From Amycolatopsis sp. GM8 (lineage in GTDB: Bacteria; Actinomycetota; Actinomycetes; Mycobacteriales; Pseudonocardiaceae): a stretch of 64,000 bases of DNA. The stretch is from positions 680,936 through 744,935 of the forward strand of contig NZ_JAJKFK010000004.1 of the NCBI RefSeq assembly GCF_021653975.1, written 5' to 3'. Shown one piece after another: positions 1 through 64,000 of this stretch (positions are counted from its first letter, which is position 1; each line of letters starts with the position of its first letter). Below the pieces are notes generated by a model. The model saw only the letters and a program-made list of their open reading frames with translations, did no database searches and was not told where the DNA came from. Both the position numbers and the translations under genes were made by a program.

Positions 1-217
1 CGGGCCCGGCGGGGATCCGGCGGCCTGGACGCTGAGCGGCTCGACCGACGGGCAGCACTGGTCGACCCTGGACAGCAGGCAGAACCAGACGTTCACCTGG
101 CGCGACCAGACCCGCCCGTTCCACGTCGCCCATCCCGGCGCCTACACCTACTACCGGCTGCAGTTCACCGGGCCGGTGACGCTCTCGGAGGTGGAACTCC
201 TCGGCAAGCCGCGCTGA
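1..217 (+). CDS. C-terminal fragment of a GH92-like glycosidase (partial at 5' end)
   Basis: The open frame runs from the window edge to a TGA at 215-217 and gives about 71 residues. They contain the pattern W-x-L-x-GSTDGQHW, followed by T-x-TW-x-DQTRPF, YYRLQF and a closing V-x-LLG. This is the end of an F5/8 type C (discoidin-like) carbohydrate-binding domain. The downstream GH92 protein ends with the same layout (SWILEGSDDGQRW, QTRPFAL, RYRLRF), so the two genes look like tandem paralogues. The catalytic part lies outside the window, so the GH92 assignment rests on this resemblance. Confidence 0.6.
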   Translation, partial: GPGGDPAAWTLSGSTDGQHWSTLDSRQNQTFTWRDQTRPFHVAHPGAYTYYRLQFTGPVTLSEVELLGKPR

Positions 218-327
218 GGACAGCCGCCCGCACCCACCCGGCGGCTCAGCCACCGGATGAGGGCACGTTGACCTGCCCGGACGTGTCGTCTGCCTTGCCG
301 AGCAGCCGCGGCGGTTACGGTGGGCAG

Positions 328-3293
328 GTGACTGCCGACCGGTTCCACTCGTCCTTCGAAGAAGGGGACCCCGTCCCGCTGGCCGGTGCGGTCGGCACCG
401 GGCCTTCGCGGTCGCCGACAGCGAAGGCCGGCGCCGGCTTCACCGGGCTGCGGGCCCTGCGGTACGAGCGACCGCGCCGGGCCCGGCTGTTCGACGTGGA
501 CGTTCCGGCCGGTGAGCACACCGAACTGTCCTATGTGGTCTTTCCGGAGGACGGCCTGTCGATCGCGGTGGACGCCGAACTCGACGACGGCAGCGGCCTG
601 CCGGGCACGCTCGACCCCAAGACGTTGTACCCGAACCAGTGGAATCTCGTGCGGCGGCCGGTCCCGTCGGGCCGGACCGTGCGGGCGATCGTCCTCGACG
701 GGCCGGACGCGACGGGCTGGCTCGACGACGTCCGCATCGCCGACCGGCCCCCGCGGCGGCAGGATCCTGTCGACCGGGTGCGCACCACGCGCGGCACCCA
801 TTCCAGCGGAGAGTTCTCGCGTGGCAACACTTTTCCGGCAACGGCCGTGCCGCACGGGTTCAACTTCTGGACCCCGGTGACCGACGCGTCCTCGACCACC
901 TGGCTGTACGAGTACCACCGCCGCAACGACGACGCGAACCGGACGCGGCTGGCCGGGTTCGCGCTGAGCCACCAGCCCAGCCCGTGGATGGGCGACCGGC
1001 ACACCTTCCTCATCGTGCCCGAGGGCGACCTCGCGTTCGGGCACGAGCACGAGACCGATCGCCCGTATCACTACGGCGTGCGGTTCGACGGCGGACTCGC
1101 GGTGGACCTGGCGCCGGCGGATCACGCGGCGTTGTTCCGGTTCGCCTTTCCTGACAAGGCCGTCGTGCGGTTCTCGTGCAAGAAGGGCGGTGTCCGGGTC
1201 GACGCGAAAACCGGCGAGGTCACGGGATACACGTCGGTGCGCAGCGGGCTTTCCGCCGGGGCACGGCGGATGTTCGTGTACGGCACCTTCGACCGCCCGG
1301 GCCGGCGGGACGGCAAGGGGCTCGCGTTCGACACGTCAACCGTCTCGTTGCGCATCGCGACCTCGTTGATCAGCCTGAAGCAGGCGAAACTGAACCTCGA
1401 CGCGGAAATCCCCGCCGGCACGACCTTCGAGCAGGTGCGGGACAACGCCCGGCAAGCGTGGCAGGACCTGCTGGGCCGGATCGAGCTCGACGGCGCGACC
1501 GAGGACCAGCTGACCACCTTCTATTCCTGTCTGTATCGCCTTTTCCTCTACCCGAACTCCGCGCATGAGGAGACGCCGTCCGGGCGCAGGCACGCGAGCC
1601 CGGTGGTGCGCCGCCGGTGGCCGAGCACCCGGAAGCGCACCGGCGCGAAGGTCGTCGACGGGCCGATGTCGGTCAACAACGGGTTCTGGGATACGTATCG
1701 CACGACGTGGCCCGCCTACGCCCTGCTCACGCCGGGCCGGTGCGGCGAGCTGATCGAGGGATTCGTGCAGCAGTACCGCGAAGGCGGGTGGATCGCGCGG
1801 TGGTCCTCCCCCGGCTACGCGGATCTGATGACCGGCACCAGCTCGGACGTCGCCTTCGCCGACGCCTACCTGAAAGGGGTGCGCGGGTTCGATGTGCACG
1901 CCGCACACGAGGCGGCGCTGAAGAACGCGACCGTCGCTGCGCCGAACCGTGCGGTCGGCCGCAAGGGCCTGACCGAGTCGATCTTCCTCGGCTACACGCC
2001 GCTGACGACACCCGAAGGCCTTTCGTGGGCGCTGGAGGCGTGCGTCAACGACTTCGGGCTGGCGAACCTGGCGCAGGCATTGGGAAAACCCGGTGAGGCG
2101 AAGTACTTCCGCCAGCGCGCCCTGCACTACGTCCACCATTTCGACGAGCGCATCAGCTTCTTCCAGGGCCGCCACCGCGACGGCCGCTGGCGCTGGGCGC
2201 CCGACAAGTACGATCCGGCGCGCTGGGGCTCCGACTACACCGAGACCGACGGCTGGAACATGGCGTTTTCCGTGCCACACGACGGAAACGGCCTCGCGAA
2301 CCTGTTCGGCGGACGCGCCGCACTCGAGTCCAAACTGGACACTTTCTTCGCCACGCCCGAGACCGGGCTCAACACCGGGTCCTACCGTGGCGTCATCCAC
2401 GAGATGACCGAGGCGCGGGACGTCCGGCTCGGCCAGTACGGGCATTCGAACCAGCCCTCGCACCACATCCCGTGGATGTACGCCTTCGCGGGCGCGCCCG
2501 CGAAGGCACAGGCCGTGGTCCGCGAGGTGCTCACCCGGTGCTACCTCGGCAGCGAGATCGGGCAGGGCTACCCCGGTGACGAGGACAACGGCGAGATGTC
2601 CGCGTGGTACGTCTTCGCGTCGCTCGGCCTGTATCCCCTTTCGGTCGGCAGCCCCGTATATGTGCTGGGCGCGCCGCTCTTCCCGCGCGCGGAGATCGCG
2701 CTGGAGAACGGGAAGCGGCTGGTGATCACGGCCACCGGAAGTGGGCCGTACGTCCAGGACCTGCGCGTGAACGGCACGCCGCACGAGGAGTCCTGGATCT
2801 CCCACGACGTGCTGACCGCGGGCGCGACGCTGGAGTTCACGCTCGGCGAGCAGCCGTCCGGCTGGGGCACTCCCCCGCCCTCGCTCACCGAAGGCGAACA
2901 CCCGCCGCGCCCGCTGACCGACCTCGCCGGGCACGCCCGCCCGGACCTCGCCGCGCTGTTCGATGACACCAGCCGGACCCAGATCACCTTCGACAGCGCG
3001 ACCCCCGCCATCGAGTACACAGTGGACGGTCCGCCGCGGCCGGTGGAGATCTACACGCTGACCTCCGGCACCGGTGGCGCACCCACGTCGTGGATCCTCG
3101 AAGGGTCCGATGACGGGCAGCGCTGGTCCGAGCTGGACCGCCGCACGGACGAGACTTTCCCGTGGCCGCGTCAGACCAGACCGTTCGCGCTCGCCCGGCC
3201 CGCGGCGCACGCGCGCTACCGGCTGCGCTTCACCGCGTCGACCAAGCGAAAACTGTCGCTGGCGCAATGGGAACTGCTGGCCGGTGAGGGCTG

Positions 3294-3294
<1 letters not shown>
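328..3294 (+). CDS. GH92 family alpha-mannosidase-like glycoside hydrolase with C-terminal F5/8-type domain
   Basis: About 988 residues. It has an N-terminal beta-sandwich region, the (alpha/alpha)6 catalytic domain of GH92 (calcium-dependent exo-alpha-mannosidases), and a C-terminal discoidin-like module. Visible motifs are DGPMSVNNGFWDTYRT near residue 444 and GYPGDEDNGEMSAWYVF near residue 747; the second is the family hallmark and carries the acidic catalytic-base region. No signal peptide or lipobox is seen, so a cytoplasmic or unusually exported enzyme is likely. The GTG at 328 was chosen because TTGCCG (295-300) and TACGGT (316-321) form a promoter that would give a leaderless message; an in-frame TTG at 268 is the alternative. 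The stop overlaps the next gene's ATG (TGATG). Confidence 0.88.
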
Positions 3295-6439
<3,145 letters not shown>

Positions 6440-6868
6440 GTGCAGAACTCGCGGTCCTGAGTGTCGGACTCGCCCTTCACCCGGCGGGTCCGGCACTCCC
6501 GACCCCGAGTCCGACGTTCGGGGCGGCCCCCCCCCCCGCCCCCCCCGCCCCCCCCCACACTCCCGACCCCGAGTCCGACGTTCGTGGCGCCGAGTCCGAC
6601 GTTCGTGGCGCCGAGTCCGACGTTCGTGGCGCCGAGTCCGACGTTCGTGGTGGACGGTGTCGGCTCACAGGCCCGGCTCGTGGCGGGGCCGGACCTCGTT
6701 GCGCACCGGGGGCGGGTGTAACGGCCGCACCCTTTGGGGCCGTGGCGTCGAACTCATCGTCTCCGATGCACGATTCGCCGTCCTGAGTGTCGGACTCGCG
6801 CGCGTGACTGTCGGACTCGCCGGGGTGCGCGCGAGTCCGACACTGCAGACGGCGAGTTCGACGGTCCG
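6440..6868. repeat. Intergenic array of 21-bp units, family A (GAGTCCGAC type), between convergent genes
   Basis: The 429-nt gap between mdh and the M3 peptidase holds no gene. Four head-to-tail 21-bp units starting GAGTCCGACGTTCGTGG run at 6571-6591, 6592-6612, 6613-6633 and 6634-6654; the first three are identical. Diverged copies in both orientations lie on each side: GTCGGACTCG-type near 6463, 6790 and 6811, and GAGTCCGAC-type near 6508 and 6832. The block is therefore rich in inverted as well as direct repeats. Read as protein it gives the heptad ESDVRGA, but no gene start or codon context supports translation. The same family recurs at 48579-48662 and 52503-52665. Confidence 0.85.
6527..6556. 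repeat. Three C-tracts (11, 8 and 9 C) separated by single G
   Basis: Within the repeat region are homopolymer runs of C at 6527-6537, 6539-6546 and 6548-6556, broken only by single G bases. The minus strand is correspondingly G-rich. Such tracts are prone to slippage and to sequencing error, and they could form four-stranded G or C structures. No gene uses this stretch. Confidence 0.7.
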
Positions 6869-8923
6869 TCAGGCGCCGGTGAGGCCTCGGCGCGTCAGGA
6901 GCGGGGTGATCTCCGGGTCGCGGCCGCGGAAGGTCCTGAACGCGGCCATCGAGTCCAGGCTGCCGCCGCGGCTGAGCAGCTCGCGGCGGAAGTGGTCGCC
7001 GTTCGCCCTGGTCAGGCCGCCGTTCTCGCGGAACCACTCGACCGTGTCGGCGTCGAGCACCTCGCTCCAGATGTACGAGTAGTACCCCGCCGAATAGCCG
7101 CCACTGAACACATGCGCGAAGTACGTGCTGCGGTACCGCGGCGGCACCACGTGCAGCGCCACCCCGGCCTTCTCCAGCGCGGCCGACTCGAAGCGCCCCA
7201 CATCACCGATGTCGTCGTCCGCCGTGAGACCGTGCCACGCCTGGTCCAGTAGCGCCGCCGCGAGGTACTCCGTCGTCGAGTAGCCCTGCCCGTACTGCGC
7301 CGACTCCTCCAGCCGCGCCACCACACGCTCCGGCAGCGGCTCCCCCGTCTCGTGGTGCTTCGCATAGTTCGCCAGCACCTCCGGCCACAGCATCCACATC
7401 TCGTTGACCTGCGACGGATATTCGACGAAGTCCCGCGGCACGTTCGCCCCCGAGAACGCCGGGTACCGCACCGCCGACATCAGCGCGTGCAGCGCGTGCC
7501 CGAACTCGTGGAACAGCGTGATGACCTCGTCGTAGCTGAGCAGCGTCGGCTCGCCCGCGGGCGGGCGCGAGATGTTGAGGTTGTTCACCACCACCGGCCA
7601 CTCGCCCAGCAGTTCCGACTGGTCCACGAAGGTGTTCATCCACGCGCCGCCGCGTTTCGAGTCACGCGTGTAGTAGTCGCCGAGGAACACGCCGAGCGGC
7701 GAACCGTCCGCGTCGAACACCTCGAACACCCGCACCTCGGGGTGATAGACCGGCAGATCGTGCCGTTCGGTGAAGCTCAGCCCGTACAACCGGTTCGCGG
7801 CGAAGAAAACCCCGTCCCGCACCACCCGGTCCAGCTCGAAGTACGGCCGGAGCGTCGCCTCGTCGATGTCGTAGCGCGCCTTGCGGACCCGCTCGCCGTA
7901 GAACGCCCAGTCCCACGGCTGGAGCATCGCGCCCGGGAAGTCCTGCTCCAGATACCGTTGCAGCTCCCCGGCATCCCGCTTGGCGTTGGCGACCGCGGCG
8001 GGCGCGAGCCGTTCCAGCAGGCCGACCGCGGCCTGTGAGGTCCGCGCGGTCTCGTCGGAGATCACATAGGCCGCGTGGTGCGGATAGCCGAGCAGCGTCG
8101 CGCGCTCCGCCCGCAGCGTCGCGATCCGGGTCAGCACCGCGCTGTTGTCGTTGTCGTTGCCGCGATTCCCGCGCGCGGTCGACGCGCGGAACAGCCGCTC
8201 CCGCAGGCCACGGTTCTCCAGTGAGGTCAGCAGCGGCTGGGACGTCGGCAGGCTCAGGCTCAGCAGGTATCCGTCCACCCCGCGCGAGCCCGCGGCCTCC
8301 TTCGCCGCCGCGACGGCGTCCGCCGACAGGCCGGCCAGCTCGGCCGCATCGCCGACCACGACAGCCAGATCATTGGTGTCGCGCAACAGGTTCTCCTGGA
8401 ACCGGGTGCTCAAAGTGGACAGTTCCTCGTTGAGCTCGCGCAGCCGCGCCTGCTCGGCCTCGCCCAGCCCCGCACCGGCACGCTGGAAGTCCGTGTGCAC
8501 GCGCTCCAGCAGCCAGGCCGATTCGGGATCCAGCCCCAGGGATTCGCGGCTTTCGAACAGCTCCCGGATCCTCGCGTACAGGCGAGGGTTCAGGTGGATC
8601 GCGTCGTGGTGCGCGGCGAGTTTCGGCGCGATCCCGGCCTGCAGGTCCTGCAGCACCGGATTGGTGTCGGACGAGGTGAGGTTGAAGAACACCGAAGCCA
8701 CCCGCGAAAGCAGGCGGCCGGACCGTTCCAGAGCGACCACGGTGTTGTCGAACGTCGCGGGCTCGGGGTTGGCCGCGATGGCCTCGACCTCGCGCGTGTG
8801 CTCGGCCAGGCCGGTCTCGAACGCCGGCGCGTAGTGCTCGTCGGAGACGCGGTCGAACGGCGGCAGCCCGTAGGGCAGTTCGCTCGGCGTCGCGAACGGG
8901 TTGTCCGGTGCAAGCTCAGTCAC
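6869..8923 (-). CDS. M3 family zinc metallopeptidase (oligopeptidase A / Dcp-like)
   Basis: 684 residues, the normal length for thimet-type oligopeptidases, which trim short peptides in the cytoplasm. The zinc motif HEFGHALH lies near residues 470-477, with the third zinc ligand glutamate downstream in the DFVEYPSQVNEMW segment. No signal peptide is present. The GTG start at 8923 overlaps the stop of the upstream phosphomutase-like gene by 4 nt, so the two are probably co-transcribed. The family includes peptidyl-dipeptidase Dcp and oligopeptidase A; sequence alone does not tell me which specificity applies. Confidence 0.92.
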   Translation of the reverse strand: MTELAPDNPFATPSELPYGLPPFDRVSDEHYAPAFETGLAEHTREVEAIAANPEPATFDNTVVALERSGRLLSRVASVFFNLTSSDTNPVLQDLQAGIAPKLAAHHDAIHLNPRLYARIRELFESRESLGLDPESAWLLERVHTDFQRAGAGLGEAEQARLRELNEELSTLSTRFQENLLRDTNDLAVVVGDAAELAGLSADAVAAAKEAAGSRGVDGYLLSLSLPTSQPLLTSLENRGLRERLFRASTARGNRGNDNDNSAVLTRIATLRAERATLLGYPHHAAYVISDETARTSQAAVGLLERLAPAAVANAKRDAGELQRYLEQDFPGAMLQPWDWAFYGERVRKARYDIDEATLRPYFELDRVVRDGVFFAANRLYGLSFTERHDLPVYHPEVRVFEVFDADGSPLGVFLGDYYTRDSKRGGAWMNTFVDQSELLGEWPVVVNNLNISRPPAGEPTLLSYDEVITLFHEFGHALHALMSAVRYPAFSGANVPRDFVEYPSQVNEMWMLWPEVLANYAKHHETGEPLPERVVARLEESAQYGQGYSTTEYLAAALLDQAWHGLTADDDIGDVGRFESAALEKAGVALHVVPPRYRSTYFAHVFSGGYSAGYYSYIWSEVLDADTVEWFRENGGLTRANGDHFRRELLSRGGSLDSMAAFRTFRGRDPEITPLLTRRGLTGA

Positions 8924-9639
8924 GCGCGGCCCTTTCGTCCAGTCGATCCGCCGACCTCGGCATCGGAGGATGACTTCTTCCTACCGCGCTTCGGCGGTTC
9001 GGGCACCACTCCGCGGAAATCCGAGCCGTGGTCGTTGACGCGTACCACGAATGGCCGAGTCTCGGTGTAGCGCACGACCGAGATCGACGCCGGGTCCACC
9101 ACGATCCGCTGGAACGCGTCGAGGTGCTGGCCCAGCGCGTCGGCGAGGATCGACTTGAGCACGTCGCCGTGGCTGCACAGCAACCACACGGCGTGCTCGC
9201 CGTGCGCCGCGGTGATCCGCGCGTCGTGCTCGCGGACGGCGGTGACCGCTCGCGCCTGCATCGCCGCGAGCCCCTCGCCGCCGGGGAACACCGCCGCGGA
9301 CGGGTGCGCCTGCACCACCCGCCACAGCGGTTCCTTGAACAGGGTCTTGAGCTCCCTGCCGGTCCACTCGCCATAGTCCACTTCGGACAGCCGGGGCTCG
9401 ACCGTGCGGCCGAGCCCCCGTGCGTCCAGCAGCGGCGCCACGGTCTGCTTGCAGCGCAGCATGGGCGACACGACGGCCTCGGCCAGCGGCACGCCGGCGA
9501 GCCGCTCGGTCAGCGCCTGTGCCTGGCCGCGGCCGGTTTCGTCGAGTCCCACCTTGGGGGTCCGGCCGGCCAGCACACCCGAACCGTTGGCGGTCGAGCG
9601 GCCGTGCCGCAGGAGGATCACTGTTGCCACGGCCGCCAC
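8920..9639 (-). CDS. Histidine phosphatase superfamily protein (MSMEG_4193-type phosphomutase)
   Basis: 239 residues. The catalytic RHG motif is at the N-terminus (VILLRHGRSTANGSG, residues ~7-21). The second conserved part SPMLRCKQT and the later His in SHGDVLKSILADALG complete the phosphoglycerate-mutase-like active site. It resembles the mycobacterial MSMEG_4193/Rv2135c group, whose substrate is uncertain. A GTG at 9639 starts the frame; a second GTG three codons later is possible. It lies 13 nt after uppP and overlaps the M3 peptidase by 4 nt, so a leftward uppP-phosphatase-peptidase operon is likely. The uppP neighbour matches the order I recall in mycobacteria (Rv2136c-Rv2135c). Confidence 0.9.
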   Translation of the reverse strand: MAAVATVILLRHGRSTANGSGVLAGRTPKVGLDETGRGQAQALTERLAGVPLAEAVVSPMLRCKQTVAPLLDARGLGRTVEPRLSEVDYGEWTGRELKTLFKEPLWRVVQAHPSAAVFPGGEGLAAMQARAVTAVREHDARITAAHGEHAVWLLCSHGDVLKSILADALGQHLDAFQRIVVDPASISVVRYTETRPFVVRVNDHGSDFRGVVPEPPKRGRKKSSSDAEVGGSTGRKGRA

Positions 9640-9652
9640 ATTACGTGACCGG

Positions 9653-10489
9653 CTAGAAGGCCGGTCCCGCCTTGGGATCGAGCGTCCCGGTGCCGATGAG
9701 CACGAACAGCGCGATACCCAGCGCGATGCGGTAGATCACGAACGGCAGGTAGCTGCGCGTCTTGATGAACCGCATCAGCCAGGCGATCACCGCGTAGCCG
9801 ACGCCGAACGACACGATCGTCGCCAGGATCGTCGGGCCCCACTGGGGGCTGTTCTCGCCGCCGATCTTGCTGACCTCGTAGAAGCCCGAGCCGAGCACGG
9901 CGGGCACCGCCAGCAGGAACGAGTACTCGGTGGCGTCGGCGCGGGTGTAGCCGAGGAAGAGGCCGCCGGTGATCGTCCCGCCCGAGCGCGACACGCCCGG
10001 CACCAGCGCCAGCGCCTGCGCGAACCCGTAACCGAGGCCGTGCGGCACGGTCAGCTGGTCCAGGGTGCGCTGCTGGGTGCCGATCCGGTCCGCGATCGCC
10101 AGGATGATGCCGAACACGATCAGCACGGTCGCGGTGATCCGCAGGTCGCGGAACGTCGTGTGGATGTCGTCCTGGAACAGCAGGCCCAGCACGATGATCG
10201 GGATCGAGCCGATGATCACCAGCCAGCCCATCCGCGCGTCCGGGTCGGCCCGCCACTCGCTGCGGAAGATCGAGAAGAACCAGGCCCGGATGATGCGGCC
10301 GATCTTGCCGGCGAAGTAGATGATCACCGCCAGCTCGGTGCCGATCTGGATGACCGCGGTGAACGCGGCGCCGGGATCCTCCCAGCCGGCCAGTGCCGCC
10401 GTGATGCGCAGGTGCGCGCTCGAGGAGATCGGGAGGAACTCGGTCAGGCCTTGGACGAGGCCGAGGACGAGCGCTTCGAACCAGCTCAT
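9653..10489 (-). CDS. uppP: Undecaprenyl-diphosphatase
   Basis: 278-residue integral membrane phosphatase (UppP/BacA family) that recycles undecaprenyl diphosphate to the monophosphate carrier used for peptidoglycan and other wall polymers. Diagnostic motifs are [20 protein letters not shown] near the N-terminus and [13 protein letters not shown] in the middle, both active-site segments. About seven to eight hydrophobic helices are visible. The open frame extends 87 codons upstream, but the ATG at 10489 starts the standard N-terminus ([14 protein letters not shown]) and has AAGGGG just ahead of it. The divergent aldo/keto reductase starts 115 nt away, so both promoters share that gap. Confidence 0.96.
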
Positions 10490-10604
10490 GATCACCGGCC
10501 CCTTGGCGCTATAAGTCTGTTTTGCACGGTGCGGAAGGGTATCGGTCGCGATGATCGCGGAGGCGTCGGGCCGACTCCCGCGGCCGGCGGTTACTCTCTG
10601 TGGC

Positions 10605-11564
10605 ATGGAGAAGCGGCAACTGGGCAGGTCGGGACTCCGCGTCTCCCGGATGGCGCTGGGCACCATGAGCTGGGGCGGCGAGACGGACGCCGAGGAGGCC
10701 GCGAGCCAGCTGGTCGCGTTCGTCGACGCCGGGGGCACCCTCGTGGACACCGCGGACGTCTACGCCGACGGCGAGGCCGAGCGGATCCTCGGCGGGCTGC
10801 TCGCCGATCTGGTGCCGCGGGACGACGTCGTGCTCGCGACGAAGGCGGTGGCCCGGCGCACCGACGGCCCGTTCGGCGGCGGCGCCTCCCGGGGCGCGCT
10901 CCTGTCGGCGCTCGACGGCTCGCTGCGGCGGCTCGGCGTCGACCACCTCGACCTGTGGCAGCTGCACTCCTGGGACCAGACCGTGCCGCTGGAGGAGACG
11001 CTCTCGACGGTCGAGTACGCGATCAACACCGGCAAGGTCCGCTATGCCGGGATGTCGAACTACTGCGGCTGGCAGCTCGCGACCGCCGCCGCGACGAGCG
11101 GTTCGCTGGTCTCCGCGCAGGCCGAGTACTCCCTGGTCGAGCGCAGGATCGAGCGCGAGGTCATGCCGGCCGCCGCGCATCACGGGATCGGGTTGCTTCC
11201 GTGGGCGCCGCTCGGCCGCGGTGTGCTGACCGGCAAGTACCGCACCGGCACCCCCGCCGACTCGCGCGGCGCGTCCCCCGCGTACGCCGGATACGTGGAG
11301 CAGCACCGCACCGAGCGGGCGGCCCGGATCGTCGAAGCCGTCTCGACCGCGGCGGACGGTCTCGGCACGTCGCCGCTCGCGGTCGCGCTCGCGTGGGTGC
11401 GGGACCGTCCCGGGGTGATCGCGCCGGTGGTCGGCGCACGCGACACCGGGCAGCTCACGGGCTCGCTGGCGGCCGAGGAGATCGTGCTGCCCAGTGCCAT
11501 CAAAGCCGCGCTCGACGATGTGAGCGCGGTCCAGTTCGGTTACCCGGAGCGGTGGCCCAAATGA
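10605..11564 (+). CDS. Aldo/keto reductase
   Basis: 319-residue (beta/alpha)8 NADPH-dependent oxidoreductase. The conserved active-site set is visible: Asp and Tyr in [16 protein letters not shown], Lys in VLATKAV, and His in DLWQLHSWD. The AKR signatures [20 protein letters not shown] and [15 protein letters not shown] are present. The ATG at 10605 was chosen because it gives the standard [11 protein letters not shown] beginning; an in-frame ATG at 10551 would only add unconserved residues. It is divergent from uppP and followed at short distance by the LppL-like lipoprotein. The substrate is not evident. Confidence 0.93.
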
Positions 11565-11639
11565 CGAGCAGGTGACACACACGTGACGTGGCGGGCATTG
11601 TGGAGGATGCTGGGGCCGGTCGGGAAGTCCGGAGGTCGG

Positions 11640-12647
11640 GTGCGGAGGTCCACAATGGCGGTGGCGTTGCCGGTGGCGTGCACGCTGCTGGTGAGCGCCT
11701 GCTCGTCCGACTCCGGCAAGGGTGACGACGCGCTGCAGATCGTCGCCGATCCGGTGGCCGCGACCGCGGCCCTGTCCCCCGCGCCCACGGCTTCACCTGC
11801 GGGAACGGTCCTGCCCGCCGGCCACGTGACGGCGCTGGCGGCCGACCCGGCGAGCCGGGTGCTGGCCGTCGCGCTGGACGAGCCGCCCGCGGTGCTGCTG
11901 TACCGGCTCGACGATCCTTCCGGCACGCCCGGGCGTGTGAGCGTGCCGGGCCCGGTCGAGCACCTGAGCATCGGCGGCGGCACGGTGTTGGCGAGCATGC
12001 CCGGAAAGGGTGAAGTCGCGAGCATTTCGTTGGCGGGCGGGCAAACCACGGTCGCTGTGCCCGGTCAGCCGGCGGACGCGATCGGCGACGGTGGGCGGAC
12101 CGTGGTCGCGGTGCGGGACCGCAAGGCTGTCGACGTGTATCAGGACGGGAAGCTGCTCAGGTCCATCAGCGGCGGTTTGTACAGCGCGGACGAGCTCGCG
12201 CGCAGCGGGAGCAAGACGGTGCTGCTGGACCGGCTGCGCAATGCGGTTTTCCTGGTCGACGTGGACGGCGGTTCTGTCGACGAAGGCCTGCGCGCGGGTG
12301 ACGGGGCCACGAACCTCGTCGCTGACTCGTTCGGGCGTGTGCTGGTGACGGACACGCGGGGCGGTGCGCTGCTGGCGTTCTCCACGGATCCGTTGCTGCT
12401 GCGGCAGATGTATCCGGTGCCGGGTGGGATCTACGGCATCGCCTATGACGCGCCGCGCCATCTGGCGTGGGTGACACTGACTGGAAGTAACGAGGTCGTG
12501 GCTTTCGACGTACGCGGCGGTGAGCCGGTCGAGAAGTTCCGGTTCCCCACCGTGCGCCAGCCGAACTCGGTGGCCGTCGACGACCGGACCGGCAAGGTCT
12601 ATGTCGGGTCGGCCACGGGAGAAGGAATCCAGGTGATCCAACCATGA
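11640..12647 (+). CDS. LppL-like lipoprotein with beta-propeller (YncE/NHL-like) repeats
   Basis: About 335 residues with a lipoprotein signal: positively charged start (RRST), hydrophobic core and lipobox LLVSAC. Lipid attachment to that Cys would place it on the outer face of the membrane. The rest is a repeated beta pattern (VLAVALDEPP, VVAVRDRKAVDVY, LVTDTRGGALLAF, TGKVYVGSATGEG) typical of a seven-bladed propeller. The start is uncertain. GTG 11640 gives the charged n-region, ATG 11655 has the best-spaced GGAGG, and the frame is open to GTG 11583. Its position beside DUF5703, uppP and an M20 hydrolase matches the mycobacterial lppL (Rv2138) neighbourhood. Ligand and role are unknown. Confidence 0.8.
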   Translation: MRRSTMAVALPVACTLLVSACSSDSGKGDDALQIVADPVAATAALSPAPTASPAGTVLPAGHVTALAADPASRVLAVALDEPPAVLLYRLDDPSGTPGRVSVPGPVEHLSIGGGTVLASMPGKGEVASISLAGGQTTVAVPGQPADAIGDGGRTVVAVRDRKAVDVYQDGKLLRSISGGLYSADELARSGSKTVLLDRLRNAVFLVDVDGGSVDEGLRAGDGATNLVADSFGRVLVTDTRGGALLAFSTDPLLLRQMYPVPGGIYGIAYDAPRHLAWVTLTGSNEVVAFDVRGGEPVEKFRFPTVRQPNSVAVDDRTGKVYVGSATGEGIQVIQP

Positions 12648-12865
12648 TCAACACACCCGAGGCGGTGGTCGACGCAGACTGGGAGTACCGGCGGCTGCAA
12701 TTGCCGCCGGGCCTGTCCCGGCGCGCGGCCGCGACCCAGCTGTCCATCCACGCCGAGTTCGCGGGCTGGGAGCTTTCCACGGTGCGCCTGTACTCCGACG
12801 GCTCGAGGCGCGTCTGGCTCCGCCGCAAACGCCGCCCGGCTGACGTCGGATACCTGGCGTCGTAA
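12644..12865 (+). CDS. DUF5703 family small protein (Rv2137c-like)
   Basis: 73 residues, overlapping the lipoprotein gene by 4 nt. It carries the pattern WEYRRLQLPPGLSRRAAATQ, then the segment from LSIHAEFAGWEL to WLRRKRR, which is the usual core of the actinobacterial DUF5703 family. It is a small basic protein with no signal peptide or membrane helix. The function is not known. The overlap suggests translation coupled to the lipoprotein. In M. tuberculosis the counterpart, as I recall it, is divergent from lppL rather than downstream, so the local order has been rearranged. Confidence 0.8.
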   Translation: MINTPEAVVDADWEYRRLQLPPGLSRRAAATQLSIHAEFAGWELSTVRLYSDGSRRVWLRRKRRPADVGYLAS

Positions 12866-12899
12866 CGCTCGCGCCCCACACACACCCCACGCGCCGCAG

Positions 12900-13025
12900 G
12901 CCAACTCGGGCGCGCCACGGGCAAACTCACCCGCGCAGCGGGCAAACTCACCGACACAGCGGGCAAACACACCGACGCAGCCAGCAAACACGCCCGCGCG
13001 ACAAGCAAACACGCCGATCACCTGG
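12900..13025. repeat. Array of six 21-bp units, family B (GCAAACTC type)
   Basis: After the DUF5703 gene, six consecutive 21-bp units begin with GCCAACTC, GCAAACTC, GCAAACTC, GCAAACAC, GCAAACAC and GCAAACAC, at 12900, 12921, 12942, 12963, 12984 and 13005. Each later half is a variable GC-rich segment. These are the reverse orientation of the units at 26556-26764. The array begins 34 nt after one gene's stop and lies between convergent genes. No reading frame with a start covers it. Confidence 0.82.
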
Positions 13026-13112
13026 CACCCGGCAGCCGAAACCCGGCAACGAAACGTAACCACCAGAGCAGCCCACCCACCTCCCCCCAACCCCGATAGA
13101 AAGCCGCCCTAG

Positions 13113-13193
13113 CGGTTGGCACGTCGTGTCAAGGGTGGACGAAGTCCATCGCGAAGCGACGCCGAAGGCGCCCTTGATACGGCGTGCCAACCG
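13113..13193. repeat. Imperfect palindrome with 11-bp outer arms
   Basis: CGGTTGGCACG at 13113-13123 pairs with its exact complement at 13183-13193, and TCAAGGG at 13129-13135 pairs with CCCTTGA at 13171-13177. The loop contains a further small GCGAAGCG-type hairpin. Just downstream are GGCGCGAAGCGCC-type and CCTCGCGC/GCGCGAGG hairpins (about 13228-13274). This gap between 13026 and 13544 holds no recognisable gene; it is a concentration of structured, possibly mobile, palindromic DNA. Confidence 0.65.
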
Positions 13194-13353
13194 TTAGACA
13201 CTCGGCCATCGGGGTGGGCCCGGCGACAACCCCGGCGCGAAGCGCCGGAACCCCTCGCGCGGAGCGCGAGGGGAAAGAGAAAAAGATGTCCTCGCCGGAC
13301 GGGCAGGCTCCAGGATGACCGCCCCCAAGGGATCTCACCTTGAGTGGGTGGTT

Positions 13354-13509
13354 GAGTTGGGTGGTCATCCCGTCGCCTGCGGTTTTCGAATATCACTTTT
13401 CGCCAGAGCCGCAAGCTTTGGTCTCTCGGCCGCAAGCCGGGCAAAAAGGTTGCGGCCCTGACGAAAAGTGATCGTTCCTGTGACAGGCGACGGGATGACC
13501 ACCCAACTC
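13354..13509. repeat. 156-bp nested palindromic element with perfect 26-bp outer arms
   Basis: The outer arms are 13354-13379 and 13484-13509, a perfect 26-bp inverted repeat beginning GAGTTGGGTGG. Inside it, ATCACTTTTCG (13392-13402) pairs with CGAAAAGTGAT (13462-13472). Inside that, GGCCGCAA (13428-13435) pairs with TTGCGGCC (13450-13457). The three nested stems could form one long cruciform or a structured RNA. The element ends 35 nt before the 3' end of the M20 hydrolase gene. No coding capacity is apparent. It could be a miniature mobile element, a structured transcript or a strong bidirectional terminator. Confidence 0.75.
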
Positions 13510-13544
13510 GCCCCATGTGCTTTGCGCTCTGCCTTGCGCCCCGG

Positions 13545-14858
13545 CTAGGCCATCCGAAAGAACCGGTCCAACACCCGGACCCCGAACTTCAGTGCCTCGA
13601 CCGGCACCCGCTCATCCACCCCGTGGAAAAGCCCCGAGAAGTCGAGATCCGCGGGCAGTTGCAGCGGTGCGAAGCCGAAGTTCCGGATTCCAAGTGATTG
13701 GAAGGACTTCGCGTCCGTCCCGCCCGAGAGCATGTACGGCAGAACGCGGGCGGCCGGATCTTCCGCGATCACCGAAGCCGTCATGGCGTCGACGAGGGCA
13801 CCGTCGAAAGTCGTCTCGACCGGGGGGAGTTCCATCCACTCCTTCTCGATGTCCGGGCCGAGGATCTCGTCCAGTTCACGATCGAACGCCTCCAGCCGCC
13901 CGGGCAGGATGCGGCAGTCCACCGCCGCCTCGGCGACCGACGGGATCACGTTCGATTTGTAGCCGGCGGTCAGCATCGTCGGGTTCGCGGTGTCGCGCAG
14001 GGTCGCGCCGATCATCCGCGAAATGCTGCCGAGCTTCGCGACCGCGCCGTCGATGTCGTCTTCGGGGAAATCCCAGCCCGTGATTTCCGTTACACCGGCC
14101 AGGAATTCGCGCACCGAGTCGGTCAGGACGAGCGGGAACCGGTGGTTGCCCAGCCGCGCGACAGCGTCCGCCAGCTTCGTGACGGCGTTGTCGCGGTGGA
14201 TCATCGAGCCGTGCCCGGCCGTGCCGCGCACCCGCAGTTTCATCCAGCGGATACCCTTCTCCGCCGTCTCGATGACGTACGCGCGCACGTCGTCCTTCAA
14301 CGTGATCGAGAACCCGCCGACCTCGCTGATCGCCTCGGTCACGCCTTCGAACAGCTCCGGCCGATTCTCCACCAGCCATTGTGCGCCGAACTTGCCGCCG
14401 GCCTCCTCGTCGGCGAGGAAGGCGAACACCATGTCGCGCGGCGGCACGATCCCCTCACGTTTGTAGTGGCGCGCCAGCGCGAGCGTCATGCCGACCATGT
14501 CCTTCATGTCGATCGCGCCCCGGCCCCAGACGTAACCGTCCTGGATCGCGCCCGAGAAGGGGTGCACCGACCATTCGCCCGGATCGGCGGGAACCACGTC
14601 GAGATGCCCGTGCACCAGCAGCGCCCCTCGCGAAGGGTCCGCGCCGGGCAGCCGGGTGATCACGTTGTGCCGGTTCTTGCCACCGGACTCGACGTAGGAG
14701 ATCTCGTAACCGACTTCGGTGAGCTTCTCCGCCACGTACTCCGCGGCGGCCCGCTCCCCCACCAGTGTCGCCGGATCCCCGGTGTTGGTGGTGTCGATGC
14801 GGATGAGCTCGCTGGTCAGCGTGACGGCTTCGTCGGCCGCGGTCTCGATGGTGCGCAC
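13545..14858 (-). CDS. M20/M25/M40 family zinc metallo-hydrolase (Rv2141c-like)
   Basis: 437 residues of the M20 peptidase/deacylase fold, which hydrolyses amide bonds of small peptides or N-acyl amino acids using two metals. The metal-binding His-Asp pair is in LLVHGHLDVVPAD, the bridging Asp in VWGRGAIDMKDM, and the Glu pair in FLADEEAGGKFG. A dimerisation domain occupies the middle, and a late metal His would fall in the C-terminal GLFHGVDERVP segment. The GTG start at 14858 follows the family's N-terminus. The gene lies in the same neighbourhood as in mycobacteria (Rv2141c, annotated dapE2-like), but no lysine-pathway role can be inferred from sequence alone. Confidence 0.92.
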   Translation of the reverse strand: MRTIETAADEAVTLTSELIRIDTTNTGDPATLVGERAAAEYVAEKLTEVGYEISYVESGGKNRHNVITRLPGADPSRGALLVHGHLDVVPADPGEWSVHPFSGAIQDGYVWGRGAIDMKDMVGMTLALARHYKREGIVPPRDMVFAFLADEEAGGKFGAQWLVENRPELFEGVTEAISEVGGFSITLKDDVRAYVIETAEKGIRWMKLRVRGTAGHGSMIHRDNAVTKLADAVARLGNHRFPLVLTDSVREFLAGVTEITGWDFPEDDIDGAVAKLGSISRMIGATLRDTANPTMLTAGYKSNVIPSVAEAAVDCRILPGRLEAFDRELDEILGPDIEKEWMELPPVETTFDGALVDAMTASVIAEDPAARVLPYMLSGGTDAKSFQSLGIRNFGFAPLQLPADLDFSGLFHGVDERVPVEALKFGVRVLDRFFRMA

Positions 14859-14881
14859 CCGGCATTCCTACCAGGCCAGAG

Positions 14882-15556
14882 TCACGCCCGCGGCAGCCCA
14901 GGGGTGCCACCGTCGATCGCCTGCCGCGCGGGCCGCGGCACCCGCCAGTCGATCCGGGTACCGGCACTGCGCTCCAGTTTCGCCAGCACCCCGCGGGCGG
15001 CGGCGAGCGCCGCCTCCTGCTCGGCCGGGGTCGCCCCGCCCTGGGCGAGCTCCAGCAGTTTGATGCCCTGCGCGATCAGCGCACGCTCGTCCGCGGTGAA
15101 CCGGGACGAGCGCAGTTTCTCCGCCGCCTCGCGCGCGGCAGCCCACGCCTTCTCCGCGGTCGCGGTCGCTTCGACGAACTTCCGCGCCATCGCCTCCGGC
15201 GGGAACTCCTCCGTGTGCAGGGCCATCGCTTCGTGGAACGCGTCGATGAACCGGCTCGTCGAGGGCACCGCGGGATCCGCGAGCGCGGGCAGCCGCAGCA
15301 CCTGCAGCGGGTCGGACTCGTACCCGCCGTACTCCTGCGCGACCTTGGCGTAGCGCTGGCGCGCCTCGCCCCACCGCAACCGCAGCGACTTCGGCTGCGC
15401 GGGTGCGCCGGCCCGCACCGGTGGGCGACGCTGCGCGGGCTCGGACCGCGCCCGCCACCGCCGGTGCAGCGCCGCCCGGGAGTACATCGAGACGACGAGC
15501 CACAGCAGCACGATGAAGGGCCACACCAGCGGCTCGAAATCCTGTACGGGATTCAT
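14882..15556 (-). CDS. Uncharacterised membrane-anchored protein
   Basis: 224 residues, not recognised. One hydrophobic helix lies near the N-terminus (PLVWPFIVLLWLVVSMYS, residues ~9-26). A basic proline/arginine linker follows, then an alanine-rich, probably helical cytoplasmic part (residues ~60-210) with many charged heptad-like stretches. The ATG at 15556 starts right before the helix, so it is probably anchored with the N-terminus outside. It lies 23 nt upstream of the M20 gene on the same strand and may be co-transcribed with it. Codon use is ordinary for the window, so it is a real gene of unknown function. Confidence 0.75.
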   Translation of the reverse strand: MNPVQDFEPLVWPFIVLLWLVVSMYSRAALHRRWRARSEPAQRRPPVRAGAPAQPKSLRLRWGEARQRYAKVAQEYGGYESDPLQVLRLPALADPAVPSTSRFIDAFHEAMALHTEEFPPEAMARKFVEATATAEKAWAAAREAAEKLRSSRFTADERALIAQGIKLLELAQGGATPAEQEAALAAARGVLAKLERSAGTRIDWRVPRPARQAIDGGTPGLPRA

Positions 15557-15642
15557 GACGGCTCCTCAGCCACAGGGCTTTTCCTCCATGATGCGCCCGG
15601 AATTGTGTGTCGTGCGTTGCGCGTTGCGGGTGGAAAAGCACC

Positions 15643-15656
15643 GGGCCGAATGGCCC
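15643..15656. promoter_or_regulatory. DosR/DevR-type box upstream of PNPOx-like gene
   Basis: GGGCCGAATGGCCC is a perfect inverted repeat (GGGCC-N4-GGCCC). It fits the mycobacterial DosR pattern GGGNC-N4-GNCCC and is centred about 80 nt upstream of the PNPOx-like ATG at 15731. Related 14-mers occur at 21838, 22324 and 23094, all upstream of dormancy-type genes. Confidence 0.6.
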
Positions 15657-15730
15657 TACCCGGCCGGCCGCGCCCTGGCGCATGGTGAGGGCCGCATTTC
15701 ACCCCGCACCGCCCAGAAGGAAATACCGCG

Positions 15731-16129
15731 ATGCTGGACCCGTCCGGACTGGAGATCCTCGACCGGGACGAGTGCCTCGCCCTGCTCGCCACCGTCCGGA
15801 TCGGCCGGATCGTGTTCACCGCCCGCGGCCTGCCGGCGGTGGAGCCGGTGAAGGTCGTCTACGACCGGGGCGCCCTGTGGTTCCCGGTGCCCGTGCACAC
15901 CGACCTGTTCGGTGCCACCAGGGACGGGGTGGTCGCGTTCGAGGCGGACGAGTTCGACGCGGTGCTCGAAACCGGCTGGTGGGTGACGGTGCTGGGCCGG
16001 GCGGGCACGGCGGACGAATGCGATCTCCCCCGGCAGCGGCCGGACCTGTCGTGGCACCAGTTCGCCGGCGACGCTCGCTGTGTGCGAATCCCGATCGAGG
16101 TCGTTTCCGGGCGGCGGGTGAAGAGGTAA
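15731..16129 (+). CDS. Pyridoxamine 5'-phosphate oxidase-like flavin-binding family protein
   Basis: 132 residues with the split-barrel PNPOx-like fold. It opens with a helical L-x-x-DECLALLATVRIGRIVFTA segment, followed by LPAVEPVKVVYDRGALWF and VAFEADEFD, the usual strand order of the family. Members bind FMN, F420 or heme, and several (Rv0080, Rv3129) belong to the mycobacterial dormancy regulon. A DosR-type box lies upstream. It is followed at 35 nt by a DosS-like kinase gene. A related but clearly different paralogue is at 21860-22255. The exact cofactor cannot be told. Confidence 0.82.
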   Translation: MLDPSGLEILDRDECLALLATVRIGRIVFTARGLPAVEPVKVVYDRGALWFPVPVHTDLFGATRDGVVAFEADEFDAVLETGWWVTVLGRAGTADECDLPRQRPDLSWHQFAGDARCVRIPIEVVSGRRVKR

Positions 16130-16164
16130 TCTACTGAGCCTCGCCTCCGGCAGGGGAGAGCCAG

Positions 16165-17694
16165 TTGATCGAAGCCAGCGCCCGGGCGCTGTTGAACGCT
16201 GTGGTGGGAGTGGCGGCGGAGCTGCGGCTGCCCGACGTACTGCGCCGTACCGTCGAGGCCGCGCGCGAACTCACCGACGCCGACCACGGCGTGCTCGCCG
16301 AGGTGCTGCCCGGTGACCGGCTCGGCAAACTCGTCGAGGCCGGCGCCCCGCGCGGCTACCGGTGCCCGGCCGAGCTGCCCACCGGTCCCGGCACCCTCAC
16401 CGTGCCGATCCGGTTGCCGGACAACGACTTCGGCCGGTTGTCGGTGACCGGCGAGGCGTTCACCGAGCGGGACCGGGAGTGGCTGGAGGCGCTCGCCGCC
16501 GCGGCGGGCATCGCGATCCAGAACGCCGACCGCTACGAGCGGACGCTGCGCCGCGAGCGGTGGCGTGAGGCGTCGCACGAGGTGACGGTCGCGCTGCTGA
16601 ACGGCGAGGACACCACCACCACGCTGCACACGGTCGCCGACCGCGCCCGCGTCGTCGCGAACGCGTCCGGTGGTGCCGTCGCACTGCCCAGCGAAACCGA
16701 CCCGGACGCGCTGGTCTTCGAAGTGATCGCGTCGCCGTATCCCGAGTACTTCCGGCTGATCGGCGCGACCGTGCCGCTGCGCGGCACCGCGTCCGGTGAG
16801 GCGTACACGACGGGCAAGCCGGTGGTGGTCAGCCAGTACGGCGGGCACGCCGCCGTCCAGCAGGCGAACTCCGGGCTCGACATCCCGCCGACGATCGAGG
16901 ACCTCGACTCGGCGATCGCGGTCCCGCTGATCGCCGGCACCGAGAAGCTCGGTGTGCTGCTGGTGGTCAAGTTCCGCGACCAGGAACCGTTCACCGACGC
17001 CGAAGTGGAGCTCGTCCGTGACTTCGCCGCGCACGCCGCGCTGGCCATCGCGTTCGCGCACGCCGAAGACGACCGGCGGCGGCTGGTCGTGTTCGAGGAG
17101 CGGGACCGGATCGCGCGGGACCTGCACGATCTGGTGATCCAGCGGCTGTTCGCGATCGGGCTCGGCCTGGAGGGGCTCGGCAAGCTGACGACACAACCGG
17201 AGGTGGCCGAGCAGGTGACGGGGTTCGTGCGTGATCTCGACCGCACGATCCGCGACGTGCGCAACAGCATCTTCTCCCTGCAGGAGCCGGCGGAGGCGCA
17301 CGGCGGGGTCCGCTCGGACCTGCTGCGGATGGCGCAGGACAGCACCGGGATGCTCGGCTTCGAGCCGCGGGTCAGCTTCGACGGGCCGCTGGACGCCGTC
17401 GTCACCGGGCCGGTGCGCGGCGACCTGCTGGCGACCGTCCGGGAGGCCCTGTCGAACGTGGCCCGGCACGCGGGGGCGAGTTCGGCGTCGATCGAGGTGG
17501 ACGTCGACCGCGACGGTCGCCGGCTGTCGCTGACGGTCACCGACGACGGGGTCGGCGTGACGGAGGGCTCCGCGCGCGCGGACGGGCTCGGCGTGTTGCG
17601 GCAGCGGGCCGAGCGCTGGCACGGCACGCTCACGGTCGAGGCGCGGCCGGAAGGCGGCACGAAACTGGCGTGGACGGCGGTACTCGGCAAATGA
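16165..17694 (+). CDS. GAF-domain sensor histidine kinase, DosS/DevS-like but lacking the heme-pocket segment
   Basis: 509 residues. A shortened first GAF is at ~5-115, a second GAF at ~125-300, a HisKA_3 dimerisation domain with phospho-acceptor His321 (RIARDLHDLVIQRLFAIG), and a HATPase domain with the N-box REALSNVARHAG and G-box DDGVGV. The layout and H-box closely match mycobacterial DosS. In GAF-A the chain goes from LPTGPGTL straight to VPIRLPDNDFG. The roughly 35 residues that in DosS include the heme-ligand His (the FPPYHPPM region) are absent, so it probably does not bind heme there. The TTG start has GGGGAG ahead of it. Its stop overlaps the cognate regulator by 4 nt. Confidence 0.92.
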   Translation: MIEASARALLNAVVGVAAELRLPDVLRRTVEAARELTDADHGVLAEVLPGDRLGKLVEAGAPRGYRCPAELPTGPGTLTVPIRLPDNDFGRLSVTGEAFTERDREWLEALAAAAGIAIQNADRYERTLRRERWREASHEVTVALLNGEDTTTTLHTVADRARVVANASGGAVALPSETDPDALVFEVIASPYPEYFRLIGATVPLRGTASGEAYTTGKPVVVSQYGGHAAVQQANSGLDIPPTIEDLDSAIAVPLIAGTEKLGVLLVVKFRDQEPFTDAEVELVRDFAAHAALAIAFAHAEDDRRRLVVFEERDRIARDLHDLVIQRLFAIGLGLEGLGKLTTQPEVAEQVTGFVRDLDRTIRDVRNSIFSLQEPAEAHGGVRSDLLRMAQDSTGMLGFEPRVSFDGPLDAVVTGPVRGDLLATVREALSNVARHAGASSASIEVDVDRDGRRLSLTVTDDGVGVTEGSARADGLGVLRQRAERWHGTLTVEARPEGGTKLAWTAVLGK

Positions 17695-18323
17695 CGATCT
17701 CGGTGTTCCTGCTCGACGACCACGAGGTGGTGCGCGCCGGCCTGCGCACCCTGCTGGACTCGGAGCCGGACCTGGACGTGGTGGGCGAGGCGGGTACGGC
17801 GGCGCAGGCGCTCGCCCAGATCCCCGGGGTGCGGCCCGACGTGGCGATCCTGGACGTGCGGCTACCGGACGGCGAAGGCGTGTCGGTGTGCCGCGAGATC
17901 CGCGGGCTGATCGATCCCCCGCCGGCGTGCCTGATGCTGACGTCCTATTCGGACGACGAGGCCCTGTTCGGCGCGATCATGGCGGGGGCGGCGGGTTACC
18001 TGCTGAAACAGGTGTCGGGGATGAACATCGTGGAAGCTGTCCGCACGGCCGCCGCGGGCGGCTCGCTGCTGGACCCCGAGCTGGCGGCGGCGGTGACGAA
18101 CCGGATGCGCTCGGACGACCCGCAGTACGAGTCGCTCAGCCCGCAGGAGCGGCGGGTACTGGAGCTGATCGCGGCGGGGCTGACGAACCGGCAGATCGCG
18201 GAACGGCTGTTCCTGGCGGAGAAGACGGTGAAGAACTACGTGTCGTCGCTGCTGCACAAGCTGGGCTTCGAGCGCCGCACCGAAGCGGCGGTCTACCTGG
18301 CGAAACGCAAGCGGCGGTTCTAG
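17691..18323 (+). CDS. DevR-like LuxR/NarL-family response regulator
   Basis: 210 residues. The receiver domain carries the acidic pair Asp9/Asp10, phospho-acceptor Asp55 (VAILDVRLPD), the conserved Thr/Ser of MLTSYSDDEA and the switch Lys of GYLLKQ. A LuxR-type HTH at ~145-205 has the recognition segment [17 protein letters not shown], near-identical to DevR. The ATG at 17691 overlaps the kinase stop (ATGA), so the kinase and regulator are a cognate pair. It ends directly against the AAC(2') gene with no gap. A second, closer DevR relative lies at 22426. Confidence 0.94.
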   Translation: MTISVFLLDDHEVVRAGLRTLLDSEPDLDVVGEAGTAAQALAQIPGVRPDVAILDVRLPDGEGVSVCREIRGLIDPPPACLMLTSYSDDEALFGAIMAGAAGYLLKQVSGMNIVEAVRTAAAGGSLLDPELAAAVTNRMRSDDPQYESLSPQERRVLELIAAGLTNRQIAERLFLAEKTVKNYVSSLLHKLGFERRTEAAVYLAKRKRRF

Positions 18324-18848
18324 GTGATCGAGGTTCGGCACACGTCCGGGCTGGGCTTGGCGGAGCTGGCCGCCGCGCGGGCGCTGTTGTTCGCGGTGTT
18401 CGACGACATGACCGACGCGGACTGGGAGCACGCGCTGGGCGGGCTGCACGCGCTCGCCTGGGACGGGCCGGATCTCGTCGGGCATGCCTCGGTCGTGCAG
18501 CGGCGGCTCCTGCACGGCGGCCGGGCGCTGCGCGCCGGGTATGTCGAGGCGGTCGGCGTCCGGCCCGGCCGGCAGCGGCAGGGATACGGCGCGGCGATGA
18601 TGGCCGAGCTGGAACGCGTGATCGGCGCCGCCTACGACCTCGGCGCCCTCGGCGCGACCGACGAAGGCGCGGCCTTCTACCGGTCCCGGGGCTGGCAGCC
18701 GTGGCGCGGCCCATCGTCCGCGCTGACCCCAGACGGCATCCGCCCCACCCCGGACGACGACGGCGCGATCTTCGTGCTGCCCGGCGCGGTGCCGCTGAAC
18801 CTCGACGCCCCCCTGACCTGCGACTGGCGCGACGGCGACGTCTGGTGA
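18324..18848 (+). CDS. aac(2')-I: Aminoglycoside 2'-N-acetyltransferase, AAC(2')-I family
   Basis: 174 residues of the GNAT fold, very close over its length to the chromosomal AAC(2')-I enzymes of mycobacteria. The shared segments are DWEHALGGLHALAWDG, HASVVQRRLLHGGRALRAGY, YRSRGWQPWRGPSSALTP, RTPDDDG-like TPDDDGAIFVLP and the C-terminal CDWRDGDVW. These enzymes transfer acetyl from acetyl-CoA to the 2' amino group of aminoglycosides. They are intrinsic, and their native substrate is debated. The GTG at 18324 follows the response regulator's stop immediately, so it should be part of the kinase-regulator transcript. That is an unusual place for it. Confidence 0.9.
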   Translation: MIEVRHTSGLGLAELAAARALLFAVFDDMTDADWEHALGGLHALAWDGPDLVGHASVVQRRLLHGGRALRAGYVEAVGVRPGRQRQGYGAAMMAELERVIGAAYDLGALGATDEGAAFYRSRGWQPWRGPSSALTPDGIRPTPDDDGAIFVLPGAVPLNLDAPLTCDWRDGDVW

Positions 18849-18873
18849 GGCGGCTTCCTGGCAGGCTCGGCTC

Positions 18874-19383
18874 ATGCACGATTTCGAAATCCGCCCGGCC
18901 CGGGACGACGAACTGACCGCGGTGGCGGCACTCCGCTGGCAATGGGTGATCGGCAACGGCAACCGCCCGGCCGTTTCCCAGGACACGTTCATCGCGGATT
19001 TCGTCGCCTGGGCAAGGGAAAATGCCAGCACGCACCGCTGCTTCATCGCGGCGGACGGCGGCACGCTCGTCGGCATGGCCTGGCTCGCGACGATCCACCG
19101 AGTACCCACGCCGCGGTCGTCGAACCGGAAGTCCGGCGACGTGCAGAGCGTGTACGTCGTCCCCGGTGAGCGGGACAACGGCCTCGGCGGCCGGCTCATC
19201 GACACCGTGCTGGCCACGGCCGCGGAACTCGGGTTCGAGCCCGTGACCGTGCACTCCAGCGAGCGGGCGATCACCACCTACAAGCGGCACGGGTTCGCCA
19301 CCTCGCCGCGTCTTCTCCAGGCTGTCACAAGCCGCGGCGTTGTGTCGTCTCCTCGGCAGGACCGAAGGGAAGACACGCCATGA
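18874..19383 (+). CDS. GNAT family N-acetyltransferase
   Basis: 169 residues. The acetyl-CoA binding motif A is visible as VYVVPGERDNGLGGRLIDTVLATAAELG (the R/Q-x-x-G-x-G/A core), with a typical motif B tail (TVHSSERAITTYKRHGF). It is cytoplasmic and the substrate is not evident. The ATG at 18874 lies 25 nt after the AAC(2') gene and its stop overlaps the following PPOX gene by 4 nt, so it belongs to the same rightward gene string. It is not related to AAC(2') beyond the shared fold. Confidence 0.85.
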   Translation: MHDFEIRPARDDELTAVAALRWQWVIGNGNRPAVSQDTFIADFVAWARENASTHRCFIAADGGTLVGMAWLATIHRVPTPRSSNRKSGDVQSVYVVPGERDNGLGGRLIDTVLATAAELGFEPVTVHSSERAITTYKRHGFATSPRLLQAVTSRGVVSSPRQDRREDTP

Positions 19384-19763
19384 CCACCGCACTCGCCCCG
19401 TTCACAGCGCAGCGCACGATCCTGCTCACCACGTTCCGCCGCGACGGGACGCCCGTCGGCACGGCGGTCAGCATCGCCGTCGAGGGGGACCACGCGTACG
19501 TCCGCAGCTACGCCCAGGCCGGGAAAGCCAAGCGGCTGCGCAACAATCCCGACGCCGAGATCGCACCGTCCACTGTGACCGGTAAGCCCACCGGCGACGC
19601 CATGCCCGCCCGGCTGACCCTGCTCGACGGCGCGGCCGCCGCGCACGCGGCCCGGCTGCTCACCCGCAAACACCCGTTCCTGCACGGGTTCCTGGTCCCG
19701 ATCGCGCACCGGATCAAGCACTACCAGACCCTGCACTACGAGCTGCGCCCGCGAGACCGGTGA
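19380..19763 (+). CDS. PPOX class F420-dependent oxidoreductase
   Basis: 127 residues of the split-barrel flavin reductase group that uses coenzyme F420 or a flavin. The segments RTILLTTFRRDGTPVGTAVS and AKRLRNNPDAEIAPST are the conserved beta-hairpin and cofactor-binding loop, and HRIKHYQTLHYELRP is the usual C-terminal strand. F420-linked members are common in actinobacteria. Translation is coupled to the preceding GNAT gene by a 4-nt overlap. The substrate is unknown. Confidence 0.85.
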   Translation: MTTALAPFTAQRTILLTTFRRDGTPVGTAVSIAVEGDHAYVRSYAQAGKAKRLRNNPDAEIAPSTVTGKPTGDAMPARLTLLDGAAAAHAARLLTRKHPFLHGFLVPIAHRIKHYQTLHYELRPRDR

Positions 19764-19841
19764 CCGATGCCCGCGCGCCGCGAACGCGGTAGCGTCCGCC
19801 GGGTATCCGTTGTGGGGGGCCGCAGAGAAAGGGCACTGCCC

Positions 19842-20177
19842 GTGAGAAAGGACGAGGACATCCATCCCGGCGCACCGGTGCGGACCGAGCTCAGCGGCGA
19901 CGTCGGCCGCATCCGGCTGTTCGGCGAGATCGACCACACCGCCGTGGAACAGCTCGACCGCGCCGTGTCCGAACTGCTCGACAAGGGGGTCGCCACGCTG
20001 GTGGTGGACTTCGCGGACCTGTCGTTCTTCGACTCCGCCTGCATCAGCGCGCTGGTCCGCGCCCGCGGGTTCGCCGAGGACCGCGGCACCGGCATCACAC
20101 TCGCCAATGTCAACCGCTACGCCCGCCGCATCCTGGACCTGACCGGGCTCTCGGCCGCGTTCCAGATCGAACCTTGA
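19842..20177 (+). CDS. STAS-domain anti-sigma factor antagonist
   Basis: 111 residues forming one STAS domain: beta-strand VGRIRLFGEIDHTAVEQL, helix, strand TLVVDFADLSFFDSACISALV. The phosphorylatable Ser would be Ser65 in FDSACIS. Such proteins bind anti-sigma (RsbW-like) kinases when unphosphorylated and so release a stress sigma factor. The GTG at 19842 is favoured because it begins at the domain edge and has an AAAGGG ahead; the frame is open to 19767. No anti-sigma or sigma gene is adjacent, so its partner is elsewhere. Confidence 0.83.
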   Translation: MRKDEDIHPGAPVRTELSGDVGRIRLFGEIDHTAVEQLDRAVSELLDKGVATLVVDFADLSFFDSACISALVRARGFAEDRGTGITLANVNRYARRILDLTGLSAAFQIEP

Positions 20178-20192
20178 GCGTGATGCGCTCAA
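20174..20192. promoter_or_regulatory. HAIR-like operator for HspR upstream of hsp20
   Basis: TTGAG-N9-CTCAA at 20174-20192 (preceded by C, so CTTGAG) matches the spacing of the HspR inverted repeat CTTGAGT-N7-ACTCAAG. A further half-site ACTCAACTT follows near 20211-20219. The site overlaps the STAS gene's stop and lies about 90 nt before the hsp20 start. It suggests control by the heat-shock repressor HspR, as for acr2 in mycobacteria, in place of or alongside DosR. Confidence 0.6.
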
Positions 20193-20278
20193 CTTTGGGA
20201 ACAAACCTCGACTCAACTTCGTAGTAGTGAGTGAGCGGCCCGATGGGCGGGCCGAGAAGTTCCCAGGAGGTGAGCGTC

Positions 20279-20704
20279 ATGGCGCTGCCTGCCATGCGAT
20301 CCGCCAGCACAGTCAGCCGTTGGGACCCGTTCCGGGACTTCGGCGAGCTGACCCGTTGGTTCGACTCGGCTGTGCCGCAGCCGTGGTCCCCGAGTGCCGA
20401 CGTGGCCGAGACGGACACCGAGTACCTCTTCGACGTCGAGCTGCCCGGCATCAACCGCGACGACATCGCGGTGGACCTGACCGGCAACCGCCTCGCCATC
20501 ACCGGCGAGGTCAAGGAGCAGGAGCGGGAGGGCCGGTTCCACCGCCGCACCCGCCGCACCGGCAAGTTCTCCTACCGTGTGCTGCTGCCCCGCGGGGTCG
20601 ACGGTGACAAGGTCGAGGCCACCCTCGACAACGGCGTGCTGACCGTGCGCGTGCCCAAGACCGAGACGGCGCAGCCGCGCCGGATCGAGATCAGCGGCAA
20701 GTAA
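20279..20704 (+). CDS. Hsp20/alpha-crystallin family small heat-shock protein
   Basis: 141 residues. The N-terminal arm SRWDPFRDFGELTRWFDS precedes an alpha-crystallin domain (~45-135) with AETDTEYLFDVELPGINRDDI, LAITGEVKEQE, the A-x-x-x-NGVLTV motif (ATLDNGVLTVRVPK) and a short C-terminal tail (RRIEISGK). It is an ATP-independent holdase forming oligomers. The ATG at 20279 has a strong AGGAGG at 20265-20270. An HspR-like inverted repeat lies upstream and a 15-bp-stem hairpin terminates it. It is probably the counterpart of the heat-inducible mycobacterial Acr2 or of HspX; the operator favours the former. Confidence 0.94.
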   Translation: MALPAMRSASTVSRWDPFRDFGELTRWFDSAVPQPWSPSADVAETDTEYLFDVELPGINRDDIAVDLTGNRLAITGEVKEQEREGRFHRRTRRTGKFSYRVLLPRGVDGDKVEATLDNGVLTVRVPKTETAQPRRIEISGK

Positions 20705-20718
20705 CCGGACAACGGCAG

Positions 20719-20754
20719 AGGGCCCCGGACTTCCCCGACGAAGTCCGGGGCCCT
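20719..20754. terminator. Bidirectional terminator hairpin
   Basis: A perfect 15-bp stem (AGGGCCCCGGACTTC at 20719-20733 and its complement at 20740-20754) with a 6-nt loop separates the convergent hsp20 and nitroreductase genes. It overlaps the first base of the latter's stop codon. No U-tract follows, which is common in high-GC actinobacteria. Confidence 0.8.
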
Positions 20755-21752
20755 CAGCGTGTGGCGCCTTCCGCCTGCGGACGGCGCGGCCGCATCACGA
20801 GTTCGGGCCTGCGGCGCGGCGTCGCGGGCGCGGCGAATCCGTAACCGAAGCGCAGCACCACCTGCGGGTAGGCCTGCCCACCGAGCAGCTCACGCAGCGC
20901 CTCCCGGGTGGAGCCGACTTCCACCGGCTGCGCGAGAAACGACGCGCTGACCCCGGCGGTGGTGCCGGTGAGCAAAACTCGCTGCATCGCCTGGCCGGTG
21001 CGCAGCTGCGCCAGCGGCGTGTCGGTGAACGAGCTGAGCACGGTGACCAGCGGTTCGCGTTCGTACGGGCGTTCCTGCCGCCGTTCGGCGCCCGGGTACG
21101 CGCGCAGCGCGAGCAGGCTGCCCGGCGCCTGGCGCGGGCCGCCCGCCGACGCCGGCACGCCGTCGTCGCGATGCCGGTTCTCCGAGGTCCAGCGCCGCAG
21201 CTCGGCCTGGAACGCCGGATCCTCGCTCTGCAGATGTTCGGCGTGCCGCAACAGGTTCGCCAGCCCGTCGAGCACGGCCGGATGATCGAGCAGGGCCAGC
21301 GAGGCGCCCTCCAGGCTCGCCGCCCGCACCAGCGCGTGCCGGATCCACATCGGCACCGGGCGGTCGGTGAACGGCCGCCGGTTGCTGCGGCGGAACGTGA
21401 TCGCCCTGGCGAACGCGCGGTCCTCGGGCGTGACCTGGCACGGGCCGCGCAGCCAGACGGTGGCCAGGTGCGTGGGCCGGGTGCGGTCGGGCAGCAGGTG
21501 CACCGCGGACGCGTGGCCGGCGGCCCGCAGCGCGAGCTGCAGGTTGAGAATGGCCGCACCACAGGAAAGCCGGGCCTCGCGGCCGTCGGGATCCGCGACG
21601 GGCAGCACCCGGTCCGGGTCGAGCAGCACGTCGATCCGGTCACCGGACACCTCGAACCGCCACGGCTGGGTGTTGTGCGGCGACGGGGCGCGCACCGCGG
21701 CTTCGAGTGCCGGCAGGACGAGGCTGACGGCTCTCGCGGAGAGGACGGTCAT
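20754..21752 (-). CDS. Acg family FMN-binding nitroreductase-like protein
   Basis: 332 residues, the typical length of the Acg (Rv2032/Rv3131) family. These proteins keep an FMN-binding nitroreductase fold but cover their own active site. AVRAPSPHNTQPWRFEV near residue 18 is the family signature for flavin binding. RRSNRRPFTDRPVP in the middle and the C-terminal PQVVLRFGYGF also fit. Acg proteins are DosR-regulon markers. The ATG at 21752 was chosen over the longer frame (to 21863) because it starts at the conserved N-terminus and leaves the DosR-type box at 21838-21851 outside the gene. Confidence 0.9.
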   Translation of the reverse strand: MTVLSARAVSLVLPALEAAVRAPSPHNTQPWRFEVSGDRIDVLLDPDRVLPVADPDGREARLSCGAAILNLQLALRAAGHASAVHLLPDRTRPTHLATVWLRGPCQVTPEDRAFARAITFRRSNRRPFTDRPVPMWIRHALVRAASLEGASLALLDHPAVLDGLANLLRHAEHLQSEDPAFQAELRRWTSENRHRDDGVPASAGGPRQAPGSLLALRAYPGAERRQERPYEREPLVTVLSSFTDTPLAQLRTGQAMQRVLLTGTTAGVSASFLAQPVEVGSTREALRELLGGQAYPQVVLRFGYGFAAPATPRRRPELVMRPRRPQAEGATR

Positions 21753-21837
21753 GATCGGGCTCCCGGGTGCTGAGGTTCCTCCCCCAGGGTCATCGCGCGC
21801 CCCCTCGTCCGGCAGAGCCGGGCGTCCCGAAGATGCG

Positions 21838-21851
21838 GGGTCTTTCGGCCC
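21838..21851. promoter_or_regulatory. DosR/DevR-type box upstream of nitroreductase
   Basis: GGGTCTTTCGGCCC fits GGGNC-N4-GNCCC, including the T-rich centre of mycobacterial DosR sites. It lies about 90 nt upstream of the nitroreductase ATG, just after the end of the PNPOx-like gene, which argues that the nitroreductase has its own inducible promoter. Confidence 0.65.
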
Positions 21852-21859
21852 TGGTGAGA

Positions 21860-22255
21860 TCACCCGGTCAGGCCGAACCCGCTGACCAGCTCGGGACGGA
21901 TCCGGATCAGGTACCCCGGGTCGTCGTTCGCCCAGGGGTCGGCCAGCTGGCGGTAGCGGTCGGCGGGCTCGCCGGGGGCGAGCTTGCGCGCCACCCCGGT
22001 CACGACGACGCTCCAGCCGATCGTCTCATCGCCCGCGACCGAATCCGCTTCGTAGGCCACGACGGTGTCCAGTGCGGAGAGCACCACGCCGCCGGCATGG
22101 CCGCGGATGATCACCTGCCCGTCGTCGACGACGTGGTGGACCGGCCGGATCGCCGGCAGGGCCTGGTGGGTGAACACGAGCCGGCCCACCCCGACGCTCG
22201 CCAGGCGGCGCAGCGACTCCTCCCGCGAAAGCTCGTGGAACCTTCCGGGCTTCAT
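21860..22255 (-). CDS. Pyridoxamine 5'-phosphate oxidase-like family protein
   Basis: 131 residues, a second PNPOx-like split-barrel protein. The opening helix [25 protein letters not shown] is followed by [29 protein letters not shown] and the strand [13 protein letters not shown], aligning in order with the paralogue at 15731. A pair of adjacent histidines (RPVHHVV) is a candidate cofactor ligand. The ATG at 22255 faces the devR-like gene. A DosR-type box (22324-22337) lies in the shared 170-nt gap. It is likely a dormancy-regulon protein; the cofactor is unknown. Confidence 0.84.
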
Positions 22256-22323
22256 GCTTCACTCCATCGGCGGTCCGGAGGCAGGGACGACCCATTTTCC
22301 GGTCCCGCGCCCGCGCCGGAAAA

Positions 22324-22337
22324 GGGCACAAAGTCCT
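22324..22337. promoter_or_regulatory. DosR/DevR-type box in the PNPOx/devR divergent promoter
   Basis: GGGCACAAAGTCCT matches the DosR consensus GGGAC-N4-GTCCC with two departures and lies in the gap between the divergent PNPOx-like gene (start 22255) and the devR-like gene (start 22426). It could give autoregulation and induction of both. Confidence 0.55.
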
Positions 22338-22425
22338 TCCGATGATCACGGGCGCCGAACCGAAACGTTTCGCCTGCCCACGGCAACCCTTAGCCTGGAA
22401 CGACACCGGCCGGAAGGGGCGAACC

Positions 22426-23073
22426 GTGATCAAGGTGTTCCTGGTCGACGACCACGAAGTGGTCCGCCGCGGCGTGGCCGATCTCCTCGAAGCCGATCCC
22501 GAGCTGACCGTCGTCGGCGAGGCCCCGACCGCCGCGCAGGCGCTGGCCCGCATTCCCGCGGCGCAGCCCGACGTCGCGGTGCTCGACGTGCGGCTGCCCG
22601 ACGGCAACGGCATCGAGCTGTGCCGGGACCTGCGGTCGAAGCTGCCCGACCTGAACGTGCTGATGCTGACGTCCTACACCGACGAGGAGGCCATGCTCAA
22701 CGCGATCCTCGCCGGCGCCGGCGGTTACGTGATCAAGGACATCCAAGGGCTGCAACTGGTTTCGGCCGTCCGCGAGGTGGGCTCCGGCCGCTCGCTGCTG
22801 GACAACCGCGCCGCCGCGACGCTGATGGCGAAGCTGCGCGCGGACTCGACCGACGCCGGGCCGCTGGCCGCGCTCAGCGCGCGCGAGCGCACCCTGCTGG
22901 ACCTGATCGGCGAGGGCCTGACCAACCGGCAGATCTCGGAGCGGATGTTCCTCGCGGAGAAGACCGTCAAGAACTACGTGTCCCGGCTGCTCACCAAGCT
23001 CGGGCTGGAGCGCCGCACCCAGGCCGCCGTGCTCGCCGCCAAGCTCCACGACAAGCGGGAAGGGCAGGAATGA
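22426..23073 (+). CDS. devR: DevR/DosR-type dormancy response regulator
   Basis: 215 residues, strikingly similar to mycobacterial DevR. The start [20 protein letters not shown], phospho-acceptor Asp54 ([19 protein letters not shown]), Thr82 (MLTSYT) and Lys104 (GYVIKD) all keep the same numbering. The C-terminal HTH has SRERTLLDL-like [20 protein letters not shown] and the recognition helix [19 protein letters not shown]. The GTG at 22426 starts at the conserved N-terminus with GGAAGGGG ahead. No kinase is adjacent, so it may share the kinase at 16165 or use another. The DosR-type boxes in this region are its expected targets. Confidence 0.93.
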
Positions 23074-23093
23074 TTGACCGCCGCCGGTTTTTG

Positions 23094-23107
23094 GGGCCTT
23101 TCGACTC
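23094..23107. promoter_or_regulatory. DosR/DevR-type box upstream of DUF1876 gene
   Basis: GGGCCTTTCGACTC, preceded by TTTTG, fits GGGNC-N4-GNCYC with a T-rich centre. It is centred about 57 nt upstream of the DUF1876 start, a position compatible with activation of the operon that runs to 26540. Confidence 0.55.
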
Positions 23108-23157
23108 TACGACGGGACACGCCCGGTCAGCACGCTGAAGGCAACAGAAGGAGTGTC

Positions 23158-23436
23158 ATGGCACGACCGGCGACATGGACGATGGAAGTCGCGCTCGACG
23201 AAACCGGTGGTACCACCCGCGCCCAGGTCCGGCTGGCCGCGGCGGGCGGCACCTCGTTCCTCGGCATCGGGCTCGTCCGCGGCGGACCGCGCGGGGTGCA
23301 CCTCCCGGAGATCGCCGCGGAGCTGGCGATGGCGCGCGCGTTCAGCGATCTGACCGAAGAACTGCTCGAAGCGGTCGCGTCCGATATCGAAGCGGCGGCA
23401 CCGGGACCGGTGATCTCCGTGCCGGCGCGGGCCTGA
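23158..23436 (+). CDS. DUF1876 family protein (Rv1738/Rv2632c-like dormancy protein)
   Basis: 92 residues. The pattern W-T-M-E-V-x-LDE-x-x-x-TTRAQVRL, then FLGIGLVRGGP, EIAAELAMARAFSDLTEELLEAV and SDIEAA is the DUF1876 family, which includes the DosR-induced Rv1738. The Rv1738 structure resembles ribosome hibernation factors, so a role in slowing translation has been proposed; that is inference for this protein. The ATG at 23158 follows AGAAGGAG. A DosR-type box lies upstream, and the gene heads a short rightward string with the phosphoribosyltransferase and two metabolic genes. Confidence 0.88.
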   Translation: MARPATWTMEVALDETGGTTRAQVRLAAAGGTSFLGIGLVRGGPRGVHLPEIAAELAMARAFSDLTEELLEAVASDIEAAAPGPVISVPARA

Positions 23437-23497
23437 GCCCGCGACAAGACCAGAGTCCACATCGGACTCCGCGAGCGCGCGAGGGAGCGACCCGAAC

Positions 23498-24109
23498 ATG
23501 GTGGACGACCGCACGAGCGCGGGCAAGGAGCTCGGCACCCGGCTCGCCGACCTCCGCTACGCCCGGCCCGTTGTGCTCGGCCTGCCACGCGGCGGCGTCG
23601 CGGTCGCCGCGCCGATCGCCACGGCCCTGCGCGCGCCGCTCGACGTCGTGCTGGTGCGCAAGGTCGGCGACCCCGGGCATCCCGAGCTGGCCGTCGGCGC
23701 GGTCGGTGAGGACGGCGTGGTCGTCGGCGGCGGCGGGGTCTCCCCCGAGCTGCTGCGGGCCGAACAGCGGATACTGCTGCGCCGGATGGTGGCCTACCGC
23801 TCGGTCCGGCCCTCGGTGCCGCTCGTCGGGCGGGTGGCGGTGCTCGCCGATGACGGCATCGCGACCGGCGCGACCATGCGCGCCGCGATCCGGGTCGTCC
23901 GCGCCCGCGGCGCCGCGCGGGTCATCCTCGCGGTCCCGGTCGCCGCACCGGAAGCGCTGGCGGCGCTGACCCCGCTCGCGGACCGGGTCGAATGCCTGGT
24001 CGTGCCCAAGCGGATGCGCGCGGTCAGCCGGTGGTACCTCGACTTCAGCGAGGTCAGCGACGACGAGGTGGTGCGCCTGCTGACGGAGAGCGCCGGGGTG
24101 CCGACATGA
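23498..24109 (+). CDS. Phosphoribosyltransferase family protein
   Basis: 203 residues with a type I PRTase fold. LGLPRGGVAVAAPIA near residue 27 and the PRPP-binding loop VAVLADDGIATGATMRAA near residue 112 are clear, and the remaining Rossmann-like strands are in place. It resembles the PRTase domains of the dormancy-linked Rv0571c/Rv2030c group, whose substrate is not settled. It follows the DUF1876 gene by 61 nt and overlaps the ligase gene by 4 nt. An inverted GAGTCC/GGACTC pair at 23451-23468 lies upstream but has the wrong polarity for a DosR site. Confidence 0.88.
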   Translation: MVDDRTSAGKELGTRLADLRYARPVVLGLPRGGVAVAAPIATALRAPLDVVLVRKVGDPGHPELAVGAVGEDGVVVGGGGVSPELLRAEQRILLRRMVAYRSVRPSVPLVGRVAVLADDGIATGATMRAAIRVVRARGAARVILAVPVAAPEALAALTPLADRVECLVVPKRMRAVSRWYLDFSEVSDDEVVRLLTESAGVPT

Positions 24110-25854
24110 CCTGGCCGCCCATCCGCAAGCCTGCTCCGCTCCGCGCGGCGGCGACGCTGCGGGACTACCGGTGGGCGGTCGAGAACTTCAGCTGGGACAC
24201 CGAACGGCTTGCCCTGTCAGGACTTCCGGACGGGGGCGGGCTCAACATCGGGTACGAGGCCGTGGACCGCTACGCCGCCGGCCCGCGTCGTGACCACGTC
24301 GCGCTGCGCTGGGTGGACCGCTACGACCGCGCCGAGGAGTTCACCTACGCCGAACTCGCCGAGCGCAGCAACCGGTTCGCGAACCTGCTGGGCCGGCTCG
24401 GCGTGCCGCGCGGCGAACGCGTCTTCACCTTGCTGGGCCGGGTGCCGGAGCTGTACATCGCGGTGCTCGGCACGCTGAAGGCCGAGTGCGTGCTCTCCCC
24501 GCTGTTCACCACGTACGGGACGGAGCCCATCCGTGAGCGGCTGCGGCTGGGCGAGGCGGGCGTGCTGGTGACCAGCCCGGAGATCTACCGCCGCAAGGTC
24601 CGCGGGATCCGCGAGTCGGTGCCGTCGCTGCGCGAGGTCCTGGTGACCGGTGACGTGAGCGAACCGGACACGCTCGCCCTCGGCCCGGCACTCGGCGAGT
24701 CGTCGCCGGAGTACGAGATCGCGCCCGGCGAACCGGAGAACCCGGCGTTCCTGCACTTCACCAGCGGCGCCGCGGGCCCGCCGAAGGGCGTGCTGCAGGC
24801 GCACGAAGCGGTGCTGAGCCAGTACGTCAGCGCCCGCTACGCCCTGGACCTGCACGCGTCCGACGTGCTGTGGTGCAGCGCCGACCCGGGCGGGCCGGCC
24901 GGCCTGACCTACGCCGTGGTCGCACCACTGACCGCCGGGGTGACGACGGTGAGCGCCGACGGCGGGTTCGACGCGAGGCGCTGGTTCTCCGTGCTGGCCG
25001 CGAACGAGGTTTCCGTCTGGTACACCGAGCCCGCCGTGCTGCGCACCCTGATGCGGCTGGGCACCGAGCCCCCCGCCGGGTACGACCTGTCCGCGCTGCG
25101 GTTCGTGGCCAGCGGCGGCGAACCGCTCGGCCCGGAGATCGTGGTGTGGGGCCAGGACGCGCTCGGTACACCGGTGCACGACACGTGGTGGCAGGCCGAG
25201 ACCGGCGCCATCACCATCGCGAACTTCGCGGCGGAGGAGGTCCGGCCCGGTTCGATCGGGCGCCCGCTGCCGGGGATCGAGGCGGGACTGGTGGAACGCG
25301 GCGAGAACGGCAAGGTCCGCGAGCTGGCGCCGGCCGAGCGGCAGGCCGGGGAGCTGGCGCTGCGCCGGGACTGGCCGTCGATGTTCCGCGGCTACTGGCG
25401 CGATCCCGGCCGGTACGACGAGTCCTTTTCGGACGGTTGGTACCTGACCGGCGACATCGCGCGCCGGGACGCCGACGGGTACTTCTGGTTCGTCGGCCGC
25501 ACCGGTGACGTGATCTCCGCCGGCGGCCACCTGGTGAGCCCGTTCGAGGTGGAGAACGCGCTGCTCGCCCACCCGGCGGTGCGCGAGGCCGGCGTCATCG
25601 GCAAGCCCGACCCGCACGACGGGGAGCGGGTGAAGGCGTTCGTCGTGCCGCACGCGGGATACGAGCCGGACGAGCAGCTGCGGCTCGAACTGCTGTCGTT
25701 CGGCCGCCGCGCGCTCGGCGCCTTGGCGCCACGGGAGATCGCGTTCGAGCCACGGCTGCCGCGGACCCGCGGCGGCAAGGTGCTGCGGCGCGTGCTCAAG
25801 GCCGGAGAACTGGGTCTCGCCGAAGGAGATCCGCCTACAGGGGAGGAAATGTGA
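24106..25854 (+). CDS. Acetyl-CoA-synthetase-like AMP-forming acyl-CoA ligase
   Basis: 582 residues of the ANL adenylating family, closest in pattern to acetate-CoA ligase. The phosphate loop reads TSGAAGPPKGV near residue 219 instead of the usual TSGTTG-x-PKG. Other motifs are DTWWQAETG near 360, YLTGDIARRDADGYFWFVGR near 445, and the C-terminal RTRGGKVLRR with the catalytic Lys. It should activate acetate or a short acid to acyl-AMP and then the CoA ester; the altered loop may affect ATP handling. It overlaps the PRTase gene by 4 nt and touches the E1-like gene, in a dormancy-type operon, so overflow or acetate recovery under hypoxia is a reasonable guess. Confidence 0.86.
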   Translation: MTWPPIRKPAPLRAAATLRDYRWAVENFSWDTERLALSGLPDGGGLNIGYEAVDRYAAGPRRDHVALRWVDRYDRAEEFTYAELAERSNRFANLLGRLGVPRGERVFTLLGRVPELYIAVLGTLKAECVLSPLFTTYGTEPIRERLRLGEAGVLVTSPEIYRRKVRGIRESVPSLREVLVTGDVSEPDTLALGPALGESSPEYEIAPGEPENPAFLHFTSGAAGPPKGVLQAHEAVLSQYVSARYALDLHASDVLWCSADPGGPAGLTYAVVAPLTAGVTTVSADGGFDARRWFSVLAANEVSVWYTEPAVLRTLMRLGTEPPAGYDLSALRFVASGGEPLGPEIVVWGQDALGTPVHDTWWQAETGAITIANFAAEEVRPGSIGRPLPGIEAGLVERGENGKVRELAPAERQAGELALRRDWPSMFRGYWRDPGRYDESFSDGWYLTGDIARRDADGYFWFVGRTGDVISAGGHLVSPFEVENALLAHPAVREAGVIGKPDPHDGERVKAFVVPHAGYEPDEQLRLELLSFGRRALGALAPREIAFEPRLPRTRGGKVLRRVLKAGELGLAEGDPPTGEEM

Positions 25855-26540
25855 TGGACCCGCGCGCGTACGAGCGGCAGGAGCTGCTCCGCCAGATGAT
25901 CCGCGCCCGGCGTGCCGAGGAGCGCCGCGTGGGTGAGCCGGTCATCGGCAACGAGGCGGTGGTGGCCGGGATCGCCCACGGCATCGGCCCGCAGGACACC
26001 GTCGTCGAGGGCGGCGGGGTGCCGCTCGCGATCGGGCTCGGCGTGTCGACTGCGCTGGAGGGCCCGCCGCTGGTCACCGTGTTCGTGCTGGACGCGGACA
26101 GCGGCAGTGCCCAGGAGCTGCGCGAGGCGCTGGAACTGGCGGCGCACTGGCGGCTGCCGGTGCTGTTCTGCCGCGAGAACAACCTCCATCCCCTCGGCGG
26201 GCTGGCGTCGGAGACCGGTTTCGCGGCGGAGCACGGCATCCCGGCGTGGTCGGTGGACGGGATGGACGTGCTCGCGGTCGCGGAGGCGATCGACGAAGCC
26301 GTGGAGGCGATCCGCGGCGGCGAGGGACCGTACCTGCTGGAGCTGAGCACCTGCCGGTTCCGCGGCCGGGCGGAGGTCGCGCACTGGCGCGAGTTCGACC
26401 CGGTGCGCCTGCTGGCCGACCGGATGCGCGCGGAAGACGCTTTCACCGACGCCGACCTGACCCGCCTGCTGTCCGAAGTGGACGCCGACCTCGAGGCCGA
26501 GGTGGCGGCCGGGGTGGCCACCTTCGAACCCGCCCGCTAG
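25854..26540 (+). CDS. Shortened thiamine-pyrophosphate E1-alpha-like protein, probably degenerate
   Basis: 228 residues against about 320-370 for E1 alpha subunits of 2-oxoacid dehydrogenases. The start (LLRQMIRARRAEERRV), GNEAVVAG, GGGVPLAIGLG and LPVLFCRENN align with E1 alpha. About 55-60 residues between GIGPQDTV and EGGGVPL are missing, including the usual YRxH-type region. The TPP motif GDG is replaced by DADSG, although the closing ENN remains. No E1 beta partner is next to it. The ATG at 25854 has GGGGAGG at good spacing and overlaps the ligase stop by one base. It may be a non-catalytic partner, a changed enzyme or a decaying gene; codon use still looks selected. Confidence 0.75.
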   Translation: MDPRAYERQELLRQMIRARRAEERRVGEPVIGNEAVVAGIAHGIGPQDTVVEGGGVPLAIGLGVSTALEGPPLVTVFVLDADSGSAQELREALELAAHWRLPVLFCRENNLHPLGGLASETGFAAEHGIPAWSVDGMDVLAVAEAIDEAVEAIRGGEGPYLLELSTCRFRGRAEVAHWREFDPVRLLADRMRAEDAFTDADLTRLLSEVDADLEAEVAAGVATFEPAR

Positions 26541-26555
26541 GCGTGTCCGCCCGGC

Positions 26556-26764
26556 GTGTTGGCCCGCCGCGTCGGTGAGTTTGCTTGCTGCGTCGGCGTG
26601 TTGGCCCGCCACGTCGGCGACTTGGCCCGCCACGCCGGCGAGTTGGCCGCCCACGCCGGCGAGTTGGCTCGCCACGTCGGCGTGTTGCCCGCCACGTCGG
26701 CGAGTTGGCCTCCGACGTCGGCGTGTTGGCCCGCCGCGCCGGTGAGTTGGCCGCGGGCGGCGCC
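26556..26764. repeat. Array of ten ~21-bp units, family B (GAGTTGGC/GTGTTGGC type), between convergent genes
   Basis: Ten consecutive units start with GTGTTGGC, GAGTTTGC or GAGTTGGC and end in variants of CGTCGGC. They begin at 26556, 26577, 26598, 26619, 26640, 26661, 26682 (20 nt), 26702, 26723 and 26744. The whole gap between the E1-like gene (ends 26540) and the convergent STAND gene (ends 26774) is filled by it. An inverted partial unit (AACTCGGC) closes it. It is the same family as 12900-13025, in the other orientation. Confidence 0.85.
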
Positions 26765-26773
26765 AACTCGGCG

Positions 26774-29158
26774 TCATGAGCGGCCGACACGCCCGGCGGA
26801 CAGGTCGGCGGCCAGGGTCCTGGCCTCTTCCGTGCCCAGCTCCTCGCACAGCGCGAGCGCCTGGAGCCGGTGCACGTGGGCGGCCCGCGGGTCACCGGTG
26901 GCGAGGTCGAGCGTGGCCAGTTCCGCCAGCGTGCGGGCCCGTTCCCAGCGCAGCGGGACGCCGGTGAACGCCATCAGCGCCAGCTGCAGGCACACCCGCG
27001 CGAACGCGTGCTGCCCGACCTCGCGCCGCGCCCGGCCCTCGTTCAGCGCGACCTGCGCCTCCTCCAGCCGGAACCCGCCCTGCCGGAACAGCGACCGCGC
27101 CTCCCGGAAGGTGCTCGCCGCGCGCTGCCACCCGCCGCTCGCGTTGAGGTCAACGCCGAGGTTGAACAGGGTCGTCGCGTGGAAGAACCGCCGTGCCTCG
27201 GGATTCGCCTCGCCGTACCGGGATTCGACGTCGGCCAGCACCGCGCGGTGCACCGCCAGCGCCTCATCCAGCCGGCCGTGCACCCGCAGGATCGCGCCGA
27301 GCGTGTTGCGGATCGTGCCCTGACCGAGCCAGAACTCCAACTCCCGCGCCAGGCCCACGGCGTGCCGGGCACGCGCGAGCGCCTCGTCGAGCCGGCCGAT
27401 CCGCATCAGCACCGACGCGAGGTACGCGAGCGCCCACGCCTGCTCCCGCCGGTCCCCCGTCTCCCCCGCGATCCGCAGCGCGTCCTGGTGCGCCTCGAGC
27501 CCGCCTTCGTTGTCGCCCAGGCAGAAATACCGCGCCCAGCCGACGAAATCGAGCAGCACGGCCTCCTCCCGGCGGCGGCCCAGCGCCCGCGCCGCGGCGA
27601 GGCCGAGGGTGAAGATCTCGTGCCACGGCCGCTGCTGCGTGCGCCCGTCGGAGTACCAGTGCATCGCCAGCGCCAGTTCGAGCACCTCGCGGTGGCGGCC
27701 CTGCTGCGCGGCGGCGCGATCCGCGGCCAGCCAGTTCGACGCCTCGGTGTCCAGCCAGGCGGCGGCTTCGCGGCGCGACCCGAACGGTTCCGGGGTCAGC
27801 ACGTCCGGGAAGAACACGCGCGCCGCCGCGGACGCCGTGCCGAGCAGATGGCTCAGCGTGGCGTCGGCCAGCGCCTCCCGGTCCTCCGGTTTCTCCTCGG
27901 CGGCCAGCCGCTCCGCCGCGAAGATCCGGAGCAGGTCGTGCAGCTGGTAGCGGCCCGGTGCGCCGGCCGCCTGCACGAGGTTCGCGTCGACCAGTTCGTC
28001 CAGGTACGCCCGGACGTCGTCCTCGGCCAGGTCCGCGGCGACCGCGGCGAGATCCGCCGCGAAGTCGCTGCCGGGGATCACGGCGAGGCGGCGGAACGCC
28101 AGGCGCGCGGCCGGGGAGAGCCGGCGGTAGGACAGCTCGAACGCCGACCGCACCTGCAGGTCGCCCGCGGCCAGCGAGCTGAGCCGGGTGCTGACGTCCC
28201 GCAACTGGCCGGCCAGGTACGCGATCGACCACTGCGGCCGGGTCGCCAGCCGGTTGCCGGCGATGCGCACGGCGAGCGGCAGGTTTCCGCACAGTGCCAC
28301 CAGTTCCGCCGCGGCCTCGGGCTCGCCGCCGACCCGCTCGGCACCGACGATCGTGCCCAGCAGTGCCGTCGCGCCGGCCGGCTCGAGCGGTTCCAGCCAG
28401 ACCCAGCGGCCCGTCTCCAGGCCGGCCAGCGCGCGCCGGCAGGTGATCAGGGTGAGGCAGCCGGGGCTCGCCGCGAGCAGCGGGCGGACCTGCGCCTCGT
28501 CGGCGGCGTTGTCCAGCAGCAGGAGCACCCGGCGCCCGGTCAGCAGCGACCGGAACAGGTGCTGCTGCTCGACACCTGAGGGCGGGACCTGTTGCGCCGG
28601 CACGCCGAGGGCGCGTAACAGCTGTTCGAGCGCGGCCCGCGAGGTGACCGGCTGGTCGTCCATCCCGCGCAGGTCGACGGCGAAGGCGCCGTCCGGGAAG
28701 CGGTCGGCGAGCGCGTGCGCGGCCGCCACGGCGAGCGTCGTCTTGCCGATCCCGGGATGCCCGATGATCGACAGCACCACGCCGCTCGGCGAGTCGGCGG
28801 CCGCGGCCTCCCGCACCAGCTTCAGCTCGGCGTCGCGGCCGAGCAGGTCCGCCACCGCGGGCGGCAGCCGGCAGGACGGGTCGTCGTCCGCCTTGGGGGT
28901 CCGGCGGCGGCCGTCGCGGGCCGCGGCGAGGAACCGGGTGCGGTCCTCCCCGGCCAGGTCCATCGCCTCGGCGAGCGCCGCCGCGGACCGCCGCTGCGCC
29001 GCCTGCGCCCGGCCCCGCTCCAGGTCACGCAGGGCGCGCACGCTCACGCCCGAGGCCGCCGCCAGCTCCGCCTGGGTCAGGCCCGCGGCCCGCCGGTGAC
29101 GCAGCAGCAGGCGCCCGAACGCCGACGCGTCTTCTCCGTTGTCGTTCACACCGTTCAC
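26774..29158 (-). CDS. STAND-type regulator: XRE helix-turn-helix, NB-ARC ATPase, TPR repeats
   Basis: About 794 residues. The N-terminal Cro/C1-type HTH is at ~12-75 (LRHRRAAGLTQAELAAASG then VSVRALRDLERGR). The NTPase has Walker A IIGHPGIGKTTLAVA and Walker B RRVLLLLDNAADE, a winged-helix region, and from ~480 onward TPR-like helical pairs (EEAVLLDFVGWARYF, AWALAYLASVLMRIGRLDEAL). This AfsR/STAND layout is common in actinobacterial regulators of secondary metabolism or development. The start may be GTG 29158, TTG 29161 or GTG 29149. The divergent LuxR-type regulator begins 91 nt away. The target genes are not known. Confidence 0.88.
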   Translation of the reverse strand: MNGVNDNGEDASAFGRLLLRHRRAAGLTQAELAAASGVSVRALRDLERGRAQAAQRRSAAALAEAMDLAGEDRTRFLAAARDGRRRTPKADDDPSCRLPPAVADLLGRDAELKLVREAAAADSPSGVVLSIIGHPGIGKTTLAVAAAHALADRFPDGAFAVDLRGMDDQPVTSRAALEQLLRALGVPAQQVPPSGVEQQHLFRSLLTGRRVLLLLDNAADEAQVRPLLAASPGCLTLITCRRALAGLETGRWVWLEPLEPAGATALLGTIVGAERVGGEPEAAAELVALCGNLPLAVRIAGNRLATRPQWSIAYLAGQLRDVSTRLSSLAAGDLQVRSAFELSYRRLSPAARLAFRRLAVIPGSDFAADLAAVAADLAEDDVRAYLDELVDANLVQAAGAPGRYQLHDLLRIFAAERLAAEEKPEDREALADATLSHLLGTASAAARVFFPDVLTPEPFGSRREAAAWLDTEASNWLAADRAAAQQGRHREVLELALAMHWYSDGRTQQRPWHEIFTLGLAAARALGRRREEAVLLDFVGWARYFCLGDNEGGLEAHQDALRIAGETGDRREQAWALAYLASVLMRIGRLDEALARARHAVGLARELEFWLGQGTIRNTLGAILRVHGRLDEALAVHRAVLADVESRYGEANPEARRFFHATTLFNLGVDLNASGGWQRAASTFREARSLFRQGGFRLEEAQVALNEGRARREVGQHAFARVCLQLALMAFTGVPLRWERARTLAELATLDLATGDPRAAHVHRLQALALCEELGTEEARTLAADLSAGRVGRS

Positions 29159-29249
29159 CAACGTCTATTCAACCGGCAGAATTGCCGTGGCGGAAACCTG
29201 CCGGTGGTTCCGCCTCCTCCCGGCACGTGATATCCGGTTTGCTGTCCGC

Positions 29250-29939
29250 ATGTCATCGCGTATCGCGTGGGCCGAGGGTGCCGGGCGGGACGACGGCAGG
29301 CCGAAGCTGCACGCCGTCACGCCACGCCGCCCCGCCGTCCGGGTCGTGGTGCTCGCGGCCGACCGTTTCGTCCGCACCGGCATCCTGACCGAGCTGCGGG
29401 ACAAACCGGGCGTGCAGCTGCTCTCCTCGCGTGAGGACGCCGAACCCGAAGTCGTGGTCGCGGTCGCCGAGCCGGGTCCCGAGCTGGTGGAGCTGCTCAC
29501 GCCCGTGCCGAGAGCGAAGCTGGTGCTGGTGGCCGACGAGGCACGCCCCGCCGAGCTGTGGACCGCCGTCGAGCACGGGCTCGCTGTCCTGGTACCCCGC
29601 GCCGAGGCCACCACCGCGCGCCTGCTGCAGGCGATCACGGACGCGCACGCCGGCCGCGGCGACCTGCCGCCCGACCAGCTCGGGCCGCTGCTGCAGGGAC
29701 TGTCCCGGCTGCACCACGACGTGCTGGCGCCGCGCGACCTGACGCTGAGCGGGCTGTCGCGGCGGGAGGCCGACGTGCTGCGGCTGCTGGCCGAAGGCAT
29801 GGACACCGCCGAGATCGCCGCGGAGATGACCTACTCCGAGCGCACGGTGAAGAACATCCTGCACAACCTGCTGTCCCGCCTCGGCCTGCGCAACCGCACC
29901 CACGCGGTCGCGTACGCCCTGCGCGAAGGCATGATCTGA
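29250..29939 (+). CDS. Atypical LuxR-family regulator with degenerate receiver-like domain
   Basis: 229 residues. The C-terminal LuxR HTH is clear (LSRREADVLRLLAEGMDTAE, then SERTVKNILHNLLSRLGLRNR). The first ~130 residues have the alternating pattern of a receiver (VRVVVLAADRFVRTGILTEL), but no phospho-acceptor Asp at the expected strand end (PEVVVAVAEPG) and no acidic pair, so phosphorylation is unlikely. The ATG at 29250 gives a 91-nt gap to the divergent STAND regulator; a longer frame to 29139 would overlap that gene's start. A rho-independent terminator follows. It may regulate the neighbouring glucanase. Confidence 0.83.
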   Translation: MSSRIAWAEGAGRDDGRPKLHAVTPRRPAVRVVVLAADRFVRTGILTELRDKPGVQLLSSREDAEPEVVVAVAEPGPELVELLTPVPRAKLVLVADEARPAELWTAVEHGLAVLVPRAEATTARLLQAITDAHAGRGDLPPDQLGPLLQGLSRLHHDVLAPRDLTLSGLSRREADVLRLLAEGMDTAEIAAEMTYSERTVKNILHNLLSRLGLRNRTHAVAYALREGMI

Positions 29940-29950
29940 CCATCCCCGGC

Positions 29951-29992
29951 GTGGGGCTCGCCAGGTACGGGCGAGTCCCACGTTTTCCTTTT
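29951..29992 (+). terminator. Intrinsic terminator of the LuxR-family gene
   Basis: GTGGGGCTCGCC (29951-29962) pairs with GGCGAGTCCCAC (29970-29981) through 12 bp with one wobble and a 7-nt loop. The T-rich tail GTTTTCCTTTT follows. It lies 12 nt after the stop. Confidence 0.8.
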
Positions 29993-30000
29993 CCGTCATG

Positions 30001-30033
30001 TTGTCTGGACCTTTGTTGGAAAGGTCCAGACAA
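30001..30033. promoter_or_regulatory. Perfect 14-bp inverted repeat upstream of the glucanase gene (candidate operator)
   Basis: TTGTCTGGACCTTT (30001-30014) and its exact complement (30020-30033) flank GTTGG. Each arm holds GTCTGGACC, close to the core of DasR/GntR-type sites (TGGTCTAGACCA). AT-rich arms and the lack of a T-tract make a terminator less likely. It lies 75 nt upstream of the GTG of the GH64 gene, where a repressor could act. Confidence 0.55.
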
Positions 30034-30107
30034 CCGACGATAGTTGGTTGACGGTCGCGGCGCGGGCTCCCTAACGTCGGAATCCTCCTACCGAAGGGGG
30101 CTTCCCG

Positions 30108-31268
30108 GTGTTCTCCCGCCGTACCTTCCTGGGCCTGTCCGCCGCCGCACTCACCGCGCCCGCCTGGCCGGGCTTCGCGACCGCCGCCGCCACCCCGGCC
30201 ACGTTCACCCTGAACCTGGCCAACAACTCCGGCTCCGGCACCGTCTACGCGTACGTCACGGGCACCACGCCCGACAACCGGCTGGTGCTCATCGCCGCCG
30301 ACGGCACGCCGTACTACCCGCCCTCGCCCTCGGCCACGCTGACCCCGCTGCCGGTCGACTGCGCGATCAACGTCGGCTCGGGCCGCCAGGTCAGCGTGCC
30401 GAAGATGGCGGGCGCGCGGATCTATCTCGTCACCGGCTCGAAGCTGGACTTCTTCCTCAACCCCGGCCCCGCACTCGTGCATCCCAGTTTCCTCAACACC
30501 GCCGACCCGAACTTCGGCCGGACCTGGTCGTTCGCGGAGTTCACGTTCAACGACGCGCAGCTGTTCGCGAACATCAGCTACGTCGACTTCGTCGGGCTGC
30601 CGCTGAGCATCGCGCTGTCGACCACCTCCTCGGGCAGCCAGTCGGTGCAGGGCCTCCCGTCGGGCTCCGCGGCCGCGGTCGCGAGCGAGCTGTCCGGGCA
30701 GGGCTCGAACTGGGGCCAACTGGTCCAGACCGATTCGGGCGGACGTGTGCTGCGCGTGCTTTCCGCGCAGCACAAGGCGGACCAGTTCGCCGGCTACCTC
30801 GAGGGCTACATCGACCAGGTGTGGCAGAAGTACGCGTCGCAGCCGCTGACCGTCGACTCGCAGAACCCCGGGGTGGGCGTGTTCACCGGCACGGTCTCGG
30901 GTAACACGCTCACGTTCAACAACGGCGAGAGCTTCAGCAAGCCCGTCACCGCCGACGTGTGGAGCTGCAACAGCGGGCCGTTCACGAACGCGGGGAGCCC
31001 GGCCCGGCTGGCGATCATCCCGCGGCTGGCCGCCGCGCTGAACCGGACCACGTTGCTGGCCAACGCGAACCAGCCCACCGGCGAGGACCCGGCGCAGTTC
31101 TACCGCAACGCCCAGACCAACCACTACGCCCGGATCGTGCACAGCAAGCTGCCGGACAACCGCGGTTACGCCTTCCCGTACGACGACGTCACCCCCGGCC
31201 CGGACTTCAGCGGCTCGGTGTTCGCGGGCGACCCGGACGTGCTCACCGTGACGGCCCACGCGATGTGA
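30108..31268 (+). CDS. GH64 family endo-beta-1,3-glucanase, Tat-exported
   Basis: 386 residues. The N-terminus FSRRTFLGLSAAALTAPAW is a twin-arginine signal, so the enzyme is folded before export. The mature part is the glycoside hydrolase family 64 / thaumatin-like glucanase fold, with FTLNLANNSGSGTVYAYVTG at its start. Family segments include SYVDFVGLPLSIAL, GYLEGYIDQVWQKYA, and FTNAGSPARLAIIPRLAAALNR. These enzymes cut beta-1,3-glucan and release pentasaccharides, often from fungal walls. The GTG at 30108 follows GAAGGGGG. The promoter region carries a 14-bp inverted repeat. No separate carbohydrate-binding module is seen. Confidence 0.87.
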   Translation: MFSRRTFLGLSAAALTAPAWPGFATAAATPATFTLNLANNSGSGTVYAYVTGTTPDNRLVLIAADGTPYYPPSPSATLTPLPVDCAINVGSGRQVSVPKMAGARIYLVTGSKLDFFLNPGPALVHPSFLNTADPNFGRTWSFAEFTFNDAQLFANISYVDFVGLPLSIALSTTSSGSQSVQGLPSGSAAAVASELSGQGSNWGQLVQTDSGGRVLRVLSAQHKADQFAGYLEGYIDQVWQKYASQPLTVDSQNPGVGVFTGTVSGNTLTFNNGESFSKPVTADVWSCNSGPFTNAGSPARLAIIPRLAAALNRTTLLANANQPTGEDPAQFYRNAQTNHYARIVHSKLPDNRGYAFPYDDVTPGPDFSGSVFAGDPDVLTVTAHAM

Positions 31269-31283
31269 TCCACACTGGCCGGT

Positions 31284-31979
31284 ATGACCGAGATACGGGT
31301 ACTGACCTTCGACATCTTCGGCACGACCGTCGACTGGTACACCGGGGTGGCCCGGCAGGCGGCCGAGATCCTGGGCGACCGGCTCGACGCGGGCACCTTC
31401 GCCAGAGAGTGGCGTGACCGCTACCTCCCGTCGATGACGCGCGTCATCAGCGGCGAGCGGGACTGGGTGTACCTCGACACGCTGCACCGCGAGTCGCTCG
31501 ACGATCTGTTGCGGCAGCACGGAATCGACCTCGACGAGGCGAGCCGGCGGCAGCTGGTGCACGCGTGGCACCGGCTGCCGGCATGGGACGACGTCGTCGA
31601 GGGCCTGACGCGGCTGCGGGAGAACTACACCATCGCCGCGTTGTCGAACGGCGGGTTCGCGCTGATGACCGCCCTGATCAAGGCCGCGAACCTGCCGTTC
31701 GACTGCGTGCTGTCGGCCGAACTGGCCCGCACCTACAAACCCGACGCGCGCGTCTACCACACCGCGGCGAGCCTGCTCGACGTCCGGCCGGACGAGGTGC
31801 TGATGGTCGCCGCGCACAAGTGGGACCTGGTGGGCGCGGCCACGGCGGGCCTGCGCACGGCGTTCGTCGAACGGCCACTGGAGAAGGGCCCGGACGGCAC
31901 TGCCGACCGGGCCGCCGACGTCGAAGCTGATTTTCATGTCACGGACTTCCAGGATCTCGCCGAGAGACTCGCTGTATAG
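31284..31979 (+). CDS. Haloacid dehalogenase type II family hydrolase
   Basis: 231 residues of the HAD superfamily. The nucleophile motif is VLTFDIFGTTVDWYTG (usual type II form FDxxGTLxDW, with Thr for Leu). Motif II Ser/Asn is in AALSNGG, motif III Lys in YKPDARVYHTAA, and motif IV in VLMVAAHKWDLVGA, which lacks the paired aspartates, as in L-2-haloacid dehalogenases. It hydrolyses C-halogen bonds or, in related members, phosphates; the substrate is unknown. The gene starts 16 nt after the glucanase and its stop is 5 nt from the convergent amidohydrolase gene. Confidence 0.87.
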   Translation: MTEIRVLTFDIFGTTVDWYTGVARQAAEILGDRLDAGTFAREWRDRYLPSMTRVISGERDWVYLDTLHRESLDDLLRQHGIDLDEASRRQLVHAWHRLPAWDDVVEGLTRLRENYTIAALSNGGFALMTALIKAANLPFDCVLSAELARTYKPDARVYHTAASLLDVRPDEVLMVAAHKWDLVGAATAGLRTAFVERPLEKGPDGTADRAADVEADFHVTDFQDLAERLAV

Positions 31980-31983
31980 GTCG

Positions 31984-33162
31984 TTATACGACTGTCCCGG
32001 CCTGGATGACCGTGCGCTCGCCGGACCACAGCAGCGCCGGGTCCGCGAACGGGTCGCCGTCGAGGAGCAGGAAGTCCGCCACGCACCCGACGGCGACCCG
32101 GCCGAGATCCGGGCGCCGCACCAGGTCCGCGTTGACCGACGTCGCCGACTGGAGAGTCCGAAGTAGACCCTCCACTTCGGACTGCAGCCGCAGGCCGGCG
32201 AGCTGCTCGTCTTCGAGCACGCCCATCAGGTCCGTGCCGAAGCCGATCCGCACCCCGACCGCCCGCGCCAGTTCGACCGCCTCGCGCCCGGATGCCAGCA
32301 CCTCGCGGTTCTTCTCCTGTGACACGGCCGCCATGCCGAGCGGGGCGCCGCGGCGGTCCATGGCGTCGTAGGCGGCGAGCGTCGGCACCAGGAACGCATC
32401 GTGCGCGGCCATCAGCTCGGCGGTCTCGGCGTCGATCAGGTTGCCGTGCTCGACCGAGCGCACCCCGTTCTCGACCGCGTGCCGGACGGCCTCCGGCGAG
32501 TACGCGTGCGCGGCCACGTAACTGCCGCGGCGCGCCGCTTCGTCCGTCACCGCGCGGATTTCCTCCGGCGAGTACTGCGGGACCCGGATCGGGTCGGTCA
32601 GCGACACCACCCCGCCCGAGGCCATGATCTTGATCGCGTGCGCGCCACGGCGGAACCGGTCGCGCACCGCCTGCCGCAGCGCGTCCACCCCGTCCACGAC
32701 TTCGTTCAGGAACTCGTGGCAGCCGCAGAAATCGCTGTCCGTGCCGCGGGGGTCGCCGTGCCCGCCGGTCTGGCTGAGCGCGGGCCCGGTGTAGAGATAC
32801 CGCGGCCCGGCGATGAGTCCCTCGCCCAGCGCGCGGGTGATACCGGGGTCGCCGCCCGCCACATCCCGCACCGTCGTGAACCCGCGCCGCAGCGCGTTTT
32901 CCAGCCGCCGCGCGCCCGCGTAGGCCAGGTAGCTCGCGGATCCGGACTCGATCGCGACGAGGTCCAGCGCGATGCCGTACGCGTGGAAATGCGCGTCGAT
33001 CAGGCCTGGCAGCACGGTCTTGCCGCGGGCGTCGAGGACGCGGTCCGCGGTGAACGTACCGCCGATCTGCACGATCCTGCCGTCCTCGACATGCACCGGC
33101 TCCTCGACGAGTTCCGCGGAGACACCGTCGAACACCGTTCCGTTGACGATCGAAAGGCTCAT
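31984..33162 (-). CDS. Metal-dependent amidohydrolase family protein
   Basis: 392 residues. The HxH metal motif is at His58/His60 (GLIDAHFHAYG). A probable carboxylated Lys is in AHAIKIMASGG, metal His in YVAAHAYSPEAV and SVEHGNLID, and the late Asp in IGFGTDLMG. This is the Sgx/prolidase-like imidazolonepropionase-type branch, whose members cut cyclic amides or N-acyl/Xaa-Pro bonds. It is the last gene of a three-gene leftward operon and overlaps the HyuB gene by 4 nt. It therefore probably processes the product of the hydantoinase/oxoprolinase pair, for instance by hydrolysing an N-carbamoyl or amide intermediate. Confidence 0.86.
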   Translation of the reverse strand: MSLSIVNGTVFDGVSAELVEEPVHVEDGRIVQIGGTFTADRVLDARGKTVLPGLIDAHFHAYGIALDLVAIESGSASYLAYAGARRLENALRRGFTTVRDVAGGDPGITRALGEGLIAGPRYLYTGPALSQTGGHGDPRGTDSDFCGCHEFLNEVVDGVDALRQAVRDRFRRGAHAIKIMASGGVVSLTDPIRVPQYSPEEIRAVTDEAARRGSYVAAHAYSPEAVRHAVENGVRSVEHGNLIDAETAELMAAHDAFLVPTLAAYDAMDRRGAPLGMAAVSQEKNREVLASGREAVELARAVGVRIGFGTDLMGVLEDEQLAGLRLQSEVEGLLRTLQSATSVNADLVRRPDLGRVAVGCVADFLLLDGDPFADPALLWSGERTVIQAGTVV

Positions 33163-34871
33163 GCCGCACTCCTCAGCCGCTCGGTTTCCTTGCTGTCCAC
33201 AGCGAACGTGACCGGGTCGACGGCCACGCCGTACTCGCGCGCCGCGGCCTCGGCGGAAACGAAACCGTTGCGCACATCGCGCGCGACGCGCTCGGGTTCC
33301 CGTGAGAACGGGTCGCCGTACCCGCCGCCGCCCCCGGTGTCGTTGACCAGCACCTCGCCGGTATCGAGATGGTTGTAGCTACCGCCCTGCACGACCTCGT
33401 GCCCGGTGCCGGGGTTGAGCACGATCCGATTGTTCTCCCCCGGCCGCCCGCCGCCGATGGCCCACGGCTTGGTTTTCGTCTTGTACACCAGGCAGATTCC
33501 CGTCGAGGGCGCGGTGAACCGGTACACCCGGCTCACCCCGACGCCGCCGCGGTGCCGGCCCGCGCCGCCGGTGTCGGGCCGGTAGCCATAGGACTCGATG
33601 AACATCGGCGACTTGGTTTCCAGCACCTCCACCGGGTTGTTGCGGCACCCCGGTTCGGACAGGTGCATGATCCCGTCGGCGCCGTCGCCGCCCGCGTGCC
33701 CGCCGAACCCGACGGCCTCGTTCGTCGCCTCGAGCCAGGACTCGCCGGTGCGCGGGTTGACGCCGAGGCCCATCATCGAACACACGTCGCCGCCCGAACA
33801 GGCCGGCACCCGGTCCGGCATGCCCTGGGAAAGCGCTTTCAGCACCACTTCGCCGGCGAGCAGCCCGGTCCACAGCGTGAACGTCGGCATCGGCGGCACG
33901 GCGTGCATCACCGAACCCGGTTCGGTCACCACCCGCAGCGGCCGGAAGTTCCCCGCCACCACCGACGAATCCGGCGTCGTGAGCGCCTTGAACACGAGGC
34001 TGCACAACGCTTCGGTCTGGCCGAGCGGGAGGTTGATCGGGCCGCGCACGCCATGCTCGCTGCCGCTCCAGTCGATCACCATTTCCGCGTCGGTGACGGT
34101 AACCGTGGCGCGCAGCTTGATCATCCGGTCCAGATCGACGCCGTCGGAGTCGACGAAGTCCTCGGCGCTCCAGGTGCCCTTCGGCAGCTTCGCGAGCGCG
34201 AGCCGGGCGAGCCGCTCGCCGTGGTCGTTGATCGCGTCCATCGCGGCGACGAGCGTGTCCGCGCCGTACTTCGCGGCGATCTCCTGGGTGCGCCGGACCC
34301 CGGTGACACAGGCGGAGACCTGCGCCTGCAGGTCGCCGATCGTGCGCTCCGGCAGCCGGCTGTTGAACCGGATGAGGTTGAAGACGTCGTCGTCCTGCAC
34401 GCCTTCGCGGTAGAGCCGGATCGCCGGGAAGAACAGCCCTTCCTGGTGCATGTCGGTCGAATCGAGGACGTAACCCGGGTCCTTCTGCTTGAGGTCGAGC
34501 ACGTGGATGCGGCACGAGGCGAACCCGATCAGCCTGCCCCCGGCGTGCACCGGCGCGAACACGAGCGGGTCGAGGGTGTGCGCCGAGGACCAGTACGGGT
34601 AGTTCAGCACGAACACGTCCCCTGGCCGCATCGCTTCCACGCCAAGGAACTTCACGGCCTCCTTGATGCCGTGATCGTTGCCGCGGGTGAAGATCGCGAT
34701 GCCCGGCGCGTCGGCGACCACGTCCCCGCTCGCGTCGTGGATGCCGATGCCGTAGTCGTGGATCTCGTAGACGACGGTGTTGTACGCGGTGCGGCACAGG
34801 TTTCGCGCCATTTCCTCGGCCGAGGCCAGGAGGCCGTGCCGGATGATTTCGGTGGTGATGGAGTCGTTCAT
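33159..34871 (-). CDS. hyuB: Hydantoinase B/oxoprolinase family subunit (first copy)
   Basis: 570 residues of the HyuB family, the beta subunit of ATP-dependent N-methylhydantoinase / 5-oxoprolinase / acetone-carboxylase-like enzymes. Typical segments are the N-terminal EIIRHGLLASAEEMARNL, IGIHDASGDVVADAPG, RPGDVFVLNYPYWSSAHTLD, and the C-terminal RHRGGVGVSRVYRF and TGGGGGYGDPFSREPE. It works as a complex with HyuA, whose gene overlaps by 4 nt upstream. Compared with the second copy (48657-50336) the sequence is well diverged, so the two pairs should have different substrates. Confidence 0.92.
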   Translation of the reverse strand: MNDSITTEIIRHGLLASAEEMARNLCRTAYNTVVYEIHDYGIGIHDASGDVVADAPGIAIFTRGNDHGIKEAVKFLGVEAMRPGDVFVLNYPYWSSAHTLDPLVFAPVHAGGRLIGFASCRIHVLDLKQKDPGYVLDSTDMHQEGLFFPAIRLYREGVQDDDVFNLIRFNSRLPERTIGDLQAQVSACVTGVRRTQEIAAKYGADTLVAAMDAINDHGERLARLALAKLPKGTWSAEDFVDSDGVDLDRMIKLRATVTVTDAEMVIDWSGSEHGVRGPINLPLGQTEALCSLVFKALTTPDSSVVAGNFRPLRVVTEPGSVMHAVPPMPTFTLWTGLLAGEVVLKALSQGMPDRVPACSGGDVCSMMGLGVNPRTGESWLEATNEAVGFGGHAGGDGADGIMHLSEPGCRNNPVEVLETKSPMFIESYGYRPDTGGAGRHRGGVGVSRVYRFTAPSTGICLVYKTKTKPWAIGGGRPGENNRIVLNPGTGHEVVQGGSYNHLDTGEVLVNDTGGGGGYGDPFSREPERVARDVRNGFVSAEAAAREYGVAVDPVTFAVDSKETERLRSAA

Positions 34872-36865
34872 CGCTCCCCTACGGTGATCACGAGTTCGCC
34901 ATAGGGGCCGACCCGCAGGTGGTCCCCGGCGTGGACGACGGTGGTCGCGGTGTGCTCGGCGATGACGGCCGGCCCGTCGAGCTCGTCCCCGGCGAGCAGG
35001 TTTTCCCTGGTGTACAACGAATACTCGGTGCCGGACACCTCCCGCGCCCCGTCCGACTCCGGACCGCCGGACTCGCGGGAGGGCAGCAGTGGCAGCCGCG
35101 GCTTGTCCACCGCGCCGGTCGCGCGCAGGCGCAACGTGGTGACCTCGACGGGATCGGTCATCGTGTGCCCGTATTGCCGTTCGTGCAGCCGCGCGAAGGA
35201 GTCCTCCACGCCTGCCAGATCCTCGAACGCGACGGTCACCGAGTGCTCCTGCCCGGCGTACCGGACGTCGAGGCTGCGGCTCATCGACGCCGGGAAGCCT
35301 TCCGCGGCAAGGGTTTCCGCCGCCTCGCGGGCCATCTCGGCGTAGGCCGCCTCGACCTCGGCGGCGTCCAGGTCGGCGAGCGGCGCGACGACGGTGCGCG
35401 CGAAGTCGTGCTGCACGTCGGCCATCAGCATGCCGAACGCGGAGAACGCGCCCTGCCCCGGCGGCACCAGCACGGTCGGGATGCCCAGCTCGGCCGCGAC
35501 GTCCACGGCCACCAGCCCGCCCCCGCCGCCGAACGACAGCAGCGCGAAGTCCTTCGGGTCGCGGCCGACCTCGACGGTGATCGCCCGGACGGCGCCCATG
35601 ATCTTGGTCGTGGAGATCCGCACGATGCCGCGGGCCAGCGCGGGCACGGTCATCCCGAGCCGTTGCGCGACGGGTGAAAGCGCTTTCTCCGCGAGCACCC
35701 GGTCCAGCACGAGCTTCCCGCCGAGCGGAACCTCGGTGCCGAGATAGCCGATCGCGAGCACGGCGTCGGTGAACGTGGGCACCGTCCCGCCGCGGCCGTA
35801 CGACGCCGGTCCCGGCTCGGCGCCCGCGCTGCGCGGGCCGACCTGCAGCGCGCCCGCCTCGTCGAGATACGCGATCGACCCGCCGCCCGCGCCGATCGTA
35901 TGGATGTAGAGCGACGGCGTGTTGATCGGCAGCCCTTCGAACTCCGCGCCCTGGTGCAGCACCGGTTCGCCGTCGAGGATCAGCGACGCGTCGAGGCTCG
36001 TGCCGCCCATGTCGATGGTGATCAGGTTGGGCTCGCCGACCAGCTCCGCGAACGCGGCCGCGCCGATCACCCCGCCCGCCGGGCCGGACAGGATGAGGCT
36101 CACCGGCTGTTCGCGCGCGGTGCCGACGGTCATCGCGCCGCCGCCGGAGCGGGTCATCAGGAAGCGTCCGCCGAACCCGCGGCGGGCCAGCTCGCCTTCG
36201 AGATCTTCCAGGTACCGGCGGACGATCGGCTTCACGTACGCGTCGAGCACGGCGGTGCTGGTGCGCTCGTACTCGCGGTACTCACGGGAAAGCTCGTGCG
36301 ACAACGTCACCGCGACGCCAGGCGCGACCTCCGCGAGCACGTCCCGCATCGCGAGTTCGTGCGCGGGATTCGCGTAGGCGTGCAGGAAAGCGACCGCCAC
36401 CGAGTCGTAGCCGCGCGAAGCGATCACCTCGGCGACCCGGCGGGCATCGTCCACATCGAACGGTGTGTGCACGCTCCCGTCGAACCGGCTGCGCTCGGTC
36501 ACTTCGAACGTGTCGAAGCGTTCCAGCAGCGGTTCCGGCGGGCGGTAGGTGATGTCGTAGTTGGTGCGCCGGTCGGTGCGGCCGAGCAGGTACACGTCGC
36601 GGAACCCGCGGGTGCCGATCACCGCGGTCCGCGCGCCGGTCCGCGTGAGCAGCGCGTTGAGGCCCAGCGTCGTGCCGTGCGTGAACATCGCGATCTCGCC
36701 GAATTCCGCGCCGGCGGCGGCGAACGCGTCGAGCACGCCGGTGGTGGGCGAATCAGGCGTGGTCGCGACCTTGCCGAAACGCAGTTCGCCGGTGTCCGGC
36801 AGCAGCTCCACGACGTCGGTGAACGTCCCGCCGACGTCGATCGCCAGCCGGGTGGTGTTTGTCAT
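34868..36865 (-). CDS. hyuA: Hydantoinase A/oxoprolinase family subunit (first copy)
   Basis: 665 residues of the HyuA family with an ASKHA-type ATPase fold. Phosphate-binding motifs are LAIDVGGTFTDVVEL at the N-terminus and LITIDMGGTSLDASL near residue 290. MFTHGTTLGLNALL, VTLSHELSREYREYERTST and GPRSAGAEPGPASYGRGG are family hallmarks. It uses ATP to activate a cyclic amide for opening together with HyuB. The frame is open to 37063, but the ATG at 36865 begins at the conserved strand. It is divergent from the ABC transporter operon; the 152-nt gap holds a TGTGC-N5-GCACA palindrome. Confidence 0.93.
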   Translation of the reverse strand: MTNTTRLAIDVGGTFTDVVELLPDTGELRFGKVATTPDSPTTGVLDAFAAAGAEFGEIAMFTHGTTLGLNALLTRTGARTAVIGTRGFRDVYLLGRTDRRTNYDITYRPPEPLLERFDTFEVTERSRFDGSVHTPFDVDDARRVAEVIASRGYDSVAVAFLHAYANPAHELAMRDVLAEVAPGVAVTLSHELSREYREYERTSTAVLDAYVKPIVRRYLEDLEGELARRGFGGRFLMTRSGGGAMTVGTAREQPVSLILSGPAGGVIGAAAFAELVGEPNLITIDMGGTSLDASLILDGEPVLHQGAEFEGLPINTPSLYIHTIGAGGGSIAYLDEAGALQVGPRSAGAEPGPASYGRGGTVPTFTDAVLAIGYLGTEVPLGGKLVLDRVLAEKALSPVAQRLGMTVPALARGIVRISTTKIMGAVRAITVEVGRDPKDFALLSFGGGGGLVAVDVAAELGIPTVLVPPGQGAFSAFGMLMADVQHDFARTVVAPLADLDAAEVEAAYAEMAREAAETLAAEGFPASMSRSLDVRYAGQEHSVTVAFEDLAGVEDSFARLHERQYGHTMTDPVEVTTLRLRATGAVDKPRLPLLPSRESGGPESDGAREVSGTEYSLYTRENLLAGDELDGPAVIAEHTATTVVHAGDHLRVGPYGELVITVGER

Positions 36866-36933
36866 GCGGCGCAGTATCAAAGTTTCGCCGAGAGCACGAC
36901 TGGATGACGGAGCACAGCGCGGCCCGCCCGCGT

Positions 36934-36948
36934 TGTGCTGCGCGCACA
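36934..36948. promoter_or_regulatory. TGTGC-N5-GCACA palindrome, candidate PucR operator
   Basis: TGTGCTGCGCGCACA lies in the divergent promoter between hyuA (start 36865) and the transporter operon (start 37018). Thirteen of 15 bases recur upstream of the second hyuA copy (TGTGCTGCCCGCACC, 52438-52452). The PucR-type regulator encoded in this locus is the obvious candidate to bind both. Confidence 0.45.
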
Positions 36949-37017
36949 TCGGCGCGATCTGCACCACAGTCAGCATTCCCCCACCTCGACCACTGGAGAA
37001 AGGCGGAGGCGGGCCTG

Positions 37018-38031
37018 ATGAAAACCTCGCTTCGACTCGTGGCACTCGCGGGCGCGGCGGCACTGACGGTGTCGCTGGCCGCGTGCAGCCGGCCCAGCAC
37101 CGAAGCCGCGACCACCACGTCGGCGGCCCCGGCGGACAAGACCCTTTCCATCGGCTTCTTCGGCTTCGCGAAGGCCAACTCCTTCGCGCAGGCGACGTGG
37201 GCCGGTGTCCAGGAGTACGCGGCGGCGCACAACGCGAACGCCACCTTCCTCGACTCGAACTTCGACGGCCCCACGCAGGTCAACCAGCTGCAGGACGCCG
37301 TCACGTCCAAGCGCTACGACATCGTCATCGTGCAGGCCAACGACGGCACCGCGATCGTGAACGCGGTCAAGCAGGCGGTGGCCGCCGGGATCACCGTGGT
37401 CATCGAGTTCACCCCCGTCGGCGGTGACTACTCGACCACCAACCCGCAGATCCCCGGCACGGTCAGCATCGTGGACGCGCCCACGCTCAACGGCCAGGGG
37501 CTCGCCACGCTCGGCCTCGGCGCGTGCAAGGAGGCCGGCGCGGCCCCGTGCAAGGTGGCCTACCTGCAGGGTTTCGCGAACTACCCGCTCGACACCGCGC
37601 GCACCAACGCGACCGTGGACGCGCTCAAGGCGGGCGGCGCCGACGTCGTGGCGAGCGTGGTCGGCGGCTACACCCAGGACTCGGGGCGCGCGGCGTTCCA
37701 GAACGTGCTGCAGGCGCACCCCGACGTCAACGTCGTGATCGGCTCCTCGCAGGCGGTCGAGGGCGCGGCCCCGCTGGCCGCCGGGAAGCCCATCAAGTTC
37801 GTCGGCAACGGCGGGTCGACCCAGGCGTTCGACGGCGTGAAGTCCGGTACCTGGTACGGCGTGTACGTCATCCCGGAGAAGACCGACGGCGCGAAGGCCG
37901 CCGAACTCGGCCTGTCCAAGGCACGCGGGCAGCAGGTGCCGGTCTCGACCGACGCCCGCACGCTGACCCCGTACCAGGCACTGGGCACGAAGGGCACCCT
38001 CGCCGGGCAGACCGCGGACTACTCGGACTGA
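37018..38031 (+). CDS. ABC transporter substrate-binding lipoprotein (sugar-type, periplasmic-binding fold 4)
   Basis: 337 residues. A lipoprotein signal (KTSLRLVALAGAAALTVSLAAC, lipobox LAAC) anchors it to the outer face of the membrane. The mature part is a two-lobed binding protein of the ribose/galactose type, with LSIGFFGFAKANSFAQATW, IVIVQANDGTAI, and HPDVNVVIGSSQA. The ATG at 37018 follows GGCGGAGG. It is the first gene of a six-gene rightward operon. The neighbouring hydantoinase-like genes suggest the ligand is a small cyclic amide or nucleoside-like compound, not necessarily a sugar. Confidence 0.9.
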   Translation: MKTSLRLVALAGAAALTVSLAACSRPSTEAATTTSAAPADKTLSIGFFGFAKANSFAQATWAGVQEYAAAHNANATFLDSNFDGPTQVNQLQDAVTSKRYDIVIVQANDGTAIVNAVKQAVAAGITVVIEFTPVGGDYSTTNPQIPGTVSIVDAPTLNGQGLATLGLGACKEAGAAPCKVAYLQGFANYPLDTARTNATVDALKAGGADVVASVVGGYTQDSGRAAFQNVLQAHPDVNVVIGSSQAVEGAAPLAAGKPIKFVGNGGSTQAFDGVKSGTWYGVYVIPEKTDGAKAAELGLSKARGQQVPVSTDARTLTPYQALGTKGTLAGQTADYSD

Positions 38032-38034
38032 TCG

Positions 38035-39534
38035 ATGCGAGCACCCGCCATCTCCGTCCGCGGAGCCGGAAAGAGCTACAGCGGGGTCTCGGTCCTGCGG
38101 GACATCGACCTGGACATCGCCCCCGGCGAGATCCACAGCCTCGTCGGGGAGAACGGCGCCGGCAAGAGCACGCTGCTGAAGATCCTCGGCGGCGCGATCC
38201 GGGCCGACGCGGGCACGGTCGGCTTCGACGGCGTCCCGGCGACGATCCACAACCCGCGCGACGCGATCCGGCACGGCATCAGCCTCATCTCCCAGGAGGG
38301 CGCGCTGGTGCCGGCCAGAACGGTGCTGGAGAACGTGTTCCTCGCCCGGTGGTCGAACCGGGCGGGGTTCGCCCGCACCCGCGACGACCGCCGCGCGTTC
38401 GACGAACTCCTTGCCAGCACAGGGTTCGTGGTCGACCCGCAGGCGCGGGTGGCCGAACTGCCGACCGGCCTCCAGCAGCAGGTCGAGATCCTCCGGTCGC
38501 TCGCGCGCGGCGCCCGGGTGCTGGCGATGGACGAGCCGACCGCGGTACTGACCGAGCACGAGAAGGAGAACCTGCTCGGCCTGATCCGGCGTCTCGCGGC
38601 CGAGGGCACCACGGTGATCCTCGTTTCGCATTTCCTCGACGAGGTCCTCGGCGTCGCCGACCGGGTCACCGTGCTGCGCGACGGGAACCTCGTGATCAGC
38701 GATGAGGCCGCGAAGCACACGCCGGCGACGCTGGTGCGGCACATGGTCGGGCGGCAGATCGACGTGCCGCATCCCGATCCGCCACCGCTGCCCGCCGACG
38801 CTCCGGTGCGGCTCGCCGCGAAAGGCCTGCGCCGCGGCATGGTCGACGGCATCGACCTGACCGTGCGCGCGGGCGAGATCCTGGGCATCGCGGGTCTCGT
38901 CGGCAGCGGCCGCACCGAGACGCTGCGGCTGTTGTTCGGCGCGGACCGGGCCACCGAAGGCGTCGTCGAGGTCGACGGGAAAGCGCTGTCGAGGCTGACC
39001 CCGCGGCGCGCGATGGCCGCGGGGATCGCCATGGTGCCCGAGTCCCGCAAGGAACAGGGCCTGGTGATGGCCCGTTCGGTCCGGGAGAACGTCGCGCTCG
39101 CGTCGTTGGGCGGGCGCCGGTTCGGGCCGTTCGTGCGCCGGGGCGGTGAGCGTGACGCGGTCGGGCGGGCCTCGGACGCGGTCGACATCCGCGCGGCCGG
39201 GACGGACGCCGCGATCGAGACGCTGTCCGGTGGCAATCAGCAGAAAGCCTTGTTCGCCAAGTGGTTGCTGCGCCGGCCGCGGGTGCTGCTGATCGACGAA
39301 CCGACCCGCGGCGTCGACGTCGCCGCGAAGACCCAGATCCACCAGCTGATCGTCGGGCTGGCCGCCGAGGGGATCGCGGTCGTCGTGGTGTCCTCGGAGA
39401 TCGAGGAGGTGCTCGGGCTCGCCCACCGGGTGCTGGTGCTGCGGCACGGCCGGATCGCCGGCGAGTTCACCCGGGGCGCGCCCCGCGAAGACGTCATCGC
39501 CGTCGCCTTTGGACAGGAAGGAAAACCAGCATGA
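38035..39534 (+). CDS. ABC transporter ATP-binding protein with two ATPase domains (RbsA/MglA type)
   Basis: 499 residues with two fused nucleotide-binding domains. Domain 1 has Walker A VGENGAGKSTLLKI and Walker B VLAMDEPTAVLT. Domain 2 has the degenerate Walker A GLVGSGRTETLRLL, signature LSGGNQQKALFAKWLL and Walker B VLLIDEPTRGVD. This arrangement is typical of CUT2-class importers. The signature of domain 1 is changed (ELPTGLQQQVEI), a known feature of the class. The ATG is 4 nt after the binding-protein gene and its end overlaps the permease gene by 4 nt. Confidence 0.94.
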   Translation: MRAPAISVRGAGKSYSGVSVLRDIDLDIAPGEIHSLVGENGAGKSTLLKILGGAIRADAGTVGFDGVPATIHNPRDAIRHGISLISQEGALVPARTVLENVFLARWSNRAGFARTRDDRRAFDELLASTGFVVDPQARVAELPTGLQQQVEILRSLARGARVLAMDEPTAVLTEHEKENLLGLIRRLAAEGTTVILVSHFLDEVLGVADRVTVLRDGNLVISDEAAKHTPATLVRHMVGRQIDVPHPDPPPLPADAPVRLAAKGLRRGMVDGIDLTVRAGEILGIAGLVGSGRTETLRLLFGADRATEGVVEVDGKALSRLTPRRAMAAGIAMVPESRKEQGLVMARSVRENVALASLGGRRFGPFVRRGGERDAVGRASDAVDIRAAGTDAAIETLSGGNQQKALFAKWLLRRPRVLLIDEPTRGVDVAAKTQIHQLIVGLAAEGIAVVVVSSEIEEVLGLAHRVLVLRHGRIAGEFTRGAPREDVIAVAFGQEGKPA

Positions 39535-40526
39535 GTGTGAGCACGGCACCCGAGACCGCGAGCAGGACCGCCGGGACCAGAGCCGTGCGGCGCGGCGCGC
39601 GGGTGCGCGACTACGGGATCCTGGTCGCGCTGCTCGCCATCGTGCTCGCGCTTTCCTTGAGCACCAGCACGTTCCTGAGCACCTCGAACATGATCAACCT
39701 GCTCGACCAGTGCTCGGTCGTGGGCCTGCTCGCGGCCGGCGCGACCGTGTGCATCATGAGCGGCGTCTTCGACCTCACCGCGAGCGCGTCGCTCGCGGTG
39801 TCGGCGATAGTCGGTGTCCAGGTCGGGCGGCAGCTCGGGGTGTTGCCCGGGTTCGCCGCGGCGATCGTCGCCGGGGCGCTGCTCGGGCTCGTCACCGGCA
39901 CCATCGTGGTCCGCAGCGGCGTGCACTCGTTCATCGCGACACTCGCGACCAGCATCATCTACCGCGGCCTCGCGGTGATCGTCACCGCCGGGTCGATCGT
40001 CTACCCGCTGGCGAGCCAGCAGGCGGACTTCGGCATGCTGACCTGGCCGTCGATCGGCGGGCTCACCTCGGCGACGATCGTGTTCGTCGTGGTGGTCGGC
40101 GCGATCTGGGTGCTGATCTCGGCCACCACGTTCGGCCGCCGCGTCTACGCGGTGGGCGGAAACGCCGAAGCCGCAAGGCTTTCCGGCATCCGAGTCGGCC
40201 AGGTCCAGATCGCGGCGTACGTGGTGAGCGGGATCTGCTCGGCGCTCGCCGGGCTGATCCTGGCCTCGCGCGCGGGGTCGGCGCAGTCGAGCATGGCCAC
40301 CGGCATGGAGCTGTCCGCGATCGCCGCCGCGGTCATCGGCGGCACCAGCATCCTCGGCGGCGAGGGCGCGATCTGGCGCGGCGCGGTCGGCGCGCTGCTG
40401 CTGACGCTCATCGGCAACGGCTTCAACCTGCTCGGCTGGGACACCATCTACCAGCAGGTCGTGCAGGGCATCCTGATCCTGCTCGCCGTCGCCGTCGACC
40501 GTTACCTGCGGAAAAGGAGCAGGTAG
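39531..40526 (+). CDS. ABC transporter permease (ribose/CUT2 type)
   Basis: 331 residues with about eight to ten hydrophobic helices. The family segment GRRVYAVGGNAEAARLSGIRV (the cytoplasmic coupling loop contacting the ATPase) precedes an ILGGEGAIWRGAVGALLL helix. A charged N-terminal tail precedes the first helix (DYGILVALLAIVLALSLS). It forms the membrane channel, probably as a homodimer, with the ATPase and binding protein upstream. The ATG at 39531 overlaps the ATPase stop, so these three genes form a complete importer. Confidence 0.93.
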   Translation: MSVSTAPETASRTAGTRAVRRGARVRDYGILVALLAIVLALSLSTSTFLSTSNMINLLDQCSVVGLLAAGATVCIMSGVFDLTASASLAVSAIVGVQVGRQLGVLPGFAAAIVAGALLGLVTGTIVVRSGVHSFIATLATSIIYRGLAVIVTAGSIVYPLASQQADFGMLTWPSIGGLTSATIVFVVVVGAIWVLISATTFGRRVYAVGGNAEAARLSGIRVGQVQIAAYVVSGICSALAGLILASRAGSAQSSMATGMELSAIAAAVIGGTSILGGEGAIWRGAVGALLLTLIGNGFNLLGWDTIYQQVVQGILILLAVAVDRYLRKRSR

Positions 40527-40535
40527 CCTTCGCGA

Positions 40536-41744
40536 ATGGCGGTCCGGATCGGCGTGAGCCTCGGCCCGGGACGGTCCCGCGCGGCGGCCGTCCGGGACCG
40601 CGCCGTGCTGGCCATCGCCACCGGGACCGACCCGGCGAAGCTGCTCGCCGAGATCGTCCGCGCCGGTCCCGAACCGCCGCGCGGCATCGTGCTCGACCTG
40701 AGCGGGCTGCTGGCCGACCGGGTGCTGAACCGGCACGACGAGCTCGCCCCGGTGGTGACGATCCGCGTCGTGCCCCGCGCGGCGAGCGATCCCGCGCTGG
40801 CCCGGCATCCGGACGACGTGATCGAGCGGCTCGTCGCCCACCGGCACACCGTGCCCGGCGGCCACGACCTGTTCGGGAACGAGCTGCGCCCGCTCGACCG
40901 TGCCACGCTTCGCCTGGTGTGCAAGGAAATCGAGCAGGGCCCGGCGCGCGACATCGCGATCGTGGCGGCCGGCTCGCCCGCCCAGCCGCGCCACGAGCGC
41001 GAGGTCGCGGACGCGCTGCAGTCGGCGATGCCGGACGCGCGGATCTCCGCCGCCCACGAGTTCGGCGGCCACGGGCTCGCCGCCCGCGAGGCGACGGTCG
41101 TGCTGAACGCCGCGCTGGCGGGCGCCGCCGGGCGGATCCTCGACGCGTGCGAAAGGGGCGCCCGCGGTATCCCGTTCCAGGTCTCGCGCGGCGACGGCGG
41201 CTGGGTCAGCCCCGCCCGGCTGCGCACGCTGCCGGTGCTCGGTATCGGCGCCGCCGGTGCGCTGCGGCTGCAGGGCGCGGCGCACCTGGCCGGTGCCGGG
41301 GACTGCCGGGTGCTGCTGGACTCCGGCCCGCACCCGATGGTCGGGGACGTGCGGCACGGCCTCGCCGTGGTCCGCCCGCAGGCGGTCGCCGGGCTCGGCA
41401 CCGTGCTGGTCACCCCGACCGCCACACTGACCCGCGCGGACACCTCCCGCGTCGGCGATGTCGCGCTGGTGAAGGCCGATGACGACGCGGGCGAGCTCAC
41501 CTGCGTCGGCGCCGCGGCCAGCCGCCCGACGGCGTGGCTGGACGAGATCGCGTTCATCGAGTCGACCGCCGAACTGGAGCGCGTCCGCCGTGACGCACAG
41601 GCCCGCGCGACGGCGATCGCGACCGCCAACGGCGCCACACCGGGCAGCGCGGCCGTCGTCGAAGTGTCCACAGTGGCCGTCCCGTACAGCCCGTCGGGCA
41701 CCGTGCGGGTGCGCGTGCGCGTCGCGGGGGAGGCCGAAGCATGA
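40536..41744 (+). CDS. Degenerate HyuA-like (hydantoinase/oxoprolinase N-terminal-like) protein
   Basis: 402 residues. The order of blocks follows HyuA: a first strand IGVSLGPGRSRAAAV where DVGGTxTD is expected, the central AHEFGGHGLAAREATVVLNAAL (compare SHEIGxxGLLxREN-x-TILNA), then VSRGDGGWVSPARL and CRVLLDSGPHPMVGDV in place of the second VDVGGTTTDV. Both phosphate-binding loops have lost their Gly-Gly-Thr core, so ATP hydrolysis is doubtful. It begins 9 nt after the permease and overlaps the DUF917 gene by 4 nt; HyuA-like/DUF917 gene pairs are known. It probably acts with the DUF917 protein; the function is not established. Confidence 0.7.
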   Translation: MAVRIGVSLGPGRSRAAAVRDRAVLAIATGTDPAKLLAEIVRAGPEPPRGIVLDLSGLLADRVLNRHDELAPVVTIRVVPRAASDPALARHPDDVIERLVAHRHTVPGGHDLFGNELRPLDRATLRLVCKEIEQGPARDIAIVAAGSPAQPRHEREVADALQSAMPDARISAAHEFGGHGLAAREATVVLNAALAGAAGRILDACERGARGIPFQVSRGDGGWVSPARLRTLPVLGIGAAGALRLQGAAHLAGAGDCRVLLDSGPHPMVGDVRHGLAVVRPQAVAGLGTVLVTPTATLTRADTSRVGDVALVKADDDAGELTCVGAAASRPTAWLDEIAFIESTAELERVRRDAQARATAIATANGATPGSAAVVEVSTVAVPYSPSGTVRVRVRVAGEAEA

Positions 41745-42841
41745 CCACCCGCTACATCGGTGCCGCCACGACGATCCGCGCCGACGACGTGCCCGCGCTC
41801 TACGAGGGCGGCAAGTTCTACTCACCGGCCGTCGCGCCGGAGCGGACCACCTTGCTGTCGTGGACGGAGAGCCTGCTCGAGCGCAACGGGCCCGTCACCC
41901 TCGTGCGGCCCGACGCGGTCGCCCCGGAGACCCGCTGCGTCGCGATCTGCGTGATCGGTTCCGGGGCCGCGCTGGCGGACCTGCCGCCCTCAGGCGACGA
42001 GTTCGCGCTCGCCGTGCGCGAGCTGGAACGCCTGACGCGGCACCGGTTCGACGCCGTGTACCCGCTGGCCGCCGCGACGGTCAGCGGGATCGCGCCGCTG
42101 GCCGCGGCGTCCCAGCTGGACGTGCCGCTGATCGACGCGGACGGGATGGGCCGCACCTTCGCGCTGATCCACCACACCGCGATGCACCTGGGCGGGCTCT
42201 CCCCCACCCCGCTGGTGATCCGCGGCGTCACCGGGGAGAACGTCGCGATCACCGTGCCCGGCCCCGCCCGCGCCGACACCCTACTCCGGTCCAATGTGGA
42301 CGTTCTCGGCGGCTGGGCGGCGCTCGCCGCGTATCCCACGACCGCCGGTGACCTGCGCCGGGCCGCGCTCACCGGCACGGTGTCCCGGCTGATCAACGTG
42401 GGCCGGCTGCTGCTGGAGTCGAGCGATCCCGACGTGCTGGTGGCCCGGCTCGCCGCGGTCACCGGCTGCCGCCGGATCGGCCGCGGCCGGATCGTCGAGC
42501 TGGAACACCTCAGCCGCCCCACGGACTTCACGATCCCCACCCACCCGTCCAGCGTGGTGATCGACGAGATCGGCGGGCAGGGCCGGCAGCTGCGGCTGGA
42601 ACTGCGCAGCGAGGTGGTAGCGGTGTTCGCCGACGGGGCGCTGGCCGCGGCCGCGCCGGACCTGATCTGCCTCGTCGACGTGCTGCACGGCGAGGTGTCC
42701 ACATTGGACAGCCTGGAGCCGGGCGACCTGGTGGACGTGCTGGTGATGCCGGCGGACGCGGTCTGGTACTCGGCCGAGGGGCTGGCCATGGTGGGCCCGG
42801 CGTCGCACGGTATCCCGCTCGAGCACCCGAGGCACCGATGA
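41741..42841 (+). CDS. DUF917 family protein (S-methyl thiohydantoin desulfurase-like)
   Basis: 366 residues of the DUF917 family, named after enzymes acting on S-methyl thiohydantoins. Family segments are FDAVYPLAAATVSGIAPLAA, DVPLIDADGMGRTFALIHHT with the conserved Asp and His residues, and the C-terminal PDLICLVDVLHGEVSTLDSL. The N-terminal part is less conserved. It overlaps its neighbours on both sides by 4 nt. With the importer and the HyuA-like protein it points to chemistry on an imported hydantoin-type ring; the actual substrate is an inference. Confidence 0.84.
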   Translation: MTTRYIGAATTIRADDVPALYEGGKFYSPAVAPERTTLLSWTESLLERNGPVTLVRPDAVAPETRCVAICVIGSGAALADLPPSGDEFALAVRELERLTRHRFDAVYPLAAATVSGIAPLAAASQLDVPLIDADGMGRTFALIHHTAMHLGGLSPTPLVIRGVTGENVAITVPGPARADTLLRSNVDVLGGWAALAAYPTTAGDLRRAALTGTVSRLINVGRLLLESSDPDVLVARLAAVTGCRRIGRGRIVELEHLSRPTDFTIPTHPSSVVIDEIGGQGRQLRLELRSEVVAVFADGALAAAAPDLICLVDVLHGEVSTLDSLEPGDLVDVLVMPADAVWYSAEGLAMVGPASHGIPLEHPRHR

Positions 42842-44361
42842 GTAAACAACCGTTGGCGCCGCTGGATCTCGCGGAGCTCCTGCGCGTCGAACCGCTCTCG
42901 CGGGCCAGCGCCGTGCACCTGCCGGACCCCGCCCGCCACGTGCACGAGGTGGTGCTCGCCGAGACCTTCGACCGGCTGCACCACGCCGCGCCGCATTCGC
43001 TGGTGGTGCTGCACCACGAGGCCGCGACCGGCGGCTGGGCGCTGGCCGCGGCGCTGCACGCCGGCTGGGAGCGCAACGTCTCCGCGATCGTGGTGCCCCG
43101 GCCCGCGATGAGCTCGTCGAGCGCGGTGCTGGCCGAACGGCTGGGCATCGCGCTGCTGGTGATCGAAGACGAGCCGGTCGACGTCGCGCTCACGCTCGCC
43201 GGCCAGGTCAGCGCCCCGCAGGCGGCCCGCGCGCTGCGGGTCGCGCTGTGCGCCGAACGGCTCGCCGAGCAGTCGAGCATCCGCGGCGTGCTGGGCGTGC
43301 TGAACAGCGAACTGGCCCCGGTGCCGGTCGCGCTGACGGTCGGCGGCACGGTCACGGCGGGGCGTGCGGCGGGTGCGGCGGAGAAACCCGGCGGTACCAC
43401 GGTGTGCGTCGAGATCAACGCCGCCGGGCGGCCGTGGGCCGAGCTGGTGGCGGCGGTGCCGGCGAAGAACACCGCCGCGGCCGGGCATGTCGAGTCGGTG
43501 CTGCGGCTGGCCCGGCTGCCGCTGCTCGCCGCGTGGGCGCAGACCCGGGTGCACAGCTCCGCCCAGGCGGCACGGGAACAAGCGGCGTTCGGCCTGCTGC
43601 GGCGCCTGGTGGCCGAACCGGCGGCCGCGGCCGAGCCCGCCGACGTCGAAGTGCCGCCGTGGACCGGCGAACTGGGCTGGCGGGTCGAGGGCCGCAACCG
43701 CGCGGTGTGGATCTCGCCGCTGACCGCCACGGACGGCGCCCCGGCCGAGGAGCTGACCCAGCTGGTCCGCGCGGCGTGGCAGCGGCACCGGCCGGACTGG
43801 CCGCTGGTCGCCGACTCGGACGGCTGGATCTCGTGGCAGAACCTCCCCGACAGCACCGAAAACAACGACGAGGCGGGCATGCGGCGGGCGCTCGGCGCGG
43901 TGACCCACGCGGCCGAAAGTCACGCGCTGGTGCTCGGCGTCGGCGACGCACACCGTGGCGTCCCCGGCCTGATGAGGTCGGTCACCGAGGCGCGGCTGGC
44001 CGCGCACGTCGCCCGCGACGGCGGTCCCGGTTCGGTGCAGTGGTTCGACCAGGTCGGCGCCCGCGCCGCGCTCGCCTGGCTGCCGCGCGGGCAGATCGCC
44101 GAGGTCGCCGACCTGTGCCTGGCCGGCCTGATGGCCGCCCGGGACCGCGAGGCACTCGTCGACACCGTGCTGGCGGTGCTCGACTGCGGCGGTTCGCTGA
44201 GCCAGGCCTCGGCGCGGCTCGGGGTGCACCGCAACACCGTGCTGTCCCGCGTCGCCCGCGCGAAGGAGCTCGGCCTGGTGTTCGACGACCCGGCGCGGAG
44301 GCTCGCGCTGCACGTGCTCTGCTACTCGCTCGCGTCGGTCTGGTTGCCCGGACGGTCCTGA
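42838..44361 (+). CDS. PucR-type transcriptional regulator
   Basis: 507 residues. The C-terminal PucR HTH (PF13556 type) reads DTVLAVLDCGGSLSQASARLG, then VHRNTVLSRVARAKELGLVFDD. The N-terminal ~170 residues are a PucR-like ligand domain (VVLHHEAATGGWALAAAL, AVLAERLGIALLVIED), with a GGDEF-like middle region. Such regulators respond to purine-degradation or similar metabolites. It is the last gene of the operon (ATGA overlap) and probably controls both divergent operons and perhaps the second hyuAB pair, which share a palindromic motif. Confidence 0.88.
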   Translation: MSKQPLAPLDLAELLRVEPLSRASAVHLPDPARHVHEVVLAETFDRLHHAAPHSLVVLHHEAATGGWALAAALHAGWERNVSAIVVPRPAMSSSSAVLAERLGIALLVIEDEPVDVALTLAGQVSAPQAARALRVALCAERLAEQSSIRGVLGVLNSELAPVPVALTVGGTVTAGRAAGAAEKPGGTTVCVEINAAGRPWAELVAAVPAKNTAAAGHVESVLRLARLPLLAAWAQTRVHSSAQAAREQAAFGLLRRLVAEPAAAAEPADVEVPPWTGELGWRVEGRNRAVWISPLTATDGAPAEELTQLVRAAWQRHRPDWPLVADSDGWISWQNLPDSTENNDEAGMRRALGAVTHAAESHALVLGVGDAHRGVPGLMRSVTEARLAAHVARDGGPGSVQWFDQVGARAALAWLPRGQIAEVADLCLAGLMAARDREALVDTVLAVLDCGGSLSQASARLGVHRNTVLSRVARAKELGLVFDDPARRLALHVLCYSLASVWLPGRS

Positions 44362-44463
44362 GTTGTTTCCCGTTGGGGCAGAAGAGTTTTTCTACTTCTG
44401 GTGGTTGGAAACTTCTTGCCTCACCCTGTCAAGGTCTCCCTTCGGATGAACAAGAACGTGAAG

Positions 44464-44493
44464 TTGACTCACAGTTGCCGACCCGATTAATCT
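44464..44493 (+). promoter_or_regulatory. Promoter for the conservon operon
   Basis: TTGACT (44464-44469) and TAATCT (44488-44493) are spaced by 18 nt, a good housekeeping-type promoter. It lies in a locally AT-richer 234-nt gap with no gene, about 100 nt before the proposed cvnA start, which leaves a leader of roughly 95 nt. Confidence 0.6.
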
Positions 44494-44595
44494 GCGCAGG
44501 CGCTGCAGGAGCCACCTGGCTTGACCGCGCCACCTTTCACCTAGGTGCGGGGGCCCTGGCCAGTCACAACGAGTGCGGGAAGGCCCTCAGGAGCC

Positions 44596-47088
44596 TTGAA
44601 GAAGAATTCCGGGACACGTGACCGACGTGCTTCGATCCGGACGAGGGTGCTTGCGATCGCCTTCGTGCCCAGCATCGCGCTGTTGCTGGCCGGCGTAGCA
44701 CTGGCGGGATATCTGCTTTACACCGCGATCGCGGCGCGTTCGTTCATCACCAAGGTGCACGACTCCGCGCCCATCGCGGTCCAGTTCTTCGCCTCGGTGC
44801 AGCAGGAACGTCAGCTCACCCTGACCGACCTCGCGACGCGCGGGTCGCTGCAGGCGCAGCTGGCACAGGTGCGCACGAAGACCGACGCCACCGGCGCGGG
44901 CCAGGCGCAGAACCTGGCCGGCCTCTACGACCAGGCGCCCGCCCGCGTGCAGGTGAGCATCCAGAAGACCGCGGCACAGCTGGCGGCGCTGCCCGCGTTC
45001 CGGGCCAGGGTCGACGCCGGCCAGGTTTCCCTGCTGGAGGCGTACGCCTTCTACAACCAGATCCTGGACACCTACACCGACGGCCTGCTGGGCGTCGCCG
45101 AAGGCACGCCGAGCGCGCAGAGCGCGTACCTGCGCGCGACCGCGATGCCGCTGTTCGCGGCCGCCGACCAGATGGCCCGCAGTGTCGCGCTCGCCTCCGG
45201 CGGGATCGCGCACGGCGGCCTGAACCCCGACGAGTTCAACGCGTTCATCGGGAACGTCGGCGCCTACCACACCGGGTTCGACAGCCAGGTGCCCGAGATG
45301 ATCCCGTCGGTGGCGCAGGCGTACAACGCGCTCAAGGCGAGCCCCGCCTGGGCCGCGGTGACCAGCGTCGAGCAGTCGGTGCTGAACGGGAACCACACCA
45401 CGCTGCCGCCGGGCATCACCCCGCAGCAGTGGCAGGCCAGCGCGACGCAGGTCGCCGGCTCGCTGATCAACCTCTACATCCAGCAGAGCACCAACGCCAC
45501 CAACATCGAGATCGACACCGGTAACCGGGACCTGATCACCGCGATCGCGGCCGGTGCGGCGGCGATCGTGCTCGCGGTCATCGTGACGATCGTCGCGTGG
45601 CGGATGTCCAGCAGGCTCGTGCGGCGGCTCACCCGGCTGCGCGAGGAGACCCTGGAGATGGCCGAGGTCCGGCTGCCCCGGCTGGTCGACCGGGTACGGA
45701 ACGGCGAGGACGTCGACCTCGAGCGCGACATGTCCACCCTGGACCACGGCACTGACGAGATCGGCCAGGTCGCCGACGCGTTCAACAAGGCGCAGCAAAC
45801 CGCCGTCGCGGCCGCGGTGGACGAGGCGAAGACCCGTGAGGGCACCAGCAAGGTGTTCCTCAACATCGCCCACCGCAGCCAGGTGCTGGTGCACCGGCAG
45901 CTCAAGGCGCTCGACGAGGCCGAGCGCAAGCAGGAGGACCCCGACCAGCTGGACCTGCTGTTCAAGCTCGACCACCTGTCCACCCGCGCCCGCCGCAACG
46001 CGGAGAACCTGATCATCCTCGGCGGCGAGCGGCCCGGCCGCCAGTGGCGCAACCCGGTGGCGCTGGCCGACCTCATCCGCGGCGCGACCGCCGAAACCGA
46101 GGACTACGCGCGGGTCAACGTCGGCAAGATGCCCGGGCTCGCCGTCAACGGCCCGGTCGTCGCCGACCTCATCCACTTGCTCGCCGAGCTGATCGACAAC
46201 GCCACGTCGTTCTCGCCGCCGCAGTCGCGCGTCGAGGTATGGGGCGATGTCGTCGGGCGCGGCGTGGTGCTGGAGATCGAGGACCAGGGCGTCGGCATGG
46301 AGCCCGAGCAGAGCGAAGAGGTCAACGGGATGCTCGCCGACCCGCCGGACTTCAGCGTGATGGCGCTGTCGCACGAGCCGCGCCTGGGCCTGTTCGTGGT
46401 GGCACAGCTGGCTTCCCGGCACGGCATCTCGGTCACGCTGCGGGACTCGGCCTACGGCGGCACCCGCGCGATCGTGCTGGTCCGGTCCGAGCTGCTGACC
46501 CCGGTTCCGCTGGCCGAGGAGCCGGAGCCGGTGTCCCCGCACGCGCCGGTGCCGGCCCAGCAGGGACCAGGTAACCACCAGGGCCCGCCGCAGGCCGGTA
46601 ACCACCCGAGCCTGCCGACCCGGCGCTCCCAGCCGGTACCGCCGCCCGAGGACACGCAACGGCACAATGGGACGCTCAGCCCGCCCGAGCCGGGCGGCAC
46701 GCCCATCGACCTGTTCCGTCCCCAGCGGGAGCCCATGCCACCCCAGCAGCCGCAACAGCCACCGCAGCATTCGCAGCCGCCCCGCCCGCCGCGGCAGAAC
46801 CGCCCGCCGGCGGACAACCGGCCGCACGACACCCGGTCGCCGCAACCGCCCGGCCCGCTGTCGCCGGACCGGCCCCAGCTGCCCCGGCGGCGACGCCAGC
46901 AGAACCTGGCGCCGCAACTGCGTTCCGAAGAGACACCCGCCGGCTACCCGCCGGCGGACACCACGATGGAGCCAAGGGACGACCCAGACCAAGCCCGTAG
47001 CCGGCTCGCCTCGTTCCAGCAGGGAACCCGGCGTGCCCGCAGCCAGGACCCCGCCGCCACCGACTTCTTTGGAGAGCACAGACGATGA
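44596..47088 (+). CDS. cvnA: Conservon histidine-kinase-like membrane protein CvnA (NIT-HAMP-HATPase)
   Basis: About 830 residues. There is a membrane helix at ~18-40, an extracytoplasmic nitrate/nitrite-sensing-like (NIT) region to ~310, a second helix (AIAAGAAAIVLAVIVTIVAW), a HAMP-like linker and a HATPase domain (LAELIDNATSFSPPQSRVEV, VLEIEDQGVGM). A long proline/glutamine-rich tail follows from ~630. No typical H-box is seen, as in other CvnA proteins. The start is uncertain: TTG 44596 (AGGAG very close) or GTG 44545. It is thought to sense at the membrane and to assemble with CvnB, CvnC and CvnD like a eukaryotic G-protein-coupled complex. Confidence 0.92.
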   Translation: MKKNSGTRDRRASIRTRVLAIAFVPSIALLLAGVALAGYLLYTAIAARSFITKVHDSAPIAVQFFASVQQERQLTLTDLATRGSLQAQLAQVRTKTDATGAGQAQNLAGLYDQAPARVQVSIQKTAAQLAALPAFRARVDAGQVSLLEAYAFYNQILDTYTDGLLGVAEGTPSAQSAYLRATAMPLFAAADQMARSVALASGGIAHGGLNPDEFNAFIGNVGAYHTGFDSQVPEMIPSVAQAYNALKASPAWAAVTSVEQSVLNGNHTTLPPGITPQQWQASATQVAGSLINLYIQQSTNATNIEIDTGNRDLITAIAAGAAAIVLAVIVTIVAWRMSSRLVRRLTRLREETLEMAEVRLPRLVDRVRNGEDVDLERDMSTLDHGTDEIGQVADAFNKAQQTAVAAAVDEAKTREGTSKVFLNIAHRSQVLVHRQLKALDEAERKQEDPDQLDLLFKLDHLSTRARRNAENLIILGGERPGRQWRNPVALADLIRGATAETEDYARVNVGKMPGLAVNGPVVADLIHLLAELIDNATSFSPPQSRVEVWGDVVGRGVVLEIEDQGVGMEPEQSEEVNGMLADPPDFSVMALSHEPRLGLFVVAQLASRHGISVTLRDSAYGGTRAIVLVRSELLTPVPLAEEPEPVSPHAPVPAQQGPGNHQGPPQAGNHPSLPTRRSQPVPPPEDTQRHNGTLSPPEPGGTPIDLFRPQREPMPPQQPQQPPQHSQPPRPPRQNRPPADNRPHDTRSPQPPGPLSPDRPQLPRRRRQQNLAPQLRSEETPAGYPPADTTMEPRDDPDQARSRLASFQQGTRRARSQDPAATDFFGEHRR

Positions 47089-47498
47089 CCAATCCGGGTA
47101 TCAACGAGCTGGACTGGTTGCTCGACGATCTGCTGCAGCAGGTCAACGGCGCGGACCGGGCCGTGGTGCTGTCCGCGGACGGGCTGCTCGTCGGCCGGTC
47201 CACCAACCTGACCGAGGAGGACGGCGAGCACCTGTCGGCCGTCGCCTCCGCGTTCCAGAGCCTGGCCAAGGGCACCGGGCGCCACTTCGGCGGCGGCCAG
47301 GTCCGCCAGACCGTGGTGGAGATGGACCACGCGTTCCTCTTCGTCACCGCGGCCGGGTACGGCGCCTGCCTGGCCCTGCTCACCAGCGAGGAGGCCGACA
47401 TGGGGCTGGTCGCGTACGCGATGAACATGATGGTGAAGCGCGTCGGCACGGTGCTCAGCACGGCACCGCGCGTCGAGCACGCCGGTGGTCACGCATGA
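47085..47498 (+). CDS. cvnB: Roadblock/LC7 domain protein CvnB
   Basis: 137 residues forming one roadblock/LC7 domain: INELDWLLDDLLQQVNGADR, AVVLSADGLLVGRSTNL, a middle helix and VEMDHAFLFVTAAGYGACLAL. In conservons it associates with the GTPase CvnD and may act as its GTPase-activating or scaffolding subunit. It overlaps cvnA by 4 nt and cvnC by 14 nt. Length and order are standard. Confidence 0.95.
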   Translation: MTNPGINELDWLLDDLLQQVNGADRAVVLSADGLLVGRSTNLTEEDGEHLSAVASAFQSLAKGTGRHFGGGQVRQTVVEMDHAFLFVTAAGYGACLALLTSEEADMGLVAYAMNMMVKRVGTVLSTAPRVEHAGGHA

Positions 47499-47910
47499 GC
47501 AGCCGCGCGCCGAGAACCGGACGCGGGTTCGCGGTGCCATGACGGCCGAGGAAGAGACCTGGTTCGACGCCGACGCGGGGCCACTGGCGCGGCCCTACAC
47601 GGTCACCGGCGGCCGGACCCGCACCGACACCATCGGCCTCGACCTGCTCACCCTGGTCGTCGCGGTGACCACGATCATGGAGGCGGCGATCCTGCCGCAG
47701 GAGTACGCCCGCGTCGTGCGCCTGTGCCAGCAGCCGTTGTCCGTGGCCGAGGTCGCCGCGTACCTCGAGCTGCCGCTGCCGGTCGTGAAGGTGCTGCTCG
47801 CCGACCTGATCGAGCAGAACCACGTCATCTTCCGCAGTGCCACCTCGATGGCCGCGGCCCCGGACGAACGCATCCTCCAGGCGGTGCTCGATGGCATCCG
47901 CAGACTCTGA
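47485..47910 (+). CDS. cvnC: DUF742 family protein CvnC
   Basis: 141 residues (123 if the ATG at 47539 is used) with the DUF742 pattern AGPLARPYTVTGGRTRTD near the start. QEYARVVRLCQQPLSVAEVAAYL and LPVVKVLLADLIEQ follow, a winged-helix-like fold lacking an obvious DNA contact role. It is the third component of the conservon. The frame opens at GTG 47485 inside cvnB; the stretch before the later ATG has little conservation and no clear ribosome site favours either. The end overlaps cvnD. Confidence 0.9.
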   Translation: MVTHEQPRAENRTRVRGAMTAEEETWFDADAGPLARPYTVTGGRTRTDTIGLDLLTLVVAVTTIMEAAILPQEYARVVRLCQQPLSVAEVAAYLELPLPVVKVLLADLIEQNHVIFRSATSMAAAPDERILQAVLDGIRRL

Positions 47911-48571
47911 TAGGGCGGCAACAACAGTGGACTCCCCCGTTCGAGGGCAGCTCTCGAACCCCGGTGCCCAGCAAGGCATCCCGCATTACCGGCGCAACCT
48001 CAACGCGATGACGCTGAAGCTGCTCGTCGCGGGCGGGTTCGGCGTCGGCAAGACGACGATGGTCGGCTCGGTCAGCGAGGTGCCCCCGCTGCACACCGAG
48101 GAAGCGCTGACCGCGGCGTCCGCGAGCGTCGACGACCTGACCGGCGTGGAGAAGAAGACGACCACGACGGTCGCGCTCGACTTCGGGCGCATCACGATCA
48201 ACCCCGAGCTGATCCTGTACCTGTTCGGCACGCCGGGGCAGGACCGGTTCTGGTTCATGTGGGACGAGCTCGCCGTCGGCGCGCTGGGCGCGGTGATCCT
48301 CGCCGACACGCGCCGGCTGGAGAGCTGCTTCCCGGCGGTGGACTTCTTCGAGCGGCGCGGCGTGCCGTTCGTGGTCGGGGTGAACTGCTTCGACGACGCG
48401 TACCGCTACGGCACCGAAGAGGTCCGGGACGCCCTGGAACTCGACCGGGGCATCCCGGTGCTGCTGTGCGACGCGCGCGAGAAGGAGTCGACCAAGCAGG
48501 TCCTGATCACCCTCATCGAACACGTGATGGGCACCAAGAAAACCCTGACCTCCGCCTACCGCCTCTCCTGA
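47891..48571 (+). CDS. cvnD: Conservon small GTPase CvnD
   Basis: 226 residues. The P-loop GGFGVGKTT is at ~48-56. The switch region is SASVDDLTGVEKKTTTTVALDFG, and G3 is LFGTPGQDRFWFMWDE (GTPGQ for DTPGQ). G4 is the altered VNCFD in place of NKxD, as is usual for CvnD. The N-terminal ~40 residues are a polar extension. It cycles between GDP and GTP in complex with CvnB. The ATG at 47891 lies inside cvnC. The gene ends 8 nt before a 21-bp repeat array shared with a convergent hyuB gene. Confidence 0.94.
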   Translation: MASADSDRAATTVDSPVRGQLSNPGAQQGIPHYRRNLNAMTLKLLVAGGFGVGKTTMVGSVSEVPPLHTEEALTAASASVDDLTGVEKKTTTTVALDFGRITINPELILYLFGTPGQDRFWFMWDELAVGALGAVILADTRRLESCFPAVDFFERRGVPFVVGVNCFDDAYRYGTEEVRDALELDRGIPVLLCDAREKESTKQVLITLIEHVMGTKKTLTSAYRLS

Positions 48572-48578
48572 CCCCCGC

Positions 48579-48662
48579 GAGTCCGACCCTCAGGACGCCG
48601 AGTCCGACACTCGCGACAGCGAGTCCGACGCTCAGGACGGCGAGTCCGACGCTCGGCTACGA
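48579..48662. repeat. Array of four 21-bp units, family A, between convergent genes
   Basis: Units starting GAGTCCGAC lie at 48579, 48600, 48621 and 48642, each 21 bp, with tails such as CCTCAGGACGCC and GCTCAGGACGGC. The array fills the 85-nt gap between cvnD and the convergent hyuB gene, and its last unit overlaps the hyuB stop codon at 48657-48659. It is the same family as in 6440-6868. Confidence 0.85.
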
Positions 48663-50336
48663 CTCGCCGATGCCGTACCGGCTCAGCGCCCGGTCCGCGG
48701 TGATGTTCCGGTCGGCGACGTCGGCCCGCACGTCCTGCGCCGCGCGCTCGACCGGGTCGCCGTAGCCGCCGCCCCCGCCGGTCGCACAGCGGATCACGTC
48801 GCCCTGGCGGATCGCGGTGCCGTTGACCTTCAGCATCCGCCGCTCGTCGGCCCGCCCGGGGTTGATCACGACCTCGGGCCCGGCCGCGTCCTCGCCACCG
48901 AACAGGCCCCACGCGGGTTGCCGCGACCGTTCGAACCACAGCGACAGCGAGCAGTCGGTCTGCGCCTCGTACTCCCGTACGACCCCGTTGCCGCCGCGCC
49001 ACCGGCCGGCCCCGCCGGAGTCGGGACGGATGCGATATTCGGTGATACGGAAGGGATAACGCGTCTCCAGTACCTCGATCGGGATGTCTTTCAGCGACCC
49101 GTTCACGTTGTTGATGAGAGCGCTTTCCCCGTCCGACCCCGACCACGCGCCCCAGCCGCCGACGGTGGCCTCCAGGCTGACGAACTCGCGGTCGAACCGG
49201 GGGTCCAGACCGGACGTGAGCACGATCATCGAGTCGCCGTGGCTCGCGCCGGCGACCCGGTCCGGCATCGCGGGCGCGAGCGCGCGGGCGACCATGTCGA
49301 TCAGCAGGCCCAGATGCGAGAAGTACCACTGGCACGCGGCGGGCGCGGTCGCTCCCAGCACCGAGCCTTCCCGGACCTGGGTGGTCATCGTGCGGAACGA
49401 GCCGCCGTTGCCCGGCAGATCGGGGCTCACCAGCAGCTTGTAGCCCACTCGCAGCGCCGAAATCGCTTGTGGCACACCACAGTTGACCGGGCCGGTGGTC
49501 TGGTCGGCGGACTCGGTGACATCGAAGTCGATCGTGTCCCCGGTCACGGTGATCCGCAGCCGGATCGGGATCGGTGTCTCGATCGCGACGCCGTCGTTGT
49601 CCAGCACGCCTTCGGCCGCGTAGACACCGTCGGGGATGGCGGCGATGGTCTCGCGTTCCAGCAGCTCGGTCTGGCGGAAGATCTCGTCGCGCGCCCGTTC
49701 CAGGGTCTCGAGCCCGAACCGGTCGACGATTTCGCGCAGCCGCTGCTCCCCCATCGTGATGCAGGCGATCATCGCGTGCATGTCACCCGTTGTGGGATAA
49801 GGGAAACGCACGTTACGCGCGATCGTGTCCATCAGCGCGGCCTCGTCCCGGCCACCGCTGACGAGCTTCTGCGGACCGAGCCGCAGGCCCTCCTGGAAGA
49901 TCGACACGGAGTCCATCGAACCGCCGGGATCCTTGGAACCGACGTCGATCCAGTGCGCGCGGGACGCGGTGAAACCGATCAGCGTGTCCCCGGCGAACAC
50001 CGGGCCGAAGATCGTGACGTCGTTGAGGTGCGTGCCGCCGAGGTAGCTGTCGTTGAGGATCCACACATCGCCCGGCTGCCACACTTGGCGGCCGAACTGC
50101 TCTTCCGTTGCCCTGGTACAGGTTTCCAGGTTTCCCAGGAAGATCGGCAGTCCCGCGGACTGGCCGAGCACCTGGTGCCGGGCGTCGAGCAGCGCGACCA
50201 CGCAGTCGCCGCATTCGTAGATGATGGGCGTGTACGCCGAGCGGATCAGCGTGGCGTTCATGTCGTCCGCGGCGGAGTTGAGCGCGTTGCGGATGATCTC
50301 GACGGTCACCGGGTCGACGCCGGTCGTGGCGGTCAC
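48657..50336 (-). CDS. hyuB: Hydantoinase B/oxoprolinase family subunit (second copy)
   Basis: 559 residues of the HyuB family with TVEIIRNALNSAADDMNATL at the start, QPGDVWILNDSYLGGTHLND, GGSFRTMTTQVREGSVLG and the glycine-rich C-terminal CATGGGGGYGDPVERAAQD. The GTG at 50336 overlaps the hyuA stop (GTGA); longer upstream frames are shadows of hyuA. It forms the second HyuAB pair, next to the hydroxyproline genes. A five-membered lactam such as 5-oxoproline would fit that setting, but this is inference. Confidence 0.92.
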   Translation of the reverse strand: MTATTGVDPVTVEIIRNALNSAADDMNATLIRSAYTPIIYECGDCVVALLDARHQVLGQSAGLPIFLGNLETCTRATEEQFGRQVWQPGDVWILNDSYLGGTHLNDVTIFGPVFAGDTLIGFTASRAHWIDVGSKDPGGSMDSVSIFQEGLRLGPQKLVSGGRDEAALMDTIARNVRFPYPTTGDMHAMIACITMGEQRLREIVDRFGLETLERARDEIFRQTELLERETIAAIPDGVYAAEGVLDNDGVAIETPIPIRLRITVTGDTIDFDVTESADQTTGPVNCGVPQAISALRVGYKLLVSPDLPGNGGSFRTMTTQVREGSVLGATAPAACQWYFSHLGLLIDMVARALAPAMPDRVAGASHGDSMIVLTSGLDPRFDREFVSLEATVGGWGAWSGSDGESALINNVNGSLKDIPIEVLETRYPFRITEYRIRPDSGGAGRWRGGNGVVREYEAQTDCSLSLWFERSRQPAWGLFGGEDAAGPEVVINPGRADERRMLKVNGTAIRQGDVIRCATGGGGGYGDPVERAAQDVRADVADRNITADRALSRYGIGES

Positions 50337-52378
50337 TGGGCCTCCTTGGCTCGGATGATGAGCGAACCGATCTCGTCCACCGACACCGAGTACTCCGGCG
50401 GGACGACGGTGGTGGCGGTGTCCTCGAGGATCACCGCGGGTCCTTGGAAGGCATGTCCCGCAAGGAGATCGTCGCGGCGCACCACGACCGAGTCCCGCGG
50501 TGTGCCACCGAAGACGACCGGTTTGGTCTCGTACGGGAACTCTGACGACTGCGCCTGCGGCCACTTCTGCGGTTCCGGGCGGCCGAGGTCACCGAACGCG
50601 GCGCTGCGCACGGTGACGAACTCGATGGGCGCGCCGAGGTTCGCGTGCCCGTAGCGGCTCTGGTGCATCTCGGCGAACCGCTCGGCGATGGTCTTCAGGA
50701 AGTCCGGTGTGGACGGTTCGTCCTTACCGATCAGCGGCACGGTGAGGGTGTATTCCTGTGCGGCGTAACGGATGTCGACCGAGTGCGCCACCGATCGGTG
50801 ATCCCGCCCCACTCCCTCTTCGCCCAAAGTGGACAGTCCGTGGTCTTCGAGCCGGGTGAGCACCGCGCTCAGGTCCGCGCCGTCGAGGTCCTCGTCGAGG
50901 AAGAAGTACGGTTCGGTGAAGTCCTTGCGGATCTTCGTCTGCAGCATGCCCCAGGCGGAGAACGCGCCGGGGAACCGCGGCACGATCGTCTCGGCGATAC
51001 CCAGTTCGCGGGCGAGGAACACGGCGTGCATCGGGCCGGCGCCGCCGAACGCGACCAGGCTCGAGTCGCGCGGCTCGATCCCACGGGACACCGTGATCGT
51101 CCGGATCGCCTGTGCCATCTTGGAGTTCGCCACGTCGCAGATGCCCTCGGCCATCGCGACCGCGTCCAGATCGAAGGTCCGGCCCAGTTCCCGGACCGCG
51201 GTGAAAGCGCTTTCCGGGTCGAGGGTCAGCTGCCCGCCCGCGAAACCCTCCGGGTCGATCCGGCCGAGCACGAGGTTCGCGTCGGTCACGGTCGGCTCGG
51301 TGCCGCCGCGCCCGTAGCAGGCCGGCCCGGGCCGTGCCCCGGCCGAGCGCGGGCCGACGCGCAGGCCGCCGGCCTCGACCCAGGCCACCGAACCGCCGCC
51401 GGCGCCGACGGTGTGGATGTTGACCACGCTCATCAGCATCGGCAGCCCTTCCAGGTGTGCCTCGGCCGACACGTCGGGCTCGCCGTCGACGATGAGCGAG
51501 ACGTCGAACGAGGTGCCACCCATGTCGATGCCGATCAGGTGCGGGCGGTCGCTGATCCGGGACAGCTCGGCGCCCGCGATCGCCCCGCCGACCGGGCCCG
51601 AGAGCAGGGTCTGCAGCGGCCGGGCGCGGGCGGAGTCGGCGGTGAGGATGCCCCCGGAGGACTGCATGACGTGCAGCGGGACGTCCAGGCCGCCGTCACG
51701 CAGCCGGACTTCGAGGTGGCTCAGGTAGTTGCGGACGATCGGGCCCGTGTACGCCTCGATGACCGCCGAGGACGTGCGTTCGTACTCGCGCCATTCCTTC
51801 GCGGCCTCGTGCGAGAGCGACACGGTGAAGTCCTCGCCCAGCTCGTCGAGCACGATCTCGCGGGCGCGCAGCTCGTGCGCGGGGTTGGCGTAGCTGAACA
51901 GCAGGGCGATCGCGATCGCGCCGTGGCCGCGTCCCCGGGCGGTTTTCGCCGCGTCGCGCACGGCTTCTTCGTCCAGCGGCGTCAACTCGGTGCCGTCAGG
52001 CGCGATGCGGCCGCCGATGCCGACCACGTCGCGGCGCGGCACGAGCGGCTCCGGCTTGCGGTAGTGCAGGTCGTACAGGCGGGTCCGGGGGCCGCGCGCG
52101 ATGTGGTAGCTGTCCTCGACGCCGGCCGTGCCGAGCAGGAGGACGGGCACGCCGCGGCGTTCGAGGAAGGCGTTGAGGCCCTGGGTGGTGCCGTGCACGA
52201 GGAAGCCGATGTCGCCCGGCGAGTCGACGATCGAGGTCAGGCCGGCGAGCACGCCCTCGCTCAGGTCGTCGGGGGTGGTGGACGCCTTGCTCGCCGCGAA
52301 CACCCCGGCTTCGTCGTCGTAGGTGACCACATCGGTGAAGGTGCCCCCGATGTCCATCGACACGCGGTACCGCGCCAT
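50333..52378 (-). CDS. hyuA: Hydantoinase A/oxoprolinase family subunit (second copy)
   Basis: 681 residues. ASKHA-type ATP motifs are YRVSMDIGGTFTDVVTYDD and LIGIDMGGTSFDVSLI. FLVHGTTQGLNAFLERRG, VSLSHEAAKEWREYERTSS and GPRSAGARPGPACYGRGG are the family marks. The ATG at 52378 was preferred over an ATG four codons upstream because it begins at the conserved strand. Its promoter region (52379-52502) includes a TGTGCTGCCCGCACC motif shared with the first hyuA promoter. An inverted 21-bp repeat array separates it from the gntR gene upstream on the same strand. Confidence 0.93.
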   Translation of the reverse strand: MARYRVSMDIGGTFTDVVTYDDEAGVFAASKASTTPDDLSEGVLAGLTSIVDSPGDIGFLVHGTTQGLNAFLERRGVPVLLLGTAGVEDSYHIARGPRTRLYDLHYRKPEPLVPRRDVVGIGGRIAPDGTELTPLDEEAVRDAAKTARGRGHGAIAIALLFSYANPAHELRAREIVLDELGEDFTVSLSHEAAKEWREYERTSSAVIEAYTGPIVRNYLSHLEVRLRDGGLDVPLHVMQSSGGILTADSARARPLQTLLSGPVGGAIAGAELSRISDRPHLIGIDMGGTSFDVSLIVDGEPDVSAEAHLEGLPMLMSVVNIHTVGAGGGSVAWVEAGGLRVGPRSAGARPGPACYGRGGTEPTVTDANLVLGRIDPEGFAGGQLTLDPESAFTAVRELGRTFDLDAVAMAEGICDVANSKMAQAIRTITVSRGIEPRDSSLVAFGGAGPMHAVFLARELGIAETIVPRFPGAFSAWGMLQTKIRKDFTEPYFFLDEDLDGADLSAVLTRLEDHGLSTLGEEGVGRDHRSVAHSVDIRYAAQEYTLTVPLIGKDEPSTPDFLKTIAERFAEMHQSRYGHANLGAPIEFVTVRSAAFGDLGRPEPQKWPQAQSSEFPYETKPVVFGGTPRDSVVVRRDDLLAGHAFQGPAVILEDTATTVVPPEYSVSVDEIGSLIIRAKEAQ

Positions 52379-52437
52379 GACGAACTCCAATCCAGCAGAC
52401 GTGCCTGGAAAGTTAGAAGTCCGCCGGTGCCGCGCGG

Positions 52438-52452
52438 TGTGCTGCCCGCACC
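52438..52452. promoter_or_regulatory. Motif shared with the first hyuA promoter
   Basis: TGTGCTGCCCGCACC matches 13 of 15 bases of the palindrome at 36934-36948. It lies about 60 nt upstream of the second hyuA start. It is a candidate site for the PucR regulator encoded at 42838. Confidence 0.4.
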
Positions 52453-52502
52453 CGCACGCGGCGCGCGACTATGCGCCGCGCACGGCGCACCTCCACGACG
52501 GC

Positions 52503-52665
52503 GAGTCCGACGTTCCAGACGCCGAGTTCGACGTTCAGGACGCTGACTTCGACACTGGCGATGGCCGGACGGTGGCCCGCCGTCGAACTCGCCGTCGTGG
52601 GCGTCGAACTCGGCGTCGCGAGCGTCGGACTCGGCGTCGTGGGGGTCGGACTCGCGGTGGGGGTC
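52503..52665. repeat. Inverted array of seven 21-bp units, family A (three forward, four reverse)
   Basis: Forward units begin GAGTCCGAC, GAGTTCGAC and GACTTCGAC at 52503, 52524 and 52545. After a 16-nt centre, four reverse units (GTCGAACTCG or GTCGGACTCG) begin at 52582, 52603, 52624 and 52645. The opposite halves can pair into a long hairpin. The last unit overlaps the gntR stop codon. Unlike the other arrays it sits between genes on the same strand, where it could insulate the gntR operon from hyuAB. Confidence 0.85.
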
Positions 52666-53329
52666 AGTGGGCCCAGATGCCGCGGACGTGGCGGATGTGG
52701 CGGCGCATCAGGGCCTCCGCGCCGTCGGCGTCGCCCGCGGCGACCAGGTCCAGCAGTTCCGCGTGCTCGTGCGACGAGGGCACCAGTTCGCCCGCGTCGG
52801 CGAGCGAGCGCAGGCCGTAGATGCGGGATCGCGCGCGCAGCGACCGGACCGTCTCCACCAGGTGCGAGTTGCCGGCCTCGGCGAGCAGGCCCAGGTGGAA
52901 CTCCAGGTCCGCCTTGACGTGGGTGATCAGGTTGCCCGCCGCCGCGGCCTCCTCGATCGCCGTCGCCAGCGGGCGCAGCCGCTCGATGACCGCCGGGTCC
53001 ACCCCGGCCTCGGTGATCCGCCGGACCGTCGGCACCTCGATCAGCGCGCGCAGCTCGCTGAGGTCGTCGAGGTCCTTTTCGGACAGTTCGGTGACCCGGA
53101 AACCCTTGTTCCGCACCGTTTCGATGAGGCCTTCCTTGGCCAGGTCGAGCATCGCCTCGCGGACCGGGGTGGCCGACACGCCGAACTGCGCGGCCAGGCT
53201 CGGCGCCGAGTACACGACCCCGGGCCGCAGCTCGCCGGAGATGACAGCCGCGCGCAGGGTCTGGATGATCTCGTCACGCAGGTTCGCGCGCGTCCGGAAC
53301 GACGGCAGCGCCGGGTGTTCAATGGTCAC
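52664..53329 (-). CDS. GntR family transcriptional regulator (FadR/FCD type)
   Basis: 221 residues. The N-terminal winged helix is at ~10-75 (LRDEIIQTLRAAVISGELRPG, AAQFGVSATPVREAMLDLA). The FCD ligand domain includes the metal-binding Asp/His set (DLEFHLGLLAEAGN, SSHEHAELLDLVAAGD, RHIRHVRG). The GTG at 53329 has GGGAG ahead; longer frames overlap the reductase gene. It is the last gene of the leftward hydroxyproline operon. A TATGTSACATTGYAC motif shared by the two island promoters (56138, 62391) is the likely operator, with hydroxyproline or an intermediate as inducer. Confidence 0.9.
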   Translation of the reverse strand: MTIEHPALPSFRTRANLRDEIIQTLRAAVISGELRPGVVYSAPSLAAQFGVSATPVREAMLDLAKEGLIETVRNKGFRVTELSEKDLDDLSELRALIEVPTVRRITEAGVDPAVIERLRPLATAIEEAAAAGNLITHVKADLEFHLGLLAEAGNSHLVETVRSLRARSRIYGLRSLADAGELVPSSHEHAELLDLVAAGDADGAEALMRRHIRHVRGIWAH

Positions 53330-54197
53330 GATCTCTCCCGGCTTGGTAGTCCGTCGCGGCGACCACCAGATCTTCCCACGCCATCCCCACGCTCTTGAAA
53401 AACCGCGGCCGGCCCGGCGCGGCTTTCGCTTCTCCGCGCACGACGGCGGCCAGGCCGAGCAGCTCGTCCGCCGGGCACGCGCCCGCACGCACCGCCTGCA
53501 CGATGTCGCCCGCCTCACGCAGCGCCGTCTCCCGCGACTCCACCACGACCGTCGAGCGGCGCACGGTCTCGTCGTCGACCTCGCGGGCCTCCGGTTCGTG
53601 CGACCCCACCGCGACGACCGTCGTATCGGGCCCCAGCAAAGCACCATCGAACAGCGGCGTGCGTGACGTCGTGCAGCACGCCACGAGGCCCGCGCCCGCC
53701 ACGTCTGACGGCGAACCCACCCGGCCGCCGACCGCCGCTGCCAGCGCTTCCGCACGCGCGGGATCCCGCCCGACCACGACGACTTCCGACGCCGGCCGCA
53801 CCGCCCGCAGCGCCTCGACATGGCCGCGTGCCTGCGGTCCCGCGCCGAACACCACGAGCCGCGCCGCGTCCGGTTCGGCGAGCGCGTCCACCGCGACCGC
53901 GGATACCGCCGCCGTCCGCACCAACGTCAGCTCGACCGCGTCCAATACGTTCAGCACCGCCAGCGTTTCCGCGTCCAGCAACAGGTACTGGCCCTGGATG
54001 CGCGGGAGCCCGCGCGCGGGATTGCCGGGCGCGACCGTCGCCACCTTCACCCCGGCGTACCGCCCCCATTCGGCGGGCATCAGCAGCAACTGCCCCTGCC
54101 GCACCGGCACCGCCGACCGCGGCGAGTCCGCCTCGGGGTCGAGTCCACCCCGCAGCGCCGCGGCCAGCGCGTCGACGGCCGCCCGCAGCCCGATCAC
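53319..54197 (-). CDS. Ornithine cyclodeaminase/mu-crystallin family protein, probable delta1-pyrroline-2-carboxylate reductase
   Basis: 292 residues. The N-terminal substrate half (VPVRQGQLLLMPAEWGRYAG with the conserved Lys in VKVATVAPGN) is followed by a Rossmann domain with ARLVVFGAGPQARGHVEAL and VVVGRDPARAEAL. In hydroxyproline gene sets this family reduces delta1-pyrroline-2-carboxylate, the product of 3-hydroxyproline dehydration, to L-proline. Aconitase X in the same island fits that role. The GTG at 54197 overlaps the epimerase stop (GTGA), and the end overlaps gntR by 11 nt. Confidence 0.86.
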   Translation of the reverse strand: MIGLRAAVDALAAALRGGLDPEADSPRSAVPVRQGQLLLMPAEWGRYAGVKVATVAPGNPARGLPRIQGQYLLLDAETLAVLNVLDAVELTLVRTAAVSAVAVDALAEPDAARLVVFGAGPQARGHVEALRAVRPASEVVVVGRDPARAEALAAAVGGRVGSPSDVAGAGLVACCTTSRTPLFDGALLGPDTTVVAVGSHEPEAREVDDETVRRSTVVVESRETALREAGDIVQAVRAGACPADELLGLAAVVRGEAKAAPGRPRFFKSVGMAWEDLVVAATDYQAGRDRDH

Positions 54198-55195
54198 AGT
54201 TCGAAACCCGCGGGGAACGGGTCGGCGGGGTCGAGGAAGTACTGCGCCGTGCCGGTCACCCAGGCCCGGCCGGTGATCGTCGGGACGACCGCGGGCACGC
54301 CCGCGACCTCGGTCTCCTCGACGAGCCGGCCGATGAACTGGGTACCGATGAACGACTCGTTGCGGAAGTCGGTGTGCAACGGCAGCTCGCCGCGCGCGTG
54401 CAGCTGCGCCATCCGCGCGCTGGTGCCGGTGCCGCACGGCGACCGGTCGAACCAGCCGGGGTGGATGGCCATCGCGTGCCGCGAATGCCGCGCGTCGGAC
54501 CCGGGCGCGGCGAGGTACACGTGGTGGCATCCGGCGATCTCCGGGTTCACCGGGTGCACCGGCCGGTCGTGCGAGTTGATCGCCGCCATGACGGCGAGCC
54601 CGGCGTCGAGCAGCTTCTGCTTCTGGGCACGGTCGAACGGCAGGCCCAGCTCCGCCAGCTCGACGATCGCGTAGAAGTTGCCGCCGAACGCCAGGTCGTA
54701 GCGCACCTGGCCGAGCCCGGGGACCTCCACCTTGCGGTCCAGCCCGACCGAGAACGACGGCACATTCCGGATCGTCACCGCGCGCGCCGCCCCGTCCTCG
54801 ACGGCGACCTCGGCCACGACCAGGCCGGCCGGGGTGTCGAGCCGGACGGTGGTGACCGGCTCGGTGACCTCGACCATGCCGGTCTCGACGAGCACGGTGG
54901 CGACGCCGATGGTGCCGTGCCCGCACATCGGCAGGCAGCCGGAGACCTCGATGAACAGCACGCCCCAGTCGGCGTCCGCGCGGGCCGGCGGCTGCAGGAT
55001 CGCGCCGCTCATCGCGGAGTGCCCGCGCGGCTCGTTCATCAGCAGCTGCCGCAGGTGGTCGAGATGCTCGATGAAGTACCGCCGCCGGTCGGACATCGTC
55101 TCGCCGGGGACCACGCCGACGCCGCCGGTGATGACGCGCGTCGGCATGCCCTCGGTGTGTGAGTCCACCGCGTGGAAAACCCGTTCGGTGCGCAT
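54194..55195 (-). CDS. 4-hydroxyproline 2-epimerase (proline racemase family)
   Basis: 333 residues of the proline racemase fold. Both catalytic cysteines are present: Cys91 in CLPMCGHGTIG and Cys254 in DRSPCGTGTSA. Trans-3-hydroxyproline dehydratases have Thr at the second position, so epimerisation is expected. It converts trans-4-hydroxy-L-proline to cis-4-hydroxy-D-proline, the first step of the bacterial pathway. The ATG at 55195 is 5 nt after the DHDPS-family gene. The D-isomer would be oxidised by the three-subunit dehydrogenase encoded at 59635-62382. Confidence 0.93.
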   Translation of the reverse strand: MRTERVFHAVDSHTEGMPTRVITGGVGVVPGETMSDRRRYFIEHLDHLRQLLMNEPRGHSAMSGAILQPPARADADWGVLFIEVSGCLPMCGHGTIGVATVLVETGMVEVTEPVTTVRLDTPAGLVVAEVAVEDGAARAVTIRNVPSFSVGLDRKVEVPGLGQVRYDLAFGGNFYAIVELAELGLPFDRAQKQKLLDAGLAVMAAINSHDRPVHPVNPEIAGCHHVYLAAPGSDARHSRHAMAIHPGWFDRSPCGTGTSARMAQLHARGELPLHTDFRNESFIGTQFIGRLVEETEVAGVPAVVPTITGRAWVTGTAQYFLDPADPFPAGFEL

Positions 55196-55200
55196 GATCC

Positions 55201-56088
55201 CTAGCCGAGCCCTTCCGCCAGCGCCTTTTCCGTCGCCTCGCGGACCAGCTTCGCGTGCTCCTCCGTGAGCGGCACCCGCGGGTGCCGGCACCGGCCGCCG
55301 TAGCGGCCGGCGAGGTCCATGCTCAGCTTGATCGCCTGGACGAACTCGGTGCGCGAGTCCCAGCGCAGCAACGGGTGCAGCTGCCGGTACAGCGGGACGG
55401 CCGTCTCCAGGTCGCCCGCGGTCGCCGCGCGCCACAGCTGGACGCAGGCCTTCGGGAACGCGTTGGGATAACCGGAAACCCAGCCGGGCGCGCCCGCGAT
55501 CGCGAGTTCCAGCGTGACGTCGTCCGCTCCACAAAGGACATCGAGCCCCGGGGCCAGCTCGGCGATCCGGTACGGGCGCCGGACGTCGCCGGAGAACTCC
55601 TTGACCCCGACGATGAGCCCTTCCGCGTGCAGCTCCGCGAGCAGTTCCGGGACGAGATCGACCTTGGTGTCGAACGGGTTGTTGTACGCGACGATCGGCA
55701 GTCCGGCCTTCGCGACCTCCCGGTAGTGCGCGATCACCGCGCGCTCGTCGGCGCGATAAGCGTTGGGCGGCAACAACATCACGGCCGGACAGCCCAGCTC
55801 GGCGGCATGCTCGGCCCACCTGCGTGACTCCGCCGCGCCGTAAGCGGCGACGCCGGGCATCACGGTGAAGCCCTCGGGCGCGGCCTCGAGCGCGGTGGCG
55901 ACGACGCGCGAGCGCTCCTCGGGGGTCAGCGTCTGGTACTCCCCCAGCGAGCCGTTCGGGGTCGCGCCGTCGCAGCCTTCGGCGGCGAGCCAGGCGATGT
56001 GCTCGCCGTACTTGTCGAAGTCGACCGCGAGGGTCTCCGTGAGCGGCAACGCGGTCGCCACCAGAACTCCGTGCCATGCAGCGGTCAT
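55201..56088 (-). CDS. DHDPS/NanA family lyase, probable 1-pyrroline-4-hydroxy-2-carboxylate deaminase
   Basis: 295 residues of the class I aldolase TIM barrel. The Schiff-base Lys163 is in IVGVKEFSGD and the catalytic Tyr135 in IVAYNNPFD; the GxxGE signature reads NGSLGEYQTL. Next to a 4-hydroxyproline epimerase and D-hydroxyproline dehydrogenase, the expected reaction is deamination of pyrroline-hydroxy-carboxylate to 2-oxoglutarate semialdehyde. The ATG at 56088 is preferred over the ATG 15 codons upstream. It heads the leftward operon; the shared promoter gap with the MFS gene carries a GntR-type motif. Confidence 0.86.
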   Translation of the reverse strand: MTAAWHGVLVATALPLTETLAVDFDKYGEHIAWLAAEGCDGATPNGSLGEYQTLTPEERSRVVATALEAAPEGFTVMPGVAAYGAAESRRWAEHAAELGCPAVMLLPPNAYRADERAVIAHYREVAKAGLPIVAYNNPFDTKVDLVPELLAELHAEGLIVGVKEFSGDVRRPYRIAELAPGLDVLCGADDVTLELAIAGAPGWVSGYPNAFPKACVQLWRAATAGDLETAVPLYRQLHPLLRWDSRTEFVQAIKLSMDLAGRYGGRCRHPRVPLTEEHAKLVREATEKALAEGLG

Positions 56089-56137
56089 GGGCCCTCCCAA
56101 GTCGGCCTTACACAACTGTAACCATCGTGCCATGTGC

Positions 56138-56153
56138 TATGTGACATTGTACA
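56138..56153. promoter_or_regulatory. Candidate GntR operator in the divergent lyase/MFS promoter
   Basis: TATGTGACATTGTACA has near-dyad TGT/ACA ends typical of FadR-subfamily sites. It recurs as TATGTCACATTGCACT at 62391-62406, in front of the dehydrogenase operon (13 of 16 identical). It lies 29 nt before the MFS start and about 50 nt before the lyase start. Confidence 0.65.
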
Positions 56154-56181
56154 GAGAACCTCGTCCCCGCTGGAGGAACTC

Positions 56182-57579
56182 ATGACCGAGACCGGAGCGT
56201 CGAGCACCCTGACTTCCCGGGCCCTCGCGGCCCGCCTGGAACGCCTGCCCATCTCCCGTTTCCACTACAAGCTGCTCTTCGCGGGCGGCCTCGGCTACAC
56301 GTTCGACGCGATGGACGGCGCGATCGTCGCGTTCATCCTGCCGTCGGTCACCAAGGAATGGGGCCTGTCCAGCGGCGCCACCGGCGTCCTGGGCAGCAGC
56401 CTGCTGATCGGGTTCCTGTTCGGCGCGCTGGCCGCCGGCATCCTGGGCGACCGGATCGGCCGCCGCTCGGTCATGATCAGCGCGCTGATCCTCTACGCCG
56501 CGGCCAGCATCGTCGCGGCGGTCGCACCCAACTTCGCGGTGCTGTTCATCGCGCGGGTAGTCGCCGGGATGGGCACCGGGGCGGAGAGCGCGATCATCGC
56601 GCCGTACCTCTCGGAGTTCGTGCCCTCGCGCGTGCGCGGCCGGTACGTCGGTTCGCTCGCCGGGTTCTTCGCGTTCGGTTACGTGTTCGCGAGCCTGCTC
56701 GGCTACTTCGTGGTGAACGACGTCCCGCACGGCTGGCGGTGGGTGCAGGTGATCACCGCGGTGCCGATCCTGATGCTGCTGTGGTGGCGGCGCGCGCTGC
56801 CGGAGTCGCCGCGGTTCCTGCACGTCCACGGGCGGGTCCAGGAGGCGGAGCAGGTGGTGTCGAAGATCGAGGCCGAGGTCTCCGGCGGGCGGCCGCTGCC
56901 GCCGGTGCAGCACGACGACGCGGTGCCCGACGTGCAGGTGTCCTCGGGCAGCGTGCTGGACAACCTGAAAGCCTTGGTGGGCCCCGGTTTGCGCAAGACT
57001 TCGGTCACGTCGTGGATCTACTGGTTCGTCGCGATCTTCACCTACTACGGCTTCTTCACCTGGATCCCGTCGCTGCTGGTCAAGCAGGGGTTCGACATCT
57101 CGAAGAGCTTCCTGTTCTCGATCCTGATCTACCTGGCGCAGATCCCCGGCTACTACTCGGCGGCGTTCATCAGCGAATACCTCGAGCGCAAGTGGACGAT
57201 CGTGCTGTACCTGACCGGCGGCGCGGTGGGCGCGCTCGGGCTCGCCTTCTCCGGCAGCAGCGCGGAAATCCTGATCTGGGGCTGCGTGCTGTCGTTCTTC
57301 ATGAACGGCAACGCGGCGCTGGAGTACTCCTACACCTCGGAGATCTACCCGACGATGATCCGCACCACCGGGCTCGGTGTCGCGTCGGCGTTCGGCCGGG
57401 TCGGGGGCATCCTGGCGCCGATCATCATCGGCTACTCGTACTCGGGCGTCGGGTTCGGCGGCGTGTTCACGATGCTGCTGATCCTGCTCCTGCTCGGGGC
57501 CGCGGTGATCGCGGTGTTCGGGCAGCGCACCACCGGCCGTTCGCTGGAGCTGATCGGGCAGGACACCGTGCGTTCATGA
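56182..57579 (+). CDS. MFS transporter, metabolite:proton symporter type
   Basis: 465 residues with 12 predicted helices. The loop 2-3 motif is GILGDRIGRRSVM, helix 4-5 has FIARVVAGMGTGAESAI, and the central loop holds RALPESPRFLHVHGR, features of the sugar/aromatic-acid porter branch. In this island the likely cargo is hydroxyproline or a related cyclic amino acid. The ATG at 56182 follows GGAGGAA; an upstream ATG at 56134 would overlap the operator-like site. It is followed by a thioesterase gene with a 4-nt overlap. Confidence 0.88.
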   Translation: MTETGASSTLTSRALAARLERLPISRFHYKLLFAGGLGYTFDAMDGAIVAFILPSVTKEWGLSSGATGVLGSSLLIGFLFGALAAGILGDRIGRRSVMISALILYAAASIVAAVAPNFAVLFIARVVAGMGTGAESAIIAPYLSEFVPSRVRGRYVGSLAGFFAFGYVFASLLGYFVVNDVPHGWRWVQVITAVPILMLLWWRRALPESPRFLHVHGRVQEAEQVVSKIEAEVSGGRPLPPVQHDDAVPDVQVSSGSVLDNLKALVGPGLRKTSVTSWIYWFVAIFTYYGFFTWIPSLLVKQGFDISKSFLFSILIYLAQIPGYYSAAFISEYLERKWTIVLYLTGGAVGALGLAFSGSSAEILIWGCVLSFFMNGNAALEYSYTSEIYPTMIRTTGLGVASAFGRVGGILAPIIIGYSYSGVGFGGVFTMLLILLLLGAAVIAVFGQRTTGRSLELIGQDTVRS

Positions 57580-58013
57580 TGGCCGCCTACGGTGCCGTGG
57601 TGAGCGAGCACAAGAGCCGGACCGAGCGGGTCGAGGTCTTCTACGACGATTTCGACCTGCTCGGGATGCTGTACCACGGCAAGTACGCCGCCCTCGTCGA
57701 GCGCGGACTCACCTACTACTTCGTCAAGTCCGGCCTGACCTTCGGGCACGAGGACTTCACCCTCGTCGTGCGCGAGCTGGCCGTCACCTACGAGCAGCCG
57801 ATCACCCGCATCGGCCTGGTCGACGTGGAGTTCTGGGCCGACCAGCTGGGCACCACGAGCCTCGCGTTCGGTTTCCGGGTCCGCACGGGCGAAACGGTGC
57901 ACGCGCACGGGCGGCGGGTGGTCGTCAAGATCGACCCCGGCACCGGGAAACCGGCACCGTGGACGGATCAGATCCGGCGCGTCGTCGAGGAGAGCCTGCT
58001 GGTCACCACGTGA
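57576..58013 (+). CDS. Acyl-CoA thioesterase-like hotdog-fold protein
   Basis: 145 residues of the 4-hydroxybenzoyl-CoA thioesterase group. FYDDFDLLGMLYHGKYAAL and LVERGLTYYFVKSGL are the catalytic-Asp helix region, followed by the strands VVRELAVTYEQPITR and VDVEFWADQLGTTSLAFGF. It could hydrolyse an acyl-CoA or serve another hotdog role; its link to hydroxyproline breakdown is unclear. It overlaps the MFS gene by 4 nt and its 3' end overlaps the convergent aconitase X small-subunit gene by 11 nt. Confidence 0.8.
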   Translation: MMAAYGAVVSEHKSRTERVEVFYDDFDLLGMLYHGKYAALVERGLTYYFVKSGLTFGHEDFTLVVRELAVTYEQPITRIGLVDVEFWADQLGTTSLAFGFRVRTGETVHAHGRRVVVKIDPGTGKPAPWTDQIRRVVEESLLVTT

Positions 58014-58413
58014 TCGTCGCCCGCTCCGGGCCTGCCGACACCGTCACCGGGCCCGGGTGGTGGCACAGCTCCTGGTAGTCCTTTGTGGACACCACGACGA
58101 TCGGGATACGCAGGCCGTACAGTTCGGCGGCGACCCACCCGCCGAGCATCAGGATCGCGTCGGGCTCGGTCAGGATGAGGGCGGCGGGCGCGGTCCCGGC
58201 CCGGATCTGCTCGGCCAGCACGGAGGACGACGAGCTGGAGCCACGCGCGGACGGCAGGGCGACGACCCGGCCGGTCAGACTGGCACCGCGTTGTGGATGG
58301 TGTTCGTCCACAATGGAGCCGTGCTCGTCGGTGCCGCCCCAGAACGACAGCGGCGCGTCGAGCACGAGCAGGTCCGCCGTCGCCTCGCCGGGATGGATCG
58401 TCAGCGCGTCCAC
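58003..58413 (-). CDS. Aconitase X swivel-domain (small) subunit, DUF126
   Basis: 136 residues. The swivel domain carries PLSFWGGTDEHGSIVDEHHP and SLTGRVVALPSARGSSSSS, with the active-site serines, and PAALILTEPDAILMLGGWVA. It pairs with the large subunit to form type I two-subunit AcnX. Characterised members dehydrate cis-3-hydroxy-L-proline to pyrroline-2-carboxylate; others act on mevalonate phosphate in archaea. The GTG at 58413 lies inside the large-subunit gene (13-nt overlap). It is the last gene of the five-gene leftward operon. Confidence 0.9.
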   Translation of the reverse strand: MDALTIHPGEATADLLVLDAPLSFWGGTDEHGSIVDEHHPQRGASLTGRVVALPSARGSSSSSSVLAEQIRAGTAPAALILTEPDAILMLGGWVAAELYGLRIPIVVVSTKDYQELCHHPGPVTVSAGPERATITW

Positions 58414-59642
58414 AGTGCCTCGTCTCGCACGAGGTGCCCGGCGCGGGCCGAAGCGGCGCATTCGCCCAGCGAGCCCAGCACCGTGTCCACGCCGATGTTG
58501 CCCGGCGCGTACCAGGCCCACTTGCCGGAGCTGGTCATCACGGTGCGCAGGCCCGGGTCGAGGATCGGGGTGATGTAGGTGCACGTGTCCACCACGATCC
58601 GCGCCCCGGCGTCACGGATCTTTGCGGCGAAACCGAGCCGCTCGGCCTCCGCCAGTACCGCACGGCTCGTCGTGACGTAGACCGGGATGCGGAACTCACC
58701 GTCCACAAGCGACGCGAATCGCTCGAACTCGGTGAGTGAAAAGTGCGGCGTGCCAAGGCAGACGGCGTCCAAACGGGACTCTCGCGCGGTGCTCAGCTCG
58801 TCTCGCATCGGCCGGAGGTCGTCGATGCTGATGGTGTCGATCCCTTGTCCAGCAACGGCTTCGAGGGTCGGCGCTTCCGGGGTGACGCCGACGACGTGGA
58901 ACAACCCCACTCCCCCGCTCGAGGCCGCGGCCGCCCCGAACGCCTTCAGCTGGTCCTCGGTCACGTCCTCGCCGGTACCGGTCAGCACCGGCACGCCGCT
59001 TCCGGCCGCGCGCCCGGCGAGGTGGCCGAGCACACCCCACGCGGCGTCCTCGGCCAGGAGCCTGCGCGGCAGCCCCGAACAGTCGAGCCGGATCGTCGCC
59101 TTACGGTTGGCATCCCGGTGCAGACCGCCGTCCGGGACGCGGCCGGTGATCGCGGCACCGATGTCGAGGAAGTCGCCGTAGCGGTCGGTGCGTGCGCCCA
59201 GCACGGAGTTGACGAACACGATCGCGTTCGACTCCGCCCACGCGACATGCGTGCCGAACGCCGGCCGGTGTGTCAGCTGGTACGGCGCGCAGGTCCACGT
59301 CGGACTGCAGCCCAGCTGGGTGTACGCGGTCATCAGTTTCCGCGCGCCGGCCGTGGTTTCAGGGTCGGCGCGCACGTTCTCCGGATGCCGCAGGTCCAGG
59401 GATCCCACGTTCAGCGTGGTCGGCACGGCGACCTTGCCGCCCAGTTCGACGAGCCGTTCGGCGAAGTCCAGCCCGGCCCGGCCGTGGTACAGGCAGCCGT
59501 CGACATGCGCGGACTCGACGTCCAGCAGCCGCCGGGCACCCCGCACCCCGGCGAGCGCCACGATCATCCGCAGGCACAGCTGGGCCGCCGGTCCGGCTTC
59601 ACCGGCGAGCATCGCTCTGTCCTCTTCGGATAGTTCAATCAC
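58401..59642 (-). CDS. Aconitase X catalytic (large) subunit, probable cis-3-hydroxy-L-proline dehydratase
   Basis: 413 residues of the DUF521/AcnX family. CAPYQLTHRPAFGTHVAWAE and SNAIVFVNSVLGARTDRYGD carry conserved Cys, Glu and Asn-Ser residues, GLHRDANRKA follows, and a late Cys in VVDTCTYITP is a probable iron-sulfur ligand. The GTG at 59642 begins the standard IELSEEDRAMLAGEAG start. Together with the swivel subunit and the pyrroline-2-carboxylate reductase (53319) it gives a route from 3-hydroxyproline to proline. It overlaps the dehydrogenase gene by 8 nt. Confidence 0.9.
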   Translation of the reverse strand: MIELSEEDRAMLAGEAGPAAQLCLRMIVALAGVRGARRLLDVESAHVDGCLYHGRAGLDFAERLVELGGKVAVPTTLNVGSLDLRHPENVRADPETTAGARKLMTAYTQLGCSPTWTCAPYQLTHRPAFGTHVAWAESNAIVFVNSVLGARTDRYGDFLDIGAAITGRVPDGGLHRDANRKATIRLDCSGLPRRLLAEDAAWGVLGHLAGRAAGSGVPVLTGTGEDVTEDQLKAFGAAAASSGGVGLFHVVGVTPEAPTLEAVAGQGIDTISIDDLRPMRDELSTARESRLDAVCLGTPHFSLTEFERFASLVDGEFRIPVYVTTSRAVLAEAERLGFAAKIRDAGARIVVDTCTYITPILDPGLRTVMTSSGKWAWYAPGNIGVDTVLGSLGECAASARAGHLVRDEALWTR

Positions 59643-60996
59643 GGGCGAGCTCGCCCAGCGTGACGGGCTGCGCGATCGGCCGCGCGGCGACACCGAGCAG
59701 ATCCTGTTCGGTCGGCTGCCGTCCGCAGGCGTCGGCGACGAAACACGAGGTGGCGTACCCGCAGACACGCCCTTGGCACAACCCCATTCCCGGCCGCGCC
59801 AGCAGCTTCACCGCACGGGTGTCCGTCGCACCGAGATCCACAATGGACTCCCGGACCCGGTCGACGGTCACCTCCTCGCAACGGCACAGCTGGGTCTGCC
59901 CGTCGAGCCACGTCAGCCAGCCCGGCCGGACCGGATGCGCGTCGTGCAGTGCCGCCGCGAACGCCCGGTTCGCCCGCCGTCGCCGCAGCAACCGGCCGAC
60001 CCGCGCGTTGTCCGGCGCCGCACCGATCGTCGTCCACGCCGCGTGCAACCCGGCCAGCTCACCCTCCACAAGGGACAGTGGCGCGCCGCCGACCCCGCAC
60101 ACCTCCCCCGCCAGGTACACCCCGGGCACGGTGGCGCGCTGCTGGTCGTCGGCGCGGGCGACGAGGCTGCCGTCGGCGTCGAGCCGGGTCGCGCAGCCCA
60201 GTTGCAGCGGGATCTCCAGCTGTGGCGTGAACCCGTAGCCGACCGCGATCGCGTCGCACTCGACCTCGCGCCGGCGCAGCACCCGCCAGTCCGCGTCGAG
60301 CGTCGCGACGGTCGCCGAGGAAACGCTTTCCGTGCCGTGCGCGGCCGCCACCGTCGTCCGGGTCCGGTACGGAATCCGATGGCGCATCAGCGTGCGCAGA
60401 TACCCGGCGCCCTCCCCGAGCTTCCCGGGATTGGCGAGCAGCGCGCCGGGATGCCGAACGAAACCCCTGGGAGACCCCGCTTCGAACACACCTACGACGT
60501 GCGCGCCCGCGTCGGCGAGACCGGCGGCGACCGGCAGCAGGAACGGTCCGGTGCCGGCGACGACGATCCGCCGCCCCGCGGTCACGCCGTGCCCCTTGAG
60601 CAGGGCCTGCGCGCCGCCGGCAGTGAACACGCCGGGCAGCGTCCAGCCGGGGAACGGCAGCTGCCGGTCGTAGGCGCCGGTGGCGACGATCAGCGCCCGG
60701 CACCGCACCTCGCCGCCGGATGTGTGCACGGCGAACCCGTCGCCGATGCGTTCGACATGCCAGACCTGGTGCCCGCCAAGGAATTCCGGCACCGCCGCAC
60801 GGAGCCCCGTCAGCACGGACCAGTGGTGATGTCCGCGGCCGGTGTCGCCGTCGCGATGCCGCCAGTACTGCCCGCCGACGCGGCTGTTCCCGTCGATCAC
60901 CACGACGTTCGCGCCCGCGCGCGAGGCGGCGGCCGCGGCGGCGAGCCCGGCCGGTCCCGCGCCGAGCACCGCGAGGTCAGCAGGCGAGGCCGGCAC
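59635..60996 (-). CDS. NAD(P)/FAD-binding subunit of hydroxyproline-type dehydrogenase (HcnB-like)
   Basis: 453 residues. The FAD Rossmann motif is LAVLGAGPAGLAAAAAASRAG at the N-terminus, a second dinucleotide motif is VVAGTGPFLLPVAAGLADAG, and GVYLAGEVCGVGG follows. A C-terminal BFD-like cluster site has Cys residues in LCRCEEVTVDRV and GMGLCQGRVC. It is the alpha-type subunit of hydrogen-cyanide-synthase-like amine dehydrogenases, which in hydroxyproline operons oxidise cis-4-hydroxy-D-proline. The GTG at 60996 overlaps the ferredoxin-subunit gene by 20 nt. Confidence 0.9.
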   Translation of the reverse strand: MPASPADLAVLGAGPAGLAAAAAASRAGANVVVIDGNSRVGGQYWRHRDGDTGRGHHHWSVLTGLRAAVPEFLGGHQVWHVERIGDGFAVHTSGGEVRCRALIVATGAYDRQLPFPGWTLPGVFTAGGAQALLKGHGVTAGRRIVVAGTGPFLLPVAAGLADAGAHVVGVFEAGSPRGFVRHPGALLANPGKLGEGAGYLRTLMRHRIPYRTRTTVAAAHGTESVSSATVATLDADWRVLRRREVECDAIAVGYGFTPQLEIPLQLGCATRLDADGSLVARADDQQRATVPGVYLAGEVCGVGGAPLSLVEGELAGLHAAWTTIGAAPDNARVGRLLRRRRANRAFAAALHDAHPVRPGWLTWLDGQTQLCRCEEVTVDRVRESIVDLGATDTRAVKLLARPGMGLCQGRVCGYATSCFVADACGRQPTEQDLLGVAARPIAQPVTLGELARD

Positions 60997-61243
60997 GCCC
61001 GGCTCCTTCCTGCGGCTCGATCCGGTCCCCCGGGCGCGCGTCGGTGAGGCACGCGCGCTGGTTCGGCCGCCCGTTGACGACGACCAGACAGTCGAAGCAC
61101 ACCCCGATCCCGCAGAACACCCCGCGCGGGGCGCCTTCGCCACGGGTCGTGCGCCACGACCGGTACCCGGCCGCGATCAGCGCCGCGCCGATACTCTGCC
61201 CCGGCTCGACCTCGATCTCCCTGTCACCAAAGGAAAACCTCAC
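60977..61243 (-). CDS. 2Fe-2S ferredoxin-like subunit (HcnA-like)
   Basis: 88 residues. A short beta-grasp domain with the cluster cysteines in GVFCGIGVCFDCLVVVNG and QRAC (C-x4-C-x2-C then a fourth Cys). It carries electrons between the two flavoprotein subunits. It is flanked by overlapping genes on both sides, so the three subunits are made together. The start FSFGDREIEVEPGQSIGAAL is the normal N-terminus of the family. Confidence 0.93.
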   Translation of the reverse strand: MRFSFGDREIEVEPGQSIGAALIAAGYRSWRTTRGEGAPRGVFCGIGVCFDCLVVVNGRPNQRACLTDARPGDRIEPQEGAGRAGLAC

Positions 61244-62382
61244 GCGACCTCCTCCGCGAAACGGTCCGGCCGGAACGGGCCGAGATCGAGATCCGGCGTC
61301 GTGCCGGAGACGACCTGTGCGATGAGCTTGCCGGTTCCGGCGGCCAGCCCGATCCCCGCGCCCTCGTGCCCGCAGGCGTGCACCAGCCCCGGCACGCGCG
61401 GGTCCTCCCCGATCACCGGCAGATGATCGGGACAGTACGGCCGGAACCCGAGGTAGCTCCGCAGCAGCGAAACGTCGGCCAGGAAAGGGAAAACACCGAT
61501 CGCCTGCGCGGCGAGCTTGCGGACCACCGGCAGCGAGAACGTCCGGTCAAACCCGACGCGTTCGCGGCTCGCGCCGATCAGCACGGTGCCCGCCTGGGTG
61601 CCCTCGACGACGACCGACGTCTCCAGCCCCTCGTCGCCACTCGCCACATTCGCCACGTAGTCGGCCGTGTAGACCTTGTGCCGCACCACGATCGGCAGCG
61701 GCTCGGTGACCAGCACGAACCCGCGCCGCGGCAGCACCGGCACGGGCGCACCGGCCAGCGCGGAGATCTCGCCGCCCCACGTGCCGGCGGCGTTGATCAC
61801 CCAGCGCGCCGGGATCGGCCCCGCGCTCGTCTCGACCTCCGCGATCCGGCCGCCGGATTGGCGGAACCCCAGCACTTCCGTTCCACTGTGGACGGTCGTG
61901 CCACGGCGGCGGGCCTGGCGCAGCAGCTCGGCGGCCGCGAGCATCGGCTGGACCTGCATGTCCTGCGGGTAATACGCGCCACCGGACACCTCGCGCGTGA
62001 GGTTCGGCTCCAGCTCGGCCAGTTCGGCGGCGGAGACGTCGGTCGCGCCGATGCCGTTCTCCCGCTGCCGCGCGGCGAACTTCGCGAGCCCCGCCGCGGC
62101 CTCGGGGGTCTGCGCGACCACCACGCCACCCTTGTGCTGCAGCTCCAGGCTTTCCGCGCCGAACCGCTCGCCGAGTTCCGTCCACAACCGCACCGAGTAC
62201 AGCGCCAGGTCCAGCTCAGCGCCCGGCTCCTTGTCCGAGACGAGGATGTTGCCCTCGCCGCCGCTGGTGGTCCCGCCGGCGACGGCGCCCCGGTCGACCA
62301 CCGCGACGTCCAGCCCAGCCTCGGCGCAGAAGTACGCACAGGCCGCCCCGACCATCCCGGCACCGACGACGACCACATCCAT
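61240..62382 (-). CDS. FAD-dependent D-amino-acid-oxidase-type subunit (HcnC-like), probable D-hydroxyproline dehydrogenase catalytic subunit
   Basis: 380 residues of the DAO family. The FAD motif DVVVVGAGMVGAACAYFCAEAG is at the N-terminus, with TTSGGEGNILVSD, and the C-terminal LRSYLGFRPYCPDHLPVIGE and CGHEGAGIGLAAGTG close the substrate and FAD site. It should oxidise cis-4-hydroxy-D-proline made by the epimerase to the pyrroline. It is the first gene of the leftward five-gene operon. The candidate GntR operator begins 9 nt upstream of its start. Confidence 0.91.
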   Translation of the reverse strand: MDVVVVGAGMVGAACAYFCAEAGLDVAVVDRGAVAGGTTSGGEGNILVSDKEPGAELDLALYSVRLWTELGERFGAESLELQHKGGVVVAQTPEAAAGLAKFAARQRENGIGATDVSAAELAELEPNLTREVSGGAYYPQDMQVQPMLAAAELLRQARRRGTTVHSGTEVLGFRQSGGRIAEVETSAGPIPARWVINAAGTWGGEISALAGAPVPVLPRRGFVLVTEPLPIVVRHKVYTADYVANVASGDEGLETSVVVEGTQAGTVLIGASRERVGFDRTFSLPVVRKLAAQAIGVFPFLADVSLLRSYLGFRPYCPDHLPVIGEDPRVPGLVHACGHEGAGIGLAAGTGKLIAQVVSGTTPDLDLGPFRPDRFAEEVA

Positions 62383-62390
62383 GTCAGTAG

Positions 62391-62406
62391 TATGTCACAT
62401 TGCACT
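62391..62406. promoter_or_regulatory. Candidate GntR operator of the dehydrogenase/aconitase X operon
   Basis: TATGTCACATTGCACT matches the site at 56138-56153. It lies directly before the DAO-type gene and overlaps the stop codon of the truncated methyltransferase frame by two bases, so promoter and pseudogene share DNA. Confidence 0.65.
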
Positions 62407-62788
62407 AAGTGTTCTGGCGAGCCCGAGAATCCGCGAGCGCGGCCGCCGGATCCGGCACGGAACACAGCAGGCCCGACACGACGACGGCGTCCTGCGACCC
62501 GTCCCCGACCGGCAGCGCGTCGGCGAACGCGGCCACGATCCGGACCGGCACCGGCGCCCGTGCGGCGGCTTCGGCCGCGTTCTGCCGCATCGTGGGCTCC
62601 GGCTCGGCGGCGATGAGCTGCTCGACCGTGGCCGGATAGTGCGCCAGGTTCAGCCCGGTGCCGACGCCGACCTCGAGCACCCGGCCGGCCGCGCCGGCGA
62701 GCAGTTCCGTGCGCAACTGTGCGTTGCCGCGAGCCTCGTTCCGGGCACCGTAGCGGGCGAACCACCAGGCGCACAGGCGGTTCTCCAT
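62405..62788 (-). pseudogene. Class I SAM-dependent methyltransferase, truncated at the C-terminus
   Basis: 127 residues against about 200 for the family. The start (WWFARYGARNEARGNAQLR), the SAM-binding loop LEVGVGTGLNLAHYP and acidic strand LIAAEPEPTMRQ are normal. After CSVPDPAAALAD the expected R-x-L-x-PGG-x-L strand and the rest are replaced by seven unrelated codons and a TAG at 62405. The break is within ~30 nt of the hydroxyproline operon's promoter. A deletion or island insertion at this point explains it. The remaining part lacks half the fold and is probably inactive. Confidence 0.75.
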
Positions 62789-62816
62789 GCCGTCACCTCC
62801 CCTGTTCTGGCAGGCT

Positions 62817-63758
62817 GTGACCGTGACGTTAGCCCTGCTGGACTCCGCGAGCCTGTACTTCCGGTCGTACTACGCGCTGCCGGACTCGATGACCGCGCCG
62901 GACGGCACGCCGGTCAACGCGGTGCGCGGGTTCGCCGACACGATCGCGCGCATCCTCACCGACCGGCGGCCGGCGCGGCTGGTCGCCTGCCTCGACGCCG
63001 ACTGGCGGCCGCGGTTCCGGACCGACCTGCTGCCCAGCTACAAGGCGCACCGCGTCGCCGATCCCGATGCCAACCGCGAGGAAGTGCCCGACACGCTGAC
63101 GCCGCAGGTGCCGGTCATCCTCGACCTGCTGGCCGCGGTCGGCCTCGCCACCGCGGAGGCCGACGGCTACGAGGCCGACGACGTCATCGGCGCGCTCACC
63201 GCCCGCGAGAAGACCGACCCGGTCGAGGTGATCACCGGCGACCGCGACCTGTTCCAGCTGGTCCGCACCGAGCCGACACCCGCGTCGGTGATCTACGTCG
63301 GCAAGGGCTGGGCCAAGGCCGAGGTGCTCAGCCCGGCCGAGATCGCCGAGCGCTACGGCGTGCCGGTCGCCAACGCCGGCCCCGGCTACGCGGCGATGGC
63401 CGCGCTGCGCGGCGACCCGTCCGACGGGCTGCCCGGGGTCGCCGGTGTCGGCGAGAAGACCGCCGCGAAGCTGATCACCCAGTTCGGTTCGGTGGAAGCG
63501 CTGCTGGACGCGGCGAAGTCCGGACACAAGGACCTGCCGCTGAAGATGCGGCTCAAGCTCACCGCCGCCGAGGACTACCTGAGCGTGGCGCCGACCGTGG
63601 TGAACGTGGCGGTGGACGCGCCGGTCTCGATCTCGGGCCCGGACATCGTGCCGTCCGCACCGAAGGATCCGGCCCGGGTCGCGGAGCTGGCCGAACGCTG
63701 GAACCTCGGCGGCTCGGTGAACCGGCTCCTCGCCGCCCTCGAACGGTCAGCCTCCTGA
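62817..63758 (+). CDS. 5'-3' exonuclease (DNA polymerase I N-terminal-like)
   Basis: 313 residues of the stand-alone FEN-type 5' nuclease family. The acidic metal-binding residues appear in LALLDSASLYFRSYYALP, ACLDADWRPRFR, EADGYEADDVIGAL and VITGDRDLFQL. The helix-hairpin-helix DGLPGVAGVGEKTAAKLI contacts DNA. It removes RNA primers or flaps in replication and repair. GTG 62817 and GTG 62823 are both possible starts. It diverges from the methyltransferase remnant, and its 3' end overlaps the convergent partial gene by 12 nt. Confidence 0.93.
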   Translation: MTVTLALLDSASLYFRSYYALPDSMTAPDGTPVNAVRGFADTIARILTDRRPARLVACLDADWRPRFRTDLLPSYKAHRVADPDANREEVPDTLTPQVPVILDLLAAVGLATAEADGYEADDVIGALTAREKTDPVEVITGDRDLFQLVRTEPTPASVIYVGKGWAKAEVLSPAEIAERYGVPVANAGPGYAAMAALRGDPSDGLPGVAGVGEKTAAKLITQFGSVEALLDAAKSGHKDLPLKMRLKLTAAEDYLSVAPTVVNVAVDAPVSISGPDIVPSAPKDPARVAELAERWNLGGSVNRLLAALERSAS

Positions 63759-64000
63759 CGCGGCGGCCCGTTTCGTCCTGATGGCCCGCTGCAGCGCGTG
63801 CACCACCGGTTGGATCGGCTCACCGAAGCGGTCCAGCCGGGTGCGGTACTGGTGGCGGTCGCGGCCGTTCAGCACGACCCGCATCTGCCCCGCCGCCGCG
63901 AGCGCGGCCAGCGCGGCCACCTCCTGGCCGACCCGGCTCGCGGCCTGCCCACCGCGGATCGCGCGCGAGACCTCGTCGGCGACGCGACGCGCCGTCCTGG
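63747..64000 (-). CDS. C-terminal part of an unrecognised protein (5' end outside window)
   Basis: The minus-strand frame is open from the window edge to a TGA at 63747-63749 and gives 83 residues. They are helical and rich in Ala and Arg (SRAIRGGQAASRVGQEVAAL), with a segment NGRDRHQYRTRLDRFGE and a basic tail. Third codon positions are nearly all G or C, so it is coding. I do not recognise the family. Its end overlaps the exonuclease gene by 12 nt in convergent orientation. Confidence 0.6.
   Translation of the reverse strand, partial: RTARRVADEVSRAIRGGQAASRVGQEVAALAALAAAGQMRVVLNGRDRHQYRTRLDRFGEPIQPVVHALQRAIRTKRAAASGG

What the first reader, a model, noticed from the sequence alone, without database searches (positions are those of the whole stretch)
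6440..6868. Arrays of 21-bp units fill convergent gene junctions
Seen directly: four of the five convergent junctions with a real gap hold tandem 21-bp arrays (6440-6868, 12900-13025, 26556-26764, 48579-48662). The fifth (20704/20754) has an ordinary hairpin. Three further convergent pairs overlap or have a 4-nt gap. A fifth array (52503-52665) lies between co-directional genes. Twenty-one bp is exactly two helical turns, so each unit shows the same face. They may act as terminators, insulators, or binding sites for a nucleoid protein. I know of no named element class that fits.
Basis: partly seen in the sequence, partly recalled or inferred. Interest (0 to 1): 0.85.

Follow-up and report, generated by a model that had tools for sequence, protein, structure and literature searches.

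The report
Phased 21-bp arrays at gene ends
This bacterium carries many short tandem arrays of a 21-base unit placed right where genes end, mostly between genes that face each other, and they look more like rows of protein-docking sites than like the usual hairpin stop signals.

Summary
The arrays are real and the convergent-gap bias holds beyond the window. In 1.26 Mb of the host genome, period-21 arrays occur in 12 of 73 convergent gaps of 40 bp or more, 4 of 334 co-directional (one not of the family) and 2 of 178 divergent. All 13 co-directional arrays placed lie on the upstream gene's 3' side, so "gene 3' ends" is the better description. Two unit families share the register (A: GAGTYCGAC core; B: GWGTTKGCC core). 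Cores differ between species; the 21-bp step stays. Ten one-way arrays show little RNA structure. Where runs invert, join length is mostly fixed or shifts by about 10 bp while its sequence varies. Units within an array are no more alike than between arrays, and the core is kept far better than the spacer. This fits DNA sites read by a sequence-specific protein. My preferred mechanism, a protein-bound two-way block to RNA polymerase, is inferred; no binder or RNA-end data exist here. Main rival: a REP/BIME-like dispersed repeat tolerated at 3' ends.

The parts
6440..6526 (-). family A units read on the - strand (e.g. GTCGGACTC at 6463-6471) followed by one + core at 6507; first core 2 bp after the stop of the malate/lactate dehydrogenase-like gene
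6527..6556 (.). C-rich tract (30 bp) just before the GAGT end of the next A run
6569..6650 (+). 3.9 identical family A units CCGAGTCCGACGTTCGTGGCG (recent local expansion)
   Evidence: 100% matches
6775..6868 (.). A- units then A+ units with a 14-bp join; last core ends 6 bp from the stop of the M3 peptidase gene
12890..13029 (-). family B array, about 6 units; 33 bp after the left stop, over 500 bp from the right stop
26552..26773 (+). family B array, about 10 units, then one inverted unit with a 10-bp join (GAGTTGGC-N10-GCCAACTC, 26744-26769)
48577..48656 (+). family A array, 3.7 units, nearly fills the 85-bp convergent gap; no stem above shuffles
52492..52663 (.). A+ units then A- units (inverted) between co-directional genes; last core 10 bp from the 3' end (52664) of the upstream GntR/FCD regulator gene
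20705..20753 (.). comparison: convergent gap without array, ordinary hairpin

Best explanation
The arrays are rows of DNA-binding sites, one per 21 bp (two helical turns), for a sequence-specific protein not yet identified. They sit just after stop codons at the ends of transcription units. The protein, bound cooperatively on one face of the DNA, would block or release RNA polymerase arriving from either side, so that an array works as a bidirectional, hairpin-free terminator or insulator between convergent genes. Shown: the arrays, their 3'-end location, the core conservation, the mostly fixed or roughly 10-bp-stepped joins of inverted runs, the weak RNA structure of one-way arrays, and species-specific unit cores. 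Inferred: the protein, its cooperativity, and the termination activity.
For: Location: 12/73 convergent gaps of 40 bp or more against 4/334 co-directional and 2/178 divergent (Fisher p 6e-8; outside the window 8/68 against 5/496, p 2e-5). Three array-bearing relatives pooled: 6/50, 2/167, 0/90 (G198, G092, G203). Thirteen of 13 placed co-directional arrays are on the upstream gene's 3' side. In 8 of 12 convergent gaps the outer cores lie within 25 bp of both stops. Hairpins elsewhere: 23 of 28 convergent gaps of 40-93 bp without an array hold stems of 13 or more pairs (counted), whereas the one-way arrays at 48572 and L042 have best stems of 6 pairs against 8 in shuffles (9 against 9.4 for 48572 read on the other strand). 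At 6439/6869, 9 of 10 relatives with a convergent neighbour have stems of 13 or more pairs, six above every shuffle; at 48571/48657 G204 has a 20-pair hairpin where G000 has an array. DNA level: units occur in either orientation relative to transcription (read); RNA fold z lies between -2.6 and +2.2 on both strands for ten one-way arrays. Phasing: A(-+) joins in G000 are 13-15 bp in 13 of 16 places and 22-25 in 3; B(-+) joins in G198, G200 and G187 are 4-5 in 11 of 36 places, 11-15 in 20, 23-25 in 4 and 9 in 1; B(+-) joins in G000 have total length 25-26 in 28 of 31 places (18 as matched, 10 with a diverged inner unit read by eye). Site-like conservation: core identity 0.88 within and 0.85 between arrays, spacer 0.60 and 0.58 (A); 0.80/0.79 and 0.60/0.55 (B). 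Same-strand spacing is 21 in 69 of 79 neighbour pairs, 20 in 1.
Against: No binding protein was found and no expression data were available. Distribution is patchy: G202, a close relative (95%, 89% and 82% identical in three proteins), has arrays in 0/7 convergent gaps of a 100-kb sample and no family A or B matches, so arrays are dispensable over short evolutionary time. The last 400 kb sampled had arrays in 0/25 convergent gaps (less). Two family arrays lie in gaps called divergent (L043, L266). Longer convergent gaps often have neither array nor hairpin: only 2 of 14 array-free gaps of 102-277 bp have stems of 13 or more pairs, and one one-way array (L041 8473) lies in a gap with a 13-pair stem, so 'array or hairpin' is not a strict rule. 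The ten 14-bp A joins share a G-left, C-right trend (loop identity 0.55 against 0.38 shuffled), and several 4-bp G198 joins are identical, so part of the fixed spacing may be common descent. Some joins do not fit: B(-+) in G000 at 10 (one place), B(+-) in G000 at 38, 44, 45, a looser (-+) pair 38 apart and a (+-) pair 121 apart, A(+-) in G203 at 45 and 58. The unit set was chosen by a 13/21 match to a consensus, which narrows the within/between comparison. In 6440-6868 part of the older 3' region appears (by eye) to survive between two array blocks.
Confidence: 0.4

Rival explanations
1. A REP/BIME-like dispersed repeat without its own job: it spreads or is exchanged within the genome and survives only where it breaks nothing, that is just after genes, most of all between convergent genes.
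For: REP repeats are described as lying mainly between convergent and unidirectional genes, downstream of coding regions, often in pairs of opposite orientation (PMC3733652, passages). Unit types differ between species and the close relative G202 has none. G200 and G203 hold near-identical copies of a 34-bp inverted B element at 12 and 10 places, which shows recent dispersal (counted). Local expansion occurs (6569-6650).
Against: Ten one-way arrays fold little or no better than shuffles, so the unit is not a stem-loop. The strict 21-bp step and the stepped joins are not explained by avoidance of damage. Core and spacer diverge very unequally. At two junctions hairpins stand in relatives where arrays stand here. 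A carrier transposase was not looked for.
Confidence: 0.3
2. Topological sites: the arrays recruit or anchor gyrase, another topoisomerase or a nucleoid protein where positive supercoils pile up between convergent genes.
For: Positive supercoiling is enriched between convergent genes in E. coli and yeast (PMC8360656, passages). E. coli gyrase sites are enriched downstream of highly transcribed operons and in BIME-2 repeats (PMC6379681, passages). Location and helical phasing fit.
Against: The gyrase motif has a phased 10-bp G/C variation, whereas the arrays show no A/T autocorrelation at lag 10 or 11 (-0.06) and 0.52 at lag 21 (17 segments). Gyrase would not be expected to need a species-specific 9-bp core (inference).
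Confidence: 0.17
3. RNA-level terminators: the transcript of an array folds into hairpins, or is a C-rich Rho loading site.
For: Six of eight stretches with inverted runs fold strongly (z -3 to -12: window 52497, 6440 and 6775 parts, L045, L058, L063). One strand of B arrays is C/A-rich and weakly folded (read by eye).
Against: Ten one-way arrays have z between -2.6 and +2.2, and two stretches with inverted runs (window 26541-26773, L056) reach only about -2. Unit orientation relative to the transcript is mixed: A+ in sense at L012, L015, L029, L075 and A- in sense at L001, L071 (read). No U-tracts seen by eye. RNA loops would not need steps of about 10 bp (inference).
Confidence: 0.1

Closest known systems
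REP / BIME repeats (repetitive extragenic palindromes; bacterial interspersed mosaic elements)
   Same: Interspersed, intergenic, downstream of genes and between convergent genes, often in opposite orientations (PMC3733652 passages); families differ between species.
   Different: Here the unit is a 21-mer without a stem, in head-to-tail arrays with a strict period and stepped inverted joins; no GTAG/CGTC-tagged stem-loop was seen.
TTF-I / Sal-box terminators of eukaryotic RNA polymerase I
   Same: Works-like comparison only: a termination protein bound to specific sites beside a gene; the mouse site is an 18-bp motif (PMC11358750 passages).
   Different: Eukaryotic, at rRNA genes, Myb-domain protein, binding and termination described as orientation-dependent (polar), whereas two-way action is proposed here; no relative was sought.
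Intrinsic hairpin terminators between convergent genes
   Same: Same position; at two junctions arrays and hairpins replace one another between species.
   Different: Most one-way arrays have no stem above shuffles.
VNTR / MIRU minisatellites
   Same: Tandem repeats, some with identical neighbouring units.
   Different: The same unit family recurs all over the genome, and units within an array are no more alike than between arrays. MIRU recalled; seen only in a search listing.

Membership tests
REP/BIME | unit is a 20-40 bp imperfect palindrome | tested here: not met
   Ten one-way arrays: fold z between -2.6 and +2.2 on both strands; best stem 6 pairs at 48572 and L042
REP/BIME | GTAG or CGTC tag at one end of the stem | tested here: not met
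   Read by eye: no tagged stem. CGTC occurs inside many units (e.g. CGTCGG in B) but not beside a stem
REP/BIME | located at 3' ends / between convergent genes | tested here: met
REP/BIME | associated transposase (RAYT, recalled) in the genome | not tested
Intrinsic terminator | G+C-rich hairpin | tested here: not met
   for most one-way arrays (exception: a 13-pair stem in the L041 8473 gap); met where a run is inverted
Rho-dependent terminator (rut) | C-rich, unstructured RNA on the transcribed strand | tested here: inconclusive
   orientation to transcription is mixed (read); strand composition only read, not modelled
Gyrase site (BIME-2-like) | phased 10-bp G/C variation | tested here: not met
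   A/T autocorrelation -0.06 at lags 10 and 11, 0.52 at lag 21, 17 segments
Locally born minisatellite | units within an array more alike than between arrays | tested here: not met
   0.88 against 0.85 (core), 0.60 against 0.58 (spacer) for A; 0.80/0.79, 0.60/0.55 for B; local exception 6569-6650
Known Rfam RNA family | match at gathering score | tested here: not met
   0 matches in the window; other loci not scanned
Protein-bound terminator array (Sal-box-like) | a protein binds the unit and stops RNA polymerase | not testable with these tools
   needs pull-down and RNA 3'-end mapping

The most novel reading that the evidence does not exclude
A bacterial counterpart of protein-roadblock terminator arrays: a species-adapted DNA-binding protein coats helically phased 21-bp sites at gene 3' ends and replaces hairpin termination at a substantial fraction of convergent junctions, with site sequence and protein specificity co-evolving quickly between species of one actinomycete genus.
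Probability: 0.3. Interest if true: 0.87.

Novelty: new variant of a known kind. Interest (0 to 1): 0.68.

Why it matters
How actinomycetes stop convergent transcription is open. A Streptomyces RNA study reports widespread overlapping convergent transcripts, notes that bicyclomycin (a Rho inhibitor; recalled) does not affect colony growth of S. [quoted passage not shown] These arrays give a concrete, testable candidate with natural contrasts: array, hairpin or nothing at the same gene pair in related species.

Tried and rejected
Hairpin-only explanation: rejected for one-way arrays. Local slippage: rejected as the general origin, kept for 6569-6650. Gyrase-type 10-bp G/C phasing: not seen. Rfam: nothing in the window. 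Viral carriage: 0 exact matches in viral contigs for one stringent 30-base family A pattern. The L261 lag-21 hit is a GC-rich non-family repeat. Junction 26540/26774 could not be compared: of the 14 relatives three had a convergent neighbour with a 3-6 bp gap, ten a co-directional neighbour and one none in the locus. Of the 41 stretches found in named genomes I examined 21: 12 are A. alkalitolerans; of the other 9 one is an intergenic array (P. pini L081), seven fall in predicted genes, and L104, called intergenic, and L082 read as acidic coding sequence (by eye). Genus g4 genomes G049 and G003 had 55 and 34 two-mismatch matches but 0 at one mismatch or less, so their unit was not read; the G130 unit (142 matches) was not printed either. 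Test of "either hairpin or array" over all 51 convergent gaps of 40-300 bp: stem excess was lower in array gaps (p 0.04), but the count with stems of 11 or more did not differ (5/9 against 30/42, p 0.44). Paper searches, ten in all: for such arrays, 31 and 48 for REP/BIME, 57 for Term-seq in Amycolatopsis, 58 for Sal boxes; from their listings (open-licence PubMed Central only, several empty because all terms were required) I saw no paper on such arrays, which is weak evidence of absence.

Full report
What is there. The window holds period-21 arrays at the coordinates given. Two unit families share one register: A, GAGTYCGACRYTCNSGACGSC (in 6440-6868, 48577-48656, 52492-52663), and B, GWGTTKGCCCGCYRCGTCGGY (12890-13029, 26552-26773). 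By hand, representative A and B units agree at 12 of 21 positions, and one junction may hold both (L056). Flanking genes have no common theme: malate/lactate dehydrogenase, M3 and M20 peptidases, E1 dehydrogenase, HTH/NB-ARC/TPR protein, ATP-binding protein, hydantoinase/oxoprolinase A and B, GntR/FCD regulator; one of ten had no Pfam match.

Organism. The host is an unnamed 8.16-Mb genome. One same-genus genome, G203, has contigs of the same three lengths (339206, 291829, 212302) as records of Amycolatopsis alkalitolerans, so the genus is Amycolatopsis or what GTDB splits from it.

Is it more than chance? With a home-made gene caller I classified gaps in the window plus 60 stretches of 20 kb taken at regular places without regard to arrays: 1,264,000 bases, 1,198 genes. 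Lag-21 segments (score 16 or more) occur in 12 of 73 convergent, 4 of 334 co-directional and 2 of 178 divergent gaps of at least 40 bp (Fisher p 6e-8). One co-directional case (L261) is not of the family. Without the window: 8/68, 3/324, 2/172. In gaps of 80-150 bp: 6/14 convergent, 0/171 others; of 40-80 bp: 0/27 and 0/129, although a two-unit array below the score lies in one of those 27 (L065 6799). Twenty shuffles gave none. Against the finding: the last 400 kb had 0 of 25 convergent gaps with arrays and only one co-directional (L270) and one divergent (L266) family array, so density varies along the genome.

Where exactly? In co-directional gaps the array is on the side of the upstream gene's stop in all 13 cases placed: window 52492-52663, L058, L270, seven loci brought in by the family A pattern search (read from the printed gaps) and three from G203. 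In one search I used 16 of the 30 overlapping loci, one per array: 9 convergent, 7 co-directional, 0 divergent; two of the 16 (L017, L018) repeat arrays of the sample (L041 8473, L042). In one search, of 12 G203 loci 6 were convergent, 3 co-directional and 3 fell in predicted ORFs (scores 9, 14, 49). In 8 of 12 convergent gaps the outermost cores lie within 25 bp of both stop codons. At 6437-6439 and in L036 the stop TGA itself overlaps a unit.

Hairpin or array. Of 28 array-free convergent gaps of 40-93 bp, 23 hold stems of 13-28 pairs; of 14 longer ones (102-277 bp) only 2 do (counted). One-way arrays: best stems 6 (48572), 6 (L042), 7 (L065), 10 (L037) and 13 (L041 8473) pairs, against 7-10 in shuffles. 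So many longer gaps have neither, and the rule is loose. At 6439/6869, ten of 18 relatives have a convergent neighbour (six with a neighbour of the same length as here, 990-993 bp); nine of the ten show stems of 13 or more pairs, six above all shuffles; in G000 the best stem (13) is an inverted pair of units. At 48571/48657, of seven relatives G204 has a 20-pair hairpin, G203 a related but different array (by eye, GACTC cores about 21-22 bp apart), G202 a 19-bp gap, G026 an overlap, G146 a 573-bp gap with no stem above shuffles, and two have a co-directional neighbour. So the same gene pair may carry an array, a hairpin or nothing.

RNA or DNA? Ten one-way arrays have fold z between -2.6 and +2.2 on both strands; six of eight stretches with inverted runs fold strongly. 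Unit orientation relative to transcription is mixed (read). Where runs invert, the join is constrained. A(-+) in G000: 16 places, gap between the GAGT ends 13-15 in 13 and 22-25 in 3, from an allowed 3-33; none in G203 or G130. B(-+): G198 24 places, 4 (8 places) or 11-15 (16); G200 6 places, 9, 12, 23, 24, 24, 25; G187 6 places, 4, 4, 5, 11, 12, 13; G000 one at 10; a few inner units were read by eye; the reversed control had 0-1 per genome and strand. Pooled over 53 places a period of 10.0-10.5 bp fits best (R 0.71 and 0.70), but the places are not independent: several G198 joins are identical, and the ten 14-bp A loops share a trend (identity 0.55 against 0.38 shuffled). B(+-) in G000: total 25-26 in 28 of 31 places (18 as matched, 10 after reading a diverged inner unit by eye), others 38, 44, 45. 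A(+-) in G000: 35-36 in five, 46 in one, 56 in two places; left out of that list are a pair 121 apart and two G203 matches of 45 and 58. G200 and G203 carry a 34-bp (+-) B element in near-identical copies at 12 and 10 places, which is dispersal, not independent phasing; their other (+-) totals spread over 24-29, 33-35 and 41-48.

Selection on units. From arrays found by periodicity, A core (positions 1-9) identity is 0.88 within and 0.85 between arrays, spacer 0.60 and 0.58; B 0.80/0.79 and 0.60/0.55 (48 A units in 11 arrays, 58 B units in 9 arrays; units kept if they match a seed at 13 of 21). Each unit looks like a separate draw from one profile, as binding sites do; exchange of units between arrays would look alike, but would not give the core/spacer difference. 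Neighbouring same-strand units are 21 apart in 69 of 79 pairs.

Spread. The strict family A pattern matches 8 of 19 genus genomes, family B 7 of 19, G000 included, many with few matches; A is strong in G000 (276), G203 (67) and G130 (53), B in G000 (198), G200 (91) and G203 (45). Printed cores differ by species: GAGTCCGAC in G000, GAGTTCGAC in G203, GAGTCCCAC in most matches of G198 and in G146. Unbiased samples, convergent, co-directional, divergent: G198 3/15, 1/59, 0/27; G092 2/21, 0/55, 0/34; G203 1/14, 1/53, 0/29; G146 0/20, 0/49, 0/35; four other genera 0/37 convergent with one unrelated divergent hit (score 14 or more); G202 0/7, 0/26, 0/17. Among 200 family genomes only G000, G130, G049, G003 and G198 exceed 20 matches to the two-unit pattern with two mismatches. 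Pseudonocardia pini L081 has one three-unit A array filling a 70-bp convergent gap.

Mechanism. Location, two-way use, weak RNA structure, phasing and site-like conservation together favour a protein-bound DNA array; blocking RNA polymerase at gene ends is the simplest task in that place. The binder and the termination are inferred. The REP-like view explains turnover and 3'-end placement but not the step and the core. The topological view explains location, but the 10-bp G/C signature of gyrase is absent.

Literature. REP location (PMC3733652), positive supercoils between convergent genes (PMC8360656), gyrase sites (PMC6379681), Sal box (PMC11358750) and convergent transcripts in Streptomyces (PMC3765725) were seen as passages only. 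The listings of the ten paper searches (named under Tried and rejected) showed no paper on such arrays.

Noticed in passing
window 6527-6556; L065 6799-6848; L042 6352: C-rich or poly-C tracts directly precede the GAGT end of several family A runs, as if marking an array boundary.
   Followed up: partly
G200 and G203 genomes: A 34-bp inverted B element (GAGTTTGCC...GGCCAACTC) recurs almost unchanged at 12 and 10 places, a sign of recent dispersal in those species.
   Followed up: no
L038 10221-10335, L048 13958-14234, L271 10888-11046: Another repeated intergenic sequence (around GTCCTCGCCGGACGGGC) lies in convergent gaps of G000 and G202, unrelated to the 21-bp arrays.
   Followed up: no
G024, G062, G185 (genus g25): The reversed control pattern has 33, 39 and 19 matches, far above most genomes; perhaps another tandem family.
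   Followed up: no
window 6437-6439; L036 16550-16552: The gene's stop codon TGA overlaps an array unit (CTGAGTG...), so the array may have taken over the gene's last codons.
   Followed up: no
L043 4784-4960; L266 17121-17210: Two family arrays in gaps called divergent; open frames exist there (e.g. L043 4623-5399 minus) but none was scored as a gene.
   Followed up: partly
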